Origin: Rubellimicrobium roseum
Lineage (GTDB): Bacteria > Pseudomonadota > Alphaproteobacteria > Rhodobacterales > Rhodobacteraceae
DNA: 64,000 bases
Direction of reading: 5' to 3'
NCBI RefSeq assembly: GCF_006152145.1
Contig: NZ_VDFV01000008.1
Span: 62,001-126,000 of the forward strand
Every line of letters starts with the position of its first letter. Position 1 is the first letter of the stretch. The position numbers and the translations under genes are program-made. The notes beneath the pieces were generated by a model. That model had not been told where the DNA came from. It worked only from the letters and a program-made list of their open reading frames with translations, and did no database searches. Shown piece after piece: positions 1 to 64,000 of this stretch.

Positions 1-89
1 AGGCCTGGGCCAGCCGCGACGGCCGGGCCATCGCCGTGGGCGTCTACGAGGGCGGCCACCTGCGCCCCACCCGCGTCTTCGCGGCCTGA
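1..89 (+). CDS. truB: tRNA pseudouridine(55) synthase TruB, C-terminal end (partial)
   Basis: Only the last 28 codons and the stop (TGA at 87-89) are inside the window. The frame reads a short tail with the pattern RDGRAIAVGVYEGG followed by LRPTRVF, which matches the extreme C-terminus of alphaproteobacterial TruB. This is the enzyme that makes pseudouridine 55 in the T-loop of tRNAs. The catalytic part is upstream of the window, so the call rests only on the tail and could be wrong. The next gene is convergent, 20 nt away. Confidence 0.6.
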   Translation, partial: AWASRDGRAIAVGVYEGGHLRPTRVFAA

Positions 90-109
90 GGCGCGGAACC
101 CGGCCCGTT

Positions 110-430
110 CTAGCCCTTCGGCCTCCGTTCCGTCAGGTCGATCCTGAATCCGTGGTCCTTCGCCGCCGCCCGGTGAAGCCGCTCGCTCTCCTCGGGCGAC
201 AGCGCCAGCGCGGCGGCGATCAGGTCGACCCACTCGGCCGAGGGCTTGCGCCGCCCCGTCGCCACCTGATTCAGGAAGGGCTGCGAGGTCCCCGCGAGCT
301 TGGCCGCCCTGGCCTGCGACAGGTCGCGCCCGGCCAGGATCTCGCCCAGCGCCTGCGCCGTCTCGGTGGCGGGCAGGCTCACGGGGGCGTCCTGGCGCGG
401 AGCGCGCGGCTTGCGCGGCGGCTCGGTCAT
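110..430 (-). CDS. XRE-family helix-turn-helix regulator
   Basis: A 106-residue protein. Residues about 25-78 form a Cro/cI-type helix-turn-helix with the typical pattern LSQARAAKLAGTSQPFLNQV followed by GRRKPS. The N-terminus is a short basic, proline-rich arm and the C-terminus is a small helical extension. The start ATG overlaps the stop of the upstream VWA gene in an ATGA junction, so the two are probably co-translated. The target is unknown; an imperfect inverted repeat ahead of the VWA gene is a candidate operator. Regulator identity is secure from the HTH; its role is inference. Confidence 0.8.
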   Translation of the reverse strand: MTEPPRKPRAPRQDAPVSLPATETAQALGEILAGRDLSQARAAKLAGTSQPFLNQVATGRRKPSAEWVDLIAAALALSPEESERLHRAAAKDHGFRIDLTERRPKG

Positions 431-1152
431 CCGAGGTCGATCTTGTCCACGATGGCCCGCCGGGGCGGGCGGCGGCCCAAGGCGGGGGCCTGGGGCGGCG
501 TGCGCGGCGCCTCCGCGTAGCGGTCGCCCGCCGCGCGCTTCTCCTCCAGCGGGATGGCCATGTCGGCGGCCTCGCCCACGGCAAAGGCCCGCGCCCGCGC
601 GGCCCGCTGCGCGAACATCGCCCGGGTCGCCACTCGGTCCTCCTTGGCGTAGCTCACCACCGCCTCGTCCTTCAGCCCCATCCGCTGGCCCTGCTGGTAG
701 GCGTCGATCCCCGCGCCGAGGAAGTTGAACTGCCAGCCCAGCGCCGCCTTTTCCTTGATGAGGAGGTTCAGCTCCAGCCAGTCGTGCTCGGACGAGCAGT
801 TCTCCTCTCCGTCCGTCTGGAACGTGACGATGACCTTCGGGGCCACGGCCTTGCCCGCGACCGCGACCTCCACGGCCCGGATCGTCTTGACCGCCGCGTC
901 GATCAGCGGCGTCGAGGCGCGGGGCTGGTAGGTCGCCTCCGTCAAGGGCCGCACCTCCTTCACGGGCGCGTTGGCGCAGAGCACGTCGATGGACATGGAA
1001 TCGAACTGGATGAGCGAGAAGGCGATGTCGGCGTCTTCGGCCTGCAGCCCCGCGAGGTAGGCGTTGAAGCCCTCGATCGTCTGCGCCTTCACGCTCTCCA
1101 TCGACCCCGTGCGGTCGAGAAGGAACGCCACGAGCGTCGGTTGGCTGGTCAT
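427..1152 (-). CDS. von Willebrand factor A domain protein
   Basis: A 241-residue protein without an obvious signal peptide. The N-terminal beta strand ends in a MIDAS-like loop, LLDRTGSM (residues about 11-18), where Thr replaces the first Ser of the usual DxSxS. The other MIDAS elements are present as RASTPLIDAA and QTDGEEN, so metal binding looks intact. The Rossmann-like domain fills about 180 residues and is followed by an Arg/Pro-rich tail. VWA proteins usually act as metal-dependent protein-binding modules in complexes, but no MoxR ATPase partner is nearby. The gene is translationally coupled to the downstream XRE regulator. Function unknown. Confidence 0.8.
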   Translation of the reverse strand: MTSQPTLVAFLLDRTGSMESVKAQTIEGFNAYLAGLQAEDADIAFSLIQFDSMSIDVLCANAPVKEVRPLTEATYQPRASTPLIDAAVKTIRAVEVAVAGKAVAPKVIVTFQTDGEENCSSEHDWLELNLLIKEKAALGWQFNFLGAGIDAYQQGQRMGLKDEAVVSYAKEDRVATRAMFAQRAARARAFAVGEAADMAIPLEEKRAAGDRYAEAPRTPPQAPALGRRPPRRAIVDKIDLG

Positions 1153-1172
1153 GATGGTCTTCTCCCTGCCCT

Positions 1173-1205
1173 ATTGCTGACAAGCGATATATTGCAGGCA
1201 GCAAT
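1173..1205. promoter_or_regulatory. inverted repeat upstream of the VWA-XRE pair
   Basis: ATTGCTG at 1173-1179 and its reverse complement CAGCAAT at 1199-1205 flank a relatively AT-rich core (GATATATTGC). It lies 21 nt upstream of the VWA start and just past the recQ stop. It could be the operator of the coupled XRE regulator, part of a promoter on the minus strand, or a weak recQ terminator hairpin. The repeat is visible; its role is inference. Confidence 0.35.
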
Positions 1206-1223
1206 AAGAGTCCAACCCTGCCC

Positions 1224-3278
1224 TCACCCGTCCCGAAGGATCTCCAGGAAGGCCGCCCCGAACCGTTCCGCCGCCCGCGCCCCGACGATCCGCTCGATCC
1301 CGGCCAGGTCGCGCGGTGCCTGCGCCGCGATCCGGGCCAGCGCGCTCGCGTTCAGCGACAGCGGCTTGTCCCGCCCCTCCGGCCCCCGCACCAGCTCCGC
1401 CTGCGCCGCCTGGAGCCGGTCGAAGACCGTCCCCTCCTCGCGCCCTGCGAGCTTCTGCCGCTGCGGGTGCATGGCCTGCGGCGCCTCGCCCAGGATCACT
1501 TGGAGGAAGCTCCGCCCGTAGGTGTCCAGCTTCTTCGCCCCCACGCCCGAAACCCCCGCCATCTCGTCCAGCGTGCGCGGGCGCTTCTCGGCCATCTCCA
1601 TCAGCGTTTTGTCGGTGAAGACGACATAGGCCGGCACCTTGGCCTCCTGCGCCAGCGCCCGGCGATGCGCCTTGAGCGCCGCGAGCAGCCCCTCGTCCTC
1701 CTCGGCCACCAGGGCGCGCGGCTCGTCGCGGGTCGCCCCCCGTCCCTTGGCCCGCAGGACGTCGCGCCGCATGGTCACGGCCTGCTCGCCCTTCAGCACC
1801 GGCCCGGCCAGCGCCGTCAGCCGTAGCGCCCCATGGCGGCTCGGGTCCGGCCGCAGCAGGTCCTGCCCCAGCATCTGCCGGACGATGGCGTCCCACTGCC
1901 GCTCGTCCCAGTCCTTGCCCACGCCGAAGGTGGGCAGCCTGTCGTGCCCGCGCGCCACGACCTTGTCGGTCGCCCGCCCCAGCACGATGTCGACCAGATG
2001 CCCCTTGCCGAACCATTCCCCCGTGCGGATCGCCGCCGACAGCACCATCCGCGCGGGCAGGGTCGCGTCGAACACGTCCACCGGCCGGTCGCAGGTGTCG
2101 CAGGCGCCGCAGGGCTCCGCTGCCTCGTCGAAGTAGCCCAGCAGCGCCACCCGCCGGCACCCCGTCGCCTCCGCGATCCCCAAGAGCGCGTTGAGCCGCC
2201 CATGGTCGGCCAGCTTCCGGTCCTCGGGCGCGCCGCCCTCGTCAATCTGGGCCCGCCGCAGCCGGATGTCCTCGGGACCGTAGAGCGTCAGGGCCTCGGC
2301 CGGCAGCCCGTCGCGCCCCGCCCGCCCGATCTCCTGGTAGTACGATTCGACGCTCTTGGGCAGGTCCGCGTGCAGGACCCAGCGGATGTCGGGCTTGTCC
2401 ACGCCCATGCCGAAGGCGACCGTCGCGACGACGATCAGCCCGTCCTCGCGCTGGAACCGCTCCTCGGCCAGCCTGCGCGCGTCCGGCTCCAGCCCCGCGT
2501 GATAGGGGATCGCTGACAGCCCCGCCTCGCGCAGCGCCTGCGCCAGCACCTCGGTCTTGTTGCGCGTCCCGCAATAGACGATCCCCGCCCGTCCTTTCCG
2601 CGCCTTGGCGTAGTCGATGACCTGGCGACGGGGCTGGTCCTTGAGCGCGAAGCCCAGATGGATGTTCGGCCGGTCGAAGCCGCGCAGGAAGACCTGCGGC
2701 TCCCGCCCGCCGAACAGACGCGCGACGATCTCTTCGCGCGTCTCCTCGTCCGCCGTCGCCGTGAAGGCCGCAAGCGGCACGCCCAGCGCCTCCCGCAGCG
2801 CCCCGATCCGCAGGTAGTCGGGCCGGAAGTCGTGCCCCCATTGGGCCACGCAATGCGCCTCGTCCACGGCGATGGCCGTCGCGCCCCACCGCTTCAGCGC
2901 GGCGGCCGTCCCCGGCTGCGCCAGCCGCTCGGGCGCGAGATACAGGAGCCGGACGCGCCCCTCCCGCAATCCCTCGCGCAAGCTGTCGTTTTCCTCCTCG
3001 GTGTTGGCCGAGGTATAGGCCCCCGCCTCCACGCCCGCCGCCGCCAGGGCGCGGACCTGATCCCGCATCAGCGCGATCAGAGGCGAGATCACCACCGTCA
3101 GTCCGTCGCGCAGCAGCGCCGGCAACTGGTAGCACAGCGACTTGCCCCCGCCCGTGGGCATCACCGCCAGCACGTCGCGCCCCCCGGCCACGGCGCGCAC
3201 GATCTCCTCCTGCCCGGGGCGGAAGGAATCGAATCCCCAGACCTCCCGCAGGAGGACGTGGCCGGCGTCGGTGCTCAT
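1224..3278 (-). CDS. recQ: ATP-dependent DNA helicase RecQ
   Basis: A 684-residue superfamily 2 helicase that unwinds DNA 3' to 5' in recombination and fork repair. Visible elements in order: the RecQ Q-motif region (GFDSFRPGQEEIV, about 15-27), Walker A GGGKS (about 43-47), DEAH (about 139-142) followed by the aromatic-rich loop CVAQWGHDFRP, helicase motif VI QEIGRAGRDG, the zinc-binding region with Cys in CRRVALLGYFDE and CGACDTC (about 372-398), a winged-helix segment, and an HRDC domain around residues 530-600. Length is normal for the family, with a longer tail. It follows the YggT gene with a 4 nt gap, so probably one operon. Confidence 0.96.
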   Translation of the reverse strand: MSTDAGHVLLREVWGFDSFRPGQEEIVRAVAGGRDVLAVMPTGGGKSLCYQLPALLRDGLTVVISPLIALMRDQVRALAAAGVEAGAYTSANTEEENDSLREGLREGRVRLLYLAPERLAQPGTAAALKRWGATAIAVDEAHCVAQWGHDFRPDYLRIGALREALGVPLAAFTATADEETREEIVARLFGGREPQVFLRGFDRPNIHLGFALKDQPRRQVIDYAKARKGRAGIVYCGTRNKTEVLAQALREAGLSAIPYHAGLEPDARRLAEERFQREDGLIVVATVAFGMGVDKPDIRWVLHADLPKSVESYYQEIGRAGRDGLPAEALTLYGPEDIRLRRAQIDEGGAPEDRKLADHGRLNALLGIAEATGCRRVALLGYFDEAAEPCGACDTCDRPVDVFDATLPARMVLSAAIRTGEWFGKGHLVDIVLGRATDKVVARGHDRLPTFGVGKDWDERQWDAIVRQMLGQDLLRPDPSRHGALRLTALAGPVLKGEQAVTMRRDVLRAKGRGATRDEPRALVAEEDEGLLAALKAHRRALAQEAKVPAYVVFTDKTLMEMAEKRPRTLDEMAGVSGVGAKKLDTYGRSFLQVILGEAPQAMHPQRQKLAGREEGTVFDRLQAAQAELVRGPEGRDKPLSLNASALARIAAQAPRDLAGIERIVGARAAERFGAAFLEILRDG

Positions 3279-3282
3279 GGCC

Positions 3283-3570
3283 TCAGACGAACAGGGCGAC
3301 GTTGTTGCGCAGGATGATCTCCAGCGCGTAGATCGCGATCAGCGCCACCAGCGGCGCGAGGTCCAGCCCGCCCATCGGCGGCAGCAACCGCCGGATCGGC
3401 CCGTAGATCGGCTCCAGCATCCGGCTCAGGCCGCCCCAGACCTGCTGGACGAACTGCTGGCGCGCGTTCAGCACGTTGAAGGCCAGCAGCCAGCTCATGA
3501 TGAAATGCGCAAAGATCAGGAACTGCGCGATCTGCAGGATCATCATGAGGATCTGGAATAGTGAAAGCAT
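3283..3570 (-). CDS. YggT family membrane protein
   Basis: A 95-residue integral membrane protein with two hydrophobic segments (about 3-25 and 72-93). Between them is the family motif region LEPIYGPIRRLLPPMGGLDLAP. The start at MLSLFQ is chosen because upstream codons read as non-coding, Arg/Gly-rich sequence. YggT proteins are widespread, and in Cyanobacteria/plastids relatives act in cytochrome b6 haem attachment and division-related processes. No specific role can be assigned here. It is the first gene of a probable yggT-recQ transcript. Confidence 0.88.
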   Translation of the reverse strand: MLSLFQILMMILQIAQFLIFAHFIMSWLLAFNVLNARQQFVQQVWGGLSRMLEPIYGPIRRLLPPMGGLDLAPLVALIAIYALEIILRNNVALFV

Positions 3571-3721
3571 CTCGGCGCCCGTCCCCGCTTCGTTCCGCCC
3601 TGACCTAAGGGGCCCACCCCGCCCGCGCAATCCCCGGCCCGCGCCCTGCGGCGCCGTGACCCCCCGTCAGAGTTGACGCGCGCGCGGGCCTCGGGCGAGG
3701 TCGCGCCCGGAGGCCCCGCCC

Positions 3722-4285
3722 ATGTATCCGCTGTTCCGCCTTGCCTTCCAGCTCTGGCGCCACCGCGCCGACCCGCCGCTCCCTCTCCTCGGGATGCACG
3801 AAAGCCGCCATGTCTGCTGGCCCTGGGACCTCGACATCTTCCTCGAGCTGAACAACGGCCGCACGCTCACGCTCTACGACCTGGGCCGCATCCCCTGGTT
3901 CCGCCGCATCGGCCTCCACCCCGTCCTGCGGCAGGAGCGCTGGCAGGTCGCCATCGTCGGCGCCTCGGTGCGCTGGCGCCGCCGCGTCCACGCGATGGAG
4001 CGCCTGACGATGCGGACCCGCGCGCTCGGCTGGGACGAGCGCTTCCTTTACAGCGAACAGGCGCTCTGGCGCGCCGACGGCGAATGCGCCAGCCATGTCC
4101 TCATCCGCGCCGCCGTGAGCAACGCACAGGGCATCGTGCCAACCGCGCGCGTGCTGGCCGCCCTGGGCCACGACGCCCCCTCGCCGCCGCTGCCGCCCTG
4201 GGCGGCCGAATGGGTCGTGGCCGAATCGCTGCGCCCCTGGCCGCCGATGGCGGGGGACGCCGCCGCCCCGCCGCTCAGTCGGTGA
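3722..4285 (+). CDS. acyl-CoA thioesterase, 4-hydroxybenzoyl-CoA thioesterase-like hotdog fold
   Basis: A 187-residue soluble protein. The hotdog signature is visible: HESRHVCWPWDLDIFLELNNGRTL (about 25-48), with the Asp and the NNGR turn typical of 4HBT/THEM6-like thioesterases, then LGRIPWFRR and the strand pair around WQVAIVGASVRWRR. Such enzymes hydrolyse acyl-CoA thioesters in the cytoplasm; the substrate cannot be deduced. A GGAGG ribosome site precedes the ATG by 8 nt. Its 3' end overlaps the convergent secreted-protein gene by 11 nt. Confidence 0.85.
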   Translation: MYPLFRLAFQLWRHRADPPLPLLGMHESRHVCWPWDLDIFLELNNGRTLTLYDLGRIPWFRRIGLHPVLRQERWQVAIVGASVRWRRRVHAMERLTMRTRALGWDERFLYSEQALWRADGECASHVLIRAAVSNAQGIVPTARVLAALGHDAPSPPLPPWAAEWVVAESLRPWPPMAGDAAAPPLSR

Positions 4286-4598
4286 CGGTGTAGGTCGCCA
4301 GTTCGCAGACGTTGACCGCGTCCACCAGCTCCGAGCCGTCGTCGAAGACGGCCCGCAGGTCGTAGGTGCATTCGGCGCTGCCATCCGCGATCGTCACCGT
4401 GCCGCTCTCGCCGGGCGCCAGCTCGTGGCCGGCCGTGACCATGTTCTCGCTCCAGTTCGGGTCGCTGGCGGGCGAAGTGTAGAACTCGGTCAGCGTGGCG
4501 CTCGAATCGTTGACGACCTCGTAGGCCAGATCCTCGGCCAGGGCAGGCAGGGCCGCGAGGGTGGCCAGGGCCACGAGGGCCAGGCGGGCGAAGCGCAT
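4275..4598 (-). CDS. small secreted protein of unknown function
   Basis: A 107-residue protein with a clean signal peptide (residues 1-21, cleavage after ALPALA). The mature 86 residues are acidic, contain two cysteines (about positions 78 and 98) that could form a disulfide, and look all-beta. Similar small periplasmic proteins are common in Rhodobacterales without a known function. About 100 nt upstream lies one copy of the dispersed conserved element described separately. The 3' end overlaps the convergent thioesterase gene by 11 nt. Confidence 0.75.
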   Translation of the reverse strand: MRFARLALVALATLAALPALAEDLAYEVVNDSSATLTEFYTSPASDPNWSENMVTAGHELAPGESGTVTIADGSAECTYDLRAVFDDGSELVDAVNVCELATYTVTD

Positions 4599-4701
4599 GA
4601 ATGGGTCCTTTCCTCAGGTCGGGCGGCCCGTGCCGCCCCGCGCCTTTCCCCAGCGCGACAATGGCAAAACGGCGCCCGTTCCGGGGATTTCCCAAGGCTC
4701 T

Positions 4702-4760
4702 CCCCCGGGTGTTGCGCGAACCGGGGGAGGACCGTTCGGTGGTGTAGGGAGTCGTTAACC
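4702..4760 (-). repeat. dispersed leader element, copy 1
   Basis: Read on the minus strand the element runs GGTTAACGA, then CACCACCGAACGGTCC, a C-rich run, and GGTTCGCGCAACACCC. The same order occurs at 21008-21066 and 61643-61700 on the plus strand. The core ACCG-AA-CGGT is an inverted repeat. Each copy points toward a start codon, here that of the secreted-protein gene starting at 4598. A shared promoter/operator or a conserved RNA leader is possible. Confidence 0.75.
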
Positions 4761-5187
4761 TGCCCCTGCCACGCTCGCCCCCAAGGACCCGGAGCGCCCC
4801 CCCATGACCCCGCCCTCCGGCCCGCCCCGGCACGGCGCCATGGAAAGGGGGGCGGGCCCGGACGGACCCGGCGGACAAGGCGGGCGCGCTTCCCCCCGGG
4901 GCGGCCACGGATGGCCAGCCGCTCCGGGCCGCGCGTCCGCCGATGGCCGTTCCTGTCCGGGGCTCCTGCGGGAGAGAGGCTTCACGGACCGAGGCTCTTT
5001 GAAGGGACGGCGCGGGCCCCCGTCCCCCTGGGAGGACTCCCCCTCACGTCGGGTGACGCCGGGGGCGGGACCGCAAAGACCCAGCCGCCGCGCGTCGTGC
5101 ACGCGCCCCCTGCCCGCGCCGGAGTGGCGTCCGCCGGGCAGACCCGGAGGCTGTCCCCCTTGGGGATACGCTCCGGCCAGACGGAAC

Positions 5188-5213
5188 GGGCGCGGGCCTT
5201 TCGACCCGCGCCC
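5188..5213 (-). terminator. hairpin downstream of phbB
   Basis: A perfect 9-bp GC-rich inverted repeat (GGGCGCGGG / CCCGCGCCC) with an 8-nt loop, about 30 nt past the phbB stop. On the minus strand there is no clear T-run after it, so it may stabilise the mRNA 3' end or act with Rho. Confidence 0.45.
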
Positions 5214-5242
5214 GCCCCTCTTCCTTGGCTGACCCAGCCCGG

Positions 5243-5968
5243 TCAGGCCATGTACTGCCCGCCATTCGCCGACAGCGTCGCCCCGGTGATGAAGCCCGCC
5301 GCGTCGGACGCGAGGAACACCACGCAACGCGCGATCTCCTCGGGCTCGCCCAGGCGGCCCACCGGGATCGCGGGCAGGATCACGTCCTTCATGACCTCGG
5401 GTTTGATGCCCGCCATCATCTCCGTGTTGATGTAGCCCGGCGCGATGACGTTGACCGTGATCCCCGCCCGCGCGCCTTCCTGCGCCAGCGCCTTGGTGAA
5501 GCCGATGTCGCCCGCTTTGGCGGCGGCGTAGTTGGCCTGGGCGAACTGCCCCTTCTGCCCGTTGATCGAGCTGATGGAGATGACACGCCCGAACTTGCGG
5601 TCCCGCATCCCGTTCCAGACGTTGTGCGTCATATTGAACAGGCCGGTCAGGTTGGTGTCGATGACCTCGTGCCATTGCTGCGGGGTCATGCGGTGGAAGG
5701 GCGCGTCGCGGGTGATACCCGCGTTGTTCACCAGCACCTCGACAGGACCCAGCTCCGCCTCGACCTGCGCCACGCCCGCCTTGCAGGCCTCGTAGTCGCC
5801 GACGTTCCACTTGAAGGTCTTGATGCCGGTGCCTTCCGTGAACGCCTGCGCCGCGGCGTCGTTGCCGGCGTAGCTCGCGGCGACCCGGTAGCCTTCGGCC
5901 ATCAGCGCCTTGGAGATCGCCGCGCCGATCCCGCGCGAGCCTCCGGTGACAAGGGCGACTCTCGCCAT
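5243..5968 (-). CDS. phbB: acetoacetyl-CoA reductase
   Basis: A 241-residue short-chain dehydrogenase that reduces acetoacetyl-CoA to (R)-3-hydroxybutyryl-CoA with NADPH in polyhydroxybutyrate synthesis. The nucleotide-binding TGGSRGIG is at 8-15, NNAG at about 87-90, the catalytic Ser in SISSINGQKGQFAQ (about 138-151), and the YxxxK pair in NYAAAKAG. The PhaB-specific NGQKGQFGQ-type loop and the C-terminal GGQYMA support the specific assignment over other SDRs. It follows phbA by 100 nt, which contain a strong hairpin. Confidence 0.95.
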   Translation of the reverse strand: MARVALVTGGSRGIGAAISKALMAEGYRVAASYAGNDAAAQAFTEGTGIKTFKWNVGDYEACKAGVAQVEAELGPVEVLVNNAGITRDAPFHRMTPQQWHEVIDTNLTGLFNMTHNVWNGMRDRKFGRVISISSINGQKGQFAQANYAAAKAGDIGFTKALAQEGARAGITVNVIAPGYINTEMMAGIKPEVMKDVILPAIPVGRLGEPEEIARCVVFLASDAAGFITGATLSANGGQYMA

Positions 5969-6002
5969 GGTGGAACTCCTCCCGTCAGTTTGTCCTTGGG
6001 GC

Positions 6003-6038
6003 GGGCGGCCCGGCTCTCCTCCCAGCGCCGGGCCGCCC
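6003..6038 (-). promoter_or_regulatory. intercistronic hairpin between phbA and phbB
   Basis: A perfect 12-bp inverted repeat (GGGCGGCCCGGC and complement) with a 12-nt loop sits in the 100-nt gap of the phbA-phbB operon. It has no T-tract on the minus strand, so mRNA stabilisation, processing or partial attenuation are more likely than full termination. It would let the two enzymes be made at different levels. Confidence 0.55.
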
Positions 6039-6068
6039 CCTCGCCGCCCCGAAGGGCCGCGAAACCGT

Positions 6069-7241
6069 TTACCGCTCGACGCAGAGCGCGACGCCCATGC
6101 CGCCGCCGATGCAGAGCGTGGCGAGACCCTTCTTCGCGTCCCGCCGCTTCATCTCGTAAAGGAGCGTGTTGAGCACCCGCGCGCCCGAGGCCCCGATGGG
6201 GTGCCCGATGGCGATGGCCCCGCCGTTGACGTTCACGATGGACGGGTCCCAGCCCATGTCCTTGTTGACCGCGCAGGCCTGGGCGGCGAAGGCCTCGTTG
6301 GCCTCCACGAGGTCGAGGTCGCCCACCTTCCAGCCCGCCTTTTCCAGCGCCTTGCGCGAGGCGTAGATCGGCCCCACGCCCATGATGGACGGATCGAGGC
6401 CCGCGGTCGCGTAGGCGGCGATCCGCGCCAGCGGCTCGATGCCCCGGCGCTGCGCCTCCTCCTCGGACATGAGCAGCACCGCCGCCGCCCCGTCGTTGAG
6501 CCCCGAGGCGTTCCCGGCCGTCACAGATCCGTCCTTGGTGAAGGCGGGACGCAGCTTCGCCACCGACTCCAGCGTCGCGCCGTGGCGGATGTACTCGTCG
6601 CTGTCCACCACCGTGTCGCCCTTGCGGGTCTTGATGGTGAAGGGAACGATCTCGTCCTTGAACTTCCCGGCCTTCTGCGCGGCCTCGGCCTTGTTCTGGC
6701 TGGCCACCGCGAACTCGTCCTGCTGCTCGCGCGAGATCTGCCATTGCTGGGCGACGTTCTCGGCCGTCTGGCCCATGTGGTAGCCGTTGAAGGCGTCCCA
6801 GAGCCCGTCCTTGATCATCGTGTCGATCAGGGCCAGGTCGCCCATCTTGGTGCCCGCCCGCATCGGCGCGGCATGGGGCGACAGGGTCATGTTCTCCTGC
6901 CCGCCCGCGCAGATGATGCTCGCGTCGCCCAGCATGATGTGCTGCGCGCCCAGCGCGACGGCGCGCAGGCCCGACCCGCAAACCTGGTTGAGGCTCCAGG
7001 CCGCGCTCTCCTGCGGCAGCCCCGCCTTGATGTGCGCCTGCCGCGCCGGGTTCTGGCCCTGCGCCGCCGTCAGCACCTGCCCCAGGATCGTCTCGCTCAC
7101 CTCGCCCGGCTCGACGCCCGCGCGCTCCACCACGGCCCGCAGGACGGCGGCGCCGAGGTCATGGGCGGGTGTGCCGGCAAAGGCGCCGGAGAACGATCCC
7201 ACGGCCGTGCGCGCGGCCGAGGCGATGACGACATTGGTCAT
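6069..7241 (-). CDS. phbA: acetyl-CoA C-acetyltransferase (beta-ketothiolase)
   Basis: A 390-residue thiolase condensing two acetyl-CoA to acetoacetyl-CoA, the first step of polyhydroxybutyrate synthesis. The acylated Cys is in [10 protein letters not shown] (about Cys 88), followed by the AGGQENMS-like stretch [13 protein letters not shown]. Further on are the His of [19 protein letters not shown] and the C-terminal Cys motif [10 protein letters not shown]. The start MTNVVIASA is preceded by AGGGAGG; an in-frame upstream extension is not thiolase-like. First gene of phbA-phbB. Confidence 0.96.
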
Positions 7242-7350
7242 GGGCCAAACCTCCCTGGTCCCGGGCGGGGCGGCCCCCCGCCTCTCGTGGCTGTGATAAC
7301 CTTGGGACACCCGCCGGGGAAGCGCAAGCGCTGCATGGCAGCATTGCGAC

Positions 7351-7794
7351 TCAGGTCGCCCCGCCCCAGCGGCCCAGCGCCGCCTCGTCCTCGTCCCTGG
7401 CCGCGACCCAGGTCTCGCCCCCCGGTCCCAGTTCTTTCTTCCAGAAGGGCGCGCGGGACTTGAGGTAGTCCATCAGGAACTCGGCCGCCTCGAAGGCCGC
7501 CCGCCGGTGCGGGGCCGCCGCCAGCACCATCATGATGGGCTCGCCGACATCCAGGCGCCCGTGGCGGTGGATCACACGCGCCGCCGTCAGGCCGAAGCGC
7601 GCCCGAGCTTCCTCGACCATCGCCGCAATGGCGGATTCGGTCATGCCCGGATAGTGCTCGATCTCCAGGGCCGACAGGCCGCCGTCGCCCCGCACGACGC
7701 CGGTGAAGCTCACCACCGCCCCCGCGCCCGCCGCCGAGAAGCCCGACAGTTCCGCCCCCGGATCGAACGGATCGAGCGCGATGCGGACCTCCAC
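7351..7794 (-). CDS. moaE: molybdopterin synthase catalytic subunit MoaE
   Basis: A 147-residue large subunit of molybdopterin synthase, which converts precursor Z (cPMP) to molybdopterin with sulfur from the MoaD C-terminus. Family marks are FTGVVRGD, the active-site [11 protein letters not shown] (about 76-86), the Arg-rich HRRAAFEA, and [11 protein letters not shown] (about 112-122), whose Lys/Arg bind the substrate. It starts 3 nt after moaD; pgsA, moaD and moaE form one overlapping transcript. Confidence 0.96.
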
Positions 7795-7797
7795 CGC

Positions 7798-8046
7798 TCA
7801 GCCCCCCGTCATCGGCGGGAAGAAGGCCACCTCCCGCGCGCCCACCAGCGGCGCGTCGAACGCGGCGAGCTTCTGGTCCACCGCCACCCGCACCGCCCGC
7901 AGGTCCGACAGCGCCAGGGCATGGCCCTCGCTGCGCCCCCGCAGCTCCTCGACCAGCGCCGCCACGGTGGGGGCCTGCGTCTCGACCTTCTCGCGGGCGG
8001 TCCCGGCGCGCTCGCGCAGCCAGGCGAAGTAGAGCACCTCGATCAT
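7798..8046 (-). CDS. moaD: molybdopterin synthase sulfur-carrier subunit MoaD
   Basis: An 82-residue ubiquitin-like sulfur carrier that ends in the obligatory Gly-Gly, which is thiocarboxylated before sulfur transfer in the MoaDE complex. VLYFAWLRERAG at the start and VAFFPPMTGG at the end match the family. The ATG overlaps the pgsA stop in ATGA, and moaE follows after 3 nt. Confidence 0.96.
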   Translation of the reverse strand: MIEVLYFAWLRERAGTAREKVETQAPTVAALVEELRGRSEGHALALSDLRAVRVAVDQKLAAFDAPLVGAREVAFFPPMTGG

Positions 8047-8669
8047 CGCGCGTCCTTGAGGTAGGGCAGCGACTTGCGGAAATAGTCCCAGCCGGTGATC
8101 GCCGTCAGGGCCGCCGCGACCCAGATCAGCAGGAGGCCCAGCCAAGTCGCGAGCCCGGCCCAGGTCGTTCCCGGCGGCAGGCCCACGCGCCCCACCCGCG
8201 GCGGCAGCGGCACGTCGAGCGTAGCGAGCCCCAGCCCCAGGAACAGCACGCCGATGGCCACCATCTGCGCCGTGGTCTTCCACTTCGCAAGCCGCGTGAC
8301 CTTCAGCGTCCCCGGATTGGACCCAAGGTACTCCCGCAGCCCCCCCACGAAGATCTCGCGGAAGACGATCACGGTGGCGGGCAGGATCAGCCAGGGGTTC
8401 ATCCCCGAATAGCCGGTGATGACGAAGATCGCGATCACCACCATGGCCTTGTCTGCGATGGGGTCGAGCATGGCGCCGAAGCGGCTTTCCTGCTTCCAGA
8501 GCCGCGCGAGGTGCCCGTCGAACCAGTCGGTGACCGCCGCGCCCACGAAAAGCGTCAGCGCCAGGAAATCCGCCCAGGGCCGCGAGAAGTAGAGGAACAT
8601 GATCGGGACCCCCGGCGCCGCACAGAGCCGCAGGACGGTCAGGATGTTCGGGATGGTCCAGACGATCAT
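8043..8669 (-). CDS. pgsA: CDP-diacylglycerol-glycerol-3-phosphate 3-phosphatidyltransferase
   Basis: A 208-residue membrane enzyme making phosphatidylglycerol-phosphate from CDP-diacylglycerol and glycerol-3-phosphate. The CDP-alcohol phosphotransferase signature D-x2-D-G-x2-A-R-x8-G-x3-D-x3-D is present as DWFDGHLARLWKQESRFGAMLDPIAD (about 52-77, split here by spacing only). Four or five hydrophobic helices follow. I start at MIVWTIPNILTV, which aligns with family N-termini; an ATG 9 nt upstream (8678) is equally possible. The gene follows uvrC by about 230 nt and overlaps moaD. Confidence 0.94.
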   Translation of the reverse strand: MIVWTIPNILTVLRLCAAPGVPIMFLYFSRPWADFLALTLFVGAAVTDWFDGHLARLWKQESRFGAMLDPIADKAMVVIAIFVITGYSGMNPWLILPATVIVFREIFVGGLREYLGSNPGTLKVTRLAKWKTTAQMVAIGVLFLGLGLATLDVPLPPRVGRVGLPPGTTWAGLATWLGLLLIWVAAALTAITGWDYFRKSLPYLKDAR

Positions 8670-8901
8670 GCCCCTCATGTAGCCGCTCGGCCCGGGCGGG
8701 GGAAGGCATGGGGCGGAGATCGGGGCGCAAGGCCGCAGGAGCGTTTCCCGCAACCCTCAGGTCCGGGGCCGGACGAGGATGCCGGGGGCGCCTCGCGCCG
8801 CCGCTCCTGTTCCTCCCGGCCCCTCGCGGGCGCCGGGGGCCGACGTCGCTCGAAACCACCCCCGGCTGCTTCGTCCCCGCCCTTCCGGCGGGGACCGTTC
8901 C

Positions 8902-10785
8902 TCAGCCCTTCTCGTGGAAATACCCGTAGATCGCCTCTGCGAGCTGGTCCGACACCCCCGGCACCGCCTTGAGATCCACGAGCGCCGCGCGGGACACGGC
9001 CTTGGCGCTGCCGAAATGCTGGAGCAGCGCCCGCTTGCGCGTCGCCCCCACGCCGGGAATCTCGTCGAGAGGGTTCGCCAGCAGGCTCTTCGCGCGCTTG
9101 GCCCGGTGCGTGCCGATCGCGAATCGGTGCGCCTCGTCCCGCAGGCGCTGGACGAAGTAGAGCACGGGATCGTTGTGGGGCAGCGCGAAGGGGCGCGACG
9201 ACAGGGGCCGCCAGAACTCCTCCTTGCCCATGTCGCGGTCAATGCCCTTGGCGACGCCCAGCATCGGGATGTCGTGGACGCCATGCTCGGCCATGATCTC
9301 GTAGGCCGCCGACACCTGCCCCTGCCCGCCGTCGATCAGCAGCAGGTCCGGCCAGGCCGGGCTCTCGCGGTCGGGGTCCTCCTTGAGGAGCCGCGTGAAG
9401 CGCCGGGTCAGCACCTCCTTCATCATGCCGAAGTCGTCGCCGGGCTTGGCGGTCTCGATGTTGAACTTGCGGTACTGTCCCTTCTCGAAGCCGTTCGGCC
9501 CCGAGACGATGAAGGCCCCGACCGCGTTCGTGCCCATGATGTGCGAATTGTCGTACACCTCGATCCGGCGCGGGGGGCTGGGCAGCTCGAACTTCTCGGC
9601 CAGGCCGTCCAGCAGCTTCGCCTGGGCGGCCGACTCGCTCATCCGGCGCGCCAGCGATTCGCGGGCGTTGCGCAGGGCGCCCTCGACCAGCTCGGCCTTC
9701 TCGCCCCGCTGCGGCACGGCGATGTCGACCCGCCGCTTCGCCTTCTCGGACAGGGCCGCCATCAGCACCTCGGGCTCGTCCACGCCGTTCGACACCAGCA
9801 CCAGCGGCGGCGGGTCGCGGTCCGAGTAGAACTGCCCCAGGAAGGCCTGCATGACCTCGCCCGCGTCGTCGTCGCCAGCGAGCCGGGGATAGAAGTCGTG
9901 GTTGCCCCAGTTCTGGTGGGCGCGGATGAAGAAGACCTGCACGCAGGCCTGCCCCCCCTCCATGTGGAGCGCGACGATGTCGGCCTCGTTGACCGTCCGC
10001 GGGTTGATCCCCTGCGCGGTCTGCACCTGCGTCAGCGCCTTGATCCGGTCCCGCAGGGCGGCCGCGCGCTCGAACTCCATCGCCTCGGCGGCCTCGTTCA
10101 TCTGACGCGCGAGCGTCTCCTGCACCTTGGTCGTCTTGCCCGACAGGAACCGCGCGGCATCGAAGACCTGGTCCGCGTAGTCGTCCTCGGAGATGAGCCC
10201 AACGCAGGGCCCGCTGCACCGCTTGATCTGGTGCAGCAGGCAAGGCCGCGTCCGGCTGGAGAACACCGCATCCGTGCAGCTCCGCAGCAGGAACGCCTTC
10301 TGGAGCTGGTTCAGCGTCCGGTTCACCGCCCCGGCGCTGGCGAAGGGCCCGAAGTAGTCGCCCTTGTCGGTCCGCGCGCCTCGGTGCTTGCGGATCTGCG
10401 GGAACTTGTGCGCGCTGACGATGATGTTCGGGAACGACTTGTCGTCGCGCAGCAGCACGTTGTAGCGCGGCTTGAGCTGCTTGATGAGGTTCTGCTCCAG
10501 CAGCAGCGCCTCGGTCTCGGTCCGCGTCGTCAGGAACATCATCGACGCGGTCTCGCGGATCATCCGGGCGATGCGGTGCGAATGCCCCGACGGCCGCGCG
10601 TAGTTCGACACCCGCGCCTTCAGGTTCTTCGCCTTGCCGACGTAGAGAACGCGGTTCTGCTCGTCGAGCATCCGGTAGACGCCCGGAGAGCTGTCGAGCT
10701 GGCGCAGGTAGGCCGCGATGCGCTCGTGCCCGCGCAGCTCGGGTTCGGGGCTTTCGGGCGTCGGAGGAAGGAGGTCGTCGGGCAT
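8902..10785 (-). CDS. uvrC: excinuclease ABC subunit C
   Basis: A 627-residue nuclease that makes both incisions in UvrABC nucleotide excision repair. It shows the GIY-YIG domain ([13 protein letters not shown] then [14 protein letters not shown], about 30-60), a Cys cluster [18 protein letters not shown], a UVR domain around residues 200-240 (UvrB contact), the RNase H-like endonuclease half with [10 protein letters not shown] and [10 protein letters not shown], and C-terminal helix-hairpin-helix motifs ([26 protein letters not shown]). The start MPDDLLPP is chosen because the longer frame upstream reads through a non-coding DnaA-box-rich spacer. Confidence 0.96.
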
Positions 10786-11043
10786 GGGGATATCGCGTGC
10801 TGGGCAGGGCAATCTAGCGCGCCGGCTGGGGAAGGAACAACCCGGGCCTGTGGATAAGTCCGGGGACGAACGACGGATGGAAAAATCGGGACCCTGGGGA
10901 CAAGCCCGGGCGCCGGGGCCGCTTATCCTCAGGATAACCCATTCACCTTGATACATAATTCCGAACGGCAACCACCCGCCGCCGCCTCCCCCGAGTCCCC
11001 CACAGGCCCCGGTGGAGAACCTGTGGACAACCGGGGATAACCT
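10786..11043. other. 258-bp spacer with clustered DnaA-box-like sites
   Basis: Perfect box TTATCCACA is present in reverse at 10849-10857, and perfect TTGTCCACA in reverse at 11022-11030. One-mismatch boxes lie at 10895-10903 (TGGGGACAA) and 10923-10931 (TTATCCTCA), the latter inside TTATCC-TCA-GGATAA. Around 10940-10965 the DNA is locally AT-richer. The spacer separates the uvrC start from the SDR stop, so it must also hold a uvrC promoter, which I cannot place confidently. Confidence 0.55.
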
Positions 11044-11820
11044 TCAGCCGCGCCCAATGATGTCGGGAGTTTTCCACCCCAGGTGCTGCCCGCCGTCCAC
11101 GCAGATCATCTCGCCCGTGACTGCCTTGGCGTCGAGCAGATAACCCAGCGCCGCCACGATATCCTCGGGGTCCGACCCACGCTGCAGGACGGTTCCGGCG
11201 CGCTGGCGGGCGAAGTGGTCCTCGGTCTGGCGGTGGCCCCGGATCGTGGGCCCCGGCCCGATGGCGTTGACGCGCACCCGTGGCGCCAGCGCCTGGGCCG
11301 CCGTCTGCGTCAGGGTCCAGAGCCCCGCCTTGGCCAAGGTGTAGGTCATGAACTCCGGGGTCAGCTTGCGCACCCGCTGGTCGACCATGTTGACCACCAG
11401 CGCCTGCGCCACCGGTTCGCCCCGTGCATCCGGCACCGGGTCCGGGACCTGCGCCGCGAAGGCCTGGATCAGCAGGAAGGGCGCGCGCAGGTTCGAGCCG
11501 ATGTGCCGGTCCCAGCTTTCGCGCGTGGCGGTGGACAGGTTGTCGTACTCGAAGATCGAGGCGTTGTTGACCAGCACCGTCACCGGCCCGCCCAGCGCCT
11601 CGGTCGCCTCCGGCAACAAGGCCGTCACTTGCTCCTCGTCGAGAAGATCCGCCCCCAGCGCCACGGCGCGCCGGCCCAGGGCCTCGATCTCGCGGACCAC
11701 ACCCTGCGCCTCGGCCTCGGACGTGTTGTAGTGGACGGCCACGTCGTGCCCCCGCTCGGCCAGCCGCAGCGCCATGGCGCGCCCCAGCCGCGCCGCGCCT
11801 CCGGTAACGAGCGCCCTCAC
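11044..11820 (-). CDS. short-chain dehydrogenase, FolM/pteridine-reductase-like
   Basis: A 258-residue SDR with a GTG start overlapping the upstream stop (GTGA). The nucleotide-binding TGGAARLG is at residues 6-13, HYNTSEAEA follows strand 2 (a basic/His residue there suggests NADPH), then NNAS, and the YxxxK pair in MTYTLAKAGLW. The region VNAIGPGPTIRGHRQTEDHF is typical of pteridine reductase/FolM-like SDRs. These reduce dihydropterins, but the substrate is inference. It closes the operon that begins with the S49 peptidase. Confidence 0.82.
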   Translation of the reverse strand: MRALVTGGAARLGRAMALRLAERGHDVAVHYNTSEAEAQGVVREIEALGRRAVALGADLLDEEQVTALLPEATEALGGPVTVLVNNASIFEYDNLSTATRESWDRHIGSNLRAPFLLIQAFAAQVPDPVPDARGEPVAQALVVNMVDQRVRKLTPEFMTYTLAKAGLWTLTQTAAQALAPRVRVNAIGPGPTIRGHRQTEDHFARQRAGTVLQRGSDPEDIVAALGYLLDAKAVTGEMICVDGGQHLGWKTPDIIGRG

Positions 11821-11984
11821 GCCCGCCCGCAGGGGCAGGACCCCTTCCCGATCCGGGGTCGCCCGCAGGACGGGCAGAAGGCCTCGCGCTTCGGGCCCGG
11901 CAGGCGCAGGCGGCCCAGCAGCCCGCCGACCCAGGCGATCACCGCCATGGCGCAAAGGAACAGGATGACGGCCTTGACCAGCAT
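11817..11984 (-). CDS. micro-protein with one membrane helix and a zinc ribbon
   Basis: A 55-residue protein starting MLVKAVILF. Residues 3-25 form one transmembrane helix; the C-terminal half carries CPSCG and CPCG, a four-Cys zinc-ribbon-like set, in a basic context. It lies 1 nt after the S49 peptidase stop and overlaps the SDR GTG start, so the three genes are tightly coupled. Its role is unknown; tethering a zinc knuckle to the inner membrane face is what the layout shows. Confidence 0.72.
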   Translation of the reverse strand: MLVKAVILFLCAMAVIAWVGGLLGRLRLPGPKREAFCPSCGRPRIGKGSCPCGRA

Positions 11985-11985
11985 C

Positions 11986-12789
11986 TCAGAGCCCGAAGCG
12001 GGCAAAGGCGGCCCGCTCCTCCAGCACCGCGACGGCGTCCTCGGCCAAGGCGAGGCCGAAGCGCGACAGGAAGGGCCGGCGCATCCCGTAGCGCCGGAAG
12101 CGCACCTTCTCGCCGAAGCGGGCCCGGAGCGTGGGGGCCAGATGCCCGATCCCGTCCGCGAGGCCCTGCGTCACGGCATTCTGCCCGATCCAGACCTCAC
12201 CCGTGAACAGGTCGGGGTTGTCCGCGAGCTTCGTCCCCCGCCGGGACCGCACATGGGCGATGAATACGTCATGAAGCTGCGAAAGCCAGCCGTTCAGGCG
12301 CTCCACGTCCTCGGGCCGTTCGGGCCGGAAGGGGTCGAGGAGCGACTTCGACCGCCCCGCCGTGTGCACCCGCCGCTCGACCCCCACCCGGGCGATCAGG
12401 TCCTGGAAGCCGAACCCCGCCGAGATGACGCCGATGGAGCCCACCAGGGAGCCCGGATCGCAGTAGATCTCGTCCGCCGCCGTGGCGAGCCAGTAGCCGC
12501 CTGAGGCCGCCACGTCCTCGACGAAGGCCAGCACCGGCACCCGCTTCTCGACCGAGAGTCGTCGGATGCGCGCCGCGATCAGCGAGGACTGGACAGGCGA
12601 GCCCCCGGGCGAGTTGATCTGGAGAGCCACGGCCGCAGGCCTGCCGCGGAAGGCCGCCTCGATCGCTGGGGCCAGGGCCTGGTCGGTCAGCGACCGCGCG
12701 CCGCCCGTGCCGATCGGGCCCTGCAGGCGGATCACCGCCACGGTGGGATGCCGCGAGCGGAAACGGAGAAGATCGGGAAGGTTCACCAT
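11986..12789 (-). CDS. S49 family peptidase (SppA/SohB-like)
   Basis: A 267-residue serine protease of the ClpP/crotonase fold. It carries the QINSPGGSPVQS oxyanion/strand region, the nucleophile Ser in VAASGGYWLATAADEIY (about 110), and the general-base Lys in AGRSKSLLDPF (about 165). SppA-type enzymes degrade cleaved signal peptides or membrane fragments. There is no clear N-terminal transmembrane helix, unlike full-length SppA, so it may be peripheral or work with the adjacent membrane micro-protein. ATG at 12789 is used; a GTG 9 nt upstream is possible. Confidence 0.9.
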   Translation of the reverse strand: MVNLPDLLRFRSRHPTVAVIRLQGPIGTGGARSLTDQALAPAIEAAFRGRPAAVALQINSPGGSPVQSSLIAARIRRLSVEKRVPVLAFVEDVAASGGYWLATAADEIYCDPGSLVGSIGVISAGFGFQDLIARVGVERRVHTAGRSKSLLDPFRPERPEDVERLNGWLSQLHDVFIAHVRSRRGTKLADNPDLFTGEVWIGQNAVTQGLADGIGHLAPTLRARFGEKVRFRRYGMRRPFLSRFGLALAEDAVAVLEERAAFARFGL

Positions 12790-12827
12790 GCTGCGCACCT
12801 ATGTCCCGGCCCGCTCCCCCGCAAGGC

Positions 12828-13585
<758 letters not shown>

Positions 13586-13589
<4 letters not shown>

Positions 13590-14527
13590 TCGGCGGCCTC
13601 CCGTTGGTCATCGTTCACGAGGCCCACGAAGATGTCCTCGAGCGAGGACGCCTCGGTGTCGAGGTCGGCGACGGCAATCCCGGCCTCCGAGAGCGCGGCC
13701 AGAAGCGTGGCGATGCCGGTCCGCTCGGCCTTGGTGTCGTAGGTGTAGATCAGACGGCGCCCGCCGTCCTCCAGCGCAAGCCCGAAGGCCGCGAGCCCCG
13801 AGGGAATGGCCGCCAGCGGCTGCTGAAGATCGATCTTCAGCACCTTCTGCCCCATCCGCCGCATCAGACTGTCCTTGTCCTCCACGAGGAGGATGCGGCC
13901 CTTGGAGATCACCGCCACGCGGTCGGCGATGGCCTCGGCTTCCTCGATGTAGTGGGTGGTCAGGATGATGGTGACGCCCTCGCGCCGCAGCTCTCCCACG
14001 ACCCGCCACATGTCGCGGCGGAGCTCCACGTCGACGCCCGCCGAAGGCTCGTCGAGGAACAGCACGCGCGGCTCGTGGCTCAGGGCCTTGGCGATCAGCA
14101 CCCGGCGCTTCATGCCGCCCGACAGCTCGGTGACCTTGCTGTCCTTCTTGTCCCAAAGCGAGAGCTGCCGCAGCACCTTCTCGACATGGGCATCGTTCCG
14201 GGGCAGCCCGAAGAGCCCGCGCGAGAAGCGGACGGTGTTCCACACCTTCTCGAAGGGTTCGAGGTTAATCTCCTGCGGCACGAGGCCGATCAGGGTCCGC
14301 GCCGCGCGCCAGTCGCGTGCGATGTCGTGGCCCGCGACGGTGGCGGTGCCTCCGGTGATCCGCGCGATCCCGCAGATGGCCGAGATCAGCGTGGTCTTGC
14401 CAGCGCCGTTCGGCCCCAGGAGCGCGAGGATCTCGCCCTCCGCGATGTCGAGCGACACGCCCTTCAGCGCCTCGAAGCCGTTGTCGTAGCTCTTGCGGAT
14501 ATCGCGGATGCTCAGGATCGGCGCCAT
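13586..14527 (-). CDS. ABC transporter ATP-binding protein (CcmA/NatA type)
   Basis: A 313-residue ATPase with Walker [10 protein letters not shown] (about 38-46), Q-loop VPQEINLE, signature LSGGMKRRV (about 136-144), Walker [13 protein letters not shown] and the switch His in [10 protein letters not shown]. The C-terminal 80 residues are the extension found in drug/antibiotic exporter ATPases. The start MAPILSIRD fits; the longer frame continues into untranslated DNA toward aroC. Pairs with the overlapping ABC-2 permease. Confidence 0.95.
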
Positions 14528-14690
14528 CGTCCCCTCCCCAGGCCAGTGCGCCGGTGTGGTAGCGTGGCCGCGCGCGACGGGGAACCCCCTTCCTGTGCCG
14601 CCAGTCCCCAGTCGCGGACGGAGCCCAAGGCGGGCTTCCGGGTTCCCGAGCCTTGGGGTAAGGGCTCCGGGACCCACGGAGTCCCGCCGC

Positions 14691-15794
14691 ATGAGCCTCA
14701 ACAGTTTCGGCCACCTGTTCCGCTTCACGACCTGGGGCGAATCCCATGGGCCCGCGCTGGGAGCCGTGGTGGACGGCTGCCCTCCCGGCGTGCCGCTGTC
14801 CGAGGCGCTGATCCAGCCCTGGCTCGACAAGCGGCGGCCCGGCCAGAACCGCAACACGACCCAGCGGCAGGAGCCCGACGCCGTGCGCATCCTGTCGGGC
14901 GTATTCGAGGGCGTGACCACCGGCACCTCGATCAGCCTCCTGATCGAGAACACCGACCAGCGCTCCAAGGACTACGGCGACATCGCCCAGACCTTCCGGC
15001 CCGGCCACGCCGACCTGACCTACCATCTGAAGTACGGGGTGCGCGACTACCGGGGCGGCGGCCGCTCCTCGGCGCGCGAGACGGCGGCGCGGGTGGCGGC
15101 CGGCGGGGTGGCGCGGCAGGTGCTGGCGGCCCTGGCGCCGACCGTCCGAATCACCGGCTACATGGTCCAGATGGGCGAGAAGAGGATCGACGGCTCGCGC
15201 TTCGACTGGGCCGAGATCACGCGCAACGACTTCTGGTGCCCCGATCCGGTCGCCGCCGCCGAGTGGGAAGACTATCTCGCGTGGCTGCGCAAGGACGACC
15301 ACAATTCGGTGGGGGCGATGATCGAGGTGGTGGCCGAGGGCGTGCCGCCGGGCCTCGGCGCGCCGATCTACGGCAAGCTCGACTCGGACCTCGCCTCGGC
15401 GATGATGTCCATCAACGCGGTGAAGGGCGTGGAGATCGGAGAGGGCATGGCCGCAGCGGCTCTGACGGGACGTGACAACGCCGACGAGATCTTCTGGGAG
15501 AATGGCCGGGTCGGTTATGGCTCCAACCACGCGGGTGGGATTCTCGGGGGCATCTCGACCGGGCAGCCGATCACAGTGCGCTTCGCCGTGAAGCCCACGT
15601 CTTCGATCCTGTCGCCGCGGCGTTCGATCCGCCTGGACGGCACGCCGGCCGAGGTCGTCACCAAGGGCCGCCACGACCCTTGCGTGGGCATCCGCGCGGT
15701 CCCGGTGGGCGAGGCGATGATGGCCTTGGTGCTGGCGGACCACCTGCTCCTCGACCGCGGCCAGACGGGCGGAGTCCGGGGCCGCATCGGCTAG
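14691..15794 (+). CDS. aroC: chorismate synthase
   Basis: A 367-residue FMN-dependent enzyme converting 5-enolpyruvylshikimate-3-phosphate to chorismate, the last shared step to aromatic amino acids. The three signatures are visible: [18 protein letters not shown] (about 17-34), the [17 protein letters not shown] stretch (about 124-140), and [17 protein letters not shown] near the C-terminus. The stop overlaps the convergent WYL gene: the shared CTAG at 15791-15794 supplies a TAG to each strand. Confidence 0.97.
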
Positions 15795-16468
15795 CGCAGG
15801 CTGGCCACGTAGTCGCGCAGGAGGGCCGCCCGGCGGGGGCGGAAGCTATCCTCCGTGGCGCGCGCCTCTTCGATCCGGTCCAGCCGGAACCGGCGGAAGT
15901 CTTCGCGCAGGCAGCACCAGGCCACCATCAGCAGGACCTCGTCGAGAAAGGCCACGGCCAGGGGCCAGACCCGGCGCCGGGTGATCCGTCCGTCCTCGTC
16001 CCGATAGGCAAGGTCGACAGCCCGCTCCTCCCACGCGGCCTCGCGCAGGACCGAGAGCACCGCCTGCGGGACCACGCGTGGACGGTGGCGGTAGACGCGC
16101 AGCACTGCATGAGCGGCCTCGCGAGCCTGCCGTTCAGGTAGGCGGGCGATGACCTTGGCCGCGACCGACTCGGCCGCCTGCGCCAGATCCGCGTCGCCGG
16201 ACTGGCGCACCTCGCCCAAGCCCAGGAGCAGCGCCTCGATCTCCAGTCGCGTGAAGCTCTGCGGGGGCAGCGCCGGGTCTTCCTCCAGCACGTAGCCGTA
16301 ACCCGCGGCGCCCTCGATCCTCGCTCCGGCGGCCCGAAGCGCGACGATGTCACGGTAGACCTGTCGGGGCGAGACCTCGGTCGCCTCGGCGAGCCGCGCA
16401 GCCGTCACGGGCGCGGACAGGCTGCGGAGCGCATGGAGGAGACGGAACAGGCGGTCGCTGCGGGACAT
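15791..16468 (-). CDS. WYL-domain transcriptional regulator (YafY-like)
   Basis: A 225-residue regulator with an N-terminal DeoR-type winged helix (residues 1-60, [20 protein letters not shown] as recognition region). The following WYL-type ligand domain has [39 protein letters not shown] and the FRLDRIEEA end. WYL domains sense small ligands, often nucleotides. It is divergent from the adjacent GST gene with 77 nt between starts, so the GST is a likely target. Confidence 0.9.
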
Positions 16469-16545
16469 GGTCCTCCTGACAGCTTCTGTCAGCACCCCTG
16501 GAGCATAACAGAGGCACACCGGACCACAACCACGGGAGACGCCCG

Positions 16546-17154
16546 ATGCTGACCTTCTACCACGCCCCGATGACCCGCTCGACGCGGGTGCTGACCCTGA
16601 TCGCGGCCATGGACATCTTCGACTGGATCGAGATCCGCGAGGTGACGGTGCCGCGTCTCGACGGCACCGGGCGCCGTGATCCAGCCAACCCTCATCCCGA
16701 GGGCAAGGTGCCCCTCCTCGTTCATGACGAGGTTCCCATCCGGGAGAGCGCCGCGATCCTGCTCTATCTCACTGACCTCTTCCCCCATGCCGGGCTTGGC
16801 GTGCCGGTCGGGCATCCCCTGCGGGGAGCTTACCTGTCTTGGCTGGCCTGGTATGCCGGAGTCATGGAACCCGCGCTGATTCATGAGGCGGCGGGGCTCT
16901 CGCATCCCTACCTGACCGCGACCTTCCGGGGGCCGACCGAGATCCGGGACCGGTTGTCCGCCGCTCTCGTCAGCAGCAACTGGCTGGTGGGCGACCGCTA
17001 CACGGCAGCGGACCTGCTCGTGTCCTCACCCTTTCTGTGGTTCGGGAATCTGGACCCGGGCTGCGACCGCGTCCGCGGCTGGGTCGCACGGTGCGCGGCG
17101 CACCCGGCGCGGCTCAAGGCGCTGGAGATAGACGACCGGACGCGGGCCGCCTGA
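16546..17154 (+). CDS. glutathione S-transferase family protein
   Basis: A 202-residue protein with an N-terminal thioredoxin-like domain (LTFYHAPMTRSTRV, Ser/Thr at the usual active-site position; cis-Pro in GKVPLLV, then the glutathione gamma-glutamyl contact RESAAILLYL) and a C-terminal helical domain. Probable role is glutathione conjugation or reduction. Divergent from the WYL regulator that may control it. Confidence 0.9.
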   Translation: MLTFYHAPMTRSTRVLTLIAAMDIFDWIEIREVTVPRLDGTGRRDPANPHPEGKVPLLVHDEVPIRESAAILLYLTDLFPHAGLGVPVGHPLRGAYLSWLAWYAGVMEPALIHEAAGLSHPYLTATFRGPTEIRDRLSAALVSSNWLVGDRYTAADLLVSSPFLWFGNLDPGCDRVRGWVARCAAHPARLKALEIDDRTRAA

Positions 17155-17174
17155 CCTTGGCTCCGGGCCGAGGT

Positions 17175-17201
17175 GGGGCGCCGCCGATCCGGCAGCGCCC
17201 C
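17175..17201. terminator. bidirectional terminator-like hairpin between GST and HU genes
   Basis: GGGGCGC, one mismatch, GCCG, an ATC loop, CGGC, GCGCCCC: a near-perfect 11-bp stem in the 54-nt gap between two convergent genes. No T-run on either side, so an intrinsic terminator is plausible but not typical. Confidence 0.5.
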
Positions 17202-17208
17202 CACGCGC

Positions 17209-17496
17209 TCAGGCGTTGATGCTGTCCTTGAGGGCCTTGGCGATCGTGACCTTCACGACCTTGTCCGACTCCTTCTTGATCTGCTCGCCCGTGGACGGGT
17301 TGCGGACCATGCGCTCGGGCCGCTCGCGGCAGTAGATCTTGCCCACGCCGGGCAGCGTCACGGCGCCACCTTCCGAGACGGTCTTGGTGATGATGCCGGT
17401 CAGCGCATCGAGCAGCGCGCTCGCAGCCTTCTTGTCCGTGTTCGTTTCATCGGCCAGGGCGGCGACGAGCTGCGCCTTGGTCATCTGGTTGGCCAT
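17209..17496 (-). CDS. HU-family DNA-binding protein
   Basis: A 95-residue nucleoid protein. The helical dimerisation part (MTKAQLVAALADETNTDKKAA) is followed by the beta-arm region LPGVGKIYCRERPERMVRNPSTGEQI and the basic C-terminal KVTIAKALKD. The arm carries the conserved RNPSTG that inserts into the DNA minor groove. A Cys in the arm (about residue 56) is uncommon. The monocistronic gene is convergent with the GST. Confidence 0.95.
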   Translation of the reverse strand: MANQMTKAQLVAALADETNTDKKAASALLDALTGIITKTVSEGGAVTLPGVGKIYCRERPERMVRNPSTGEQIKKESDKVVKVTIAKALKDSINA

Positions 17497-17606
17497 CGTT
17501 AACTCTCCTGTTTGGCAGCCCTGTGGGGTGGATCAATCCCATGCTGCACAGCCATTCCTTGGACTTGTCCAGCAAAAAGCGTCGTTTCTTGAGGAAACGA
17601 ACCGAT

Positions 17607-19094
17607 TTACAGGAAAGCCGTCTCCATGAAGCTACGGAGCTTGCGGCTGTGGATGCGTTCGAGCGGCTCCTCGCGCAGCCGCTCCATGGCGCGGATGCCG
17701 ATCAGAAGGTGCCGCGCGACCTGAGTCCGGTAGAAGTCGGACGCCATGCCGGGCAGCTTCAGCTCTCCGTGGAGCGGCTTGTCGGAGACGCAGAGGAGCG
17801 TCCCGTAGGGCACCCGGAAGCGGAAGCCATTGGCCGCAATAGTGGCCGATTCCATGTCGAGCGCGACGGCCCGGCTCTGCGACAGGCGCGCCACGGGGCC
17901 GGACTGGTCGCGCAGCTCCCAGTTGCGGTTGTCGATGGTGGCCACCGTCCCGGTGCGCATGACGCGCTTGAGCTCGTAGCCGTCGAGCCCCGTCACCTCC
18001 TCCACCGCCTTCTCCAGCGCAACTTGGATCTCGGCCAAGGCCGGGATGGGCACCCAGATGGGCAGGTCGTCGTCGAGGACGTGATCCTCGCGCAGGTAGG
18101 CGTGGGCGAGCACGAAGTCGCCCAAGCGCTGGCTGTTGCGCAGCCCCGCGCAGTGGCCGACCATGAGCCAGGCATGCGGGCGCAGCACCGCGATGTGGTC
18201 GGTCGCCGTCTTGGCATTCGACGGGCCCACGCCGATGTTCACCAGCGTGATCCCCTGCCCGTCCGCGCGCTTCAGGTGGTAGGTCGGCATCTGCGGCAGC
18301 TTGGATGGGATAGCCAGATGGCCTTCGGGCGCGGTGATCTCGGCGTTGCCGGGGGCTACGAAGGCCGTGTAGCCGCTCTCGGGCCGGCCGAGCTGCTGGC
18401 GGGCGTAGGCCTCGAACTCCTCGACGTAGAACTGGTAGTTGGTGAATAGGACGTGGTTCTGGAAATGGACCGGATCGGTCGCGGTGTAGTGCGACAGCCG
18501 CGCGAGCGAGTAGTCCACGCGCTGCGCCGTGAAGGGGGCGAGCGGGATCGAGCCGTCGGCGTAGAGGAAGCCGTCGCCGTTGACGATGTCGTCGTTCATC
18601 GTGGCGAGGTCGGGCACGTCGAAGACGTCGCGCAGCGGGAAGTCCATCGCGCCTTCCTGCGGGACCGAGAGCCGCGCGTCGTTCGTGACCGCGAAATGCA
18701 CCGGGATCGGCGTGCGCGAGGGGCCGACCACCACCCGCACCCCGTGGTTGCGGATGAGCAACGCCACCTGCTGCTCCAGGTAGTTGGCGAAGAGCCGCGG
18801 CCGCGTCACCGTGGTCGAGTAGGTGCCCGGCGCGGCGACGTGCCCGAAGGAGAGCCGCGAATCGGACTGGGCGAAGCTCGTGGTCGACAGGCGGATCTCG
18901 GGGTAGTAGGCGCGCACCGGCCGCTCGGGGCGGCCGTGGCGCAGCGCCCCGGCGAAGCGGTCGCTCAGGAAGTCGGTCGCCGTCTCGTAAAGCTCGACCA
19001 GCCGGGCCACGGCGGCGCGGGCGTCGTCGAAGGCCTCCGGGGCGGGCGCGTCCGGCGTGTCGAAGGGGCCGATGTCGGGATTGCGGGCGTTCAT
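17607..19094 (-). CDS. amn: AMP nucleosidase
   Basis: A 495-residue enzyme hydrolysing AMP to adenine and ribose-5-phosphate. The length matches the family. The N-terminal AMN-specific domain (VRAYYPEIRLSTTS) is followed by a purine nucleoside phosphorylase-like C-terminal domain with NIGVGPSNAKTATDH, HAWLMVGHCAGLR and VALDMESATIAANGFRFR. The gene shares an ATGA junction with the adenine deaminase gene, but lies downstream of it, so adenine made here is converted to hypoxanthine by the neighbour. Confidence 0.96.
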   Translation of the reverse strand: MNARNPDIGPFDTPDAPAPEAFDDARAAVARLVELYETATDFLSDRFAGALRHGRPERPVRAYYPEIRLSTTSFAQSDSRLSFGHVAAPGTYSTTVTRPRLFANYLEQQVALLIRNHGVRVVVGPSRTPIPVHFAVTNDARLSVPQEGAMDFPLRDVFDVPDLATMNDDIVNGDGFLYADGSIPLAPFTAQRVDYSLARLSHYTATDPVHFQNHVLFTNYQFYVEEFEAYARQQLGRPESGYTAFVAPGNAEITAPEGHLAIPSKLPQMPTYHLKRADGQGITLVNIGVGPSNAKTATDHIAVLRPHAWLMVGHCAGLRNSQRLGDFVLAHAYLREDHVLDDDLPIWVPIPALAEIQVALEKAVEEVTGLDGYELKRVMRTGTVATIDNRNWELRDQSGPVARLSQSRAVALDMESATIAANGFRFRVPYGTLLCVSDKPLHGELKLPGMASDFYRTQVARHLLIGIRAMERLREEPLERIHSRKLRSFMETAFL

Positions 19095-20893
19095 GCGTTT
19101 CCCTCGAAGAGGCTGGTGATCTCGAAGCGGCGGACGTCCACGAGACCCTTGTCGCTCAGGCGCAGCTCGGGGATCACGACCAGCGCCAGGAGCGAATGCT
19201 GCATGTAGGCGTTGTTCAGGCGGCAGCCGCAGGCGGTCATGGCCTCGACGAGGCGTTGGGCTTGGGCCGCGACCTCGCGCGCGGGGGCGTCGGACATGAG
19301 GCCCGCGATGGGCAGGGGCACGAGGGCGATCTCGACCCCGTCCTTCCAGACCGTGACGCCGCCGCCCGCCTCCGCGAGCCGGTTGGCCGCCGCCGCCATC
19401 ATGGCCCGGTCGGTGCCCACGACGATCATGTGGTGGCTGTCATGCGCGACCGTGGAGGCCACCGCCATGCCCGGCCCGTAGCCGAAGCCCGAGACGAAGG
19501 CGTTGGTCACGCCGCCCGTGGCCCGGTGCCGCTCCACGAGCGCGATATGGGCCACGGCGCCCTCGGGCTCCACGAGGCCCTCCCGCACGGGCAGGTCGGC
19601 GGAAAGCGCCCTGGTCGGGGCTTGGTTCTCGACGACGCCGATGACCTTGACGCGCACCCGGTCCCGCGTGTCGGGGGCGGGCACGGCGAAGTCGGAGGCC
19701 CCGAGTCGCTTGCCGAGACGGACGGTCCGGCGCGCCGCTTCGGGCCAGTCGTAGTGCGGGCACTCCGCCAGCAGGCGGCCCCCTTCGGCCACGAGCCGCC
19801 CCCGGGCATAGACCGCCTCGATGGGCAAATCGCGCAGGTCCGAGGTGAGGATCACGTCGGCGCGGCGGCCGGGGGCGATGCTCCCCAGTTCCCGCTCCAG
19901 CCCGAAATGGGTGGCGGTGTTGATCGTGGCCATCTGAAGGGCGATCAGCGGGTCGCAGCCGCAGGCGATGGCGTGGCGCACGACGCGGTCCATGTGGCCG
20001 TCGTTCACTAGCGTGCCGGAGTGGCAGTCGTCCGTGCAGAGGATGAAGTTGCGCGGGTCGAGGCCCTTTTCCGTGATCGCGGTGATCTGGGATTCGACGT
20101 CGTACCAAGCCGAGCCGAGGCGCAGCATGGACCGCATCCCCTGCCGGACGCGGGCGATGGCGTCCGATTCGGCGGTGCCTTCGTGGTCGTCGGCGGCCCC
20201 TCCGGCCACATAGGCGTGGAAGGGGATGCCGCGGTCGGGGCTGGCATAGTGGCCGCCCACCGTCTTGCCCGCGCGCATGGTGGCAGCCATCTCGGCCAGC
20301 ATCTGCCCGTCGCCGTTCACCACGCCGGGGTAGTTCATCATCTCGCCCAGGCCGATGATGCCGGGCCAGGACATCGCCGCCTCGACGTCGCCCTCGGTGA
20401 TCTCGAAGCCCGTCGTCTCCAGGCCGGGGGCCGAGGGCGCGCAGGAGGGCATCTGGGTGAAGATGCTGACGGGCTGCATCAGCGCCTCGTCGTGCATCAT
20501 GCGCACGCCTGCGAGGCCCAGGACGTTGGCGATCTCGTGCGGGTCGGTGAACATGGTGGTCGTGCCGTGGGGGATCACGGCGGCGGCGAACTCGGCGGGC
20601 GTGAGCATCCCGGATTCGATGTGCATGTGGCCGTCGCAGAGGCCGGGGATCAGGAAGCGGCCCCCGGACTCGACCACCTCGGTCCCCTCGCCGATGCAGT
20701 GGGAGGCGTCGGGACCCACATAGGCGAAGCGGCCCGCCGCGACCGCGACCTGCCAGCCGGGCAGCAGCTCGCGGCTTTGCACGTTGACGAGGGTGCCGCC
20801 CCGGATGACGAGATCGGCCGGGGCGCGGCCGGCGGCAACGGCGACGAGGCGGGGGGCGCAATCGGCCCAGGTCTTGAGCTCATGGTCCTGCAT
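19091..20893 (-). CDS. ade: adenine deaminase
   Basis: A 600-residue amidohydrolase converting adenine to hypoxanthine and ammonia. The metal ligands are in LCDGHMHIESGML (HxH), with FTDPHEIANV, TDDCHSGTLVNDGHMDRVVR and the GHYASPDRG loop; the C-terminal Ade-specific HDSHHMIVVGTD region is intact. I start at MQDHELKTW, since codons further upstream are Gly/Arg-rich and run into the dispersed element. It is the first gene of an ade-amn operon for purine salvage from AMP. Confidence 0.95.
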   Translation of the reverse strand: MQDHELKTWADCAPRLVAVAAGRAPADLVIRGGTLVNVQSRELLPGWQVAVAAGRFAYVGPDASHCIGEGTEVVESGGRFLIPGLCDGHMHIESGMLTPAEFAAAVIPHGTTTMFTDPHEIANVLGLAGVRMMHDEALMQPVSIFTQMPSCAPSAPGLETTGFEITEGDVEAAMSWPGIIGLGEMMNYPGVVNGDGQMLAEMAATMRAGKTVGGHYASPDRGIPFHAYVAGGAADDHEGTAESDAIARVRQGMRSMLRLGSAWYDVESQITAITEKGLDPRNFILCTDDCHSGTLVNDGHMDRVVRHAIACGCDPLIALQMATINTATHFGLERELGSIAPGRRADVILTSDLRDLPIEAVYARGRLVAEGGRLLAECPHYDWPEAARRTVRLGKRLGASDFAVPAPDTRDRVRVKVIGVVENQAPTRALSADLPVREGLVEPEGAVAHIALVERHRATGGVTNAFVSGFGYGPGMAVASTVAHDSHHMIVVGTDRAMMAAAANRLAEAGGGVTVWKDGVEIALVPLPIAGLMSDAPAREVAAQAQRLVEAMTACGCRLNNAYMQHSLLALVVIPELRLSDKGLVDVRRFEITSLFEGNA

Positions 20894-21007
20894 GGCCCAT
20901 TTGGCCCCGGCCTCCGCCGGGGCGCAAGCCCCGCGCGACGCCCGCCTGCCTTGTGCCCTGCCCATGATGGTCCTTTCCTTGCCTGTTCCTCCTGTTCTGC
21001 CCGAGAA

Positions 21008-21066
21008 CGGTAAACGAAACGTAGCACCACCGAACGGTGGGGGGCCGATTCGCGCAACACCCCGGA
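21008..21066 (+). repeat. dispersed leader element, copy 2
   Basis: Order of blocks: GGTAAACGAAACGTAGC, ACCACCGAACGGTGG, GGGGCC, GATTCGCGCAACACCCC. The central CCACCG-AA-CGGTGG is a perfect 6-bp inverted repeat. It ends about 12 nt ahead of the DUF1810 start codon. Matches copies at 4702-4760 (minus) and 61643-61700 (plus). Confidence 0.75.
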
Positions 21067-21077
21067 AAGGACCCGAC

Positions 21078-21497
21078 ATGCCCGACCTCGACCGATTCCT
21101 CGTCCCGCAGGACGCGACCTATGCCGGCGCGCTCGCGGAACTCCGGCGCGGGCGGAAGGAGAGCCACTGGATGTGGTGGGTCTTTCCGCAGCTCCGGGCG
21201 CTGGGCCGTACGGGCACGGCCAAGGCCTATGGCTTGGCCGATCTGGAGGAGGCGCGGGCCTACCTCGCCCACCCGGTGCTGGGGCCGCGGCTGGTGGACG
21301 CGGCGCGGGCGATGCTGGCCCATCGGGGCCGCGACGCGGCCGAGGTTCTGGGGGGCGTCGACGCGATGAAGCTGCGCTCCTGCGCGACGCTCTTCGCGGC
21401 CGTGCCGGATGCGCCGCCCGAGTTCCAGGCGCTGCTCGACGCCTTTCACGGGGGCGAGCCGGACCCTCTGACCACCGCCGAGCTGGCGCGCGGCTGA
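21078..21497 (+). CDS. DUF1810 domain protein
   Basis: A 139-residue protein matching the DUF1810 family over its full length: the N-terminal FLVPQDATYAGALAELRRGRKESHWMWWVFPQ, then LGRTGTAKAYGLADLEEARAYLAHPVLG. Related macrodomain-linked and stand-alone members were proposed to act in NAD/ADP-ribose metabolism, but no activity is established. Its leader is almost entirely one copy of the dispersed element. Confidence 0.88.
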   Translation: MPDLDRFLVPQDATYAGALAELRRGRKESHWMWWVFPQLRALGRTGTAKAYGLADLEEARAYLAHPVLGPRLVDAARAMLAHRGRDAAEVLGGVDAMKLRSCATLFAAVPDAPPEFQALLDAFHGGEPDPLTTAELARG

Positions 21498-21644
21498 GCC
21501 CGCCCAGCCATTGAGCCGGGCGCCGCGCTGGGCGGGGCGACGGTCCGCCGGCCCCTTTCCTCGTCCGGCCCGCCCCCTCACCCTGTCCCGGATACGCCTG
21601 CGCCACCCTTGCGGCGGCGCGCCCTCGGCTTCATCCTGCGCGCC

Positions 21645-22496
21645 ATGCCCACGCTTCTTTCCTTCGGCCATGGCTACTCCGCCCGCGCGCTGGCGCGTCT
21701 CCTCCTCCCGCGTGGCTGGCGGGTGATCGGCACGGTGCGCAGCGAGGAGCGGCGGGCCGAGATCGTCGCCGAAGGCGTCGAGGGGGTGGTCTGGCCGGGC
21801 ACCGACGTGGTGCCGCTCCTCGACGAGACCACGCACCTGCTGACCTCGGTGGCCCCTGACGAGGGGGGCGACGCGGTGCTGCGGGCGCTGGGCCCCGAGA
21901 TCGCGGCACGGGCCGGGCAGTTCGCGTGGGCCGGGTATCTTTCGACCACGGGGGTCTATGGCGACCACGGGGGCGGCCGGGTGGACGAGGCGAGCCCCCT
22001 CACCCCCGCTACGCGGCGCGGACGGCTGCGGGTCGAGGCGGAGGCAGCCTGGGGCGCGATCCCGGGACTGCCGCTGCACATCTTCCGGCTCGCGGGGATC
22101 TACGGGCCGGGGCGCGGGCCCTTCGAGAAGGTGCGGAACGGCACGGCGCGGCGAATCATCAAGCCGGGGCAGATGTTCTCGCGCATCCATGTCGAGGACA
22201 TCGCGCAGGTTGTCCTGGCCTCAATCGAGCGGCCGAACCCCGGCGCGGTCTACAACGTCTGCGACGACGACCCGGCCCCGCCCGAGGACGTGATCGCGCA
22301 CGCGGCCGAGCTTCTGGGCCTGCCCGTGCCGCCGGCCGAGGACTTCGCCACCGCCGAGATGACGCCCATGGCGCGCAGCTTCTATGCCGAAAGCAAGCGC
22401 GTGCGGAACGACCGGATCAAGGCGGAGCTGGGCGTACGGCTGCTCTACCCCGACTACCGAACCGGGCTTCGGGGCCTGCTCTCTGCGGGGGAGTGA
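21645..22496 (+). CDS. NAD(P)-dependent epimerase/dehydratase-like protein
   Basis: A 283-residue extended-SDR-like protein. The nucleotide-binding loop is FGHGYSARALA (a GxGYxA variant) at about 7-17. The catalytic region reads YLSTTGVYGDHGGGRVDE, where Tyr of VYGD is typical, and RLAGIYGPGRGPFEKVRNG follows. The end matches the Rhodobacterales family annotated as NAD(P)H-binding epimerase. Substrate unknown. The start MPTLLSFG is preceded by CGCGCC only, so initiation may be weak. Confidence 0.85.
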   Translation: MPTLLSFGHGYSARALARLLLPRGWRVIGTVRSEERRAEIVAEGVEGVVWPGTDVVPLLDETTHLLTSVAPDEGGDAVLRALGPEIAARAGQFAWAGYLSTTGVYGDHGGGRVDEASPLTPATRRGRLRVEAEAAWGAIPGLPLHIFRLAGIYGPGRGPFEKVRNGTARRIIKPGQMFSRIHVEDIAQVVLASIERPNPGAVYNVCDDDPAPPEDVIAHAAELLGLPVPPAEDFATAEMTPMARSFYAESKRVRNDRIKAELGVRLLYPDYRTGLRGLLSAGE

Positions 22497-22538
22497 CGCC
22501 GAGATCACAGGGACGTGACAATTTTTCGCATACCGGAC

Positions 22539-22567
22539 TTGAACACGACGGTCACCCGTCCGATATC
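22539..22567 (+). promoter_or_regulatory. possible sigma-70-like promoter of the terC-like gene
   Basis: TTGAAC at 22539-22544 and GATATC at 22562-22567 with a 17-nt spacer, about 130 nt ahead of the TerC start. The long leader prompted a check for a Mn-responsive yybP-ykoY riboswitch; I do not see its conserved elements. Confidence 0.3.
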
Positions 22568-22693
22568 GCGGCTGCGGACCGGGCCCCTCTGACGACCTCG
22601 CGTCGTGATGTCGGACCGCATCGAGCGCGCTCGGTGTCTTGGCCCTCTTCGCCCGGCTTCCGGCGTGCATATGATGCAAACGCGAGGTTGCTT

Positions 22694-23698
22694 ATGGAAT
22701 TTCTTCTACTGCTCTGGCTCGGCAAGCCCGTATGGATGTGGCTGCTGTTCATCGGCATCGTGATCGCGCTCCTGGTCTTCGACCTGGGCGTGCTGCACAA
22801 GGACGATCACGAGATCGGCGTGGCCGAGTCGCTCAAGCTGTCGGCGATGTACATCGCCATGGGCGTGCTCTTCTCGGGCTTCGTCGCCTGGCAGATCGGC
22901 GCCGAGGACGCCAAGCTCTACCTGACCGCCTTCGTGGTCGAGAAGACGCTGGCGATGGACAACGTCTTTGTCATCGCCATGATCTTCACCTATTTTGCCA
23001 TCCCCCGGCAATACCAGCACCGGGTCCTGTTCTGGGGCATCCTGGGCGTGATCGCGCTGCGGGCGATCATGATCGGCCTGGGTGCCACGCTGGTCGCGCA
23101 GTACTCCTGGGTCCTCTATATCTTCGCGGTCTTCCTGATCTTCACCGGCGTCAAGATGATGCTGACGGACGACAAGGAGATGGACATCTCCAAGAACCCG
23201 GTGCTGCTGTTCATGAAGCGCCGGATGAACGTGACCGAGGAGCTGCACGGCCACGACTTCTTCGTGAAGAAGCCCGACCCCAAGACCGGCAAGCTCGTGC
23301 GCTTCGCCACGCCGCTCTTTCTGGCGCTGGTGCTGATCGAGATCGCGGACGTGATCTTCGCCGTGGACTCGGTGCCCGCCGTCTTCGCCATCACCTCGGA
23401 CCCGTTCATCGTCTACACGTCGAACATCTTCGCCATCCTGGGCCTGCGGGCGCTCTACTTCGCGCTGGCGGCGATCATCCACCGCTTCCACTACCTCAAG
23501 TACGCGCTGTCGGTGCTGCTGGTCTTCATCGGCTCCAAGATCTTCGTGGCCGACCTGATGGGCTGGGAGAAGTTCCCCGCGAGCTGGTCGCTGGGCATCA
23601 CCTTTGCCATCCTGGGCGCGGGCGTGGTCTTCTCGCTGTGGAAGACGCGTGGCGGCAACCACGACGGCCACGACGGCAAGGCCGTGCTGGCGGAGTGA
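22694..23698 (+). CDS. TerC/Alx family membrane protein
   Basis: A 334-residue protein with about nine transmembrane helices. Family motifs with acidic intramembrane residues are present: FDLGVLHKDDHEI, KTLAMDNVFVIAMIF and LIEIADVIFAVDSVPAVFAI. In enterobacteria Alx and related TerC proteins export manganese or support metal loading of secreted proteins; tellurite resistance is a historical name. A His-rich C-terminal tail (NHDGHDGK) could bind metal. A strong terminator follows. Confidence 0.95.
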   Translation: MEFLLLLWLGKPVWMWLLFIGIVIALLVFDLGVLHKDDHEIGVAESLKLSAMYIAMGVLFSGFVAWQIGAEDAKLYLTAFVVEKTLAMDNVFVIAMIFTYFAIPRQYQHRVLFWGILGVIALRAIMIGLGATLVAQYSWVLYIFAVFLIFTGVKMMLTDDKEMDISKNPVLLFMKRRMNVTEELHGHDFFVKKPDPKTGKLVRFATPLFLALVLIEIADVIFAVDSVPAVFAITSDPFIVYTSNIFAILGLRALYFALAAIIHRFHYLKYALSVLLVFIGSKIFVADLMGWEKFPASWSLGITFAILGAGVVFSLWKTRGGNHDGHDGKAVLAE

Positions 23699-23718
23699 CG
23701 ACCTCCCGAGACCTCCTG

Positions 23719-23751
23719 ACGCCCGGTCCCTACGGCCGGGCGTTTCCGTTT
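23719..23751 (+). terminator. Rho-independent terminator after the terC-like gene
   Basis: ACGCCCGG and CCGGGCGT form an 8-bp stem (23719-23742) with a 9-nt loop, followed by a T-rich tail TTCCGTTT. It starts 20 nt past the stop. Confidence 0.8.
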
Positions 23752-23822
23752 CGAGGTCCCGCGTGACAAGCCTGCCTGCCGGGCACGTTGCGCGGGGACT
23801 CGGCACTGGCTAGGCACTTGGC

Positions 23823-24755
23823 ATGGTCAAGGCGGTGTTCATCCAGTCGCGTCACGCGATCTACCAAGATGCCCCGGGCGAGCGGTACCACTTCCCGAGC
23901 CGCTCCTATCTTTCGGTTGCGGCGCAGACCGTGGGGGACTGGGTTCTCTTCTACGAAGGGCGTCGTGGCGGCGGGCGCGGCTACTACGCCGTGCAGAAGG
24001 TCGAGCGGATCGTGCCCGACCCGACCGATCCGACGCATCATTTCGCGATACTCAATCCGTCCACGCTGCTCGGCTTCGAGCAGCACGTGCCATATGCCGA
24101 CCCGCAGGGCGCTCCCTACGAAAGCCGCCTCGCCGGTCCGGACGGACGGGTTCAGCCGGGCGGACTGAATACGGCGGCGATCCGGGTCATTCCGGAGAGG
24201 GATTTCGCGCGGATCGTGGATCTGGGCCTGGCACCTCGGGCCACGCCGGATGCGCTGCCTCGGGATCAGGCTGCGCCGGCTCCTCCTGGCCCTTGGCCAA
24301 TTGGGTTGCACGATCCAGCCGTCCCGTTCGCGCGGGCGCCGGGCCTGGCGGATTGGGCGCGCATCCTGACCAGCCGGGCGCTGCGGGACGAGTCCTTCGC
24401 ACGGCAGGTCAAGGTCGCCTATGGTGCCCGTTGTGCGATGTCGGGCCTGGCTCTCCGGAACGGCGGGGGACGTCCCGAGGTGAACGCCGCCCATATCCGT
24501 CCGGTGGCGAGCCAAGGGCCGGATACCGTCCAGAACGGCTTGGCTCTCTCAGGAACGCTGCATTGGATGTTCGACCGAGGCCTCGTGTCCGTGGCGGAGG
24601 ATCACTCCATCCTCGTGGCGCAAGGAGCCATCCGGGATGAGGATCGCGCAAGGCTGCTCACGCCCGACAGCAGGCTGGCTTTGCCAGCCGATCAGATGGA
24701 CTGGCCTCATCCAGCTTACCTGGCTTGGCATCGCCAGAACGTGTTCAAGGGCTGA
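23823..24755 (+). CDS. HNH endonuclease with an N-terminal PUA-like domain
   Basis: A 310-residue protein. The C-terminal nuclease (about 195-265) has the HNH layout CAMSG, AHIRP (His 224), QNGLALSG (Asn 238) and LHWMFDRGLVSV (His 247), as in the HNH family of McrA-like restriction nucleases. The N-terminal 75 residues (FPSRSYLSV, VGDWVLFYEGRRGG, GYYAVQKVERI) resemble PUA/EVE/SRA-type modified-base readers in pattern; this is inference. No methylase is adjacent. Codon use is less GC-extreme than its neighbours in places. A modification-dependent restriction enzyme is the best guess. Confidence 0.8.
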   Translation: MVKAVFIQSRHAIYQDAPGERYHFPSRSYLSVAAQTVGDWVLFYEGRRGGGRGYYAVQKVERIVPDPTDPTHHFAILNPSTLLGFEQHVPYADPQGAPYESRLAGPDGRVQPGGLNTAAIRVIPERDFARIVDLGLAPRATPDALPRDQAAPAPPGPWPIGLHDPAVPFARAPGLADWARILTSRALRDESFARQVKVAYGARCAMSGLALRNGGGRPEVNAAHIRPVASQGPDTVQNGLALSGTLHWMFDRGLVSVAEDHSILVAQGAIRDEDRARLLTPDSRLALPADQMDWPHPAYLAWHRQNVFKG

Positions 24756-24815
24756 GTCGCCCCCGAAGCAGATGAGTTCCGGTCAGTGAGGAGAGATTGC
24801 GGAGCGGCCCCCTCC

Positions 24816-25703
24816 TCACTTCCGTCGCGCCGTGACGAACCGTGCGGCCTCGCGCAGCGTGCTGGCCTCGGCGCCGTACACATCGAGCGCGGCGCAGGCG
24901 TTCTCGACCAGCGCCTGCGCGCGGGCCTTGGCCCCGGCAAGGCCCAGGAGCGAGACGAACGTCGCCTTGCCGCGGGCCGCGTCCTTGGCCACGGCCTTTC
25001 CCACCTCCTCCGCGCTGCCTTCCACGTCGAGGAGGTCATCGGCGATCTGGAAGGCCAGGCCCAGCGCGTCGCCGTAGCGCACCAGCGGCGCGGGGTCGGC
25101 CCCCGCGAGCCGCGCGCCCGCCGCCGCCGACCAGGTGATGAGCGCGCCGGTCTTGCGGGCCTGGAGCGCCGTGATCTGCTCCAGCGTCAGCGGCTCGACG
25201 GCGGTCTCGGCGGCGATGTCGAGCGCCTGCCCGCCGACCATGCCCGCCACCCCGGCGGCGCGCGCGAGCGTGAGCGTCAGCGTCAGGCGCGCCTCGGGCG
25301 AGCCACCAGCCTGACAGACCAGTTCGAAGGCCAGGGACTGGAGCGCGTCGCCGGCGAGCACCGCCGTCGCCTCGTCCCAGGCGCGGTGGACGGTCGGACG
25401 GCCCCGGCGGAGGTCGTCGTCATCCATGCAGGGCAGGTCGTCATGGATGAGGGAATAGGCGTGCAGCGCTTCGATGGCCGCTGCCGCCGGAATGGCCTGC
25501 GCTTCGGACAGTCCGTGGAGCCGCGCGCCTTCCAAGACGAGGAAGCCGCGCAGGCCCTTGCCGCCCTCGCAGGCGTAGAGCATCGCTTCGGCGACGGGGC
25601 CGGGCTCGGCGGCGAGCGCGCGGCAAAGCTCGGCTTCGACGGCGCTGCGGGCGCGGGCGAGCGCGGCTTCGAAGCCCGAGGGCAGCGGCCCTAGCGCGGT
25701 CAT
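24816..25703 (-). CDS. ispA: polyprenyl (farnesyl) diphosphate synthase
   Basis: A 295-residue trans-prenyltransferase. The first Asp-rich motif is LIHDDLPCMDDDDLRRG (about 86-102), followed by the KTGALI stretch and the second motif FQIADDLLDVEG (about 218-229). Small residues before the first motif and the length fit farnesyl (or geranylgeranyl) diphosphate synthase. It follows xseB by 5 nt. The usual downstream partner dxs is absent; an HNH gene lies convergent instead. Confidence 0.95.
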   Translation of the reverse strand: MTALGPLPSGFEAALARARSAVEAELCRALAAEPGPVAEAMLYACEGGKGLRGFLVLEGARLHGLSEAQAIPAAAAIEALHAYSLIHDDLPCMDDDDLRRGRPTVHRAWDEATAVLAGDALQSLAFELVCQAGGSPEARLTLTLTLARAAGVAGMVGGQALDIAAETAVEPLTLEQITALQARKTGALITWSAAAGARLAGADPAPLVRYGDALGLAFQIADDLLDVEGSAEEVGKAVAKDAARGKATFVSLLGLAGAKARAQALVENACAALDVYGAEASTLREAARFVTARRK

Positions 25704-25708
25704 GCGCC

Positions 25709-25951
25709 TCAGCCCGCGTCGAAGGGGGTCGTGCCCGCAGGCTGGCCGCCGTCGCCCACGGTGATCTTGGACACCTTCTCCTCGGCCTCGGCCAGCTTGT
25801 CCTGGCACCGCTTGCGCAGCTTGGCGCCTCGTTCATAGAGCGCGATGGAATCATCGAGCGCCACGTCGCCGCGCTCCAGCCGCGTCACCACGCCTTCGAG
25901 CTCGGCCAGCGCTTCCTCGAAGGTCAACTCCTCGACGGGTCTGTCGGTCAT
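25709..25951 (-). CDS. xseB: exodeoxyribonuclease VII small subunit
   Basis: An 80-residue XseB. The family core LTFEEALAELEGVVTRLERG is followed by SIALYERGAKLRKRCQDKLAEAEEKV, a helical hairpin that caps the XseA nuclease. Its ATG overlaps the stop of the HDAC-like gene, and ispA follows after 5 nt; this xseB-ispA order is standard in Alphaproteobacteria. Confidence 0.97.
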   Translation of the reverse strand: MTDRPVEELTFEEALAELEGVVTRLERGDVALDDSIALYERGAKLRKRCQDKLAEAEEKVSKITVGDGGQPAGTTPFDAG

Positions 25952-26859
25952 TCCTGCCCTCCCATGGCCCGGACATGCGCCGCCACGGAGTCGCGCAGCG
26001 CCGCGAGGTCATAGCCGCCTTCGAGGACGGATGCCACGCGGCCCGCGCAGAGCCGGTCGGCCGCCTCGCAGAGCCGCGCGGTGATCCAGCCGAAATCCCC
26101 GGTCGTCAGGCGCAGGCCGCCCAGGGGGTCGTCCTCGTGGGCGTCGAAGCCGGCGGAGATGAGGAGCAGGTCGGGGCGGTGGGCGTCGAGGCGGGGCAGG
26201 ATCGTGTCGGTCAGGAGCCGCCTGTAGGCCGCGCCGCCGGTCCCGGCCAGCAGGGGGAGGTTCAGGACGGTGCCGTGGGCCTCGTCCGAAGCCTCGCCGG
26301 TGCCGGGCCAGAAGGGGCTCTGGTGCGTGGAAACGAAGAGGATGCGGGGGTCCTCCTCCACCAGCGCCTGGGTGCCGTTGCCGTGGTGGACGTCGAAGTC
26401 GACGATGGCGACACGCTCGGCCCCATGGAGGTCGATGGCGCGGCGGGCGGCGAGCGCCACGTTGCCGAAGAGGCAAAAGCCCATGGGCGTGCGGGCCAGC
26501 GCATGATGGCCCGGCGGGCGGGTGGCGGCGAAGGCGCGGGTGCCGGACATCGCAAGGTCAACGGCCCGGAGCGCCGCCCCGGCGCCCAGACGCGCCGCCC
26601 GGACGGAGCCGGGCGAGAGATAGGTGTCGGGGTCGAGCGGGACCTGACCTTCGGCGGGCTCCCCGCGGACGAGCGCGTCGAGGTAGGAGCGGGGGTGCAG
26701 GACCGCGAGCTCGTCGTCCGTGGCCTCGCGTGCCTCTTCCCGGGGCAGGCCCGCGCAGCCTTCGAGCGCGGCAGCATGACGTTCGGGCCTCTCAGGGTGG
26801 CCGCGCGGCGGGGCGTGGCGGGCGCAGTCGGGGTGGGTCAGGCAAACCGGCATGGACAT
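25948..26859 (-). CDS. histone deacetylase family protein (class II-like amidohydrolase)
   Basis: A 303-residue zinc deacetylase. Active-site elements: TRPPGHHALA (the paired His), FNVALAA-like FGNVALAARRA, the zinc ligands in IVDFDVHHGNGTQ, SAGFDAHEDDPLGGL and the LEGGYDL loop. Bacterial members deacetylate acetylpolyamines, acetoin-pathway proteins or lysines; the substrate is unknown. The start is MSMPVCLTHP; a second ATG lies 6 nt inside. First gene of the hdac-xseB-ispA operon. Confidence 0.93.
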   Translation of the reverse strand: MSMPVCLTHPDCARHAPPRGHPERPERHAAALEGCAGLPREEAREATDDELAVLHPRSYLDALVRGEPAEGQVPLDPDTYLSPGSVRAARLGAGAALRAVDLAMSGTRAFAATRPPGHHALARTPMGFCLFGNVALAARRAIDLHGAERVAIVDFDVHHGNGTQALVEEDPRILFVSTHQSPFWPGTGEASDEAHGTVLNLPLLAGTGGAAYRRLLTDTILPRLDAHRPDLLLISAGFDAHEDDPLGGLRLTTGDFGWITARLCEAADRLCAGRVASVLEGGYDLAALRDSVAAHVRAMGGQE

Positions 26860-26912
26860 GAGAGGCAGGAAACGGCCTTTTCTCGGGCGAGACAAGCGAT
26901 CCCGGAGGTTCC

Positions 26913-27464
26913 ATGCGCGCCTTTTGCCTTCTTGCCCTTCTCGCCGGGCCTGCCCTGGCCCAGGACGAAGGGCCGCCGGTCCGGGAGGTCGAGGCCGACC
27001 TCGACGGGAACGGCGCGGCCGAGACCTACGTCCTGCGGGACGGCGGCGAGACGACGGTGGACCTGGAGGTGCGGACGACCGACGGCACGCGCATGGTTCC
27101 GGGCATCGCCTGGACGGGCCGCACGCCGGGCACCGAGCCGGAACTGGCCCTGAGCCCGGCGGGCTCGGTGCAGGTCGTCTCGATGAACGACGCGGTGGGG
27201 CGGGACCGCTGGCGGCTCGTGCTGACCCTGGCCCACCGGGGCGGCGACTGGCGCGTGGCGGGGATCACCTATGACTGGCGCGACACGCTGGACCCGGCGG
27301 CGCGCTGGGGCGGCTGCGACCTGAACCTGCTGACGGGGCGTGGGACGGCAACGAGCCCGGAGGGCGAGCGGGCGATCGTGGCCCCTTCTCCCGCACCCGT
27401 GCTGTGGGACTGGCAGGACACGGACCTGCCTGACGTGCTGCCGGCCGAGTGCTTCGGCGGCTGA
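26913..27464 (+). CDS. secreted protein of unknown function
   Basis: A 183-residue protein with a short signal peptide (1-16, cleavage after GPALA). The mature part begins with an acidic VEADLDGNGAAETYVLRDGG, which resembles the DxDGDG-type loop of FG-GAP/VCBS-like proteins that bind calcium. Two cysteines (about 137 and 180) may pair. GGAGG precedes the ATG. The stop lies 4 nt from the convergent petR-like gene. Confidence 0.7.
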   Translation: MRAFCLLALLAGPALAQDEGPPVREVEADLDGNGAAETYVLRDGGETTVDLEVRTTDGTRMVPGIAWTGRTPGTEPELALSPAGSVQVVSMNDAVGRDRWRLVLTLAHRGGDWRVAGITYDWRDTLDPAARWGGCDLNLLTGRGTATSPEGERAIVAPSPAPVLWDWQDTDLPDVLPAECFGG

Positions 27465-27468
27465 CCCG

Positions 27469-28176
27469 TCAGTCGGTCGCCAGGCGGTAGCCCGCGCCGC
27501 GCACGGTCTGGAGGTAGCGCGGCTGCCGGGGGTCGGGCTCGATCTTGCGGCGCAGGCGGGTGATCTGCACGTCCACCGCCCGCTCCTGCGCGGCCGAGGG
27601 CACGCCGCGGGGGCCGGCCTCCTCGATCAGGCGCAGGCGAGTGACGGTGGCGCCGGGCTCGGCCGCGAGGATGCGCATGAGGCCCGCCTCGGTGGCGGTC
27701 AGGCGCAGGGGCTCGCCCGCGTCGCGCTGAAGCTCGCCCCGCTCCACGTCGTAGATCATGTCGCCCAGCCGCAGCCGCTGGGGCGCGGTCGGCGAGGGCA
27801 AGGGCTCGGGCGCGGCGCGGCGGAGGACGACGTTGATGCGCAGGAGCAGTTCCTTGGGGTCGAAGGGCTTGGGAAGATAGTCGTCCGCCCCGGCCTCCAG
27901 CCCCCGGATGCGGTCCCCGGTCTCGCCGCGGGCGGTGAGCAGGATGACGGGCATCCCCCAGCGCCCCACGAGGTCGCGGCACAGCGAGAGACCGTCCTCG
28001 CCCGGCATCATCACGTCGAGCACCACGAGATCGAAGGACAGCCCCGCGAGCAGCCGGCGCGCCTGCGCGGCGCCCGCGGCGGTGGTGACGAGGAATCCGT
28101 GCTTGAGGAGGAACCGCGCGAGGAGCGTGCGGATGCGCTCGTCATCGTCGACGATGAGGAGATGCGGCAGCTCCAC
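27469..28176 (-). CDS. petR: OmpR-type response regulator (PetR-like)
   Basis: A 235-residue regulator: receiver domain with acidic DDDERIR, phospho-acceptor Asp 54 in VVLDVMMPGEDG, and Lys in YLPKPFD; then a winged-helix OmpR/PhoB domain ending VDVQITRLRRKIEPDPRQPRYLQTVRGAGYRL. The pairing with a MarR-family gene directly upstream is that of petP-petR of Rhodobacter, reported as needed for growth and cytochrome bc1 expression. I use the GTG start 1 nt after the petP stop; an ATG at 28206, inside petP, also has a good ribosome site. No histidine kinase is adjacent. Confidence 0.88.
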   Translation of the reverse strand: MELPHLLIVDDDERIRTLLARFLLKHGFLVTTAAGAAQARRLLAGLSFDLVVLDVMMPGEDGLSLCRDLVGRWGMPVILLTARGETGDRIRGLEAGADDYLPKPFDPKELLLRINVVLRRAAPEPLPSPTAPQRLRLGDMIYDVERGELQRDAGEPLRLTATEAGLMRILAAEPGATVTRLRLIEEAGPRGVPSAAQERAVDVQITRLRRKIEPDPRQPRYLQTVRGAGYRLATD

Positions 28177-28177
28177 G

Positions 28178-28696
28178 TCAGCGGCTCCCGGCCTTGCCCG
28201 GGGCATCGCCGCCTTCGAAGTGGCGGCGCATCTCGGGGTCCATCATGGCTTCCAGCACCTGCCGGAAGCCCTGGACGGCCTGAGGTCCCGCGGCGCGGTA
28301 GGCGGCCCGCATCCGGTCGCGCTGGGCCTCGGAGAGCGCGCGCTCCAGGGTGCGGCCCGTCTCGGTCAGGTGGAGGTGCCGCTCGCGCCGGTCCTCGCGG
28401 CCGACGCGGGCCTCGACCAGGCCGTCGTCCATGAGCCGGCGCAGGACGCGGTTCAGGGACTGCTTGGTGACGCCCAGGATGTCGAGGAGGTTGCCGACGG
28501 TCGTGCCCGGGCTGCGCCCGATGAAGTGCAGCGCCCGGTGATGCGCCCGGCCGTAGTCCTGCTCGGCCAGGATGCGGTCGGGCGCGGCCGTGAAGCCGCG
28601 ATAGGCGAAGAACATCGCCTCGATGCCTTTTCGCAGCTGCTCGTCCGTCAGGTAGAGGAGCCCATGCCCCCCCTGCGGTCCCGGTCGCTCGGCCAT
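28178..28696 (-). CDS. petP: MarR-family regulator (PetP-like)
   Basis: A 172-residue winged-helix protein. The DNA-binding part is IGRSPGTTVGNLLDILGVTKQSLNRVLRRLMDDGLVEARVGREDRRERHLHL in family pattern (HTH about 62-95, wing about 97-112). The name rests on the conserved petP-petR pair. A palindrome GTCA-N7-TGAC lies about 30 nt ahead of the start and could be its own operator. Divergent from ilvE. Confidence 0.87.
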   Translation of the reverse strand: MAERPGPQGGHGLLYLTDEQLRKGIEAMFFAYRGFTAAPDRILAEQDYGRAHHRALHFIGRSPGTTVGNLLDILGVTKQSLNRVLRRLMDDGLVEARVGREDRRERHLHLTETGRTLERALSEAQRDRMRAAYRAAGPQAVQGFRQVLEAMMDPEMRRHFEGGDAPGKAGSR

Positions 28697-28725
28697 GCGA
28701 TCTCCTTCGGCTCGGCCTAAGATAC

Positions 28726-28740
28726 GTCAGCCATGTTGAC
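28726..28740. promoter_or_regulatory. GTCA-N7-TGAC palindrome between petP and ilvE
   Basis: A 15-bp interrupted palindrome in the 139-bp divergent spacer, about 30 nt upstream of the petP-like start. Position and symmetry suit a dimeric MarR-type autoregulator, but it was found only by eye. Confidence 0.4.
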
Positions 28741-28835
28741 ATTCCAAGCCCCCGCTGATAGCTCCTCGGGCGGAATGCGCAACTTTATGTCCGATATGGA
28801 CCAAATCGCGACAGGAATGGCAAGGAGAGTGGAGC

Positions 28836-29705
28836 ATGGCCGCAGCCTATGACGACCGCGACGGATGGATCTGGATGGACGGCAAGCTCGTGCCGTGGCG
28901 CGACGCCAACGTCCACATCCTGACGCACGCCCTCCACTACGCCTCGTCGGTCTTCGAGGGCGAGCGCTGCTATTCGGGCAAGATCTTCAAGGGGCACGAG
29001 CATTCGCTGCGCCTGCGACGGTCGGCCGAGCTTCTCGACATGGATATCCCCTTCTCGGCCGAGGAGATCGACGCCGCCAAGGACGCCATGCTGAAGGCCA
29101 ACGGCTGGACGGACGCCTATGTGCGCGCGGTCGCCTGGCGCGGCTCGGGCGAGGACATGGGCGTCTCGGCGCGGCGCAATCCCGTTCGGCTGGCCGTCGC
29201 CGGCTGGGAATGGGGCAACTACTACGGCGACGCCAAGATGAAGGGCGCCAAGCTCGACATCGCGAAGTGGAAGCGGCCCTCGCCCGAGACCATCCCGTCC
29301 GAAGCCAAGGCGGCGGGCCTCTACATGATCTGCACCATGTCCAAGCACGCGGCCGAGGCCAAGGGCTGCTCGGACGCGATGATGATGGACTACCGCGGCT
29401 ACGTGGCCGAGGCGACGGGCGCCAACATCTTCTTCGTCAAGGACGGCGAGGTGCACACGCCCAAGCCCGACTGCTTCCTGAACGGCATCACCCGCCAGAC
29501 CGTGATCGGGATGCTGCGCGACCGGCAGGTGAAGGTCCATGAGCGCCACATCGAGCCTTCCGAGCTTGAAAGCTTCGAGCAGTGCTGGCTCACGGGGACG
29601 GCGGCCGAGGTGACCCCCGTGGGGCAGATCGGCGACTACAGCTTCGAGGTGGGCCAGATGGTCCGCGACGTGGCCAGCGCCTACGAGAAGCTGGTCCGCG
29701 CCTGA
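28836..29705 (+). CDS. ilvE: branched-chain amino acid aminotransferase
   Basis: A 289-residue class IV PLP aminotransferase for Leu, Ile and Val. The conserved SSVFEGERCY, the catalytic-lysine neighbourhood GNYYGDAKMKGAKLDIAKW, DAMMMDYRGYVAEATGANIFFVKDG and the LTGTAAEVTPV loop that binds the PLP phosphate are present. A clear AAGGAGAG ribosome site precedes the ATG. Divergent from the petP-like regulator. Confidence 0.95.
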   Translation: MAAAYDDRDGWIWMDGKLVPWRDANVHILTHALHYASSVFEGERCYSGKIFKGHEHSLRLRRSAELLDMDIPFSAEEIDAAKDAMLKANGWTDAYVRAVAWRGSGEDMGVSARRNPVRLAVAGWEWGNYYGDAKMKGAKLDIAKWKRPSPETIPSEAKAAGLYMICTMSKHAAEAKGCSDAMMMDYRGYVAEATGANIFFVKDGEVHTPKPDCFLNGITRQTVIGMLRDRQVKVHERHIEPSELESFEQCWLTGTAAEVTPVGQIGDYSFEVGQMVRDVASAYEKLVRA

Positions 29706-29811
29706 GCACCGGCACACGGGTCCTTGTCCCCGATGAGGGCCCGGAAAGGGTCTCGTGGCGGTGCCGGCGTTCCGGCGCGCCTGTTCCTTCTGGCGTGCCG
29801 GGCGCCTCGGG

Positions 29812-30729
29812 TCAGCCTTCCGGGGGCGGGCGCCGGAGCCCGAGCTGCTGCTCGCGCCAGACGATCAGGATGCCGGCGGCGATGATGATCGCGGCGCCAC
29901 CGAGCGTGGTGCCGCGCGGCACCTCGGCAAAGGCGAGATAGCCGATCCCGATGGCCAGGAGCATCGAGGCGTAGTCGAAAGGCGCGACAAGCCCCGCCTC
30001 GGCGTGGCGGTAGGCGGAGGTCAGGAAGATCTGGCCGAAGCCGCCGAAGATGCCCGCCAAGATGAGGAGCAGGGCCTCGTGCGGGGCGGGCAGCACCCAG
30101 CCAAAGGGAATCGTCGTCAGCGACAGGAGGGTCGCGGTGACGGAGAACCAGAAGACGATGGCCGCCGTGCCCTCGGTCATGGTGAGGCGGCGAATGAAGA
30201 CCTGGGCGAGCGCCGCAAAGACGGCTCCGCCGAGCGTCAGCATGGCGCCCAACGTCTCGCGCGCCGTAGCATCGGCGCCGAGCGTCAGCCGCGGCGAGAG
30301 CACCACGAGCACGCCCACGAGGCCCAGCGCCACGGCCAGGAATCGCACGAGGCGCACCCGCTCGCCCAGGAACATCGCGCCGAAGACCACGACGAGGAGC
30401 GGCGCGGCGTAGCCGATGGCGGTGACCTCGGGCAAGGGAAGGAGCCCCAGACCGGCGAAGCCCAGGCCCATGCCCATGGTGCCCACGAGCCCGCGCCAGA
30501 CATGGCCCAGCGGATCGCTCGTGCGCAGGCCATCGCGCAGGTTTCCCTGCCAGGCGAGCCAGGCCAGGATCACGGGACAGGCAAAGAGCGAGCGGAAGAA
30601 CACCGCCTGCCCCGGAGGGACGTGATCCGCCGTGGCCTTGATGAGAGCGGCCATGGCCGCGAAGACGGCAACCGAGGCCAGCTTGAAGGAGATCCCCCGC
30701 AGGGGTTGCCGAAAGATCTGAGGCGGCAT
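29812..30729 (-). CDS. DMT superfamily (EamA) transporter
   Basis: A 305-residue membrane protein with ten predicted helices in two EamA repeats (about 15-140 and 160-290). FFRSLFACPVILAWLAW and the second repeat FGQIFLTSAYRHAEAGLVAPFDYASMLLAIGIGYL are typical of the EamA/RhaT family of metabolite exporters. Substrate unknown. Confidence 0.9.
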   Translation of the reverse strand: MPPQIFRQPLRGISFKLASVAVFAAMAALIKATADHVPPGQAVFFRSLFACPVILAWLAWQGNLRDGLRTSDPLGHVWRGLVGTMGMGLGFAGLGLLPLPEVTAIGYAAPLLVVVFGAMFLGERVRLVRFLAVALGLVGVLVVLSPRLTLGADATARETLGAMLTLGGAVFAALAQVFIRRLTMTEGTAAIVFWFSVTATLLSLTTIPFGWVLPAPHEALLLILAGIFGGFGQIFLTSAYRHAEAGLVAPFDYASMLLAIGIGYLAFAEVPRGTTLGGAAIIIAAGILIVWREQQLGLRRPPPEG

Positions 30730-30786
30730 GGAAGGCTCCGGAACGGGCCTCCTAGCCTTGCGCGCCCGGTCGGCGGGCGCAACCCG

Positions 30787-30996
30787 TCAGTGATCGCGAT
30801 CGCGCAGCATCCGCAGGACGGGCTGGAGCGTCTCCTCGGCCGGAACCTCGCGGCGGCGGCGGTCGAGCGCCTGCGCGGCGGGGTGGCGCCCGTCTTCGCG
30901 CGCGAGCCGCAGGAAGTGCCTTAGGCGCAGGCCGGCGTTCTCGGGGGCGGGGTGGTCGACGATGTGGCGGGTGGTGGGATCGATGTGGCGGGTCAT
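30787..30996 (-). CDS. small hypothetical protein
   Basis: A 69-residue, highly charged, His- and Arg-rich soluble protein without a recognised domain. Supported by a strong ribosome site (GGAGG, 5 nt before ATG). The N-terminus repeats TRHI twice (TRHIDPTTRHIVDHP). It lies between the EamA and App1-like genes, transcribed with them or alone. Confidence 0.6.
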   Translation of the reverse strand: MTRHIDPTTRHIVDHPAPENAGLRLRHFLRLAREDGRHPAAQALDRRRREVPAEETLQPVLRMLRDRDH

Positions 30997-31023
30997 GGGA
31001 TCCTCCGGTCACGTGCCCCGAAT

Positions 31024-32037
31024 CTAGGGCGCCGTGGCCCGAAGTTCACGTTTTTTCTCGGCCAGCTCGCTCAGGAGCGGCCCGTAGTCGTCCAGGAGGT
31101 CCACGGGAATGCCCTGGGCGCGCAGCTCGGCCACCGCGCCGGCCTCGGCCGCGCGGCCGGCGCGGCGCAGCGTCACGCGCCGGACGCGGCCCGGATGACG
31201 GGCGGCAACGGCGGCGTAGATCGCGGCGTCGTGCTGGCCGGTGTCGCCCACGAGCCAGAACGGCAGGCCGGGATTGGCGGCCATGAGGCGGTCGATGACG
31301 CCGCCCTTGTGCTCGCCATGCGAGGTCGGTCCTTCCTGCAACTCGCCGATCCCGAGGTCTCGCAGGAAGAGCGGCGCCCGCACGAGGCCCGCGCGGGCGA
31401 AGAGACCCTCGAGGAAGGCGTGGAGGTTCCAGGGTGAGGAGGAGACGAAGAAGACCGGGTTGCGCCCGGCCTCGGACAGGCGGGCGAGGAGTTCGACCGC
31501 ATCGGGGAAGACGTGGCGGCTCTGGATGTTGCCGGTCAGGGTGGTCCAGAGATTGCGCGGCAGGTTCCAGGCTCCGGTGGCGATCACCGTGTCGTCGATG
31601 TCCGAGACCACGGCCATTCGCGCCCGGGGGTTCGGGATCTGCACGGGGAGGCGCGCATGGGCCCCCTCGGCCTCGACGGCGACCTCGGCCCAGCCCCGGG
31701 CGTCGGACTGGGGGATCAGGAGGTTGAAGTAGCCCTCCTCGTCGGTGATGGCCGAGACGCCATGGGCGGGCGCCGTGACCGTGACCTCGGCCACTTCGTC
31801 GGTCAGGAAGAGCGAGAGCATCTGGAGCAGGTTGCGCCAGGGGCCCTGACCGTGGCGGGCCTGGGGCCGCTTCAGCCGGGACAGGACCCGGCCGCGGGCG
31901 ATCCAGTGGTCGGGGGTGGCGTAACCAAGGTAGACCTCGATCACCGGCGGGCCGGCCCGGACCGGCTCGAACGGGCCGAAGGCGGATTCGAGACGGCGCC
32001 CGGTCCGGGCCAAGAGCCGTAGGAGGCCACGTTTCAT
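31024..32037 (-). CDS. App1-family phosphatidate phosphatase-like protein (DUF2183)
   Basis: A 337-residue protein. A beta-sandwich-like N-terminal part (about 30-135) precedes a HAD-like catalytic domain with DIDDT (146-150, the DxDxT nucleophile motif), FVSSSPWNLHAFL and the GDTGQHD motif. Yeast App1 dephosphorylates phosphatidic acid at actin patches; in bacteria the substrate is not established. The start MKRGLLRLLA avoids an upstream extension through the repeat-containing spacer. Confidence 0.88.
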   Translation of the reverse strand: MKRGLLRLLARTGRRLESAFGPFEPVRAGPPVIEVYLGYATPDHWIARGRVLSRLKRPQARHGQGPWRNLLQMLSLFLTDEVAEVTVTAPAHGVSAITDEEGYFNLLIPQSDARGWAEVAVEAEGAHARLPVQIPNPRARMAVVSDIDDTVIATGAWNLPRNLWTTLTGNIQSRHVFPDAVELLARLSEAGRNPVFFVSSSPWNLHAFLEGLFARAGLVRAPLFLRDLGIGELQEGPTSHGEHKGGVIDRLMAANPGLPFWLVGDTGQHDAAIYAAVAARHPGRVRRVTLRRAGRAAEAGAVAELRAQGIPVDLLDDYGPLLSELAEKKRELRATAP

Positions 32038-32771
32038 GGGAAGATCGTCCCGGAACGGCATCCGCCGGAGGGCGCGCGGGGCCTCCGGGAGGTTGAGCAA
32101 GAAAGGCCCGTGTACATGCCATCGGACGAGGGTCTGCACAAGTCCGGCGCGGCAGCTTCCCAGCGGTCACGACGGGGTGTTCCCGGAGCATTCCGGCACG
32201 ACGTCGCGGGTCGGGCCCTAGGTCACCCTTGGGTGCGCGGCACCTGGGAGAGGCAGCCCCATCGGGCATTCGAAGCGAAACCGACGCGCGCGGGTGAACA
32301 GAAGAGGTCCGCTTCGGGGAACGACGGCTCCAAGAGCTGATCGGCAGGCGCTGGCCCGCCACCGTCGCTCTTGAGCGGGCTGACTTCAGGCCTGAACACG
32401 AAGCGGCTCTCAAGGACCGCCAGGACGAGTTCCGGATACGTTTGCGCTACCTATGCCAGCAACGGCATCCGCCGGAGAGCGAGGGGAGCACTCTCCGGCG
32501 GGAACGGACCGCGACAGGGATTTCGCGGTCGAGAAACACGGCGCCTCGCTTGGGACAGGCATCGGGTATCGGCGCCGTTGTGAAAGATGAACGTCGAGCC
32601 TCTGAGCGGGTTCCAGTCTGTCGTTCGCTTTTTGCATGAAAACCTGGACTCGGCCGGATTGCGCCTTTGGTCGCGGCCGGGCCAATGTATCTGGACCCGC
32701 CCCGGCGATGCGCTAACCTACTCTGGACAATGGCGGACCGCGGGGAGCGGCCGAGGCGAGGGAGAACGGGA
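32038..32771. other. 734-bp spacer with a duplicated 17-mer and hairpins, no intact gene
   Basis: No frame gives a convincing protein. AACGGCATCCGCCGGAG occurs at 32054-32070 and again at 32461-32477. The second copy starts a perfect 11-bp hairpin (32469-32479 with 32491-32501) and the first a CCGGAGG/CCTCCGG hairpin. A plus-strand frame from about 32300 to 32641 is open without an ATG and reads charged, protein-like sequence over the first 55 codons; it could be a gene remnant. Base composition is less GC-skewed than the flanking genes. Confidence 0.5.
32054..32501 (+). repeat. direct repeat of a 17-mer with hairpins (two copies)
   Basis: The exact 17-mer AACGGCATCCGCCGGAG begins at 32054 and at 32461, about 400 bp apart. 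Each copy is followed by sequence complementary to its second half, giving stem-loops. This resembles short palindromic extragenic repeats; only two copies are visible in the window. Confidence 0.55.
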
Positions 32772-33260
32772 ATGAGATTCGGCATGATCGCAGCCGTGGC
32801 GCTGCTGGCCCCCGGCGCGTCCTGGGCGCAGGACGGCACGGGCGATGCGGCTGCGGGCGAGGAGCACTTCAACCGGCAGTGCATCTCGTGCCACGTCGTG
32901 CAGAACGAAGCGGGCGAGGTGCTGGCGGGTCGCAACGCCAAGGTGGGGCCGAACCTCTACGGCGTCGTGGGCCGGGTGGCAGGCTCGTATCCCGATTTCG
33001 CCTACAGCGACCTGATGATGACCTACGGCGCCACGGGCGCGGTCTGGGAAGAGGCGAACTTCACGGCCTACATCCAGGACCCGACCGGCTATCTGCGCGA
33101 GGCCACCGGCGAATCGGGGCGCAGCAAGATGGCGTATCAGGTGCGGGACGAGCAGGAGGCGCACGACCTCTATGCCTATATGGCGACCTTCTCGTCCGAC
33201 GCCGCCGCCGCTCCGGCGGAAGGCGAGGCGCCGGCCGAAGCGGAGGCGCCTTCGCAGTGA
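32772..33260 (+). CDS. secreted cytochrome c (class I)
   Basis: A 162-residue protein with a signal peptide (1-19, cleavage before QDG), one haem site CISCH (37-41), the GPNLYGVVGR stretch that follows the haem in c2/c550-type cytochromes, and Met 120 in SKMAY as probable distal ligand. The last 20 residues are a low-complexity Ala/Glu/Pro tail. It should work as a periplasmic electron carrier. GGGAA precedes the ATG. The next gene is 43 nt downstream on the same strand but is functionally unrelated. Confidence 0.92.
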   Translation: MRFGMIAAVALLAPGASWAQDGTGDAAAGEEHFNRQCISCHVVQNEAGEVLAGRNAKVGPNLYGVVGRVAGSYPDFAYSDLMMTYGATGAVWEEANFTAYIQDPTGYLREATGESGRSKMAYQVRDEQEAHDLYAYMATFSSDAAAAPAEGEAPAEAEAPSQ

Positions 33261-33303
33261 GGTCCGCGGAGCCCGGCGGCTGCGGAGGGGCGGCCGGGCA
33301 CCC

Positions 33304-35019
33304 ATGATCGTCTATTCCGACCGCCGGCGCCGCGTGGCGCCGCGCGAGTTTCTGGAGCGGCTGATTCGGAGCTTCGGAGCGCCGAGGCACGATACGCTTG
33401 CACTCCTCGTCGAGACGGGGGTGCTGGAGGCAGGGGTCGCGGACGCGCTCTGCCCCGAGGAGGACCACCAGGGGGAAGGTCTTGCGGAGCTTCGCGCGGC
33501 GATGCTGGATCTCGCGCGGGCTCTGCGCGGGGATGCCGACCGCCTGGTCTCGGCCCGCAAACGCCTGGCGGGAATCGCGGCCCGGCTTTCCCCCGAGCCG
33601 GTCGAGGTCTCCGAGCCCGAGGGCTTCGCCTTTTACGCGCTCTATCCCGAAACCTATGCCGAGGCGGCGCGGCGCTTCCTGCGGGCGGAGCAGCCCGAGC
33701 GGGCGATGGTCGTGGGCCTGCGGAGCATCGGCACGACGCTCTCGGCCGTGGTGGCGGCGGAGTTGGAGGCGCAGGGCGTGGAGGTGACGAGCTTCACCGT
33801 CCGTCCGCGCGGCCATCCCTGGGACCGGAAGCTGCGGCTTTCCCCGGAGCTGCGCGCGGGCCTGGGCCAGGGCGGGCCTGTCCTGATCGTGGACGAAGGG
33901 CCAGGGATCAGCGGCAGCTCCTTCGCCAGTGTGGCAGAGGCGGCGTCGGAGGCCGGGGTGCCGGACGACCGCATCCACCTGTTCCCGAGCTGGGACAGCG
34001 ACGGGTCGGGCCTGCGTTCCGAGCGGGCGCGGGCGGTCTGGCCACGGGTGAAGCGTTGGGTCGTGTCCTTCGAGGAGACGTTCCTCGACACGGGCCGGCT
34101 TGCGGCGGCCTGGGGCGGAGGCGGCCTGCGGGACATCTCGGGAGGGCTGTGGCGAGAGGTGGTCCCGTCGTGCCGGGACGTCGCCGTACAGCCCCAGCAC
34201 GAGCGCCGGAAGTATCTTCTGGAGCGGGGGGACGGGACGCCACTCCTGCTCAAGTTCGTGGGGCTGGGGGATCGTGGCCACCGGGCGCTCGCGCGGGCCG
34301 AGATCCAGGCGGCGGACGGGTTCGCGTCTCCCGTGGCGGGCCTGCGGGACGGGTTCCTGGCTCAGGAATGGGTCAAGGGGCATCCGGCCGGGAGTGCTCT
34401 GCACGCCCGGACAGCAGAGGACACCGGGAGCAACTGGTCGGCCACGATGGGAAGGTATCTCGGCCACCTCGCGACGCAGACGAAGGGAGCGGCGCGCTTC
34501 GACGACATCCTGGCCATGGTCCGGCTCAATGTCGGCGAGGGCCTGGGCGGGGAGGCCTTGGGGCACGTGGCATGGTTGGAGCGGATGCGCGCAGCGGTCG
34601 AGGCGCGGCCCGCCGTGGCGGTGGACGGTCGGATGCTCCCTCAGGAATGGCTGCGGAGCGAGGCGGGGGAGCGGCTCAAGTGCGACGGTCTCGACCACCA
34701 TGATGACCATTTCTGGCCCGGCGCGCAGGACATTGCCTGGGATCTGGCCGGGGCGATGGTGGAATGGGGCATGGAGCCGGAGGCCCGGGAAGCCCTCCTG
34801 CAGCACTACGAGTCGTGCAGCGAGATCCGTCCGGGCGCACGGGATGATGGCGCCCGCGAGGTGCTGCACTTCTACGAAGCCACCTATCTGGCGTACCGGC
34901 TGGGCTACACCACGCTTGCGGCCGAGACGCTGGGCAGCGGCGAGGACGGGTGCCGAATGGCGCGCGACAGGGACCGCTATGCGGGGCTCCTGCGGGCGGC
35001 GCTGGAGCGGGGCGCGTGA
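33304..35019 (+). CDS. phosphoribosyltransferase-kinase fusion protein
   Basis: A 571-residue cytoplasmic protein of unknown function with two recognisable halves. Residues 130-210 look like a type I phosphoribosyltransferase: VVGLRSIGTTLS (136-147, PPi-loop-like), a loop 161-176, and VLIVDEGPGISGSSF (193-207), the PRPP-binding motif. Residues 295-490 resemble an aminoglycoside-phosphotransferase-type kinase: strand LLLKF with Lys 317, hinge LAQEWVKGHP (352-361), and KCDGLDHHDDHFWPGAQDIAWDLAG (split: 459-468 and 472-482) in place of the HxDxxxxN/D loops, degenerate but ordered. It overlaps a HAD phosphatase gene by GTGA. Similar PRTase, kinase and HAD sets occur in proposed Ter-type stress metabolite pathways. 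Confidence 0.75.
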   Translation: MIVYSDRRRRVAPREFLERLIRSFGAPRHDTLALLVETGVLEAGVADALCPEEDHQGEGLAELRAAMLDLARALRGDADRLVSARKRLAGIAARLSPEPVEVSEPEGFAFYALYPETYAEAARRFLRAEQPERAMVVGLRSIGTTLSAVVAAELEAQGVEVTSFTVRPRGHPWDRKLRLSPELRAGLGQGGPVLIVDEGPGISGSSFASVAEAASEAGVPDDRIHLFPSWDSDGSGLRSERARAVWPRVKRWVVSFEETFLDTGRLAAAWGGGGLRDISGGLWREVVPSCRDVAVQPQHERRKYLLERGDGTPLLLKFVGLGDRGHRALARAEIQAADGFASPVAGLRDGFLAQEWVKGHPAGSALHARTAEDTGSNWSATMGRYLGHLATQTKGAARFDDILAMVRLNVGEGLGGEALGHVAWLERMRAAVEARPAVAVDGRMLPQEWLRSEAGERLKCDGLDHHDDHFWPGAQDIAWDLAGAMVEWGMEPEAREALLQHYESCSEIRPGARDDGAREVLHFYEATYLAYRLGYTTLAAETLGSGEDGCRMARDRDRYAGLLRAALERGA

Positions 35020-35519
35020 GCCCGTTTCCCCCGCACATCCGCCTTGTCATCTTCGACGCGGACAACACGCTGCGGCGGGTCACGGTGCCCGGCCGCGTCT
35101 GCCCCTGGGGGCCCGAGGAATGGGAGCCCTTGCCCGGCATCCGCGCGGCCCTTTGCGGGCTCCGCTGGGGAGCCGGGGGGCTGCTCCTGGGGATGGCGTC
35201 GAACCAGGACCAGGTCTTCTACGGGCATCTGACGGCCGATATGGCGAGGCGGTTGCTGCTGGATGCGGCGGAGGCGGCCACCGGGCATCGGCCCCCGGAC
35301 GGTGCCGTGCGTTTCTGCATCCATGCGATGGACGCGGGCTGCGGCTGCCGCAAGCCCGAGCCAGGCCTGCTGCACGAGGCGATGGAGTTCCAAGGCATGG
35401 ACCCCGGCGCCACCCTGTTCGTGGGTGACGCCGACGTGGACCGCGAGGCCGCGCGGCGGGCGGGCGTGGCCTTTCTCCACGTGGACGACCTGCTGGCCGG
35501 GCGTCAGGGAGCCGGCTGA
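35016..35519 (+). CDS. HAD-IIIA phosphatase with GmhB-type zinc loop
   Basis: A 167-residue HAD hydrolase with a GTG start inside the previous stop. Motif I is FDADNT (13-18), motif II MASNQ (60-64), motif III Lys 113, motif IV VGDADVD (136-142). Between II and III it has C-x-H-x5-C-x-C (Cys101, His103, Cys109, Cys111) followed by RKP, the zinc site of D,D-heptose-1,7-bisphosphate phosphatase GmhB, but with a shorter loop. No other heptose gene is nearby. Coupled to the PRTase-kinase fusion, it probably dephosphorylates the product of that protein. Overlaps convergent glgX by 16 nt. Confidence 0.85.
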   Translation: MSPFPPHIRLVIFDADNTLRRVTVPGRVCPWGPEEWEPLPGIRAALCGLRWGAGGLLLGMASNQDQVFYGHLTADMARRLLLDAAEAATGHRPPDGAVRFCIHAMDAGCGCRKPEPGLLHEAMEFQGMDPGATLFVGDADVDREAARRAGVAFLHVDDLLAGRQGAG

Positions 35520-37603
35520 GGGGACGACGCAGGCCCGTCGTATCGGAAGGCCTGCACGCTCTGCCAGTCCAGCGTGACGATGGGCCCGGCGGGATCGTCG
35601 CAGGCCACGCGGTCGCGCGCGGTGTCGAGGCGCAGCCGCCACGCACCTTCGGGCAGCGCGAACTCGGCTTCGTCGCCGGCGTTGAGCAGGATCAGGAGAC
35701 GTGTCCCCTCGGGCAGGGTCATGTCCACGCCGAAGACGCGAAGGCCCCCGTCCTGCCAGTCCTCGGGCGTCATCTCGCGGCCGGCGGGATGGACCCAGGT
35801 CACCACGGGGCCATCGTCCGGCTGGTCGCCGGGCGCCGTGGCGAAGCGCAGCCGCGCGAGCCGCGCCTCGCGCCGGAAGGCCACGATGTCCTCCACCGCC
35901 GTCCGCAAAGCCTCGCGCGGGGCAGACCAGTCGATCCAGGCGATCTCGTTGTCCTGGGCATAGGCATTGTTGTTGCCGCCCTGCGTCTGACCGAGTTCGT
36001 CCCCGGCCAGGAGCATGGGCACGCCCTGGCTCAGAAGCAGCGTGGCCAGCATCGCCCGCGCGCGCCGCTCGCGCGCGGCGTCGACGGTGAGGTCGTCGGT
36101 CGGGCCCTCGATCCCCATGTTGTCGGACATGTTGTTGTTGTGGCCGTCGCGGTTGTCCTCGCCGTTGGCCTCGTTGTGCTTGTCGTTGTAGCTGACCGCG
36201 TCCCAGAGCGTGAAGCCGTCGTGGGCCGCCAGGAAGTTGACCGACGACGTCGCCGGGCGATGCGAGTGCCGGAACTGCACCGGGCTGCCCAGGAGCCGCT
36301 CGGACATCGCAGGAATGAGGCCCGCGTCCTTGCGCCAGAAGCCGCGCACGTCGTCGCGGAACTTGTCATTCCACTCGCGGAAGGGCCAGGGGAAGCCGCC
36401 GACCTGATAACCGCCCTCACCCACGTCCCAGGGCTCGGCGATGAGCTTGACGGTGGACAGCACCGGGTCCTGCCGGATCGCGGCGAAGAAGGCGCCCTCG
36501 CGCTCGAATCCGGTGGACTCGCGCCCCAGCGTGGAGGCGAGGTCGAAGCGGAATCCATCCACGTGCATGACCTGCACCCAGTAGCGCAGGCTGTCGAGCA
36601 CCATGCGCAGCACCATCGGATGCGCCACGTTGAGCGTGTTGCCGGTGCCGGTCGTGTCGTAGCTGTGGCGCGGGTTCTCGGGCGAGAGAAGATAGTAGCT
36701 CGCGTTGTCGATGCCGCGGTAGCTGAGGGTCGTGCCCTTCTCGTTGCCTTCGCAGGTGTGGTTATAGACCACGTCGAGGATCACCTCGATCCCGGCGGCG
36801 TGGAACCGGCGCACGGCCTCCTTCACCTCGCGGATCGCGCCCGATTTCAGATAGGGCGCGTGGGGCGCGAAGAACGAGAGCGTGTTGTAGCCCCAGTAAT
36901 TCGACAAGCTCTTCTCCTCGAGGAAGCGATCGTTGGGAAAAGCGTGGACGGGGAGGAGCTCGATCGCGGTGACGCCCAGCGCCTTGAGGTGGTCGATCAC
37001 GGCGGGCGAGGCGAGGCCCTGGAAAGTGCCGCGGTCAGCCTCGGGCACGCCGGGATGGCGCATGGTGAGGCCCTTCACGTGGGCCTCGTAGACCAGGCTG
37101 TCCTGCCAGCGATGGCGCAGCGCGCGGTCGGCCTCCCAGTCGAAGTCGGGGTCCACCACGACGGCCTTGGGCAGGAAGGGGGCGGAGTCGCGCGGGTCGG
37201 GCGTGTCGTCGTCCCCGTTCTCCAGGTCGTAGCCATGGAGCGCGTTGTCCCAGCGGATGCGGCCCCGGAGCTGCCGGGCGTAGGGGTCGAGGAGGAGCTT
37301 CCTCGCGTTGAAGCGGTGCCCGTTGGCCGGGTCGTAGGGCCCGTGGACGCGGTATCCGTAGACCTGCCCCGGCCCGATGCCGGGCAGGTAGCCGTGCCAG
37401 ACGCCGCCCTCCATCGCCGGAAGATCGAGGCGGTGCGTCTCGGTCGCGCCCTTGTCGTCAAAAAGACAGAGCTCGACCCCGGTGGCGTTGTCCGAGAAGA
37501 GCGCGAAATTAGTGCCCTGCCCGTCGAAGGTCGCGCCCAGTGCGTCGGCATGGGCGGACTCGCGGTCGAAGGCGAGAGCCGGCGAAGGTGTCTTGAGCAT
37601 CAT
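35504..37603 (-). CDS. glgX: glycogen debranching enzyme (GlgX/TreX)
   Basis: A 699-residue GH13 isoamylase-type enzyme that removes maltooligosaccharide branches from glycogen. An N-terminal CBM48 (GATFDGQGTNFALFSDNATGVELCLFD) is followed by the GH13 motifs DVVYNHT, DGFRFDLAS (nucleophile Asp), ELI/LIAEPWD and FLAAHDGFTLWD. Last gene of treZ-treY-glgC-like-glgX, where it would supply unbranched chains to TreY. The ATG overlaps the stop of the glgC-like gene (TGATG). A second ATG follows immediately. Confidence 0.96.
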   Translation of the reverse strand: MMLKTPSPALAFDRESAHADALGATFDGQGTNFALFSDNATGVELCLFDDKGATETHRLDLPAMEGGVWHGYLPGIGPGQVYGYRVHGPYDPANGHRFNARKLLLDPYARQLRGRIRWDNALHGYDLENGDDDTPDPRDSAPFLPKAVVVDPDFDWEADRALRHRWQDSLVYEAHVKGLTMRHPGVPEADRGTFQGLASPAVIDHLKALGVTAIELLPVHAFPNDRFLEEKSLSNYWGYNTLSFFAPHAPYLKSGAIREVKEAVRRFHAAGIEVILDVVYNHTCEGNEKGTTLSYRGIDNASYYLLSPENPRHSYDTTGTGNTLNVAHPMVLRMVLDSLRYWVQVMHVDGFRFDLASTLGRESTGFEREGAFFAAIRQDPVLSTVKLIAEPWDVGEGGYQVGGFPWPFREWNDKFRDDVRGFWRKDAGLIPAMSERLLGSPVQFRHSHRPATSSVNFLAAHDGFTLWDAVSYNDKHNEANGEDNRDGHNNNMSDNMGIEGPTDDLTVDAARERRARAMLATLLLSQGVPMLLAGDELGQTQGGNNNAYAQDNEIAWIDWSAPREALRTAVEDIVAFRREARLARLRFATAPGDQPDDGPVVTWVHPAGREMTPEDWQDGGLRVFGVDMTLPEGTRLLILLNAGDEAEFALPEGAWRLRLDTARDRVACDDPAGPIVTLDWQSVQAFRYDGPASSPQPAP

Positions 37604-38628
37604 CAGGATCCGGAATGGGCGAGACCGGCCGGGGGCCGGGGTCGAAGGCGGGCGCGCATGCGTTCGGCCGCGCGGGCCGCGAGCATGGGCGGGGTGAGGA
37701 GCGTCGTGCCGCCAGGGGTCACGCGAAACCAGCGGGCGTCTTCGGACGGGTCCTCGCCCACCACGAGGCCCGCCGGGACGATGGCGCCGGGGGCGACGAT
37801 AGCGCGCGTGAGGCGGGCGCCCGGAGCGACCCGCGCGCCGGGCATGACCAGCGTGTCCTCGAGCACGGTCCAGCGGCCCGGCTGACGCGCCCCGAAGCGC
37901 GGGACGGAGAGCGCGATGCCGCCCGTCTCGAAGGCGAGGTCGCAGCTGTCGTCAAGGGGTATGACCTCGTTGCCGGGGAGCAGCGCGCCCAAGGCGCCGC
38001 GCTGCAGGCCGAGAGAAGCCTCCCGCAGGTCGTCGAGCGTGTCGATGTCGCGCAGGTGGGTGCCCTGAGGCGGGCTCCAGCGGGCCAGGAGATCCCTGTT
38101 GGCCAAGCGGGGCAGGACGTCGTTCCAGATGTCCCCTTGCGCGGCATCCGCCACCTCGCTCAGGAGCCGCCGCTCCAGGACCACGGGACCCGTGCTGGCC
38201 AGCGTCGCCGGTGCCCCCTGCGCCATATGCGAAGCCAGCAGCGCCCGGAGGTCGATGGCCTGGACCTGATCGGCGGGAAGGATGACCAGCCGGTCCACGT
38301 CGGCCTCGTCCAGGTCGGGCCGAGCCCGCGCCAGCGCGGTCAGGGTATCGGGAGCGTCCTGCATGCGCAGGACGAGCGAAATCCGATCGCCCCAGAGGTC
38401 CGCGAGATGCCGGGACAGGAGTCCCGGACGTGGGCCGAGCAGTCCGAGCAACCGTGGCAGCCCTGCCTCGACGGCGCTGGCCACGGCGAAATCCGCGAGC
38501 CGCCGGCCTGCGATGGGCAGGGCCGGCTTGGCCTCGATGGCCGAGAGCTCGTGCAGGCGCGTGGCCTCGCCCCCGGCCAGCAAGACGGCCCATGTCCGCG
38601 ACAGGTCAGGCAGGTCGGTTCGGGACAC
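37603..38628 (-). CDS. GlgC-like nucleotidyltransferase, probably non-catalytic
   Basis: A 341-residue relative of glucose-1-phosphate adenylyltransferase, about 80 residues shorter. The N-terminal loop is LLAGGEATRLHELS then KPALP (16-38) instead of GGxGxRLxxLT; an Asp-containing ILPADQVQAIDL (116-127) replaces AGDHIYKMDY; the GFxEKP substrate loop is missing. THLRDIDTLDDLREA (190-204) and the left-handed beta-helix end with VVGEDPSEDARWFRVTPGG (289-307) are clearly GlgC. I infer a regulatory or structural role, like eukaryotic-type or GlgD non-catalytic subunits. It sits between treY and glgX. Confidence 0.82.
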   Translation of the reverse strand: MSRTDLPDLSRTWAVLLAGGEATRLHELSAIEAKPALPIAGRRLADFAVASAVEAGLPRLLGLLGPRPGLLSRHLADLWGDRISLVLRMQDAPDTLTALARARPDLDEADVDRLVILPADQVQAIDLRALLASHMAQGAPATLASTGPVVLERRLLSEVADAAQGDIWNDVLPRLANRDLLARWSPPQGTHLRDIDTLDDLREASLGLQRGALGALLPGNEVIPLDDSCDLAFETGGIALSVPRFGARQPGRWTVLEDTLVMPGARVAPGARLTRAIVAPGAIVPAGLVVGEDPSEDARWFRVTPGGTTLLTPPMLAARAAERMRARLRPRPPAGLAHSGS

Positions 38629-38663
38629 GCAGGGGGCTCCGGCCAGGAAGGCTATCCTGCCTC

Positions 38664-38688
38664 AACCGCACGATTTCAGCCCGGTTCC
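38664..38688 (-). promoter_or_regulatory. sigma-EcfG-like promoter variant ahead of the glgC-like gene
   Basis: On the minus strand GGAAC (38688-38684), 16 nt, GGTT (38667-38664), ending 35 nt before the start codon. It differs from the consensus by G for C in CGTT, the same change seen ahead of treZ. Confidence 0.45.
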
Positions 38689-38757
38689 CTGTCCGACGTG
38701 AAACCTTTTCGACATTTGCCCCAGTCAAGGGCAATTGCTCCCCCTGCGGACCGTCCG

Positions 38758-41010
38758 TCATTCGGCCGCACGGGCGGCCCCGTTCGAAGTCCAGTCGAGC
38801 CGGACGGCCTCATCCTCCACGCCGAAGGCGAAGCGCAGGGTGAGCCGACCTTCGGGCCCTTCGCGGATGAGATCCCAGCCAGTCTCGCCGGGCTCGGCTC
38901 GGGTGCTGGCCTTGTTCAGGAAAGCATTCCGCTCGGCCCGGAGCCGGAGGAGGTCGCGGGTCAGGCGGTCCTTGCGATGGGCGAAGTCGCCGGGCTCGGG
39001 GCAGCCCAGGCGATCCCAATCCACTGCGAGGCGGTTGTCGGGATCGGTGAGATGATGCAGGGGCCCTTCGGCCCCCTGATAGAAGTCGGGGATGCCGGGC
39101 ATCACGCCCTTGAGCGCAAGCTGCGCGAGCGACAGTTCGTCGGCACGGGCGATCAGCTCGGGCGCGCCAGGGGGCAGGCCCCGACTCCAGGCACGGACCA
39201 GCGCCCGGGCATAATCCTCGGGTCGCTGCTCGGCCTCCTCGCGCGGGTGGGTCCAGTTGGTGACCTCGCGAGCCTCGCGCATGGCTTTCTCAAGGTGGTT
39301 GGCCAGCCGGTCCTCCAATCCCTCGCGCCCGTCCTCCCAGAGCGCCAGAAGGCTCTGGACGATGTACCACCGGGTGCCGGCGGGCACCTTTTCCGCGCCG
39401 TCCACGGTCTTGGACGCGTCCCAGACCCGGGCGAAAGCGTCGGGGAGATGCGTCATGGCGACGAGCCGCATCCGCGCGTCCTCGGCGCGCTTGGTGTCGT
39501 GCGAGGAGGTCAGTGTCAGGTCGCGACCCGTGCGCTCCCTGCACCACGCGGCGAAGCGGTCGGGTGTCCAGACCGGATCGCCCGGCTCTCCGCCCACCTC
39601 GCAATGGGCAAGGCAGCGGATGAAGCGGAAGAAGGCGGTGTCCTCCTGCGACTTGGCCATCAGCGCGCCCGTGACCTGCTGGAACCGGGTGCGCAGACGG
39701 ATGGCCTCGGCGGTTCCGCCGTCACGGATGGCCGAAGCCACGAAGCGCAGCGCCATGTCGCTGACGAGACCCTGGGCTGCGCGGTCGGCGCAGGCCTCCA
39801 GGAGCGCCACGTCCTCCTGGCGTCGCGCCGGGTCGTCTGTCTCGAGATAGGTGCGGTAGCGCGGCATCTGCACGAGCAGCGCCAGGACCGCCTCGCGCAG
39901 GGCCTCTTCGCCGGCCTCGATCTCGCCCGAGGCCCCGGCGGCAGCCATGGCGAGGTTCTTCAATTGCGCGAGCTCGGCCGCGAGGTCCTGACGGATTACT
40001 TGCGCCTTGGCCTCGGCCAGGACCTGGGGCCAGTCCCGCGTCTCGCCGGTCTCCTGCCGCCACAGGGCATCGATCTTTGCCAACCCCTCGGGGTCAGTCA
40101 GCACGCGCGCCATGGCGGCGCAAGCCTCGTAGCCGGTGGTGCCCTCGATGGGCCAGTCGGGCAGGCGCTCGTCACCCACGAGGATCTTCTCGATCCAGAT
40201 CGGGCACGGCCCCGCCGCCTCGCGCAGGCGCCGGAGATAGGCGCCGGGATCGGCCAGGCCGTCCACGTGGTCGACGCGGAGGCCCTGCACCCAGCCCTCG
40301 TGCAGCAGCTCCAGCGCGAGGGCATGGGTGTCGTCGAAGACCTGGGGGTCCTCCACGCGCATGCCGATGAGGCCGGTGACGTTGAAGAAGCGCCGGTGCG
40401 TGACGCCGTCGCGCTCCAGCTCCCAATGCGCGAGCCGCCAGGCCTGTCGGGCGTGGAGCGCGCGAAGCGCCTCGGGGTCGCCGGCCCGTTCCTCCTCGGT
40501 CAGGGGATGCGGGGTGAGCGGGATCTCCAGGTCGCCGGCGCAGAGGACCGGGCCGGTCTCCCCCTCCTTGGCCGCGATGCGGCCCGACTCCAGCATCGCC
40601 TCGAAGGGTTCGGGCAGGAACGGGAGCACAAGGCGGCCCGCATCCCAGTCGATGTCGAAGTGCCGCGCCCAGCGCGATCTCTCGCCGTGGCGCAGGACGT
40701 CGAGCAGCCAAGGGTTCCGGAGATTGAAGGCGGTGTGGTTGGGAACGATGTCGATGATGATCCCCAGCCCGTGATCGCGGGCGGCGCGGGCCAGCGCCTC
40801 GAAGCCTTCGCGTCCGCCCAGGGCTGGATCGATCTCGCTCGGGTCCGTCACGTCATAGCCGTGGGTCGAGCCGGCCGTCGCCGTGAAGATGGGAGACAGG
40901 TAGAGGTGCGTGGTCCCCAGGTCGCGGATCGGGCCCAGCCGGTCGATGGCCCTTTCGAAGGTCATCCCTTCGCGCAGTTGCAGGCGGTAGGTGGCGCGCG
41001 GCAGGGTCAT
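38758..41010 (-). CDS. treY: malto-oligosyltrehalose synthase
   Basis: A 750-residue GH13 enzyme that turns the reducing-end alpha-1,4 bond of maltodextrins into an alpha,alpha-1,1 bond. The N-terminus PRATYRLQLREGMTF and HLYLSPIFTATAGSTHGYD, then IDIVPNHTAF, GLRVDHVDGLADP, IWIEKIL and TSSHDTKRAEDAR are all TreY landmarks. The product is cleaved by TreZ to free trehalose. Its ATG overlaps the treZ stop (ATGA). A 129-nt gap before the glgC-like gene holds another promoter candidate. Confidence 0.97.
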   Translation of the reverse strand: MTLPRATYRLQLREGMTFERAIDRLGPIRDLGTTHLYLSPIFTATAGSTHGYDVTDPSEIDPALGGREGFEALARAARDHGLGIIIDIVPNHTAFNLRNPWLLDVLRHGERSRWARHFDIDWDAGRLVLPFLPEPFEAMLESGRIAAKEGETGPVLCAGDLEIPLTPHPLTEEERAGDPEALRALHARQAWRLAHWELERDGVTHRRFFNVTGLIGMRVEDPQVFDDTHALALELLHEGWVQGLRVDHVDGLADPGAYLRRLREAAGPCPIWIEKILVGDERLPDWPIEGTTGYEACAAMARVLTDPEGLAKIDALWRQETGETRDWPQVLAEAKAQVIRQDLAAELAQLKNLAMAAAGASGEIEAGEEALREAVLALLVQMPRYRTYLETDDPARRQEDVALLEACADRAAQGLVSDMALRFVASAIRDGGTAEAIRLRTRFQQVTGALMAKSQEDTAFFRFIRCLAHCEVGGEPGDPVWTPDRFAAWCRERTGRDLTLTSSHDTKRAEDARMRLVAMTHLPDAFARVWDASKTVDGAEKVPAGTRWYIVQSLLALWEDGREGLEDRLANHLEKAMREAREVTNWTHPREEAEQRPEDYARALVRAWSRGLPPGAPELIARADELSLAQLALKGVMPGIPDFYQGAEGPLHHLTDPDNRLAVDWDRLGCPEPGDFAHRKDRLTRDLLRLRAERNAFLNKASTRAEPGETGWDLIREGPEGRLTLRFAFGVEDEAVRLDWTSNGAARAAE

Positions 41011-42794
41011 GGATGGCTCACCGTCAGGAGGAAGGCATAGGGGTCGCGGGCGATGTCCCCCAAGGCGAAGTCGTTGGCCGGGAGAAGCGCGGGCGGGTCG
41101 TCGGGCGGAGCGCCAAGATTGACATGCGCGGTCAGCGTGCCCGCCTCGAACGGCCAAGCGGCCGAGAGCGAGAACCGGCCCTGCCGCACGACCTGCGCCG
41201 GGCCGGCGCGACCGGACCGGAACAGCGGCACTATCCGCTCGTGCCGCAGCGCGAGGAGGCGGCGGGTCAGCTCGCGCCAGTGGCGGGCGTGCTCGCTGCC
41301 GCTGGCCGTGAAGGGCCGCGAGGCCTCCATCGTGGCGGGATCGTTGGCGTCGGGAAAGTCCGTCCGGCCGAACATCCGGCCGAACTGCTTCTCGCGTCCT
41401 TCCGTGACCTTGCGCGCCAGATCGTCGGACACGTCGCAGAAGTAGTGGAAGGGCCCGCGCTCGCCTTCCTCCTCGCCCATCCAGAGCATCGGGACGAAGG
41501 GTGCCGCAAGCTGGAGCGCGTGGACGATCTCGATCGCGCGCGGGTCCTCGACCAGCGTGAGGAGCCGCGCGCCGTCGGGGCGGTTGCCGGTCTGGTCGTG
41601 GTTCTGCTTGTGGACGACGAAGGCGGTCCAGGAAAGGCCATATGCGGGCAGGCCCGGCTCGGGCGGCGGGACCTCGGAGGCCTCCCAGGCGAAGCCGTGG
41701 CCGAGCAGTCGCTCGAGCCGGCCCATCGGATCGTTCGCGAAGTCGGCGAGATAGTCGCCCGTCTCGCCGGTCAGGAGCGTGTGGATCGCGTGGTGGAAGT
41801 CGTCGTCCCAGACGGCGGTGAGCAGGCCGTCCCGGATCAGCCAGGGGTCGTTGCGGGGGTCCTCGGCAATCAGGTGGATAGGCCGGCCGAAATCCCGGGC
41901 GCGGACGGCGCGGGCGATCTCCACCAGCAGCTCGGGGTTCGAGCGGGGGTCGCGGATCTCGTGGATGGCGTCGAAGCGCAAGCCGTCGAGGCGGTACTCG
42001 GTGATCCAGCCCAGGACGAGGTCGGTGAAGAAGCTTCGCACCGCCGGTTCGTGGAAGGCGATGCCGGTGCCCCAAGGCGTGGCGTTGTCCGGGTCGAAGA
42101 ACCGGGGCGCGACCCGCTCCAGATCCGATCCTTCGGGCGAGAAATGGTTCAGGACGATGTCGAGGATCACCATGATCCCATGGGCCTGCGCGGCCTCGAC
42201 GAAGCGCTTCATCTCATCGGGCGTGCCGTAGGCCGGATGCGGCGCGGCCAGGAGCGCGCCGTCGTAACCCCAGCCACGGGTTCCGGGACCGTGGGCGACC
42301 GGCATGATCTCCAGCGCCGTGATGCCGAGTCCGGCCAGTTCCGGGAGGCGGCGCATCGCCCCGGCGAACGTGCCCTCGGAGGTGAAGGTGCCGAGGTGCA
42401 GTTCGTAGAGCACGGCTTCGTCCCAGGGCCGGCCGCGCCATTCAGAGGTCCAGGCGTGGCGGCGCGGGTCGACGAGGCGCGAGGGACCGAGGGGGTCCAT
42501 CCCCGCCTGGGCCCGCGCGACGGGATCGGGCGTCGCATGGCCGTCGACGACGAACTCATAGGAGGCGGCGGCCCGTTCCCTCCGCGTCAGGTGCCAGAAC
42601 CCGTCGGCGTCCCGGACCATGGGCTCTCGCGTGCCACCGAGATCGAGTTGGACCTCCCGCGCCTCGGGCGCCCAGAGCGCGAAGCGCCAGGAGCCACCGT
42701 CGAGCGGCTCGGCCCCCCAGAGCTTGGGATGGTGGAACGCATGAGGCGCCACGGGACTTTCGCACCGCATGTCGGTCGGCTGTCCATCGGGCAT
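41007..42794 (-). CDS. treZ: malto-oligosyltrehalose trehalohydrolase
   Basis: A 595-residue GH13 enzyme releasing trehalose from maltooligosyltrehalose. N-terminal CBM48-like module (KLWGAEPLDGGSWRFALWAPEA), then YELHLGTFTSEGTF, GYDGALLAAPHPAYG, LDIVLNHFSPEGSD, LDGLRFDAIHEI, HLIAEDPRND and NHDQTGNRP. The start MPDGQPTD is chosen over longer frames that are Gly/Arg-rich. First gene of the trehalose operon; an EcfG-like promoter variant lies about 50 nt upstream. Confidence 0.97.
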   Translation of the reverse strand: MPDGQPTDMRCESPVAPHAFHHPKLWGAEPLDGGSWRFALWAPEAREVQLDLGGTREPMVRDADGFWHLTRRERAAASYEFVVDGHATPDPVARAQAGMDPLGPSRLVDPRRHAWTSEWRGRPWDEAVLYELHLGTFTSEGTFAGAMRRLPELAGLGITALEIMPVAHGPGTRGWGYDGALLAAPHPAYGTPDEMKRFVEAAQAHGIMVILDIVLNHFSPEGSDLERVAPRFFDPDNATPWGTGIAFHEPAVRSFFTDLVLGWITEYRLDGLRFDAIHEIRDPRSNPELLVEIARAVRARDFGRPIHLIAEDPRNDPWLIRDGLLTAVWDDDFHHAIHTLLTGETGDYLADFANDPMGRLERLLGHGFAWEASEVPPPEPGLPAYGLSWTAFVVHKQNHDQTGNRPDGARLLTLVEDPRAIEIVHALQLAAPFVPMLWMGEEEGERGPFHYFCDVSDDLARKVTEGREKQFGRMFGRTDFPDANDPATMEASRPFTASGSEHARHWRELTRRLLALRHERIVPLFRSGRAGPAQVVRQGRFSLSAAWPFEAGTLTAHVNLGAPPDDPPALLPANDFALGDIARDPYAFLLTVSHP

Positions 42795-42845
42795 CCCGCA
42801 ACTCCCTGATCCCCCCGAGCGGCCCGGCCGCCCATGCCCCCTCGG

Positions 42846-42870
42846 AACCACCACGGACCCCGGCGGTTCC
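42846..42870 (-). promoter_or_regulatory. sigma-EcfG-like promoter variant ahead of treZ
   Basis: Minus strand GGAAC (42870-42866), 16 nt, GGTT (42849-42846), 51 nt before the treZ start. The plus strand reads the same pattern from 42844. One mismatch in the -10 element (GGTT for CGTT). Confidence 0.5.
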
Positions 42871-43037
42871 GTCACGAGGAGGCCCCGCCCGTCAGGGCGG
42901 CGCCGTCCGGACGGCCGATCGGGTCCCCTGCCCCGCGACGCGCCTTCGCGCGCGCCCGTCGGGGCCGGGCGGCGTTGGAGCTTGGCGATGGAACGAACCC
43001 GGCCCTCCTGCGGTCGGGCGCGGGCCGGACGGCCTCC

Positions 43038-43062
43038 GGAACCGAGCGATCCTTCTGGCGTT
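43038..43062 (+). promoter_or_regulatory. sigma-EcfG promoter of the PRC-barrel gene
   Basis: GGAAC (43038-43042), 16 nt, CGTT (43059-43062): an exact match to the alphaproteobacterial general-stress consensus, 80 nt upstream of the GTG start. Confidence 0.75.
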
Positions 43063-43142
43063 GGGGCGCCGAGCGCGACAAGCGCGCCCAGGCTCGATGC
43101 GAGCCGGACCATCAACGAATCCAGAATCTAGGGAGAACGCTC

Positions 43143-44420
43143 GTGAAAAAGCTCTTGCTGTCTACCGCCCTCTTCGGCGTGGTGGGCCTCCCCGCTCTCG
43201 CCCAGGACCAGACGACCACGGCCCCCGAAACCGCCCAGGATCCCGCGACGATGCAGGATCCGGCCATGGCCCAGACGCAGCAGGTGTTCCGTGAGGCCCC
43301 CGAGGCGCTCGAGATGCGCGCCTCCAGCTTCATGGGGATGAACATCTATGCCACAGAGACGCCGATCGAGGCCGACGAATATGCCGGCCTGCAGCAGGAT
43401 TGGGAAAGCGTCGGGGACGTCGGCGACCTGATCCTGTCCCGCGACGGGCAGGTCCAGGCGGTCATCGTCGACGTGGGCGGCTTCCTCGGGATCGGCGCCC
43501 GCGAGGTCGCGATCCGGATGGCTGACATCCGCATGGTGTCCGACAGCGCAACGGCCGAGGAGGTCGACGACTTCTTCCTCGTCGTGAACGCCACGCGCGA
43601 GCAGTTCGAGAACGCGCCCGAGTATCCGGGGGTGCAGAACGCGCAGGCCACGAGTGAGGAACTGGCCCAACAGACCGGCGAGACCATCGACGAAGGCGCT
43701 TCCAGCATGGCGGCGGCGGGTGCCGCGGCCGGAGCCGCCGCCGGCGCGGCGGTCGGCACGGCCGTCGAAGGAGCCGAGAACGCCGGCGAGCAGATCGCCG
43801 ACACCACGGGTGACGCCGCCACGGCGGCCGGCGAGACCGTCGAGCAGACGGGCGAGGCCATGACCGAAACCGAGATGGAGGTCGAGCAGACGGCCCAGGC
43901 CGCGACCGACGAAGCGGCCGGCGGCACCGCCACGACCGACGAGACCACGGCGACCGGCGAGCAGATGGCCACTACCGAAGGTGACGTCACAACCGTCGAG
44001 GGCGGGACCACGACGATCACCGAGGTCACGCCCGAGCAGACCGCCACCGCGGAAGGCACGACCGAGGAGGTGACCAACACCGAGCAGACCTCGGCCGAAG
44101 CCCGCACCCCCGTCGAGCGCGAAGGCTTCGTCGTCGCTCCCGCCGAGGACCTGACCGCCGATCGGCTCCAGGGTGCCGCGGTCTATGACGTCAACGACGA
44201 ACGCATCGGCGAAGTGGGCGACATCGTCCTGAGCGCGGATGGTCAGGTCCAGGATCTCGTCGTGGATATCGGCGGCTTCCTCGGCATCGGCGAGAAGCCG
44301 GTGGCGCTGGGCATGAACTCGGTCGACATCCTCCGCCAGGACGGCGGCGAGGAGATCCGGGTCTACGTGTCGCAGACCCAGGAGGAGCTTGAAGCGCTGC
44401 CGAACTACGAGGCCCAGTGA
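43143..44420 (+). CDS. secreted protein with two PRC-barrel domains
   Basis: A 425-residue protein with a GTG start (GGGAG 8 nt before) and signal peptide (1-21, cleavage after LPALA). Two PRC-barrel domains, about 60-145 and 325-415, share the core VGDLILSRDGQVQAVIVDVG and GFLGIGAREVAI / VGDIVLSADGQVQ with GFLGIGEKPVAL, so they arose by duplication. A 170-residue low-complexity linker rich in Ala, Thr and Glu joins them; a small AGAAAGAAAGAAVG stretch might contact membranes. Function unknown, likely an envelope stress protein. An exact EcfG promoter precedes it. Confidence 0.88.
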   Translation: MKKLLLSTALFGVVGLPALAQDQTTTAPETAQDPATMQDPAMAQTQQVFREAPEALEMRASSFMGMNIYATETPIEADEYAGLQQDWESVGDVGDLILSRDGQVQAVIVDVGGFLGIGAREVAIRMADIRMVSDSATAEEVDDFFLVVNATREQFENAPEYPGVQNAQATSEELAQQTGETIDEGASSMAAAGAAAGAAAGAAVGTAVEGAENAGEQIADTTGDAATAAGETVEQTGEAMTETEMEVEQTAQAATDEAAGGTATTDETTATGEQMATTEGDVTTVEGGTTTITEVTPEQTATAEGTTEEVTNTEQTSAEARTPVEREGFVVAPAEDLTADRLQGAAVYDVNDERIGEVGDIVLSADGQVQDLVVDIGGFLGIGEKPVALGMNSVDILRQDGGEEIRVYVSQTQEELEALPNYEAQ

Positions 44421-44439
44421 CTTCGTCGAGCCTGACCGA

Positions 44440-44470
44440 GGGGGTCCGCGCCTTGCGCGGGCCCCCTTGT
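44440..44470 (+). terminator. terminator after the PRC-barrel gene
   Basis: GGGGGTCCGCGC and GCGCGGGCCCCC pair over 12 bp with one U-G wobble and a 3-nt loop, followed by TTGT, 19 nt past the stop. Confidence 0.65.
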
Positions 44471-44488
44471 CCTGCGGCTCACTCTGGC

Positions 44489-44513
44489 GGAACCGTCACG
44501 GAGAGCGGGAGTT
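44489..44513 (+). promoter_or_regulatory. weak sigma-EcfG-like site ahead of the yihY-like gene
   Basis: GGAAC (44489-44493), 16 nt, AGTT (44510-44513). One mismatch to CGTT; 108 nt before the start. Reported because the surrounding genes carry exact sites. Confidence 0.3.
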
Positions 44514-44621
44514 GCTCGCTTGACGGGTCGACCCGCCCCGCGAAAAGGCGCAGCATGAGTCCCATCGCGGTTCAGGTCGCCCGAACCACGACGTGCCCTG
44601 TGTGACGGAGGAGCGACGCCG

Positions 44622-45506
44622 GTGGGACGCGCCCTTGCCGCCTTCTGGTACATCTGGGACGTGATGGACCGGCTGAACCTCAGCCTGATCGCGGCGGGCG
44701 TCGGCTTCTTCGCCATGCTGTCGCTCTTTCCCGCCTTGGCCGCGATCGTGCTGATCTGGAGCTGGATCGCCGATCCCGCGCAGATCAACGCGCTCCTGGA
44801 CATCGCGGCCGAGGTCGTGCCCCCGGAGGTGCATGGCGCCATCATGAACCGGCTGGCCGGCGTCATCAACGCCGGCAGCAGCGGCGGAATCGGAACGGCG
44901 ACCTTCGTCTCGCTTCTGGTGGCGCTCTGGTCGGCGAGGGCCGGGGTGTCGGCGCTGATCCGGGGGCTTAACGCCGCCTACGACATCGGCCACCGGCAGA
45001 GCATCCTGCGCCGCTACATGGCCGATATCGGCGTGACGCTGGCGCTGTGCGGGCTCACCTTCGTGGCCATCGCCCTGGTGGTGATCGCCCCCATCGTCAT
45101 CACCATCCTGCCGCTCGGCCCTTGGGTCAGCATCGCGGCCGAGATCACGCGCTGGATCGTGGCCATCGGCGTCATCATGGTCACGCTGGGAATCGTCTAC
45201 CGCTATGGTCCGAACCGGCGCGGGCATCGGCCGAAATGGATCACGCCCGGCGCCGTCGTGGCCACCGTGCTCTGGATGGTGATGTCGGTCGCCTTTGGCG
45301 TCTACCTGCGCAACTTCGCTCATTACAACGAGGTCTACGGCTCGCTCGGGGCGGCCGTGGCGCTGCTGATGTGGTTCTACCTGTCGGCCTATGTGGTGCT
45401 GATGGGCGGCTGCCTGAACGCCGCTATCGAAGCGGGCGGCGCGGAACGGCTCCAGCACGACCTTGCCGTGCAGGAAGCGCGCGAGGTGCAGGCGCGGGCG
45501 GGCTGA
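44622..45506 (+). CDS. YihY/BrkB family membrane protein
   Basis: A 294-residue protein with six transmembrane helices and the family landmarks AAGVGFFAMLSLFPALAAIV (about 24-43), SARAGVSALIRGLNAAYDI and the C-terminal NEVYGSLGAAVALLMWFYLSAYVVLMGGCLNAAIE. Once misnamed RNase BN, its function is unknown. GTG start with GGAGGAG 8 nt before. It ends 4 nt from the convergent metallopeptidase. Confidence 0.93.
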   Translation: MGRALAAFWYIWDVMDRLNLSLIAAGVGFFAMLSLFPALAAIVLIWSWIADPAQINALLDIAAEVVPPEVHGAIMNRLAGVINAGSSGGIGTATFVSLLVALWSARAGVSALIRGLNAAYDIGHRQSILRRYMADIGVTLALCGLTFVAIALVVIAPIVITILPLGPWVSIAAEITRWIVAIGVIMVTLGIVYRYGPNRRGHRPKWITPGAVVATVLWMVMSVAFGVYLRNFAHYNEVYGSLGAAVALLMWFYLSAYVVLMGGCLNAAIEAGGAERLQHDLAVQEAREVQARAG

Positions 45507-45510
45507 CGGC

Positions 45511-46488
45511 TCAGGCCGCCGCGCGCAGGCGCTCCGCGAGGAGGCCATGGACGAAGCCCAGCTTCCTCACCACGCCCGGCGCGATCACGAAGGGATAAAG
45601 ATCGGGCTGGCCCAGCGCCCGGCTCATCGCATTCATGGCCACCGACAGCCGACCCCAAGCCTCGACGAGCGGCTCGACAGGGCCCGGCGCAAAGGGATCG
45701 GGGCCGCCGGACAGTTCATGGGCCTGCGCCGTCTCCAGCCCGTCCGTCATATGGAGCCAGTGCGCGAAGGTCTCGGCGAAGTCCTCCCAGGGATGCGCGG
45801 TGGCGTAGGCCGATACATGCGTGTCCTCCCATCGCTCCGGCGCGCCCTCGGCATAATGACGCTTCAGGGCCTCCCCGTAGTCCTGGTCCGGGTTGCCGAA
45901 GAGCGCATCGAAGGCGGCGCGGCGCCCGCCCTCCTCCACCAGCACGTCGAAGTAGAAATGACCCACCTCGTGGCGGCAGTGGCCCAAAAGTGTGCGGTAG
46001 CGCTCGCCCATCCCCAACCGCATGGCCTCGCGCCGGTCGTCGTCCGCCTCGGCCACGTTGAGCGTGACCTGCCCGTTGTCGTGGCCCGTCAGCACCTGCT
46101 CCACCGTTCCGTCGGAGCGGGTCTCGTCGGCGAGGAGACGGAAGGTCAGCCGGTTCCCCGCCCGCGACACCAGTGGCAGGTCGAGCCGCAGGAGCATGTA
46201 GGCCAGGCGCCGCTTGGCCTCCTCGATCCGGCGCCAGCGAAGGAGGTTGCCCGGCACCGACAGGTCCGGGATCACCGTGGTCATGGCGCAGGAGGCGCAG
46301 AGCGCGCCCTCGGCCGCCGCGAGCCAGTTGCAGTCGATCGACTCGCGGTTGGCGCAGGGCGTGCGTCCCCGGACGGTCACAAGCGCGAGGGCCTGGGGAT
46401 CGTAGGCGACCTCCGTCCCGCAGCGAAGGCAGGACAGGTTGCCGAAGAACAGGTCGGCCTGGCAGGTGGGGCAGGCAAAGCGTCGCAT
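45511..46488 (-). CDS. zinc-ribbon metallopeptidase (PF15887-like)
   Basis: A 325-residue protein. The N-terminal zinc ribbon is CPTC (6-9) and CLRC (20-23), with a second Cys set 45-67 (CANRESIDC, CASC). The peptidase part has HEVGH (173-177) in GHCRHEVGHFYFD and a downstream HPWEDFAETFAHWLHM supplying further ligands. This arrangement fits the family called putative zinc-binding metallo-peptidase. Cytoplasmic, no signal peptide. An exact EcfG promoter lies 49 nt upstream, implying stress control. Confidence 0.9.
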   Translation of the reverse strand: MRRFACPTCQADLFFGNLSCLRCGTEVAYDPQALALVTVRGRTPCANRESIDCNWLAAAEGALCASCAMTTVIPDLSVPGNLLRWRRIEEAKRRLAYMLLRLDLPLVSRAGNRLTFRLLADETRSDGTVEQVLTGHDNGQVTLNVAEADDDRREAMRLGMGERYRTLLGHCRHEVGHFYFDVLVEEGGRRAAFDALFGNPDQDYGEALKRHYAEGAPERWEDTHVSAYATAHPWEDFAETFAHWLHMTDGLETAQAHELSGGPDPFAPGPVEPLVEAWGRLSVAMNAMSRALGQPDLYPFVIAPGVVRKLGFVHGLLAERLRAAA

Positions 46489-46536
46489 GCTGTCCTCGTC
46501 GTGGGGGCGTGCCGAGGGCGTGCCTCGGCGGCGTCA

Positions 46537-46561
46537 AACGTCCCTCGGCCTAACGGGTTCC
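46537..46561 (-). promoter_or_regulatory. sigma-EcfG promoter of the metallopeptidase gene
   Basis: Minus strand GGAAC (46561-46557), 16 nt, CGTT (46540-46537), 48 nt before the start codon. Exact consensus. Confidence 0.75.
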
Positions 46562-46615
46562 GCCCCGGGCGCGGCAGGGGTTGCATGTGACACCACGCCG
46601 TGACCCCTCGCCTGC

Positions 46616-46640
46616 GGAACTTGGCCTCTGCCCGCGCGTT
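46616..46640 (+). promoter_or_regulatory. sigma-EcfG promoter of two small genes
   Basis: GGAAC (46616-46620), 16 nt, CGTT (46637-46640), 52 nt before a GTG start. Exact consensus; back-to-back with the opposite promoter at 46537-46561. Confidence 0.75.
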
Positions 46641-46692
46641 TCGACGTCAATCCGTCATGGACCGTCTTTCCCCTCAGCCGCCGGAGGTTTCC

Positions 46693-46827
46693 GTGCCCGC
46701 TCTCCTTTCGTTCCTTTTTGCCCGCTTGGCCGATCTCCTCTCCCCGTCCGGGACCCGGCCCGATCTGGTTCCGATCCCGATCAGCCGCGAGGACCGCAAT
46801 GGCGTTCGCCGCGATAACCGACACTGA
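46693..46827 (+). CDS. 44-residue stress-associated micro-protein
   Basis: A GTG-started frame with an excellent ribosome site (GGAGG, 5 nt before). The product begins with an amphipathic PALLSFLFARLADLLSP and ends in a charged RPDLVPIPISREDRNGVRRD tail. No domain recognised. It is the first frame after an exact EcfG promoter and overlaps the next gene by 29 nt in another frame. Too short for routine calling, so moderate confidence. Confidence 0.5.
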   Translation: MPALLSFLFARLADLLSPSGTRPDLVPIPISREDRNGVRRDNRH

Positions 46828-47152
46828 CGCGGCACGGCCGCCGACGTTGGGATTGTACGCGATGAACCCGCTGACCACCGTTCTGGCCATGCTTGCGGCC
46901 ACGGTGGCGACCGGACCGTTCCTCGTCGCCGCCTTCGCGCTCGGGCTCTACGGATGGCCGAGCGTCCTCATTGCCCTTGGGTTGGGCGGCTTTGCGGCCC
47001 TTGCCCTAGCTTGGCGAATCGAGGCCGAGATCAAGCGTCAGGATCCGGCCTGGGACGAACGGCGCGACTGTGCGCGGCCTTTCGCGCCCGTGCGGACGCG
47101 CGTGGACGACCGGCGCGACCGTTTCGATCCCCGCCACCATTGGCGCCGTTGA
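46799..47152 (+). CDS. small two-helix membrane protein
   Basis: A 117-residue protein, with GAGG 6 nt before the ATG at 46799. A later ATG at 46862 is possible. Two transmembrane helices (about 22-45 and 49-70) are followed by an Arg/Asp-rich cytoplasmic tail (DDRRDRFDPRHHWRR). No known domain. It sits downstream of the EcfG promoter at 46616. Confidence 0.6.
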   Translation: MAFAAITDTDAARPPTLGLYAMNPLTTVLAMLAATVATGPFLVAAFALGLYGWPSVLIALGLGGFAALALAWRIEAEIKRQDPAWDERRDCARPFAPVRTRVDDRRDRFDPRHHWRR

Positions 47153-47188
47153 GCCCCTGATCATTGCCCGGCGTGCCCGCCCTGCCGG

Positions 47189-47213
47189 GGAACCGCCGGG
47201 CACAGCGTGCGTT
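47189..47213 (+). promoter_or_regulatory. sigma-EcfG promoter of the DUF3618 operon
   Basis: GGAAC (47189-47193), 16 nt, CGTT (47210-47213). Exact consensus, about 125 nt upstream of the first start codon, so the mRNA has a long leader. Confidence 0.72.
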
Positions 47214-47337
47214 TGGCCCCCGTCACGACCCTCTCACGACCCTGCGACCCGCCGCGGATGCGGTGACGCGTCGCCGCCGACCCATCCGGGACAGGCCAGG
47301 GACCGGCGGACCGGGTCGAACCCACAAGGAGATCCCG

Positions 47338-48279
47338 ATGAGCGACACCAGCATGAGCGACTCGACCACCGGCCAAGGCTCTCAAGGCACCTCGACGACC
47401 GGGCTTTCGGGGTCGGGAAGCGACACGATGCAGCAGGTGAAGTCCAAGGCCATGGACGCTGTCTCGCGCGGCACCGAGGCGGCGCGCAGCCAAGCGATGA
47501 GCCAGGCCGAGACCGCCAAGGACGCGCTGGCCGACACGGGCGAGCGGCTGGCCCAGTCGCTCCGCAGCGCCGTGGACGGCGGTGACGACTCGATCCAGGC
47601 GCGCCTCATGGCCGCGGCCGCCGACAGCGTGTCGGAATGGTCGGACCAGCTTCGCGGGCGCAACTTCCAGGACCTGCTGCGGCAGACCGAGTCCTTCGCG
47701 CGCCGCAATCCCGGTGCCTTCGTCGCAGCGGCGGCGCTGGCGGGCTTCGCGCTGGCGCGCTTCGCCCGTGCGTCCTCCTCGTCCGGGTCGTCCTCCTACG
47801 GCAGCAGCCAAGACTCCTACGGCGGTGCCTATGGGATGGAATCGGGCGCGACGGGCGGCCAGTCCTACGGCTCCTATGGCAGCTCCGGCAGCATGGGCGG
47901 CACGATGGGCTCCGGCGGCCAGTCCTACGGAGGTTCGGGGATGGGCGGGGCCTCGGGCTTCGGCAGCTCCACCCGGATGGGCGGCATGGAGAGCAGTGGC
48001 ATGGGCGCCACCGGCGACATGGGCGGCTCCTCGGGCTCGGGTCTGGGCTCGGGCGGCAGCTACGCCGGGGCGGGCTCCTACGGCGTGGGAACCGGGGCGG
48101 GCTACGCCGCGGGACGTCCCGGCGTGAGCACCACCGGAATGAGCACCCATGACGACGATGGCGACGAGGCAGGCTCGATTGCCGACGATGGCCTGGGCGG
48201 CGGCTCGGCTTCGGGCGGCACCGGAAGCGCCACCCCGTTCTCGTCGGGCGACTCGTCCAGCACCGACCGGAACAGGTAG
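47338..48279 (+). CDS. Gly/Ser-rich protein of the nutrient-deprivation-induced type
   Basis: A 313-residue protein. Residues 30-110 are helical and amphipathic (MQQVKSKAMDAVSRG, RLAQSLRSAVDGG), then one hydrophobic helix (GAFVAAAALAGFALARFA, about 127-144) and a 150-residue low-complexity tail rich in Gly, Ser, Tyr and Met. Similar proteins precede holin-X and DUF3618 genes in rhizobia and methylobacteria. Probably a stress-related envelope protein. AAGGAG precedes the ATG. Confidence 0.75.
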   Translation: MSDTSMSDSTTGQGSQGTSTTGLSGSGSDTMQQVKSKAMDAVSRGTEAARSQAMSQAETAKDALADTGERLAQSLRSAVDGGDDSIQARLMAAAADSVSEWSDQLRGRNFQDLLRQTESFARRNPGAFVAAAALAGFALARFARASSSSGSSSYGSSQDSYGGAYGMESGATGGQSYGSYGSSGSMGGTMGSGGQSYGGSGMGGASGFGSSTRMGGMESSGMGATGDMGGSSGSGLGSGGSYAGAGSYGVGTGAGYAAGRPGVSTTGMSTHDDDGDEAGSIADDGLGGGSASGGTGSATPFSSGDSSSTDRNR

Positions 48280-48285
48280 GTCGCG

Positions 48286-48696
48286 ATGAGCTTCGACCCC
48301 GACTCCCGTCCGACGGGCTCGCTCCTTAGCGATGCGGTGAACCAGCTCACCCGCCTCGTGCGGGGCGAAGTCGCGCTCGCGAAGGCCGAGGTGGCCCAGA
48401 ATATCAAGAGCGCCGGCTTGGGCGTCGGCCTCCTCGCGGGGGCCGCCATCCTCGTGCTGGTGGCGCTGAACGTGCTGGCGGCCGCCCTGGTGGCTGCCTT
48501 GGCCGAGTGGCTCGGCCCGGGCTGGGCCGCGCTGCTGGTCGGCGTGGTCATCCTGGTCGTGGCCCTGATCTTGGCGCTGCGAGGCCTCAACGCCCTCAAA
48601 CCCGAAAACCTGATGCCGAGCCGCACGGTCCACAGCGTGCAGGCCGATGCTCAAACCATCAAGGAGACCGTTGCAAATGGCAACCACAAGCACTGA
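48286..48696 (+). CDS. holin-X/DUF1469 family membrane protein
   Basis: A 136-residue protein with an N-terminal amphipathic region (LLSDAVNQLTRLVRGEVALAKAE) and two transmembrane helices (about 43-68 and 76-100), matching the putative actinobacterial holin-X family (PF07332). Despite the name there is no phage context. It overlaps the DUF3618 gene by 20 nt. Confidence 0.85.
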   Translation: MSFDPDSRPTGSLLSDAVNQLTRLVRGEVALAKAEVAQNIKSAGLGVGLLAGAAILVLVALNVLAAALVAALAEWLGPGWAALLVGVVILVVALILALRGLNALKPENLMPSRTVHSVQADAQTIKETVANGNHKH

Positions 48697-49885
48697 CCCG
48701 CGCGACATCGAGGCCGACCTCGAGCGCGAGCGCGCGGCGCTGGCCAGCACGCTCGATACGCTCTCGGATCGCGTCTCGGTGGACAATCTCGCGAAGGAGG
48801 CGCTCGGCATGCTGAAAAGCCATGCCGGGAGCGCCACCCACACGATCGACCACGCCGTCCGGGCCAACCCGCTGGCGGTGGCCCTGATCGGGGCGGGGAT
48901 TGCCTGGATGTTCGTCGGTCCCAAGGTCATGGGCGGCTCGTCCAAGGGGTCCAGCCAAGGATCCGGCTACGGCGCGACGACGGGCTCGACCTCGTCGCAG
49001 CCCTACGTCACGCGCGCCTATGGCGGCAGCCTCCAGCATGACGACGACGCCTGGGCCGGCTCGGGCGCGGGACGCACGGATTATGGCCGCGTGGGCTACG
49101 TGCCGTCCGACGAGGACGATGACCACGCGTGGTCGCGCGAGGCCACGGGCCTGCGGGCCCGCGCCTCGGCGGCGCTGCGCCGGATCGAGGAAGAGGCGAA
49201 GTCCTACTACGACAGCCTTCGCAATGCCCTGCCCGGCAGTTCCTCGTCCGACCAGCCGCGCGACTTCGACGCCGAGCGGCAGTCGGTGCTGTCGAGCTTC
49301 ACGAGTGACCTGCGCTCGCGGCTGTCCATGGGGCTCGACAACCTTCCCGAAGGCTCGCGCCAGCAGATCATCGCCGCGCGCGAACAGGCCTATCGGGCCA
49401 TGCTGCAGGCCGAGCAGACGGGCCGCGACGTGATCCGGGATCCGGGCCGCGCGATGGAGGAGCACCCGCTGGTCGCGGGCGCCGTGGCCTTCGCGCTGGG
49501 TGCGGCAGTGGCGGCGATGCTGCCTTCGACCGATGCCGAGAACCGCGCCTTCGGCGCCGAGCGCGACCGTCTGATGAACGATGCCGCGCGCCTGCTGCGC
49601 GAGGAGCGTGGCCGGATGTCCCAGATCGCGGGCTCTCTGGGCCAAGAGGTGCGGGCCGTGGCGCAGGAGACGGTGGAGGCCGTGACCGACACCGTGACCC
49701 ACAAGGTGCAGGATGCCGCCGGTCGCGTGACCGAGCGCGCCTCCGAGGAGTTCAAGACGGCGCACGGCGGCTCGGGCTCGTCGGGGGCGGGCGCCATGGG
49801 CGGAACCGGCACAGCCGGCTCGGGCTCGATGGGTTCGGGCACTTCCGCCACGGGTCGCGGACCGGGCGATCCGGTCATCGGCTGA
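48677..49885 (+). CDS. DUF3618 domain protein
   Basis: A 402-residue protein beginning with the DUF3618 motif DPRDIEADLERERAALASTLDTL (about 7-29, split at the middle Glu). Hydrophobic helices at about 66-80 (VALIGAGIAWMFVG) and 265-282 (VAGAVAFALGAAVAAML) flank long charged helical stretches, and the tail is Gly/Ser-rich. Last gene of the EcfG-controlled three-gene operon. Function unknown. Confidence 0.82.
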   Translation: MATTSTDPRDIEADLERERAALASTLDTLSDRVSVDNLAKEALGMLKSHAGSATHTIDHAVRANPLAVALIGAGIAWMFVGPKVMGGSSKGSSQGSGYGATTGSTSSQPYVTRAYGGSLQHDDDAWAGSGAGRTDYGRVGYVPSDEDDDHAWSREATGLRARASAALRRIEEEAKSYYDSLRNALPGSSSSDQPRDFDAERQSVLSSFTSDLRSRLSMGLDNLPEGSRQQIIAAREQAYRAMLQAEQTGRDVIRDPGRAMEEHPLVAGAVAFALGAAVAAMLPSTDAENRAFGAERDRLMNDAARLLREERGRMSQIAGSLGQEVRAVAQETVEAVTDTVTHKVQDAAGRVTERASEEFKTAHGGSGSSGAGAMGGTGTAGSGSMGSGTSATGRGPGDPVIG

Positions 49886-49910
49886 CGACTGACCCACGGC
49901 AAGGACAGGC

Positions 49911-49938
49911 GACGGCCCGGGTTACCGCCCGGGCCGTC
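49911..49938. terminator. bidirectional terminator between the DUF3618 and PLD genes
   Basis: GACGGCCCGGG and CCCGGGCCGTC form a perfect 11-bp stem with a 6-nt loop midway between two convergent stops. Short T-containing tails on both sides. Confidence 0.7.
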
Positions 49939-49950
49939 TGCCTTCGCGGA

Positions 49951-51603
49951 TCAGACCATCGCCTCGGGAACGCCAGGAAGCGGGCGACCGAACCGCTCGG
50001 CCGCGGCACGGTCATAAGGCAGCAGGAAGCCGTCGCGCCGCTCGGGCGGCAGCCGGGCGTTGTGCAGCGCCAGGGAGCGCCACATGGCGACGGCCTGCCC
50101 CGGATCGAGAAGACGTGGATCGGGCTCGACGGGCAGCCAATGGGACATCACCCGCTCGCGCAAGCGTGCGACCTGGTCCACTTCGGTGAGCAGGAAGCCC
50201 GCTTCGGTGTCCCATCGCAACGACCGGCCGTTCAGGTTGGCCGAGGAGACGATTGCCGCGTCGTCGAAGATCGAGACCTTGGCGTGAATGTAGACGAGCG
50301 GCGCCCCCCGGAGCCGGTCACGGCACAGGGCCAGTTCGGGGGCCACCGGCTCGTCCTCTCCCGAGTAGACCTCGGGCCCGTCCTTGCCTTCAGGACCCGC
50401 CGCCTCAGGACCCGCGCGGCTTGGAGCGGGATCAATGCGAGGCTGCGCAGGGGCACCGACGAAGAGCCGCGGCCCGAAGGCCTCCTTCAGAATGCGCAGG
50501 CAGCGCGCCTGCAGGTACTCGCCGTAGCGCGTGTCGAGCCCCCAGACGCGGCCGAAGGCCACCTCCTCGGGCGCGGCAGGCAGGATCAGGATCAGGCTCA
50601 GCCCGGGCTTCTCGCGCGCTGCGCGGGCCAGACTGCGTGCAAGTCCGGTGTCACGGAAGAACTGCGTCTCCAAGTAGATCAGCCGCTGGGCGCGGCCGGC
50701 CAGCATCTCGTGGGCGTCCAGGATCTCGTGTCGCACCGACTCGGGCCAGAAGCCGCCCCAAGAAGCGGTGCGCGCCCGCGACAGGGTCCGCAGGAGCCTC
50801 CGTTGCGGATGCGGCGGCATCAGGCCGGCGGTGAAGGACCGGAAGCTTTCCAGATGCGCCTGCGCCTCGGCCACCACCGGCCCCTCGACCATGAGTTGGA
50901 GATCCTGCCAGGTCTCCTCGCCGGGGCGGTCGTGCCTGGGAGTGTCCCAACGCCTCTCGTCGAGGTCAAGCCCGCCGATGTAGAGCCGCCGCCGGTCGAA
51001 GACTGCGAGCTTCTGGTGATGCGTCGCGGGATGAAGTCGTGGCAGGCGCCAGGGCCGGGCCTGGACCCGCCCTCTGCCGTCCAGGAACAGGAGATCCGCA
51101 AGCCCCGGCATGTCGCGCAGAGCCGCGCGGCGCTGGGCCGGATCGCGGGCATTGAGCCAGCGCGCGGTGCGCGACAGGCTGAGGGCGACCTGCGGCCAGA
51201 GCACCAGACGCGGCAGGACACCCGTCACCGCCGGATGCAGGGCCGCGCGCACGCGCAGCCGCTCGCCGGCTCCGGCCGCCTCTCCGGCCGCAAGGAGACG
51301 ACGCAACGCGGCCCAAGTCCCGCGATGGAGCGATGGCCGCGCCACGGGATCGAAATCCGTGATGGTCAGGTCGATCGTCACCCCGCGCCGGAGCGTGTGG
51401 ACGATGAGGTCGAACCAGGTCTCGCCCACGGTGCAGGCCTCGGGGCTGTGCAGGCGGGTCCGCAGGTCGAAGATGCGGAACGAGCCCCAGATCTCCGTCC
51501 GCGCCTCCAGCACGGCACGCTCGAACGCCGGATAGGCCTCCGCCGCCGTCAGGAGGATTTGCGTGGTGGTGCGCTCGCGCACCAGCCCGGTCACGTGCTG
51601 CAT
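49951..51603 (-). CDS. phospholipase D-like protein (cardiolipin synthase-type)
   Basis: A 550-residue protein with two HKD motifs: HHQKLAVFD (His 196, Lys 198) followed by IGGLDL, and IHAKVSIFDDAAIVSSANLNGRS (split; His 440, Lys 442). There is no N-terminal membrane helix as in classical Cls. Such proteins cleave or exchange phosphodiester head groups; the substrate may be phospholipid. An exact EcfG promoter with 17-nt spacing lies 27 nt upstream of the ATG at 51603. Confidence 0.92.
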   Translation of the reverse strand: MQHVTGLVRERTTTQILLTAAEAYPAFERAVLEARTEIWGSFRIFDLRTRLHSPEACTVGETWFDLIVHTLRRGVTIDLTITDFDPVARPSLHRGTWAALRRLLAAGEAAGAGERLRVRAALHPAVTGVLPRLVLWPQVALSLSRTARWLNARDPAQRRAALRDMPGLADLLFLDGRGRVQARPWRLPRLHPATHHQKLAVFDRRRLYIGGLDLDERRWDTPRHDRPGEETWQDLQLMVEGPVVAEAQAHLESFRSFTAGLMPPHPQRRLLRTLSRARTASWGGFWPESVRHEILDAHEMLAGRAQRLIYLETQFFRDTGLARSLARAAREKPGLSLILILPAAPEEVAFGRVWGLDTRYGEYLQARCLRILKEAFGPRLFVGAPAQPRIDPAPSRAGPEAAGPEGKDGPEVYSGEDEPVAPELALCRDRLRGAPLVYIHAKVSIFDDAAIVSSANLNGRSLRWDTEAGFLLTEVDQVARLRERVMSHWLPVEPDPRLLDPGQAVAMWRSLALHNARLPPERRDGFLLPYDRAAAERFGRPLPGVPEAMV

Positions 51604-51629
51604 GATCCCGCTCGGTCCGTCGGAACGGG

Positions 51630-51655
51630 AACGGCGCAAGGGGCGCCGCGGTTCC
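51630..51655 (-). promoter_or_regulatory. sigma-EcfG promoter of the PLD-like gene
   Basis: Minus strand GGAAC (51655-51651), 17 nt, CGTT (51633-51630), 27 nt before the start codon. It lies almost entirely in the 54-nt gap after the histidine kinase stop. Confidence 0.75.
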
Positions 51656-51657
51656 GC

Positions 51658-53436
51658 TCAGGCACCGTGGCGGTTCTCCGCCCTGGCGAGGGGGTTGAGT
51701 TCGAAGGCCACGCGCAGGAGGTAGCGGCCGTCGGCCTGCCGGGTTTCCAGCTCGCCGCCGAGCTGGCTGGCGAAGGCTCCGACGAGCTGCTGCCCCAGGC
51801 CGGTCCCTTCGGGCTCGGCCGCCGCCTCGCCTTCTGAGGCGGTGTTCACGATGACGAGCTCCGCCCGGTTGCCGGGGAGGGGCGCGAAGCGCAGCTCCAG
51901 TCGGGGCGAGGACGCTCCGGGCGCCGGCTCGGCATACTTGATGGCATTGGTGAGCGCCTCGGTCAGGAGCAATGACAGGGGAACCGCCTGGTCGGGCGTC
52001 AGGGGGATCGGCGCGAAGTCGTGGTCGATGTGGAAGGCCCGGCCCGGGGCCGAGGCCATGCCGATGATCTGCCGCGTGATGTCGCCCAGCAGCTCGTCGG
52101 CGCGCACGTCCGTCAGGCCCGAGGTCTGGTAGAGTTCCTTGTGCACGGTCGCGAGGCTCATGACCCGCTCCTGGAGGCCGCGCATGAGCGCCTTGGTCTC
52201 GGGCGAGCGAGCGCGCCGGCTCTGCATGTTCATGATCGAGGCAATGAGCTGGAGGTTGTTCTTCACCCGGTGATGCACCTCGCGCAGGAGCACCTCGCGC
52301 TGGTGGACGGTGTCCTCCAGTTCGGCCTCGTCGCGCAGGATGGTCTCGGTCATGCGCAGGAAGGCCTGCCCCACGTCCCGGATCTCGGCCGGGGCGCCCT
52401 CCATATCGAGTCCCCCCACCACCCGGTTGCCCGAGGCGAAGGCACCGATGGCCCGGCCTAGGCGGCGGATGTGGCGGCTCACCAGCCGCTCGGCCGCGAT
52501 CCAGGCCACGATCAGGCTGCCCGCCCACATCAGCGCCGAAACCAGGAAGGGCGTGACGAGCGACACCGGGCCGAGGCCGACCGCCTCGCGCGCGGGGACC
52601 GAGCCCAGGACGTAGAGTTGGCCCTCCACCACGGGCACGAGCGCGTAGAACCGCTCCTGCCCGGCAGCCGTGCGGGTCACGAAGCTCGCGAGGCCGTCTC
52701 GCGCCCGCTCGGCCAGCGGGACGTCCTGCGGCAACAGATCGGCCGCGTGATCCAGGCCGCCCGACGAGGTCAGGACCATGCCGTCGCGGTTCATCGTCAG
52801 GAACGACGGCAGCTCGCGCCGCGCATCCCCCCGGGCCAGCGTGGCGTCGGCCGGGAGCGCGGAATGGGGCAACGCGAGGACGACATAGCCCGAGTAACCG
52901 CCACCCAGCCGGGCGATGACGGGATGGATGACCAGCACAACCGAGGTTCGTGCCACGGGGCTGCGAGAATTCACAAGGATCTGGGCGCGGAGGTCGGCCA
53001 TGATCTCTTGGAACAGCGGATTCCCGGAGTAGTCGTATGCCGCGCCGTCGGAGGCGCAGATCATGCGTCCGTCGGATGGCACGTACCCCACGAAGGAGTA
53101 CTGCGGGCTCACTCCGGCCAGATGGGACATGACGGCGTCGCAGGTCCGCTCGTCGTCGAGAAGCGGACGCACCGTCCTGGCCAGCGCCGCCGCCGCTCCC
53201 TGCGCCTCGCGGATCAGTCCGATCACCGGAGAGCTCACCCGAAGCGTGTCGCCCATGAGCACCGCGGCGCGCTGGTCACGCGCGGCAGCGACCCAGGCGT
53301 CCGCCTGCAGGAATGAGATGATGGCCAAGGGCAGGAGCGCCACCGCCAGAAGCGCGGCCAGCCGGAAGCCCAGGCGCTGGGCAACCCTCGATCGCGAGCC
53401 CGACAGTTGCCCGCCCGGGGAAGGGCCCGTCCCCAT
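51658..53436 (-). CDS. HisKA_2/HWE-type sensor histidine kinase
   Basis: A 592-residue membrane kinase. TM1 (about 24-44), a periplasmic CACHE-like sensor (45-292), TM2 (293-313), HAMP-like linker, then REVHHRVKNNLQL with phospho-His 388, and an ATPase domain with TEALTNAIKYA (N-box) and GTGLGQQLVGAF. This kinase class is the one that phosphorylates PhyR in the general stress response, and it lies 49 nt downstream of ecfG. The start MGTGPSPGG is the first clean ATG after ecfG. Confidence 0.92.
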   Translation of the reverse strand: MGTGPSPGGQLSGSRSRVAQRLGFRLAALLAVALLPLAIISFLQADAWVAAARDQRAAVLMGDTLRVSSPVIGLIREAQGAAAALARTVRPLLDDERTCDAVMSHLAGVSPQYSFVGYVPSDGRMICASDGAAYDYSGNPLFQEIMADLRAQILVNSRSPVARTSVVLVIHPVIARLGGGYSGYVVLALPHSALPADATLARGDARRELPSFLTMNRDGMVLTSSGGLDHAADLLPQDVPLAERARDGLASFVTRTAAGQERFYALVPVVEGQLYVLGSVPAREAVGLGPVSLVTPFLVSALMWAGSLIVAWIAAERLVSRHIRRLGRAIGAFASGNRVVGGLDMEGAPAEIRDVGQAFLRMTETILRDEAELEDTVHQREVLLREVHHRVKNNLQLIASIMNMQSRRARSPETKALMRGLQERVMSLATVHKELYQTSGLTDVRADELLGDITRQIIGMASAPGRAFHIDHDFAPIPLTPDQAVPLSLLLTEALTNAIKYAEPAPGASSPRLELRFAPLPGNRAELVIVNTASEGEAAAEPEGTGLGQQLVGAFASQLGGELETRQADGRYLLRVAFELNPLARAENRHGA

Positions 53437-53485
53437 GGGCACGGGTCCGACCGTCACGGGAAGGGCCACCCGCCCCCGGGGCTGC

Positions 53486-54151
53486 TCATGCGGCGCGCAC
53501 GCCCGACTTGCCCAGGACCGCCAAGGTGGGCCCGTCCACACCGGACAGGAGTTCCTCGCCCTCCTCGAGGCCCAGCATCTCGGCCAGGCGGGCGCGGGCG
53601 CGGTTGGCGCGGCTCTTCACCGTGCCGACCGCGACGCCCATCATGACCGACGCCTCCTCGTAGGCGAAGCCCGAGGCGCCCACCAGGATCAGCACCTCCC
53701 GATGCTCCGGGGAAAGCTGGTCGAACGCACGCCGGAAGTCGGCCAGGGCCAGCCGGCCGTCGTGCGAAGGCTTCTCGCAGAGCGCGGCCGCGTAGATGCC
53801 TTCGGGGTCGGCCACCTCGCGTCGGGTCTTGCGCTTGTCGGAATAGAAGGTGTTCCGCAGGATCGTGAAGAGCCATGCCCGCAGGTTGGACCCGGGCTGG
53901 AACTTGTCAAGATTGGTCCAGGCCTTGACGATGGTATCCTGCACGAGGTCGTCCGCCGCGGCCACATTGCGGGTAAGCGAAATGGCGAAGGCGCGCAGCG
54001 CGCCCAAGTGCTCGGGCAGCTCGTCGCGGGGATCGCGGGCGCCGGCCGGCAGCGCGCCTCCGGAAGATCCGGCGAACACGCCGCGCGCCGACGGAGTACC
54101 AGGAGTATTGGCCGTGCCGCCCGGACCCCCCGTGACTTGGGAGTCCCTCAT
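53486..54151 (-). CDS. ecfG: general stress response sigma factor EcfG
   Basis: A 221-residue ECF sigma factor. After a 40-residue Gly/Pro-rich extension come region 2 (LRAFAISLTRNVAAADDLVQDTIVKAWTNLDKF with GSNLRAWLFTILRNTFYSDKRK) and region 4 (LSPEHREVLILVGASGFAYEEASVMMGVAVGTVKSRANRARA). The FAYEEA/GVAVGTVKSR set is typical of EcfG. Overlaps nepR by ATGA, as in other Alphaproteobacteria. Held by NepR until PhyR is phosphorylated. Confidence 0.95.
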   Translation of the reverse strand: MRDSQVTGGPGGTANTPGTPSARGVFAGSSGGALPAGARDPRDELPEHLGALRAFAISLTRNVAAADDLVQDTIVKAWTNLDKFQPGSNLRAWLFTILRNTFYSDKRKTRREVADPEGIYAAALCEKPSHDGRLALADFRRAFDQLSPEHREVLILVGASGFAYEEASVMMGVAVGTVKSRANRARARLAEMLGLEEGEELLSGVDGPTLAVLGKSGVRAA

Positions 54152-54294
54152 TGGCCGACCTCCTTGGACCGCAGGCGCGCGATCAGTTCCTTGAAGCGAT
54201 CGGGGATCTCTTCGTTCAGCGCCTCCTCATAGACGCGCTTCAGGTTCTCATCAATCTGCTGATGGAGCCTGCTCTTCCCCTTGCTTTCGGCCAT
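54148..54294 (-). CDS. nepR: anti-sigma factor NepR
   Basis: A 48-residue helical protein with the NepR core QQIDENLKRVYEEALNEEIPDRF and ELIARLR, two helices that clamp EcfG or bind phosphorylated PhyR. The ATG at 54294 is used; one at 54306 is also possible, and a longer frame would start upstream of the promoter. Transcribed from the minus-strand EcfG promoter at 54353-54378. Confidence 0.92.
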   Translation of the reverse strand: MAESKGKSRLHQQIDENLKRVYEEALNEEIPDRFKELIARLRSKEVGQ

Positions 54295-54345
54295 TTCCAC
54301 GTACATGCCCAAGACTGTCCCCGCGTCCTGCCCCTGTAACAACTC

Positions 54346-54371
54346 GGAACCGAACGCACGAGCGGGACGTT
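54346..54371 (+). promoter_or_regulatory. sigma-EcfG promoter of phyR
   Basis: GGAAC (54346-54350), 17 nt, CGTT (54368-54371), 30 nt before the phyR ATG. Exact consensus, overlapping the opposite promoter of nepR-ecfG. Confidence 0.85.
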
Positions 54372-54378
54372 TGGTTCC
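54353..54378 (-). promoter_or_regulatory. sigma-EcfG promoter of nepR-ecfG
   Basis: Minus strand GGAAC (54378-54374), 17 nt, CGTT (54356-54353). Exact consensus. The two promoters interleave, so their polymerase footprints must compete. Confidence 0.85.
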
Positions 54379-54401
54379 CAGGGACGACAAGGGGATATTT
54401 C

Positions 54402-55196
54402 ATGTCAGTTGATTTCGCTTCCGCCGTCGGAGCCAGCCTGCCGCACCTGCGCCGTTACGCCCGCGCCCTGACCGGCAGCCAGGCAGCGGGGGACGCCCTG
54501 GCGGCCCGGACCCTGGAAGCCCTGATCGCCGACCCGGCGGCCCTGGAATGGGCGGAGCCCCGGATCGCCCTGTTCCGCGCATTTCACCGGGTCTGGACCC
54601 AGGCCGGCACGCCGCTCGACGAGGCGCAGAGCCGGATCGAGCAGCGCGCGCAGGGTCACATGGCCCGGCTGACCCCCCTCACGCGCGAGGCGCTTCTCCT
54701 TCATGCCATCGAGGGCTTCCTGCCGCAGGAGATCGGGGCGGTCATGGAGATTCCGACCGAAACGGCGTCGGACCTGATCGACACGGCGATCCGCGAGATG
54801 GAGGAGTCCGTCGCCGGCCGCGTCATGGTGATCGAGGACGAGGCGATCATCGCCATGGACATCTCGGCCATCGTCCGCGAGATGGGACATCGCGTGACCG
54901 GCGTCGCCCGCACCCGGGCCGAGGCCGTGCGGCTGGCACGGGACACCACGCCGGACCTCGTGCTGGCCGACATCCAGCTTGCCGACAATTCCTCGGGCAT
55001 CGATGCGGTCAACGACATCCTGGGCGAGTTCCAGGACCTGCCGGTGATCTTCATCACCGCCTTCCCCGAGCGGCTGCTGACCGGCACCCGGCCCGAGCCC
55101 GCCTTTCTCATCACCAAGCCCTATTCCGAGGAGCAGGTTCGCTCGGCGGTGAGCCAGGCGATGTTCTTCGCCTCCACCGAGACCCTGGCGGCCTGA
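54402..55196 (+). CDS. phyR: PhyR, anti-anti-sigma response regulator
   Basis: A 264-residue protein: N-terminal sigma-factor-like domain (1-135, regions 2- and 4-like, including THLTREALLLHAIEGFLPQEIG pattern) and C-terminal receiver (139-260) with acidic EDE (145-147), phospho-acceptor Asp 190 in LADIQL, Thr 219 and Lys 239 in the FATGUY motif PAFLITKPYSEEQV. When phosphorylated it captures NepR and frees EcfG. Divergent from nepR-ecfG. Confidence 0.96.
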   Translation: MSVDFASAVGASLPHLRRYARALTGSQAAGDALAARTLEALIADPAALEWAEPRIALFRAFHRVWTQAGTPLDEAQSRIEQRAQGHMARLTPLTREALLLHAIEGFLPQEIGAVMEIPTETASDLIDTAIREMEESVAGRVMVIEDEAIIAMDISAIVREMGHRVTGVARTRAEAVRLARDTTPDLVLADIQLADNSSGIDAVNDILGEFQDLPVIFITAFPERLLTGTRPEPAFLITKPYSEEQVRSAVSQAMFFASTETLAA

Positions 55197-55216
55197 TTCG
55201 GCCTGGCCGGATTCGG

Positions 55217-55387
55217 TCAGCCCCTTGGACCGGTCAGGTGGCCGCTGATCTGCTCGGCCGAGAAGGGCCGCTCCAGCACGGGGTAGCCCAAGGGCTCGTC
55301 CGCCTCTTCAGCCTCTCGCCCCGTCAGGACCACGCGGCCCCCTCGCTCGGACACCTTCCGGGCAAGCTGGAACTGCGCGAAATCGGC
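55217..55387 (-). pseudogene. C-terminal remnant of a response-regulator receiver domain
   Basis: The minus frame from 55387 to the stop at 55217 reads 56 residues with GGRVVLTGREAEEAD, then YPVLERPFSAEQISGHL, the pattern of the last two strands of a receiver (VVLTT..., PVLxKPF). Arg replaces the conserved Lys. No start codon or phospho-acceptor half is present; the frame upstream is Pro/Ala/Arg junk up to the topoisomerase stop. A decayed or truncated regulator next to the stress locus. Confidence 0.5.
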
Positions 55388-55441
55388 CGGTCCTGACCGA
55401 GCTCGCGCTGCTGGAGCCGGAACCGGCCGAGTCGCGTCCGC

Positions 55442-56488
55442 TCATGTGACGGGTGGCGCCTCAAGAAATGCCAGGAGCCGCGCTTCGGCGGAGGACAGGC
55501 CCGGCAAGGGATCGGGCGGCGGAAGTTCCGGAACCTGACCTGCGAGGTTCAGCACCGCCGGGTGGATATAGGCCTGCTTCGCGACCGTCGGCGTGTTGTG
55601 GAGCCGCTGCGACGCGGCCTCGGCCAGCGCCTTGATCTTGGGCGCGTCGCCCTGCTCCAGCCGCTCGAAGGCGGCGAGCGTCCCGGCCCAGGTGCGGAAG
55701 GTCTTGGCGGTGAAGGCCAGGCTGTCGTCACCGTCGGCTTCGTCCAGGTATTCGTTTAGCTGGGTGGAGGTCAGGTGATGGGCACGGCCATCCTCGTCCA
55801 CCCAGGTCAGGAGTTCCGCGCCCGGTAGGTCCGACGCCTTCTCGAGCACCTGCAGCAGCCGGCGATCCTTGAGCGAGCGGCGCACGCGCTGTCCGCTCTT
55901 GGCCTTGAAATCGAGCTGGATCTGCCCGTCCCGCAGCTTGACGTGCCTGTTCCGCAAGGTGAGCGCGCCATAGCTGCCGTTCTCGCGGGCGTATTCCTCG
56001 TTGCCCACCCGCAGGGACAGCCGGTCGATCAGCGTCACGGCCGCCGCCAGCGCGAAACGCGGGTCGCCCGGCGGCGCCCGGAGGTCGCGGGCCACGCGCG
56101 CCCGGATCTGGGGCAACGCATGGCCGAAGTCCACAAGCCGGTCGAACTTGGTGCCGGCGCGGTGAGAGGACCAGTTGGGATGATAGCGGTACTGCTTGCG
56201 CTCGCGCTGGTCGTAGCCCGTCGCCTGGAGGTGGCCGTTGGGGAGCGGGCAGATCCAGACGCGCTCATAGGCCGGCGGCACGCCCAGCCGTTCCAGACGC
56301 TCGCGCTCGGTGCCCCGCTCGATGGTGGTTCCGTCGGGACCGACATAGGTGAAGCCCTTGCCGCGCTTTCGGCGGTGGATGCCGGGCATCGCGTCGGTTA
56401 CGTAGACGAGCCCTTCGGGCACCTCCACCGGAACCGCGAGGGAGGAGGCCGCCTCATAGGGGTCCTCGATGATGTCGCCGTCCTTCAC
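55442..56488 (-). CDS. DNA topoisomerase IB (eukaryotic/viral type)
   Basis: A 348-residue topoisomerase IB of the bacterial poxvirus-like class. The N-terminal domain has GIHRRKRGKGFTYVGPDG, YERVWICPLPNGHLQATGYDQRERKQYRYH; the catalytic part has RVGNEEYARENGSYGALTLR, LDFKAKSGQ, FRTWAGT and Tyr 307 in PTVAKQAYIHPAV. It relaxes supercoils through a 3'-phosphotyrosine. GTG start with GAGG before it. A near EcfG match with an 18-nt spacer lies about 120 nt upstream. Confidence 0.94.
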   Translation of the reverse strand: MKDGDIIEDPYEAASSLAVPVEVPEGLVYVTDAMPGIHRRKRGKGFTYVGPDGTTIERGTERERLERLGVPPAYERVWICPLPNGHLQATGYDQRERKQYRYHPNWSSHRAGTKFDRLVDFGHALPQIRARVARDLRAPPGDPRFALAAAVTLIDRLSLRVGNEEYARENGSYGALTLRNRHVKLRDGQIQLDFKAKSGQRVRRSLKDRRLLQVLEKASDLPGAELLTWVDEDGRAHHLTSTQLNEYLDEADGDDSLAFTAKTFRTWAGTLAAFERLEQGDAPKIKALAEAASQRLHNTPTVAKQAYIHPAVLNLAGQVPELPPPDPLPGLSSAEARLLAFLEAPPVT

Positions 56489-56641
56489 GCCGCCACCTCG
56501 GGGCTGAGACCCGGCCGGACCGCCGTTGCGGCCCGGCCGGAGCCGCAGCGCCATCCCATTCCGTTGCCGCCCTTGCCCATCATGCCTCTCCCGCCCTCGC
56601 AGGGCAGGAACGCCGTGCCCCTGCCCCGGAGTTCCGGCGGC

Positions 56642-57811
56642 TCAACGGGGCGTGACCCGGAGAATGCGTCCGTCCTCGGCATCGGTGAGGATGAGGAGCG
56701 AGCCGTCCTCCTGCGGCTCCACGTCCCGGACACGGCCCAGGTCGCCCAGCATCCGTTCCTCACCCGTCACGCGGTCGCCCTCCAGACGCAGCCGGACAAG
56801 GCCGCCGGGGTTGAGCGAGGCGATGATCGCGTCGCCTTGCCAATCGGGGAACAGGTCGCCCTCGTAGAACAGGAGGCCGCCCGGCGCGATGACCGGGTCC
56901 CAGTAGTAGACGGGCTCGGCAAAGCCCTCGGCCCGGGGCTCGCCCGTGCCCACGGGCGTCCCGTCGTAATTGAGGCCGTAGCTCACGCCCGGCCAGCCGT
57001 AGTTGGTGCTTGCCTCGATGAGGTTCAGCTCGTCCCCGCCCAACGGCCCCATCTCGGTGACCCAGAGCCGCCCCTCGCCGTCGAGGGTCGCCCCCTGGAC
57101 GTTGCGGTGCCCCAGGGTCCAGACCTCGGGTCGCCCGCCGCCGTTCGCGTAGGGGTTGCCCGACAGCGCCTCGCCGTTCTGCGTCACGCGGACGACCTTG
57201 CCCCAGGTGGTCTCGGGGTCGAGCGCGCGCTGCCGCTCGGGCGCGGCGGAGTGCTCGCCGGTGGTGATGAAGACGTTGCCCTCTCCGTCCGGAACGACGC
57301 GCGAGCCGTAATGCATCGGGTTCTCGGAGGCGGGCGTCTGCACGAAGATGTCGCGGACATCGGTGAGCTGCGTGCCGTCCTCGGAGAGCGTCCCTCTCCC
57401 GGCGGCGGTGGCCACCATGCCGCCTTCCTGGGGCTTGGCATAAGTGAAGAAGACCGTCCGGTCCTGCGCGAAGTCCGGCGACAGCGCCACATCCAGAAGC
57501 CCCCCCTGCTCGCGCGGGTCCACCTCGGGCAGGCCCGCGATCGGGTCGGAAAGGGTGCCGTCCGCCGAGACGAGGCGCATCCGGCCCGGACGCTCGGTCA
57601 CCAGATGGGTCCCGTCCGGGAGCGTGGCTATGCCCCAGGGATGCTCCAGAGGCCCGGCGACGGGTTCCGCCTGCACCGGCGTGTCGGGCAGCGCGGGCGC
57701 GCGGGTCTGGTTCTCGAAGGCGGGTTCGTAAGGAGCGTTGGGCGGGCCCTGCTCCACCTGGGCCAGAGCGGGCAGCGGCAGAAGGGCAAGAGCGGTCAGC
57801 GTGCGGCGCAT
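56642..57811 (-). CDS. PQQ-dependent aldose sugar dehydrogenase family protein
   Basis: A 389-residue periplasmic six-bladed beta-propeller of the soluble glucose dehydrogenase/YliI class. Signal peptide 1-17. Landmarks are EHPWGIATLPDGTHLVTERPG, EQGGLLDVALSPDF, YGSRVVPDGEGNVFITTGEH, GHRNVQGATLDGEGRLWVTEMGP and NYGWPGVSYGLNYDG, which hold catalytic His and PQQ/Ca contacts. It would oxidise aldoses if PQQ is available; no pqq genes are in view. Confidence 0.93.
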   Translation of the reverse strand: MRRTLTALALLPLPALAQVEQGPPNAPYEPAFENQTRAPALPDTPVQAEPVAGPLEHPWGIATLPDGTHLVTERPGRMRLVSADGTLSDPIAGLPEVDPREQGGLLDVALSPDFAQDRTVFFTYAKPQEGGMVATAAGRGTLSEDGTQLTDVRDIFVQTPASENPMHYGSRVVPDGEGNVFITTGEHSAAPERQRALDPETTWGKVVRVTQNGEALSGNPYANGGGRPEVWTLGHRNVQGATLDGEGRLWVTEMGPLGGDELNLIEASTNYGWPGVSYGLNYDGTPVGTGEPRAEGFAEPVYYWDPVIAPGGLLFYEGDLFPDWQGDAIIASLNPGGLVRLRLEGDRVTGEERMLGDLGRVRDVEPQEDGSLLILTDAEDGRILRVTPR

Positions 57812-57873
57812 GGTCGGGTCTCCGTTCAGGGGGCCTTTGGCCCCTCAACGCACGTCCGGCCCGGTCCGCTTCG

Positions 57874-58977
57874 TCACGTTCCCTCACGGAGGCGCGAGAC
57901 GGCCCAGGCGGCCGCGTCGGCCACGGCCGGGTCCCCGGCCTCCAGATGGGCCTGCGCCGACGGCAGGAGCGCCGGGTCGCCCGAGTTGCCGATGGCATAA
58001 AGGACGTTGCGCAGGAACCGAGCGAGCCCGATGCGCTTCACGGGGCTGCCGGCGAAGCGGGCGCGGAACGTGGCATCGTCCAACGCCGCGAGATCGGCCA
58101 GCGCGGGTGCCTCGTCCTGGCGGAGGTAGCGCAGCTCGGAGGCCGCGACCGCGAACTTGTTCCAGGGGCAGACCGCTAGGCAGTCGTCGCAGCCGTAGAT
58201 GCGGTTTCCCAGGGCGGGGCGGAACTCCTCCGGCACCGGGCCGCGATGCTCGATGGTGAGGTACGAGATGCAGCGCCGGGCGTCGAGCTGGTAGGGCGCC
58301 GGGAAGGCGTCCGTCGGGCAGGCGTCGAGGCAGCGGCGGCAGGAGCCGCAATGCGAGACCTCGGGCGCGTCGGGTGGCAGGTCCACGGTCGTGAAGATCG
58401 CTCCGAGGAAGACCCAGTTGCCGAAGTCGCGACCGAGGAGGTTCGTGTGCTTGCCCTGCCAGCCCAGGCCCGCCGCCTGCGCGAGCGGCTTTTCCATCAC
58501 CGGCGCGGTGTCCACGAAGACCTTGCCCTGGGCCTCCGGCACCTGCTCCAGAAGCCAGCGCAGCAGCCGCTTCAATCGCGGCTTGACCGTGTCGTGATAA
58601 TCCTTGCCTTGCGCGTAGACGCTGACCGCGCCGCGGTCGGGGTGGCGCAGAACATCCAAGGGGTCTTGCGCGGGCGCGTAGCTGTCGGCCAGCATGACAA
58701 CCGAGCGCGCCTCGGGCCAGAGCGCGGCGGGGTCGCCCCGCCAGTGGGCGCGGTCGGCCATCCAGTCGAGCTGCCCATGGCGGCCTTCGGCGAGGAAGGT
58801 CCGCAGCCGTCCCATGGCCTCCGGGATCGCGTCAGGGCGGCAGATCCCCAGGGCGGCGAATCCGGCCGCGCGCGCCTCCTCGGCCAGCCGGGCCTTGAGC
58901 GCCGGCCCATCGACCTCGTGCAGATGCGCCGGGGGAGGCGAAGCCCCCCTGCCCCGGTCAGAAGTCGAGGTCCGCAT
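57874..58977 (-). CDS. queG: epoxyqueuosine reductase
   Basis: A 367-residue cobalamin/iron-sulfur enzyme performing the last step of queuosine synthesis on tRNA. The catalytic Asp region [25 protein letters not shown], two 4Fe-4S sites ([16 protein letters not shown] and [13 protein letters not shown]) and a C-terminal HEAT-like repeat are visible. The start overlaps the upstream GST gene by 20 nt, suggesting coupled translation. Confidence 0.96.
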
Positions 58978-59623
58978 AATGCACGGCCGGGCGGAATCCC
59001 GGCACCTGGTCCGCGAGGATCGACCGGAAGGCCGGCCGGGACTTGATCTTGGCGTACCAGTCCTTGACGGCCTCGTACTTGTCCCAGGGCACGTCCGACA
59101 CGTAATCCAGGCAGGAGAGCTGCGCCGCCGCCGCGAAGTCGGCGAGAGTCATGTCGTTGCCGGCAAGCCAGCGGCGCGATTCCAGAAGGAAGGTCATGTA
59201 GCCCAGGTGGGTCTTGATGTCCCGCGAGCCCGCCTTGACGGCAGCCGAGTCCGGCACGCCGCCGCCACGGAGCTTCTTGAACACCCGCTCGCCCATCAGC
59301 TTGGCGGTCACCTCGCGGTGGAACTTGTCGTCGAACCAGGCGCAGAGGCGGCGCACCTCGTAACGGCCCTCGGTGTCGCGGGGGAAAAGCGGCGGCGTGG
59401 GCACCGCCTCGTCGAGATATTCGCAGATGGCTTGGCTGTCGCAGTAGTGGCGACCGTTCATGCGCAGAACGGGGACCTGGCCGGCCGGGTTGCGGCGGAG
59501 GAACTCGATCCCCTGCTCCCAGTAGCGCTCCTCCACGAGCTCCACCTCGATGCGCTTCTCGCCCAAGGCGAGGCGCACTTTCCGGGAGAACGGGGACAGC
59601 GGGTAATGGTACAGGCGATTCAT
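58958..59623 (-). CDS. glutathione S-transferase family protein
   Basis: A 221-residue protein: thioredoxin-fold domain with [16 protein letters not shown] (Ser active-site region), cis-Pro in GQVPVL and [11 protein letters not shown], then a helical C-terminal domain with [19 protein letters not shown]. Role unknown. Its 3' end overlaps queG, an arrangement common in Rhodobacterales. Confidence 0.92.
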
Positions 59624-59692
59624 GCGCGGATCGTCCGGGAACTGGGGGGAAGCTCCCGACCCATGCCGCAACCGTCCCCGGCGTTCAAGGTC

Positions 59693-60526
59693 TCAGGGCG
59701 CCGAAGGGCGCTGGAAGCAGGAGGCGCGGCCATCGGCCGCGATGGTCGCAGCGCCGTCGAGGATGCCCCGCGCCCGCGCCCGCAGCGAGTCCGTGGGGTC
59801 GGCCGGATCGCGGTGCTTGGGGTCGGGCAGAATCGCGGCGAGCCGCGCGGCCTGCACCTCGGTGAGCTCGGAGGCCCGGACGCCGAACCAGTGGTGCGCC
59901 GCGGCCTCGACTCCGAAGACGCCCTCGCCGAACTCGGCCACGTTGAGGTAGACCTCGAGGATGCGCCGCTTGGACCAGAAGGCCTCCATGACGGGCGTGA
60001 GCGCGGCCTCAACGGCCTTGCGCGTCCAGCTCCGCCCTTGCCAGAGGAACACGTTCTTGACCACCTGCTGGCTGATCGTCGAGGCGCCGCGGGCGCTGCC
60101 TTCCTCGGCGGCCTGCCGGATGGCGTCCAAGTCGAGGCCCCAATGGTTGCAGAACTCGGCGTCCTCGGCCGCCACGGCCGCGCGGGCCATGACCGGCGCG
60201 ATATCCTCGAGCGGAACCCAGGCCTGGTCGACGCCGCCGAGCCGCCGGCCCTCGCTCAGCATGTAGGGTGTCGTCGGCGGGTCCACCGCGCCGAAGAGGG
60301 CCACGGTCCCCAGCACGAGGACCAGGAGGCCCAGCATCCCGCGCGCGAGGAGGCCGCGCGGACTCCGACGGGGCGGCGGGGACTCCTCCAGGGGGATGGT
60401 CTTACGGGGTCGGCGGGGGCGCGGCTCGCGCGGAGGGAGGATCACGGCGTCCTCGATAGGCCCGTCGTCCTGGGGGACGACGGCCCGCGATTCCCGTTCC
60501 GTCTTCCTGCCCGACGACCGTGCCAT
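59693..60526 (-). CDS. mtgA: monofunctional peptidoglycan transglycosylase
   Basis: A 277-residue GT51 enzyme polymerising lipid II glycan chains. A 55-residue Arg/Pro-rich cytoplasmic tail, one transmembrane helix (about 60-80), then the GT51 motifs AAEDAEFCNHWGLD (catalytic Glu), RGASTISQQVVKNVFLW, KRRILEVYLNVAEFG and AARLAAILPDP. No transpeptidase domain. Confidence 0.96.
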   Translation of the reverse strand: MARSSGRKTERESRAVVPQDDGPIEDAVILPPREPRPRRPRKTIPLEESPPPRRSPRGLLARGMLGLLVLVLGTVALFGAVDPPTTPYMLSEGRRLGGVDQAWVPLEDIAPVMARAAVAAEDAEFCNHWGLDLDAIRQAAEEGSARGASTISQQVVKNVFLWQGRSWTRKAVEAALTPVMEAFWSKRRILEVYLNVAEFGEGVFGVEAAAHHWFGVRASELTEVQAARLAAILPDPKHRDPADPTDSLRARARGILDGAATIAADGRASCFQRPSAP

Positions 60527-60582
60527 GCCCCTTCCCTTGCCGCGCCGCGCCGGGCGCGGTCAAGGGTTGCCCCTAGGGCGGC

Positions 60583-61218
60583 TCAGGGTTCCTCGGTCAT
60601 CGCGCCGCCCGAGGGACCGGGCACGGCGGCGGCCGGCGCCGCCGCCGGGGCGCCGCCCAGCGCGGGCGCGGGCGCGGCGGCCATCGAATCCTCGGTCGGC
60701 GACACCGGCGGGGGCGGCGGGGTGGTCGGAGAGGCGCTGCCCGACAGGCGGGCGCGCAGGCGCTCCTCGAGGTCCTGAGGCAGCGAGGTCTGCAGCACGC
60801 GCCCTCCGAGCCCGCCCAGCCGGTCGAGCGCGCGATCGGCGGTGAACTTCCGCAGGAGCACCGCCAGCGCCGCCCCGCCGCTTTCGAGGCTGCCGCCCAC
60901 CTCGCGCAGGAAATCGTCGTCGATGCCCAAGTCGGTGAGCGACCCGGAGAGCGCCCCCGCCCCCGCGCCCACCGCCGCGCCCAGGAGCGGGTTGAGGAAC
61001 AGGAGCCCCACCAGAGTGCCCCAGAGCGTGCCGCCCATGGCCCCGGCCGCCGTCATGTTCACGGCCTGATGAAGCTGGACCTGCCCCTCGGCCGAGCGGG
61101 TGACGACCACCACGTCCTCCATTTCCACGAGGTAGTCCTTCTGGAGGCTCACGAACTCGGCGCGCGCCCGGAAGGCGCTGGCGTCGTCCGGAAAGGCGAT
61201 CACGATGAGGTCGGACAT
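60583..61218 (-). CDS. DUF1269 family membrane protein
   Basis: A 211-residue protein. The N-terminal ferredoxin-like part (DLIVIAFPDDASAFRARAEF, DYLVEMEDVVVVTRSAEG) and the Gly-rich hydrophobic hairpin GTLWGTLVGLLFLNPLLGAAVGAGAGALSG (about 60-90, split at the Pro) define DUF1269. The last 50 residues are Pro/Ala-rich. Function unknown; frequent in stress regulons. Confidence 0.9.
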   Translation of the reverse strand: MSDLIVIAFPDDASAFRARAEFVSLQKDYLVEMEDVVVVTRSAEGQVQLHQAVNMTAAGAMGGTLWGTLVGLLFLNPLLGAAVGAGAGALSGSLTDLGIDDDFLREVGGSLESGGAALAVLLRKFTADRALDRLGGLGGRVLQTSLPQDLEERLRARLSGSASPTTPPPPPVSPTEDSMAAAPAPALGGAPAAAPAAAVPGPSGGAMTEEP

Positions 61219-61838
61219 GGGGTTCCCCTTCTTCTTCGGCGGGTCCGGCCGATCCGCGACCCGTCGGGACGGAACATAGCACGCAGTCCCGGAGCGGGAA
61301 CCGCAGGGACGCGGCTGGGGACCGTCCCCCAAAAACGACTTAATCCCGCGCGGCCCCTGCTTCTGTGCCCGTGTCTCGGGTCATCGGCAGGCCGCCCCCT
61401 CGGGCGGGCTTGAGTCTGCAGGGGCGCCGGGGAGGATCTCCCGGTCCCGATATGGGGGCGGCTCAACGTCGCGCGCCGATGGACGCCCGTGGGGGCGCAA
61501 GCCTGTTCATGCTCTCCGTTCCCCGGGTCCTGCATGGCCGCGCCGCGCCCCCGTCCGGTGCGCCCGAGGCGCAGGGGTGTCGGCGCAGGCGGAAGGTGGC
61601 CCGGCTGTGTCGTGTCCGATGAGGCCAGGTTGCCCCGGAGGAATTAACAAAGCGTTACAGCACCGAACGGTCCTCCCCCGGTTCACGCAACACCTCGGGG
61701 CCTGCCGATGCGGGGGGCATCGGGCCGGGATGCGCCCGGATGGGGGATGGCCGACTGGATGCTTGCCGGGTTCGGGGGACCGTGGCAGCCTTGCGCCAAG
61801 GCCCGCATCATCCCTCGTCCGCTGCCGGAGGCATCGCC
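61219..61838. other. 620-bp spacer without a gene, holding copy 3 of the dispersed element
   Basis: No convincing frame on either strand; candidates are Gly/Arg/Pro-rich shadows. The only clear structure is the conserved element at 61643-61700, 140 nt ahead of the RTX-fusion start. Confidence 0.6.
61643..61700 (+). repeat. dispersed leader element, copy 3
   Basis: Blocks: ATTAACAAAGCGTTAC, AGCACCGAACGGTCC, TCCCCC, GGTTCACGCAACACCTCGGGG. Closest to copy 1 in its second half. The first block reads TTAA-N7-TTAC, near the CtrA site TTAA-N7-TTAA; the other copies fit this less well. Confidence 0.75.
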
Positions 61839-62702
61839 ATGGCCTGGTTCACCTTCACCGACTCGTCGCGGGAGGTCTTCGTCCTCCGCCTGACCGACCC
61901 CGACCTCGTCACCCATGCGCGGGAGCTGCTGGGCGGCGAGGAGGCCGATCCCCGCATCGGCGGCGTCGTGGTCAAGACGGCCGTGCCCTACAACATAGGC
62001 TGGTCCTACCATCTCGACCCCGCCCGCGCGTTCTTCTTCGAGATGTCCACCGAGGTGGGCGACTCGACGATGCGTTACATCGAGAACCATCTGGCGGAGG
62101 TCGGGGGCGAGCTCCTGCCCGGAAGCGTCTGGACGGGCTGGTCATCGGAGCTCACCGGCGAACTGAAGGTCAAGTCAGGCGATGATGGCACGGACCTGCT
62201 GCGCGGGACCGATGCGGCCGACCTCCTGTTCGGGCGGGGCGGGCGCGACGCCCTCTATGGCCGCGGCGGGGACGATCATCTGGCGGGAGGCTCGGGGAGC
62301 GACCTGCTGATCGGTGGGCAGGGCGGGGACAAGCTGGGCGGGGAGAAAGGGAACGACGTCCTGCTGGGCGGCCGGGGCCGCGACGTCCTGCTGGGCGGCG
62401 CGGGCGAGGACCGGTTGGAGGGCGGTTCGGGCATTGACCGCCTGACCGGCGGCGCGGATCGCGACACCTTCCTCCTGCGCTCGGGAAGCGGCGCGGACCG
62501 GGTGCTCGACTTCGAGGACGGGGACGGGACGGAGGACCGGATCGACCTGCGGCTCTTCTTTCTCGACAGTTTCGCCGAAGTGGAGCGGATCGCGCGGGGG
62601 GACGACCTGCTCCTGCGCGTCGAGGACGAGAGCCTGCGCCTCGTGGGCTATCTTGCCGAGCGAGATCTGGCCGACTTCGGGCGGGACGACGTGCTTCTGT
62701 AA
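61839..62702 (+). CDS. BP74-like domain fused to RTX calcium-binding repeats
   Basis: A 287-residue protein. Residues 1-105 follow the pattern of the N-terminal domain of Dictyostelium calmodulin-binding BP74 (FTDSSREVFVLRLTDP, HARELLGGEEAD, PYNIGWSYHLDP, ENHLAEVGGELLPGSVWTGWSS). Residues about 117-210 hold eight to ten GGxGxDxLx nonapeptides. The C-terminal FLLRSGSGADRVLDFEDGDG resembles the end of type I-secreted RTX proteins, so export is likely without a signal peptide. GGAGG lies 7 nt before the ATG. Confidence 0.85.
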   Translation: MAWFTFTDSSREVFVLRLTDPDLVTHARELLGGEEADPRIGGVVVKTAVPYNIGWSYHLDPARAFFFEMSTEVGDSTMRYIENHLAEVGGELLPGSVWTGWSSELTGELKVKSGDDGTDLLRGTDAADLLFGRGGRDALYGRGGDDHLAGGSGSDLLIGGQGGDKLGGEKGNDVLLGGRGRDVLLGGAGEDRLEGGSGIDRLTGGADRDTFLLRSGSGADRVLDFEDGDGTEDRIDLRLFFLDSFAEVERIARGDDLLLRVEDESLRLVGYLAERDLADFGRDDVLL

Positions 62703-62819
62703 CGTTCGGGCGAGGCGATCCGCATCCCCCGGCGCCACGACGTCGATCGCAGGCCGTCGATGACAGACCGCCACGCCGCCCTGTGCCGGCCGGCTCCGGG
62801 TTGCCCGGCTCGCCACGGC

Positions 62820-62835
62820 TGTTTCACGTGAAACA
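62820..62835. promoter_or_regulatory. parS site (ParB/Spo0J binding)
   Basis: TGTTTCACGTGAAACA, a perfect 16-bp palindrome identical to the bacterial parS consensus, in the spacer between the convergent RTX-fusion and gltB genes. parS sites cluster near the replication origin and load ParB for chromosome segregation. Confidence 0.9.
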
Positions 62836-62843
62836 GACAGGAC

Positions 62844-62868
62844 GGGCGCGCGGAAGAACCGCGCGCCC
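62844..62868 (-). terminator. gltB terminator hairpin
   Basis: GGGCGCGCGG and CCGCGCGCCC, a perfect 10-bp stem with a 5-nt loop, 10 nt past the gltB stop; on the minus strand it is followed by TCCTGTCTGTTT, a T-containing tail that runs into parS. Confidence 0.65.
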
Positions 62869-62877
62869 AGGGATGCG

Positions 62878-64000
62878 TCACTCGGCCGGGAGCGCCAGCT
62901 CCTCGCGGGCGAGCGGGTGCTTGAGATGCGGCAGCATCTCCTTGGGGCAGACCTGCACGAACTGCCCGACTGCGCCGGCCCAGTCGTTCAGGATCTCCGA
63001 GCCCCGGCGCGAGCCGGTCTCGGCCACGTGCCGCTCCACGAGGCTGCGGAGTTGCTCCTCCCAGTGGGGGACGGTCACGGGGCAGGTCACGAGCGACTCC
63101 ATGTTCATGAGCGCCCGCGCCCGGCCCTGCGGGTCCCAGACATAGGCCATGCCCCCGGTCATGCCGGCGCCGAAGTTGGCGCCGATGCGGCCCAGGATCA
63201 CGGCCACGCCGCCGGTCATGTACTCGCAGCCGTTGGTGCCGCAGCCCTCGACCACCACCGACGCGCCCGAGTTGCGCACCGCGAAGCGTTCGCCCGCGCG
63301 GCCTGCGGCGAAGAGGACGCCGCCCGTGGCCCCGTAGAGGACGGTGTTGCCGATGATCGTATTCTCGGCGGCGACGAGGCTGGAGGCCATCGCAGGCTTG
63401 ACCACGATGGTGCCGCCCGAGAGGCCCTTGCCCACGTAGTCGTTCGCGTCGCCCTGCACCTCGATCTTGAGGCCGGGGGCGGCGAAGGCGCCGAGGGACT
63501 GGCCCGCCGTGCCGGTCAGCTTGACCGTCAGGTGGTCAGGCTGGAGGTTGTTCCGCATCCCGAAGCGCTTGACGATGTGGGACGACACGCGGGTGCCGAT
63601 GGTGCGGTCGGTGTTCCGCACGGCATAGGCGAGCTGCATCTTCTCCCCGTCCTCGAGGAAGCGGGCGGCGTCCTTGACGATCTCCGCGTCCAGCGTGTCG
63701 GGGACCGCGTTGCGGGGCTTGTTGCGGTCGTAGACGGTCGTCCGCGCGCCATCGACGGTGATGAGGAGCGGGTTCAGGTCGAGGTCGTCGAGGTGCTTGG
63801 AGCCGCGGGAGACCTGGGTGAGGAGGTCGGCGCGGCCGATCACCTCGTCGAGGCTCCGCGCGCCGATGGAGGCCAGGATTTCCCGGACTTCGGTGGCGTA
63901 GAAGGTGATGAGGTTCACCACCTTGTCCGCGGTGCCGGTGAACTTGGCGCGCAGCGCCTCGTTCTGGGTGCAGACGCCCACGGGGCAGGTGTTGGACTGG
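62878..64000 (-). CDS. gltB: glutamate synthase large subunit, C-terminal part (partial)
   Basis: The last 374 codons of GltB; the rest is beyond the window edge. The fragment begins in the FMN/3Fe-4S region (SNTCPVGVCTQNEALRAKF), continues through FYATEVREILASIGARSLDEVIGR, and contains the C-terminal GXGXG beta-helix (GLSGGTIVV, GNTVLYGATGGVLFAAGRAGERFAVRNSGA). GltB with GltD makes two glutamates from glutamine and 2-oxoglutarate. Confidence 0.96.
   Translation of the reverse strand, partial: QSNTCPVGVCTQNEALRAKFTGTADKVVNLITFYATEVREILASIGARSLDEVIGRADLLTQVSRGSKHLDDLDLNPLLITVDGARTTVYDRNKPRNAVPDTLDAEIVKDAARFLEDGEKMQLAYAVRNTDRTIGTRVSSHIVKRFGMRNNLQPDHLTVKLTGTAGQSLGAFAAPGLKIEVQGDANDYVGKGLSGGTIVVKPAMASSLVAAENTIIGNTVLYGATGGVLFAAGRAGERFAVRNSGASVVVEGCGTNGCEYMTGGVAVILGRIGANFGAGMTGGMAYVWDPQGRARALMNMESLVTCPVTVPHWEEQLRSLVERHVAETGSRRGSEILNDWAGAVGQFVQVCPKEMLPHLKHPLAREELALPAE

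Follow-up and report, generated by a model that had tools for sequence, protein, structure and literature searches.

A fusion of phosphoribosyltransferase-like and kinase-like folds beside a phosphatase, and its possible place in an inositol-glycoside gene set

Two overlapping genes of Rubellimicrobium roseum raise the question of which reaction would bring together a phosphoribosyltransferase (PRTase) fold, a kinase-like fold and a phosphatase. The genes lie in a stretch of 64,000 nucleotides of contig NZ_VDFV01000008.1, which was analysed as a whole and is called the window here. For the upstream gene (gene A, whose product we call PKF) the first-pass annotation gave exact coordinates, and the ATG at 33304 is supported by the same start position in homologues. 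The overlap by GTGA with the downstream gene (gene B) is likewise present in the sequence, and a GTGA or ATGA junction is also found in loci L012, L013, L014, L015, L027 and L028. Features of both genes are collected in Table 1.

Table 1. Positions of the two genes and their motifs in the window
Feature	Position	Strand	Basis
Gene A (PKF), PRTase-kinase-fold fusion, 571 aa	33304..35019	+	Open reading frame and homologue starts
PKF N-terminal part (residues 1-272), a type I PRTase core with some 100 additional, largely helical residues	33304..34119	+	Separate model
R140-S-I-G143, putative pyrophosphate-binding loop	33721..33732	+	Placed by position in the fold
R167-P-x-G-H-P-x-x-R175, putative flexible catalytic loop	33802..33828	+	Putative role
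V196-D-E-G-P-G-I-S-G-S-S206, predicted PRPP-binding loop	33889..33921	+	Conservation
PKF C-terminal part, residues 273-571: choline-kinase/APH-like fold	34120..35016	+	Foldseek of full model
D441-G-R443-M-L-P-Q-E448-W449, catalytic-loop equivalent	34624..34650	+	Alignment; register against HxDxxxxN ambiguous
K459-C-D461-G-L-D-H465, putative metal-binding (DFG-like) equivalent	34678..34698	+	Putative role
GTGA overlap of genes A and B	35016..35019	+	Sequence
Gene B, HAD-IIIA phosphatase, GTG start, 167 aa	35016..35519	+	TIGR01662 and PDB match
D14-x-D16, HAD nucleophile motif	35055..35063	+	Invariant in 6/6 aligned HAD partners including the window
C101-x-H103-x5-C109-x-C111, zinc-loop site	35316..35348	+	Alignment of HAD partners

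Two folds in one protein

The PKF of the window has no match among Pfam, NCBIfam or PADLOC models, and a single-sequence search against the PDB returned nothing at E ≤ 1. Its full-length AlphaFold2 model has a pLDDT of 93.7 and a pTM of 0.93. Structure searches recovered both folds that had been proposed, a PRTase fold from the N-terminal half and a choline-kinase/APH-like fold from the full model. As modelled, PKF is thus a PRTase fold fused to a kinase-like fold, with no counterpart among the described families of the libraries searched, in keeping with its earlier nomination as a candidate for an undescribed system. In the accessible part of the open-licence literature we found no publication on the PKF family or on TIGR04295, a radical SAM protein family of related gene clusters.

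We collected 56 homologous loci from at least seven phyla; the scan ran on two peptide patterns and misses relatives with neither. An alignment of 50 sequences, made up of the window and 49 loci, leaves out the partial loci L052, L057, L058, L059, L060, L061 and L067. Two apparent relatives were set aside. The open reading frame in genome G131 (E 9e-4) resembles an XRE-type regulator by eye and was lost with the profile, and the matches in G412 (1.1e-5 and 4.3e-5) cover the kinase part alone.

Modelled separately (pLDDT 94.7), the N-terminal half matches guanine PRTase 1dqn best in the PDB (E 8.5e-4, no other match lying below 0.001), with adenine, hypoxanthine and orotate PRTases intermixed with periplasmic binding proteins further down and PyrR at ranks 35 and 36. 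The best match in a viral library is likewise a PRTase (E 7e-3). The PRTase match is remote, and the model predicts a Rossmann-like PRTase core. The stretch VLIVDEGPGISGSSF, previously placed in a PRPP-binding half, is present in PKF, and the predicted PRPP loop carries the acidic pair and the (S/T)-G-x-(S/T) pattern of type I PRTases; this loop (DEGPGxSGSS) is one residue longer than the textbook consensus. Its residues D197, E198, G199, P200, G201 and G204 are identical in 50/50 aligned sequences, S203 in 49/50 and S206 in 48/50, as are R140 and G143 of the putative pyrophosphate loop and R167 and R175 of the putative flexible loop in all 50. VDEGPG belonged to one of the scan patterns; 26 of the 50 rows lie outside that pattern, and all 26 keep DEGPG. 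PKF thus shares the core fold and the acidic-pair loop with type I PRTases (guanine, adenine, hypoxanthine and orotate PRTases, PyrR), but differs from them in having no sequence-model match, an extra N-terminal part, a kinase-fold fusion, and a gene context of glycoside synthesis rather than nucleotide synthesis.

For the full model, the best PDB match is LicA (4r77, E 1.4e-7), and every one of the best 50 PDB matches listed is a choline/ethanolamine kinase or a macrolide/aminoglycoside phosphotransferase; the PKF profile reaches LicA at an E of only 0.02. Profile matches to ribosomal protein eS1 (E 0.02 and 0.64) were judged to be chance. The C-terminal half has in common with LicA and these phosphotransferases the fold, a W-D-x-A motif and a DFG-like Asp, whereas the HxDxxxxN loop is replaced by D-[GNS]-[RK]-x4-E-W in most PKF members. 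In this rearranged loop D441 and W449 are found in 50/50 sequences, position 443 is R in 47 and K in 3, and E448 (47/50) puts Glu at the position of the catalytic Asn. K303, K459 and D480 are invariant, with D461 in 47/50 and H465 in 48/50; at the putative ATP-binding Lys317, K occurs in 39/50 and R in 11/50. HMMER places D441 onto the catalytic Asp of LicA with a two-residue insertion. Judged from the alignment, two registers are possible, one of which reads as a change of the catalytic Asp to Arg, while in the other the invariant D441 may be the catalytic base behind the insertion. The earlier description of a degenerate catalytic loop therefore holds as far as the loop is aberrant; with D441 invariant and two registers possible, degeneracy is unproven.

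Phosphatases in the adjacent place

Gene B scores 51.7 bits against the HAD-SF-IIIA model TIGR01662 (cut-off 44.6), its HAD counterpart in genome G231 falling slightly under that cut-off at 43.7 bits, and the nearest PDB chain is GmhB (4pnh, E 1.6e-13). The GmhB-like zinc site that had been read from the sequence is borne out (C101, H103, C109 and C111) and is complete in all five aligned Rubellimicrobium-type rows, the window counted; in the Blastocatellia partner H103 is replaced by C and C111 by R. Gene B shares the DxD, Ser/Asn, Lys and Asp motifs and the zinc loop with GmhB-type HAD-IIIA phosphatases, but stays under both GmhB equivalog cut-offs (PRK08942, 59.3 against 178 bits; TIGR00213, 26.2 against 149.6 bits), so that its substrate is probably other than heptose bisphosphate.

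The pairing of A and B recurs in 6/6 Rubellimicrobium loci and one Blastocatellia locus and so exceeds chance, with the HAD partners sitting in two separate PKF clades. In other relatives a DSP, histidine (HisP) or PHP phosphatase stands there instead. In all, 30 of the 56 loci have a phosphatase within 300 bp of PKF (HAD 7, DSP 11, HisP 7, PHP 5), drawn from four unrelated superfamilies, and some loci have two; the remaining 26 have none within that distance, and several of these end at contig edges. As a control we took the 703 remaining genes called in these loci, some of them probable antisense artefacts of the codon-usage gene caller; 36 of the 703 have such a neighbour. The Fisher p value of 1.9e-20 for this comparison is inflated, because the families were picked after being seen beside PKF, and the sequences are related. 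Nor is the neighbour specific to PKF, since a member of one of the four families also stands no more than 300 bp from 14/32 places of the glycosidase GHx and 8/23 places of inositol-phosphate synthase (INO1). The adjacent phosphatase could act on another intermediate.

An inositol-glycoside gene set around PKF

Recurrent annotated neighbours of PKF are inositol-phosphate synthase, glycosyltransferases, the PslG-like glycosidase GHx, a TIGR04290 methyltransferase, phosphatases and sugar dehydrogenases. Where the flanks reach 5 kb or more on each side (37 loci), inositol-phosphate synthase, GHx or TIGR04290 occurs in 26. GHx, a glycosidase-type barrel whose nearest solved relative is PslG, lies inside 31 of the 56 loci, and for 16 of the other 25 a strong match lies at another place in the genome or outside the flank retrieved, so that it accompanies 47/56 PKF loci; strong full-length matches occur in 4/215 sampled class genomes (9/215 with a weaker fused form included). 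Similarly, all four genomes with PKF in the samples of the order and the class (G000, G231, G335 and G361) have TIGR04290 above its cut-off, a level reached by 6/292 and 14/289 genomes of these samples overall. GHx also occurs in G437, G494, G535 and G565, which have no PKF match, the last three with INO1 as well (at most four candidates per genome were scored), and PKF is therefore not essential to the gene set. In seven PKF genomes, all titled MAGs, GHx was not found.

In the genome of the window, eight set genes lie together on another contig: a CgeB-type glycosyltransferase, an NTP-transferase, PIG-L, GT4, a histidine phosphatase, the TIGR04290 methyltransferase (355.6 bits, cut-off 300), GHx and INO1. 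The histidine phosphatase has alpha-ribazole phosphatase (CobC) as its best model, below cut-off (114.5 against 162.9 bits), and another histidine phosphatase of the gene set has MSMEG_4193 as its best model, not alpha-ribazole phosphatase. TIGR04295 does not exceed its cut-off in this genome (best 22.3 bits against 400); it is found in 3/56 PKF loci, at 701 bits in one. The gene set is conserved and apparently scattered horizontally, and PKF with its phosphatase may belong to it as part of the synthesis of an inositol-containing sugar compound. The first-pass annotation had joined transferase, kinase and phosphatase into a small pathway. A phosphorylated intermediate, as we infer it, and the coupled phosphatase agree with this, but the three activities do not look self-contained; we read them rather as a detached tailoring step of a larger gene set, whose eight genes in this genome stand on a different contig.

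Two known systems resemble this set. The TIGR04290/TIGR04295 gene clusters, which we take to be those called 'rhizo-twelve', have TIGR04290, CgeB-type glycosyltransferases and SDRs in common with it, whereas PKF accompanies the inositol-synthase/GHx branch. Mycothiol biosynthesis shares the families of inositol-phosphate synthase, GT4, PIG-L deacetylase and MSMEG_4193-like phosphatase, but in the genome of the window neither INO1 (441.7 bits against 638) nor GT4 (MshA, 34.1 against 462.5) reaches the equivalog cut-off.

A proposed tailoring step and its alternatives

We put at roughly 45% the probability that A and B encode two successive tailoring steps of an inositol-glycoside pathway that has yet to be described. 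In this reading the PRTase half of PKF would bind PRPP and move 5-phosphoribose onto a cyclitol- or sugar-based acceptor from the gene set, the kinase-fold half would bind and perhaps phosphorylate the acceptor or product, and the adjacent HAD phosphatase would then take off the 5-phosphate, a DSP, histidine or PHP phosphatase doing so in relatives. A phosphatase beside PKF in 30/56 loci fits this order of steps. Phosphoribosyl transfer followed by removal of the 5-phosphate is found in butirosin (BtrL/BtrP), cobalamin (CobT/CobC) and decaprenyl-phosphoribose synthesis, from which PKF differs by its kinase-fold fusion; the histidine phosphatase of the window's genome, closest to the CobC model, also speaks for this reading. 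Against it weigh the remote PRTase match and the longer PRPP loop, the 26 loci with no phosphatase close by, the phosphatases beside GHx and INO1, the second histidine phosphatase with its MSMEG_4193 match, and the genomes that have GHx but no PKF match or PKF but no GHx. The folds, the conserved PRPP-site residues, the coupling of the two genes, the company of the gene set and the variety of adjacent phosphatases are shown by the data; the acceptor, the direction of the reaction, the role of the kinase half and the final product are what we infer from them.

Each half of PKF also suggests a reading of its own. The kinase half might be the active enzyme and phosphorylate a sugar or an inositol glycoside; the PRTase fold would then do no more than bind substrate, or PRPP as a regulator, and the phosphatase would reverse or complete the phosphorylation. 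APH and choline kinases have small hydroxylated metabolites as substrates, DSP phosphatases are frequent partners of kinases, and D441, K303, K459 and D480 are invariant, with D461 nearly so; yet this seems unlikely given the rearranged loop with Glu at the Asn position, Arg at position 317 in 11 sequences, and PRTase-half residues that are conserved at least as strictly. By analogy with PyrR, a regulator of pyrimidine genes, PKF could instead be a non-catalytic PRPP/ATP sensor controlling the glycoside pathway, and the aberrant kinase loop and the presence of PyrR among the structural matches speak for it. We find this rather improbable, as the putative PRPP-contact residues, R140, R167 and R175 among them, are invariant, and translational coupling to a phosphatase would be more usual for an enzyme.

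The gene context bears on two further readings. Were the set to run in the direction of breakdown, GHx, the phosphatase and PKF would salvage a ribosylated or phosphorylated glycoside, which accords with the glycosidase-type barrel of GHx and with a Gfo neighbour that resembles inositol dehydrogenase (108.6 bits, under the cut-off of 355). We give this little credence, because inositol-phosphate synthase, a nucleotidyltransferase and several glycosyltransferases and methyltransferases indicate synthesis, and PslG itself comes from a polysaccharide-making operon. Very unlikely, in our estimate, is the Ter-like stress or defence pathway with a nucleoside-like signal that was suggested at first reading. 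In composition it fits, as PRTases with HAD phosphoesterases are the part of Ter systems proposed to make the signal (PMC7824862). However, the annotated PKF neighbours are sugar-pathway genes, and each of the 16 Pfam families with a match among the 50 PKF proteins matches a single one, none of the 16 being a Ter family; Ter-linked PRTase families of Pfam have no match in these 50 at E ≤ 1. PADLOC defence models gave 0 matches for five proteins at E ≤ 0.01, and no gene in the phage records codes for a match to the query protein P0001.

To return to the tailoring step, a bolder form of it, which we regard as doubtful, would make PKF a new bifunctional class giving both phosphate and 5-phosphoribosyl to an inositol scaffold, the set producing a ribosylated inositol pseudo-oligosaccharide across at least seven phyla, Sinorhizobium meliloti included. 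PKF links a protein family without a model in the Pfam, NCBIfam or PADLOC libraries searched to a conserved gene set, and the varied phosphatases in the neighbouring place give a hypothetical protein a concrete, testable reaction. If that is right, a ribosylated inositol glycoside new to science would come to light. In the legume symbiont S. meliloti the protein is annotated as hypothetical in strain RCAM1750, and the copy on pSymB of strain 1021 (NC_003078.1, 253401-255086) opens PKF to knockout and product analysis.

Folds and conserved residues of the fusion protein

Gene A, whose product we call PKF, overlaps the adjoining gene B by GTGA, and gene B scores 51.7 bits against the HAD-IIIA model TIGR01662 (cut-off 44.6), with GmhB as its closest PDB relative; both the overlap and the phosphatase described in the first-pass annotation are thereby borne out. 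Gene A itself gave no Pfam, NCBIfam or single-sequence PDB-chain match at E ≤ 1. The family was assembled from 56 loci (L012-L067) found by a pattern scan of an 84,980-species genome collection, and its alignment holds 50 rows, the window and 49 of these loci. Sixteen Pfam families touch the aligned members, each in one member; Collagen is among them (E 1.7e-7).

Coordinates of the features in the window, on contig C65 of the same genome, in L070 (a locus of that genome) and in L126 (a TIGR04290/TIGR04295 cluster lacking PKF)
Feature	Position	Strand	Description
Gene A (PKF)	33304-35019	+	571 aa
Gene B	35016-35519	+	GTG start, 167 aa
Cytochrome c gene	32772-33260	+	ends 43 bp upstream of PKF
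Divergent upstream gene	31024-32139	-	phosphatidate phosphatase APP1 catalytic domain
Inositol-glycoside gene set	C65, ~261-268 kb		CgeB-type glycosyltransferase, NTP-transferase, PIG-L, GT4, histidine phosphatase, TIGR04290, GHx, INO1
Peroxygenase gene	L070:9632-10879		CYP152-like fatty-acid peroxygenase, 454.9 bits (cut-off 600 not reached); just upstream of the inositol module
GHx	L070:16069-17031		PslG-like GH-A barrel (alignment A4, 17 members)
GHx-type fusion	L126:3413-5500		GH-A glycosidase domain fused to an SDR epimerase

PKF may be co-transcribed with the cytochrome c gene, given their close same-strand spacing and the position of that gene's relative 25-71 bp upstream of PKF in L012, L015 and L028.

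The earlier proposal that a PRPP-binding fold and a kinase fold are joined in one protein agrees with structure prediction. The full-length AlphaFold2 model (50-row alignment; pLDDT 93.7, pTM 0.93) has choline kinase LicA as its top Foldseek match (E 1.4e-7), and its best 50 rows are all choline/ethanolamine kinases or macrolide/aminoglycoside phosphotransferases. Modelled separately (47 rows, pLDDT 94.7), the N-terminal half finds guanine phosphoribosyltransferase (PRTase) on top at E 8.5e-4, the sole match below 0.001, followed by APRT, HGPRT, OPRT and PyrR interspersed with periplasmic binding proteins and others; a PRTase also leads in the viral structure library, where no match falls below 0.001. 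We consider the PRTase assignment of this modelled half good but remote.

Across the 50 rows, R140, G143, R167, R175, D197, E198, G199, P200, G201 and G204 of the PRTase half are invariant, and S203 is kept in 49. Because the loci were gathered with the patterns ...PEG... and ...VDEGPG, selection accounts for part of this conservation, but DEGPG is kept in 26/26 rows that do not fit the ...VDEGPG pattern, and R140, R167, R175 and G204 fall outside both patterns. The kinase half has invariant K303, D441, W449, K459 and D480, with E448 and D461 each in 47/50, K (39) or R (11) at position 317, and R (47) or K (3) at position 443. That its catalytic loop is degenerate, as was also claimed, is possible but unproven: aligned by eye, D441-G-R443 stands opposite H-G-D, placing Arg at the catalytic Asp position, whereas HMMER sets D441 opposite the LicA Asp and treats two residues as inserted.

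The component folds of PKF are already known. Neither the fusion, nor its family, nor its position in the gene set is covered by any model of the searched libraries, and searches of an open-licence literature collection turned up no paper.

Gene neighbourhood and the GHx glycosidase

Neighbour families were defined by all-against-all comparison of the genes called in the PKF loci and counted by tblastn. The PslG-like glycosidase GHx was found in 31/56 loci, two families of CgeB-type glycosyltransferases in 24 and 20, inositol-phosphate synthase (INO1) in 23, GT4 in 22, TIGR04290 and histidine phosphatase in 17 each, Gfo and zinc dehydrogenases in 13 each, DSP phosphatase in 11, HAD in 7, PHP and PIG-L in 6 each, and TIGR04295 in 3. 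NCBIfam states no function for the families TIGR04290 and TIGR04295, for which 'rhizo-twelve' is presumably the label. Where at least 5 kb is available on each side, GHx, TIGR04290 or the inositol synthase occurs in 26/37 loci. PKF and the HAD gene come straight after INO1 in Rubellimicrobium sp. CFH 75288.

For the 25 loci without GHx, a genome-wide search gave 16 with a strong match (one partial, and one on the PKF contig just past the flank), 2 with a weak or fragmentary one and 7 with none, these seven being MAGs by title. GHx thus accompanies PKF in 47/56 cases, against 4/215 class genomes with a strong full-length match (9/215 when a weaker fused form is counted), the 56 loci spanning phyla and the 215 genomes representing one class.

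GHx, which shares 60-73% identity with the first row of its alignment across phyla, appears to be circularly permuted. It begins at the WNEPNN motif, and its final ~100 residues match the N-terminal part of an ordinary enzyme (weakly, E 0.32). A fused relative holds both segments in ordinary order, matching GHx 196-294 (E 8e-17) and then 6-185 (E 6e-33). The two-segment order of the L126 fusion recurs in four genomes (G306, G323, G385 and G451).

Phosphatase partners and a proposed reaction

In 30/56 loci PKF has a phosphatase gene no more than 300 bp away, the nearest being HAD in 7, DSP in 11, histidine phosphatase in 7 and PHP in 5. Counted by place, HAD (7/7), DSP (11/11) and PHP (6/6) always adjoin PKF, and histidine phosphatase does so in 7/18. 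Such a neighbour is found for 36/703 other called genes of these loci as a control, and at 14/32 GHx and 8/23 INO1 places; since the families were picked after inspection, a p-value for the enrichment is unreliable as such. In the PKF tree, HAD partners occupy two clades separated by starred branches and DSP partners one, while histidine phosphatase requires 4 changes and PHP 2. The presence of four unrelated phosphatase folds near PKF argues that its product bears a phosphate that must be removed, the fate expected of a 5-phosphoribosyl product. For the histidine phosphatase of the window's own genome the alpha-ribazole phosphatase model scores best, under its cut-off, and for another member of that family MSMEG_4193 does.

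We propose that PKF would transfer 5-phosphoribose from PRPP to a cyclitol or sugar acceptor, which the kinase-fold half would bind or phosphorylate, and that gene B would then dephosphorylate the product. BtrL/BtrP, CobT/CobC and decaprenyl-phosphoribose are precedents for this logic of transfer followed by dephosphorylation. Against the mechanism, some genomes with GHx and INO1 have no PKF, and in 26/56 loci none of the four phosphatase families is found within 300 bp of PKF.

Distribution and phylogeny

PKF is rare, with 2/292 order genomes and 3/289 class genomes matching, G000 being counted in both; G412, listed as a fourth class genome, was removed as only the kinase part was covered. 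The 49 proteins of the tree represent Pseudomonadota, Myxococcota, Nitrospirota, Acidobacteriota, Verrucomicrobiota, Planctomycetota and Fibrobacterota, and there is a partial match in a genome titled as an Ilumatobacteraceae MAG. A Sinorhizobium meliloti PKF query matched 89 plasmid records, 66 of them Sinorhizobium, and the window's PKF had no match among phage records.

In this tree the PKFs of Alphaproteobacteria fall into more than one group. A set of 19 (support 100/99) unites Sinorhizobium, Sphingomonas and Caulobacteraceae with Variovorax, Myxococcaceae and Acidobacteriota, and Rubellimicrobium, Arenibaculum and a Rhodospirillales MAG lie outside it, the closer relatives of the Rubellimicrobium protein being weakly supported (82/49). 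This split suggests horizontal transfer of PKF. In L010 (genome G361, contig C589), part of the kinase region is repeated, inverted, near the contig end, possibly through an assembly fault.
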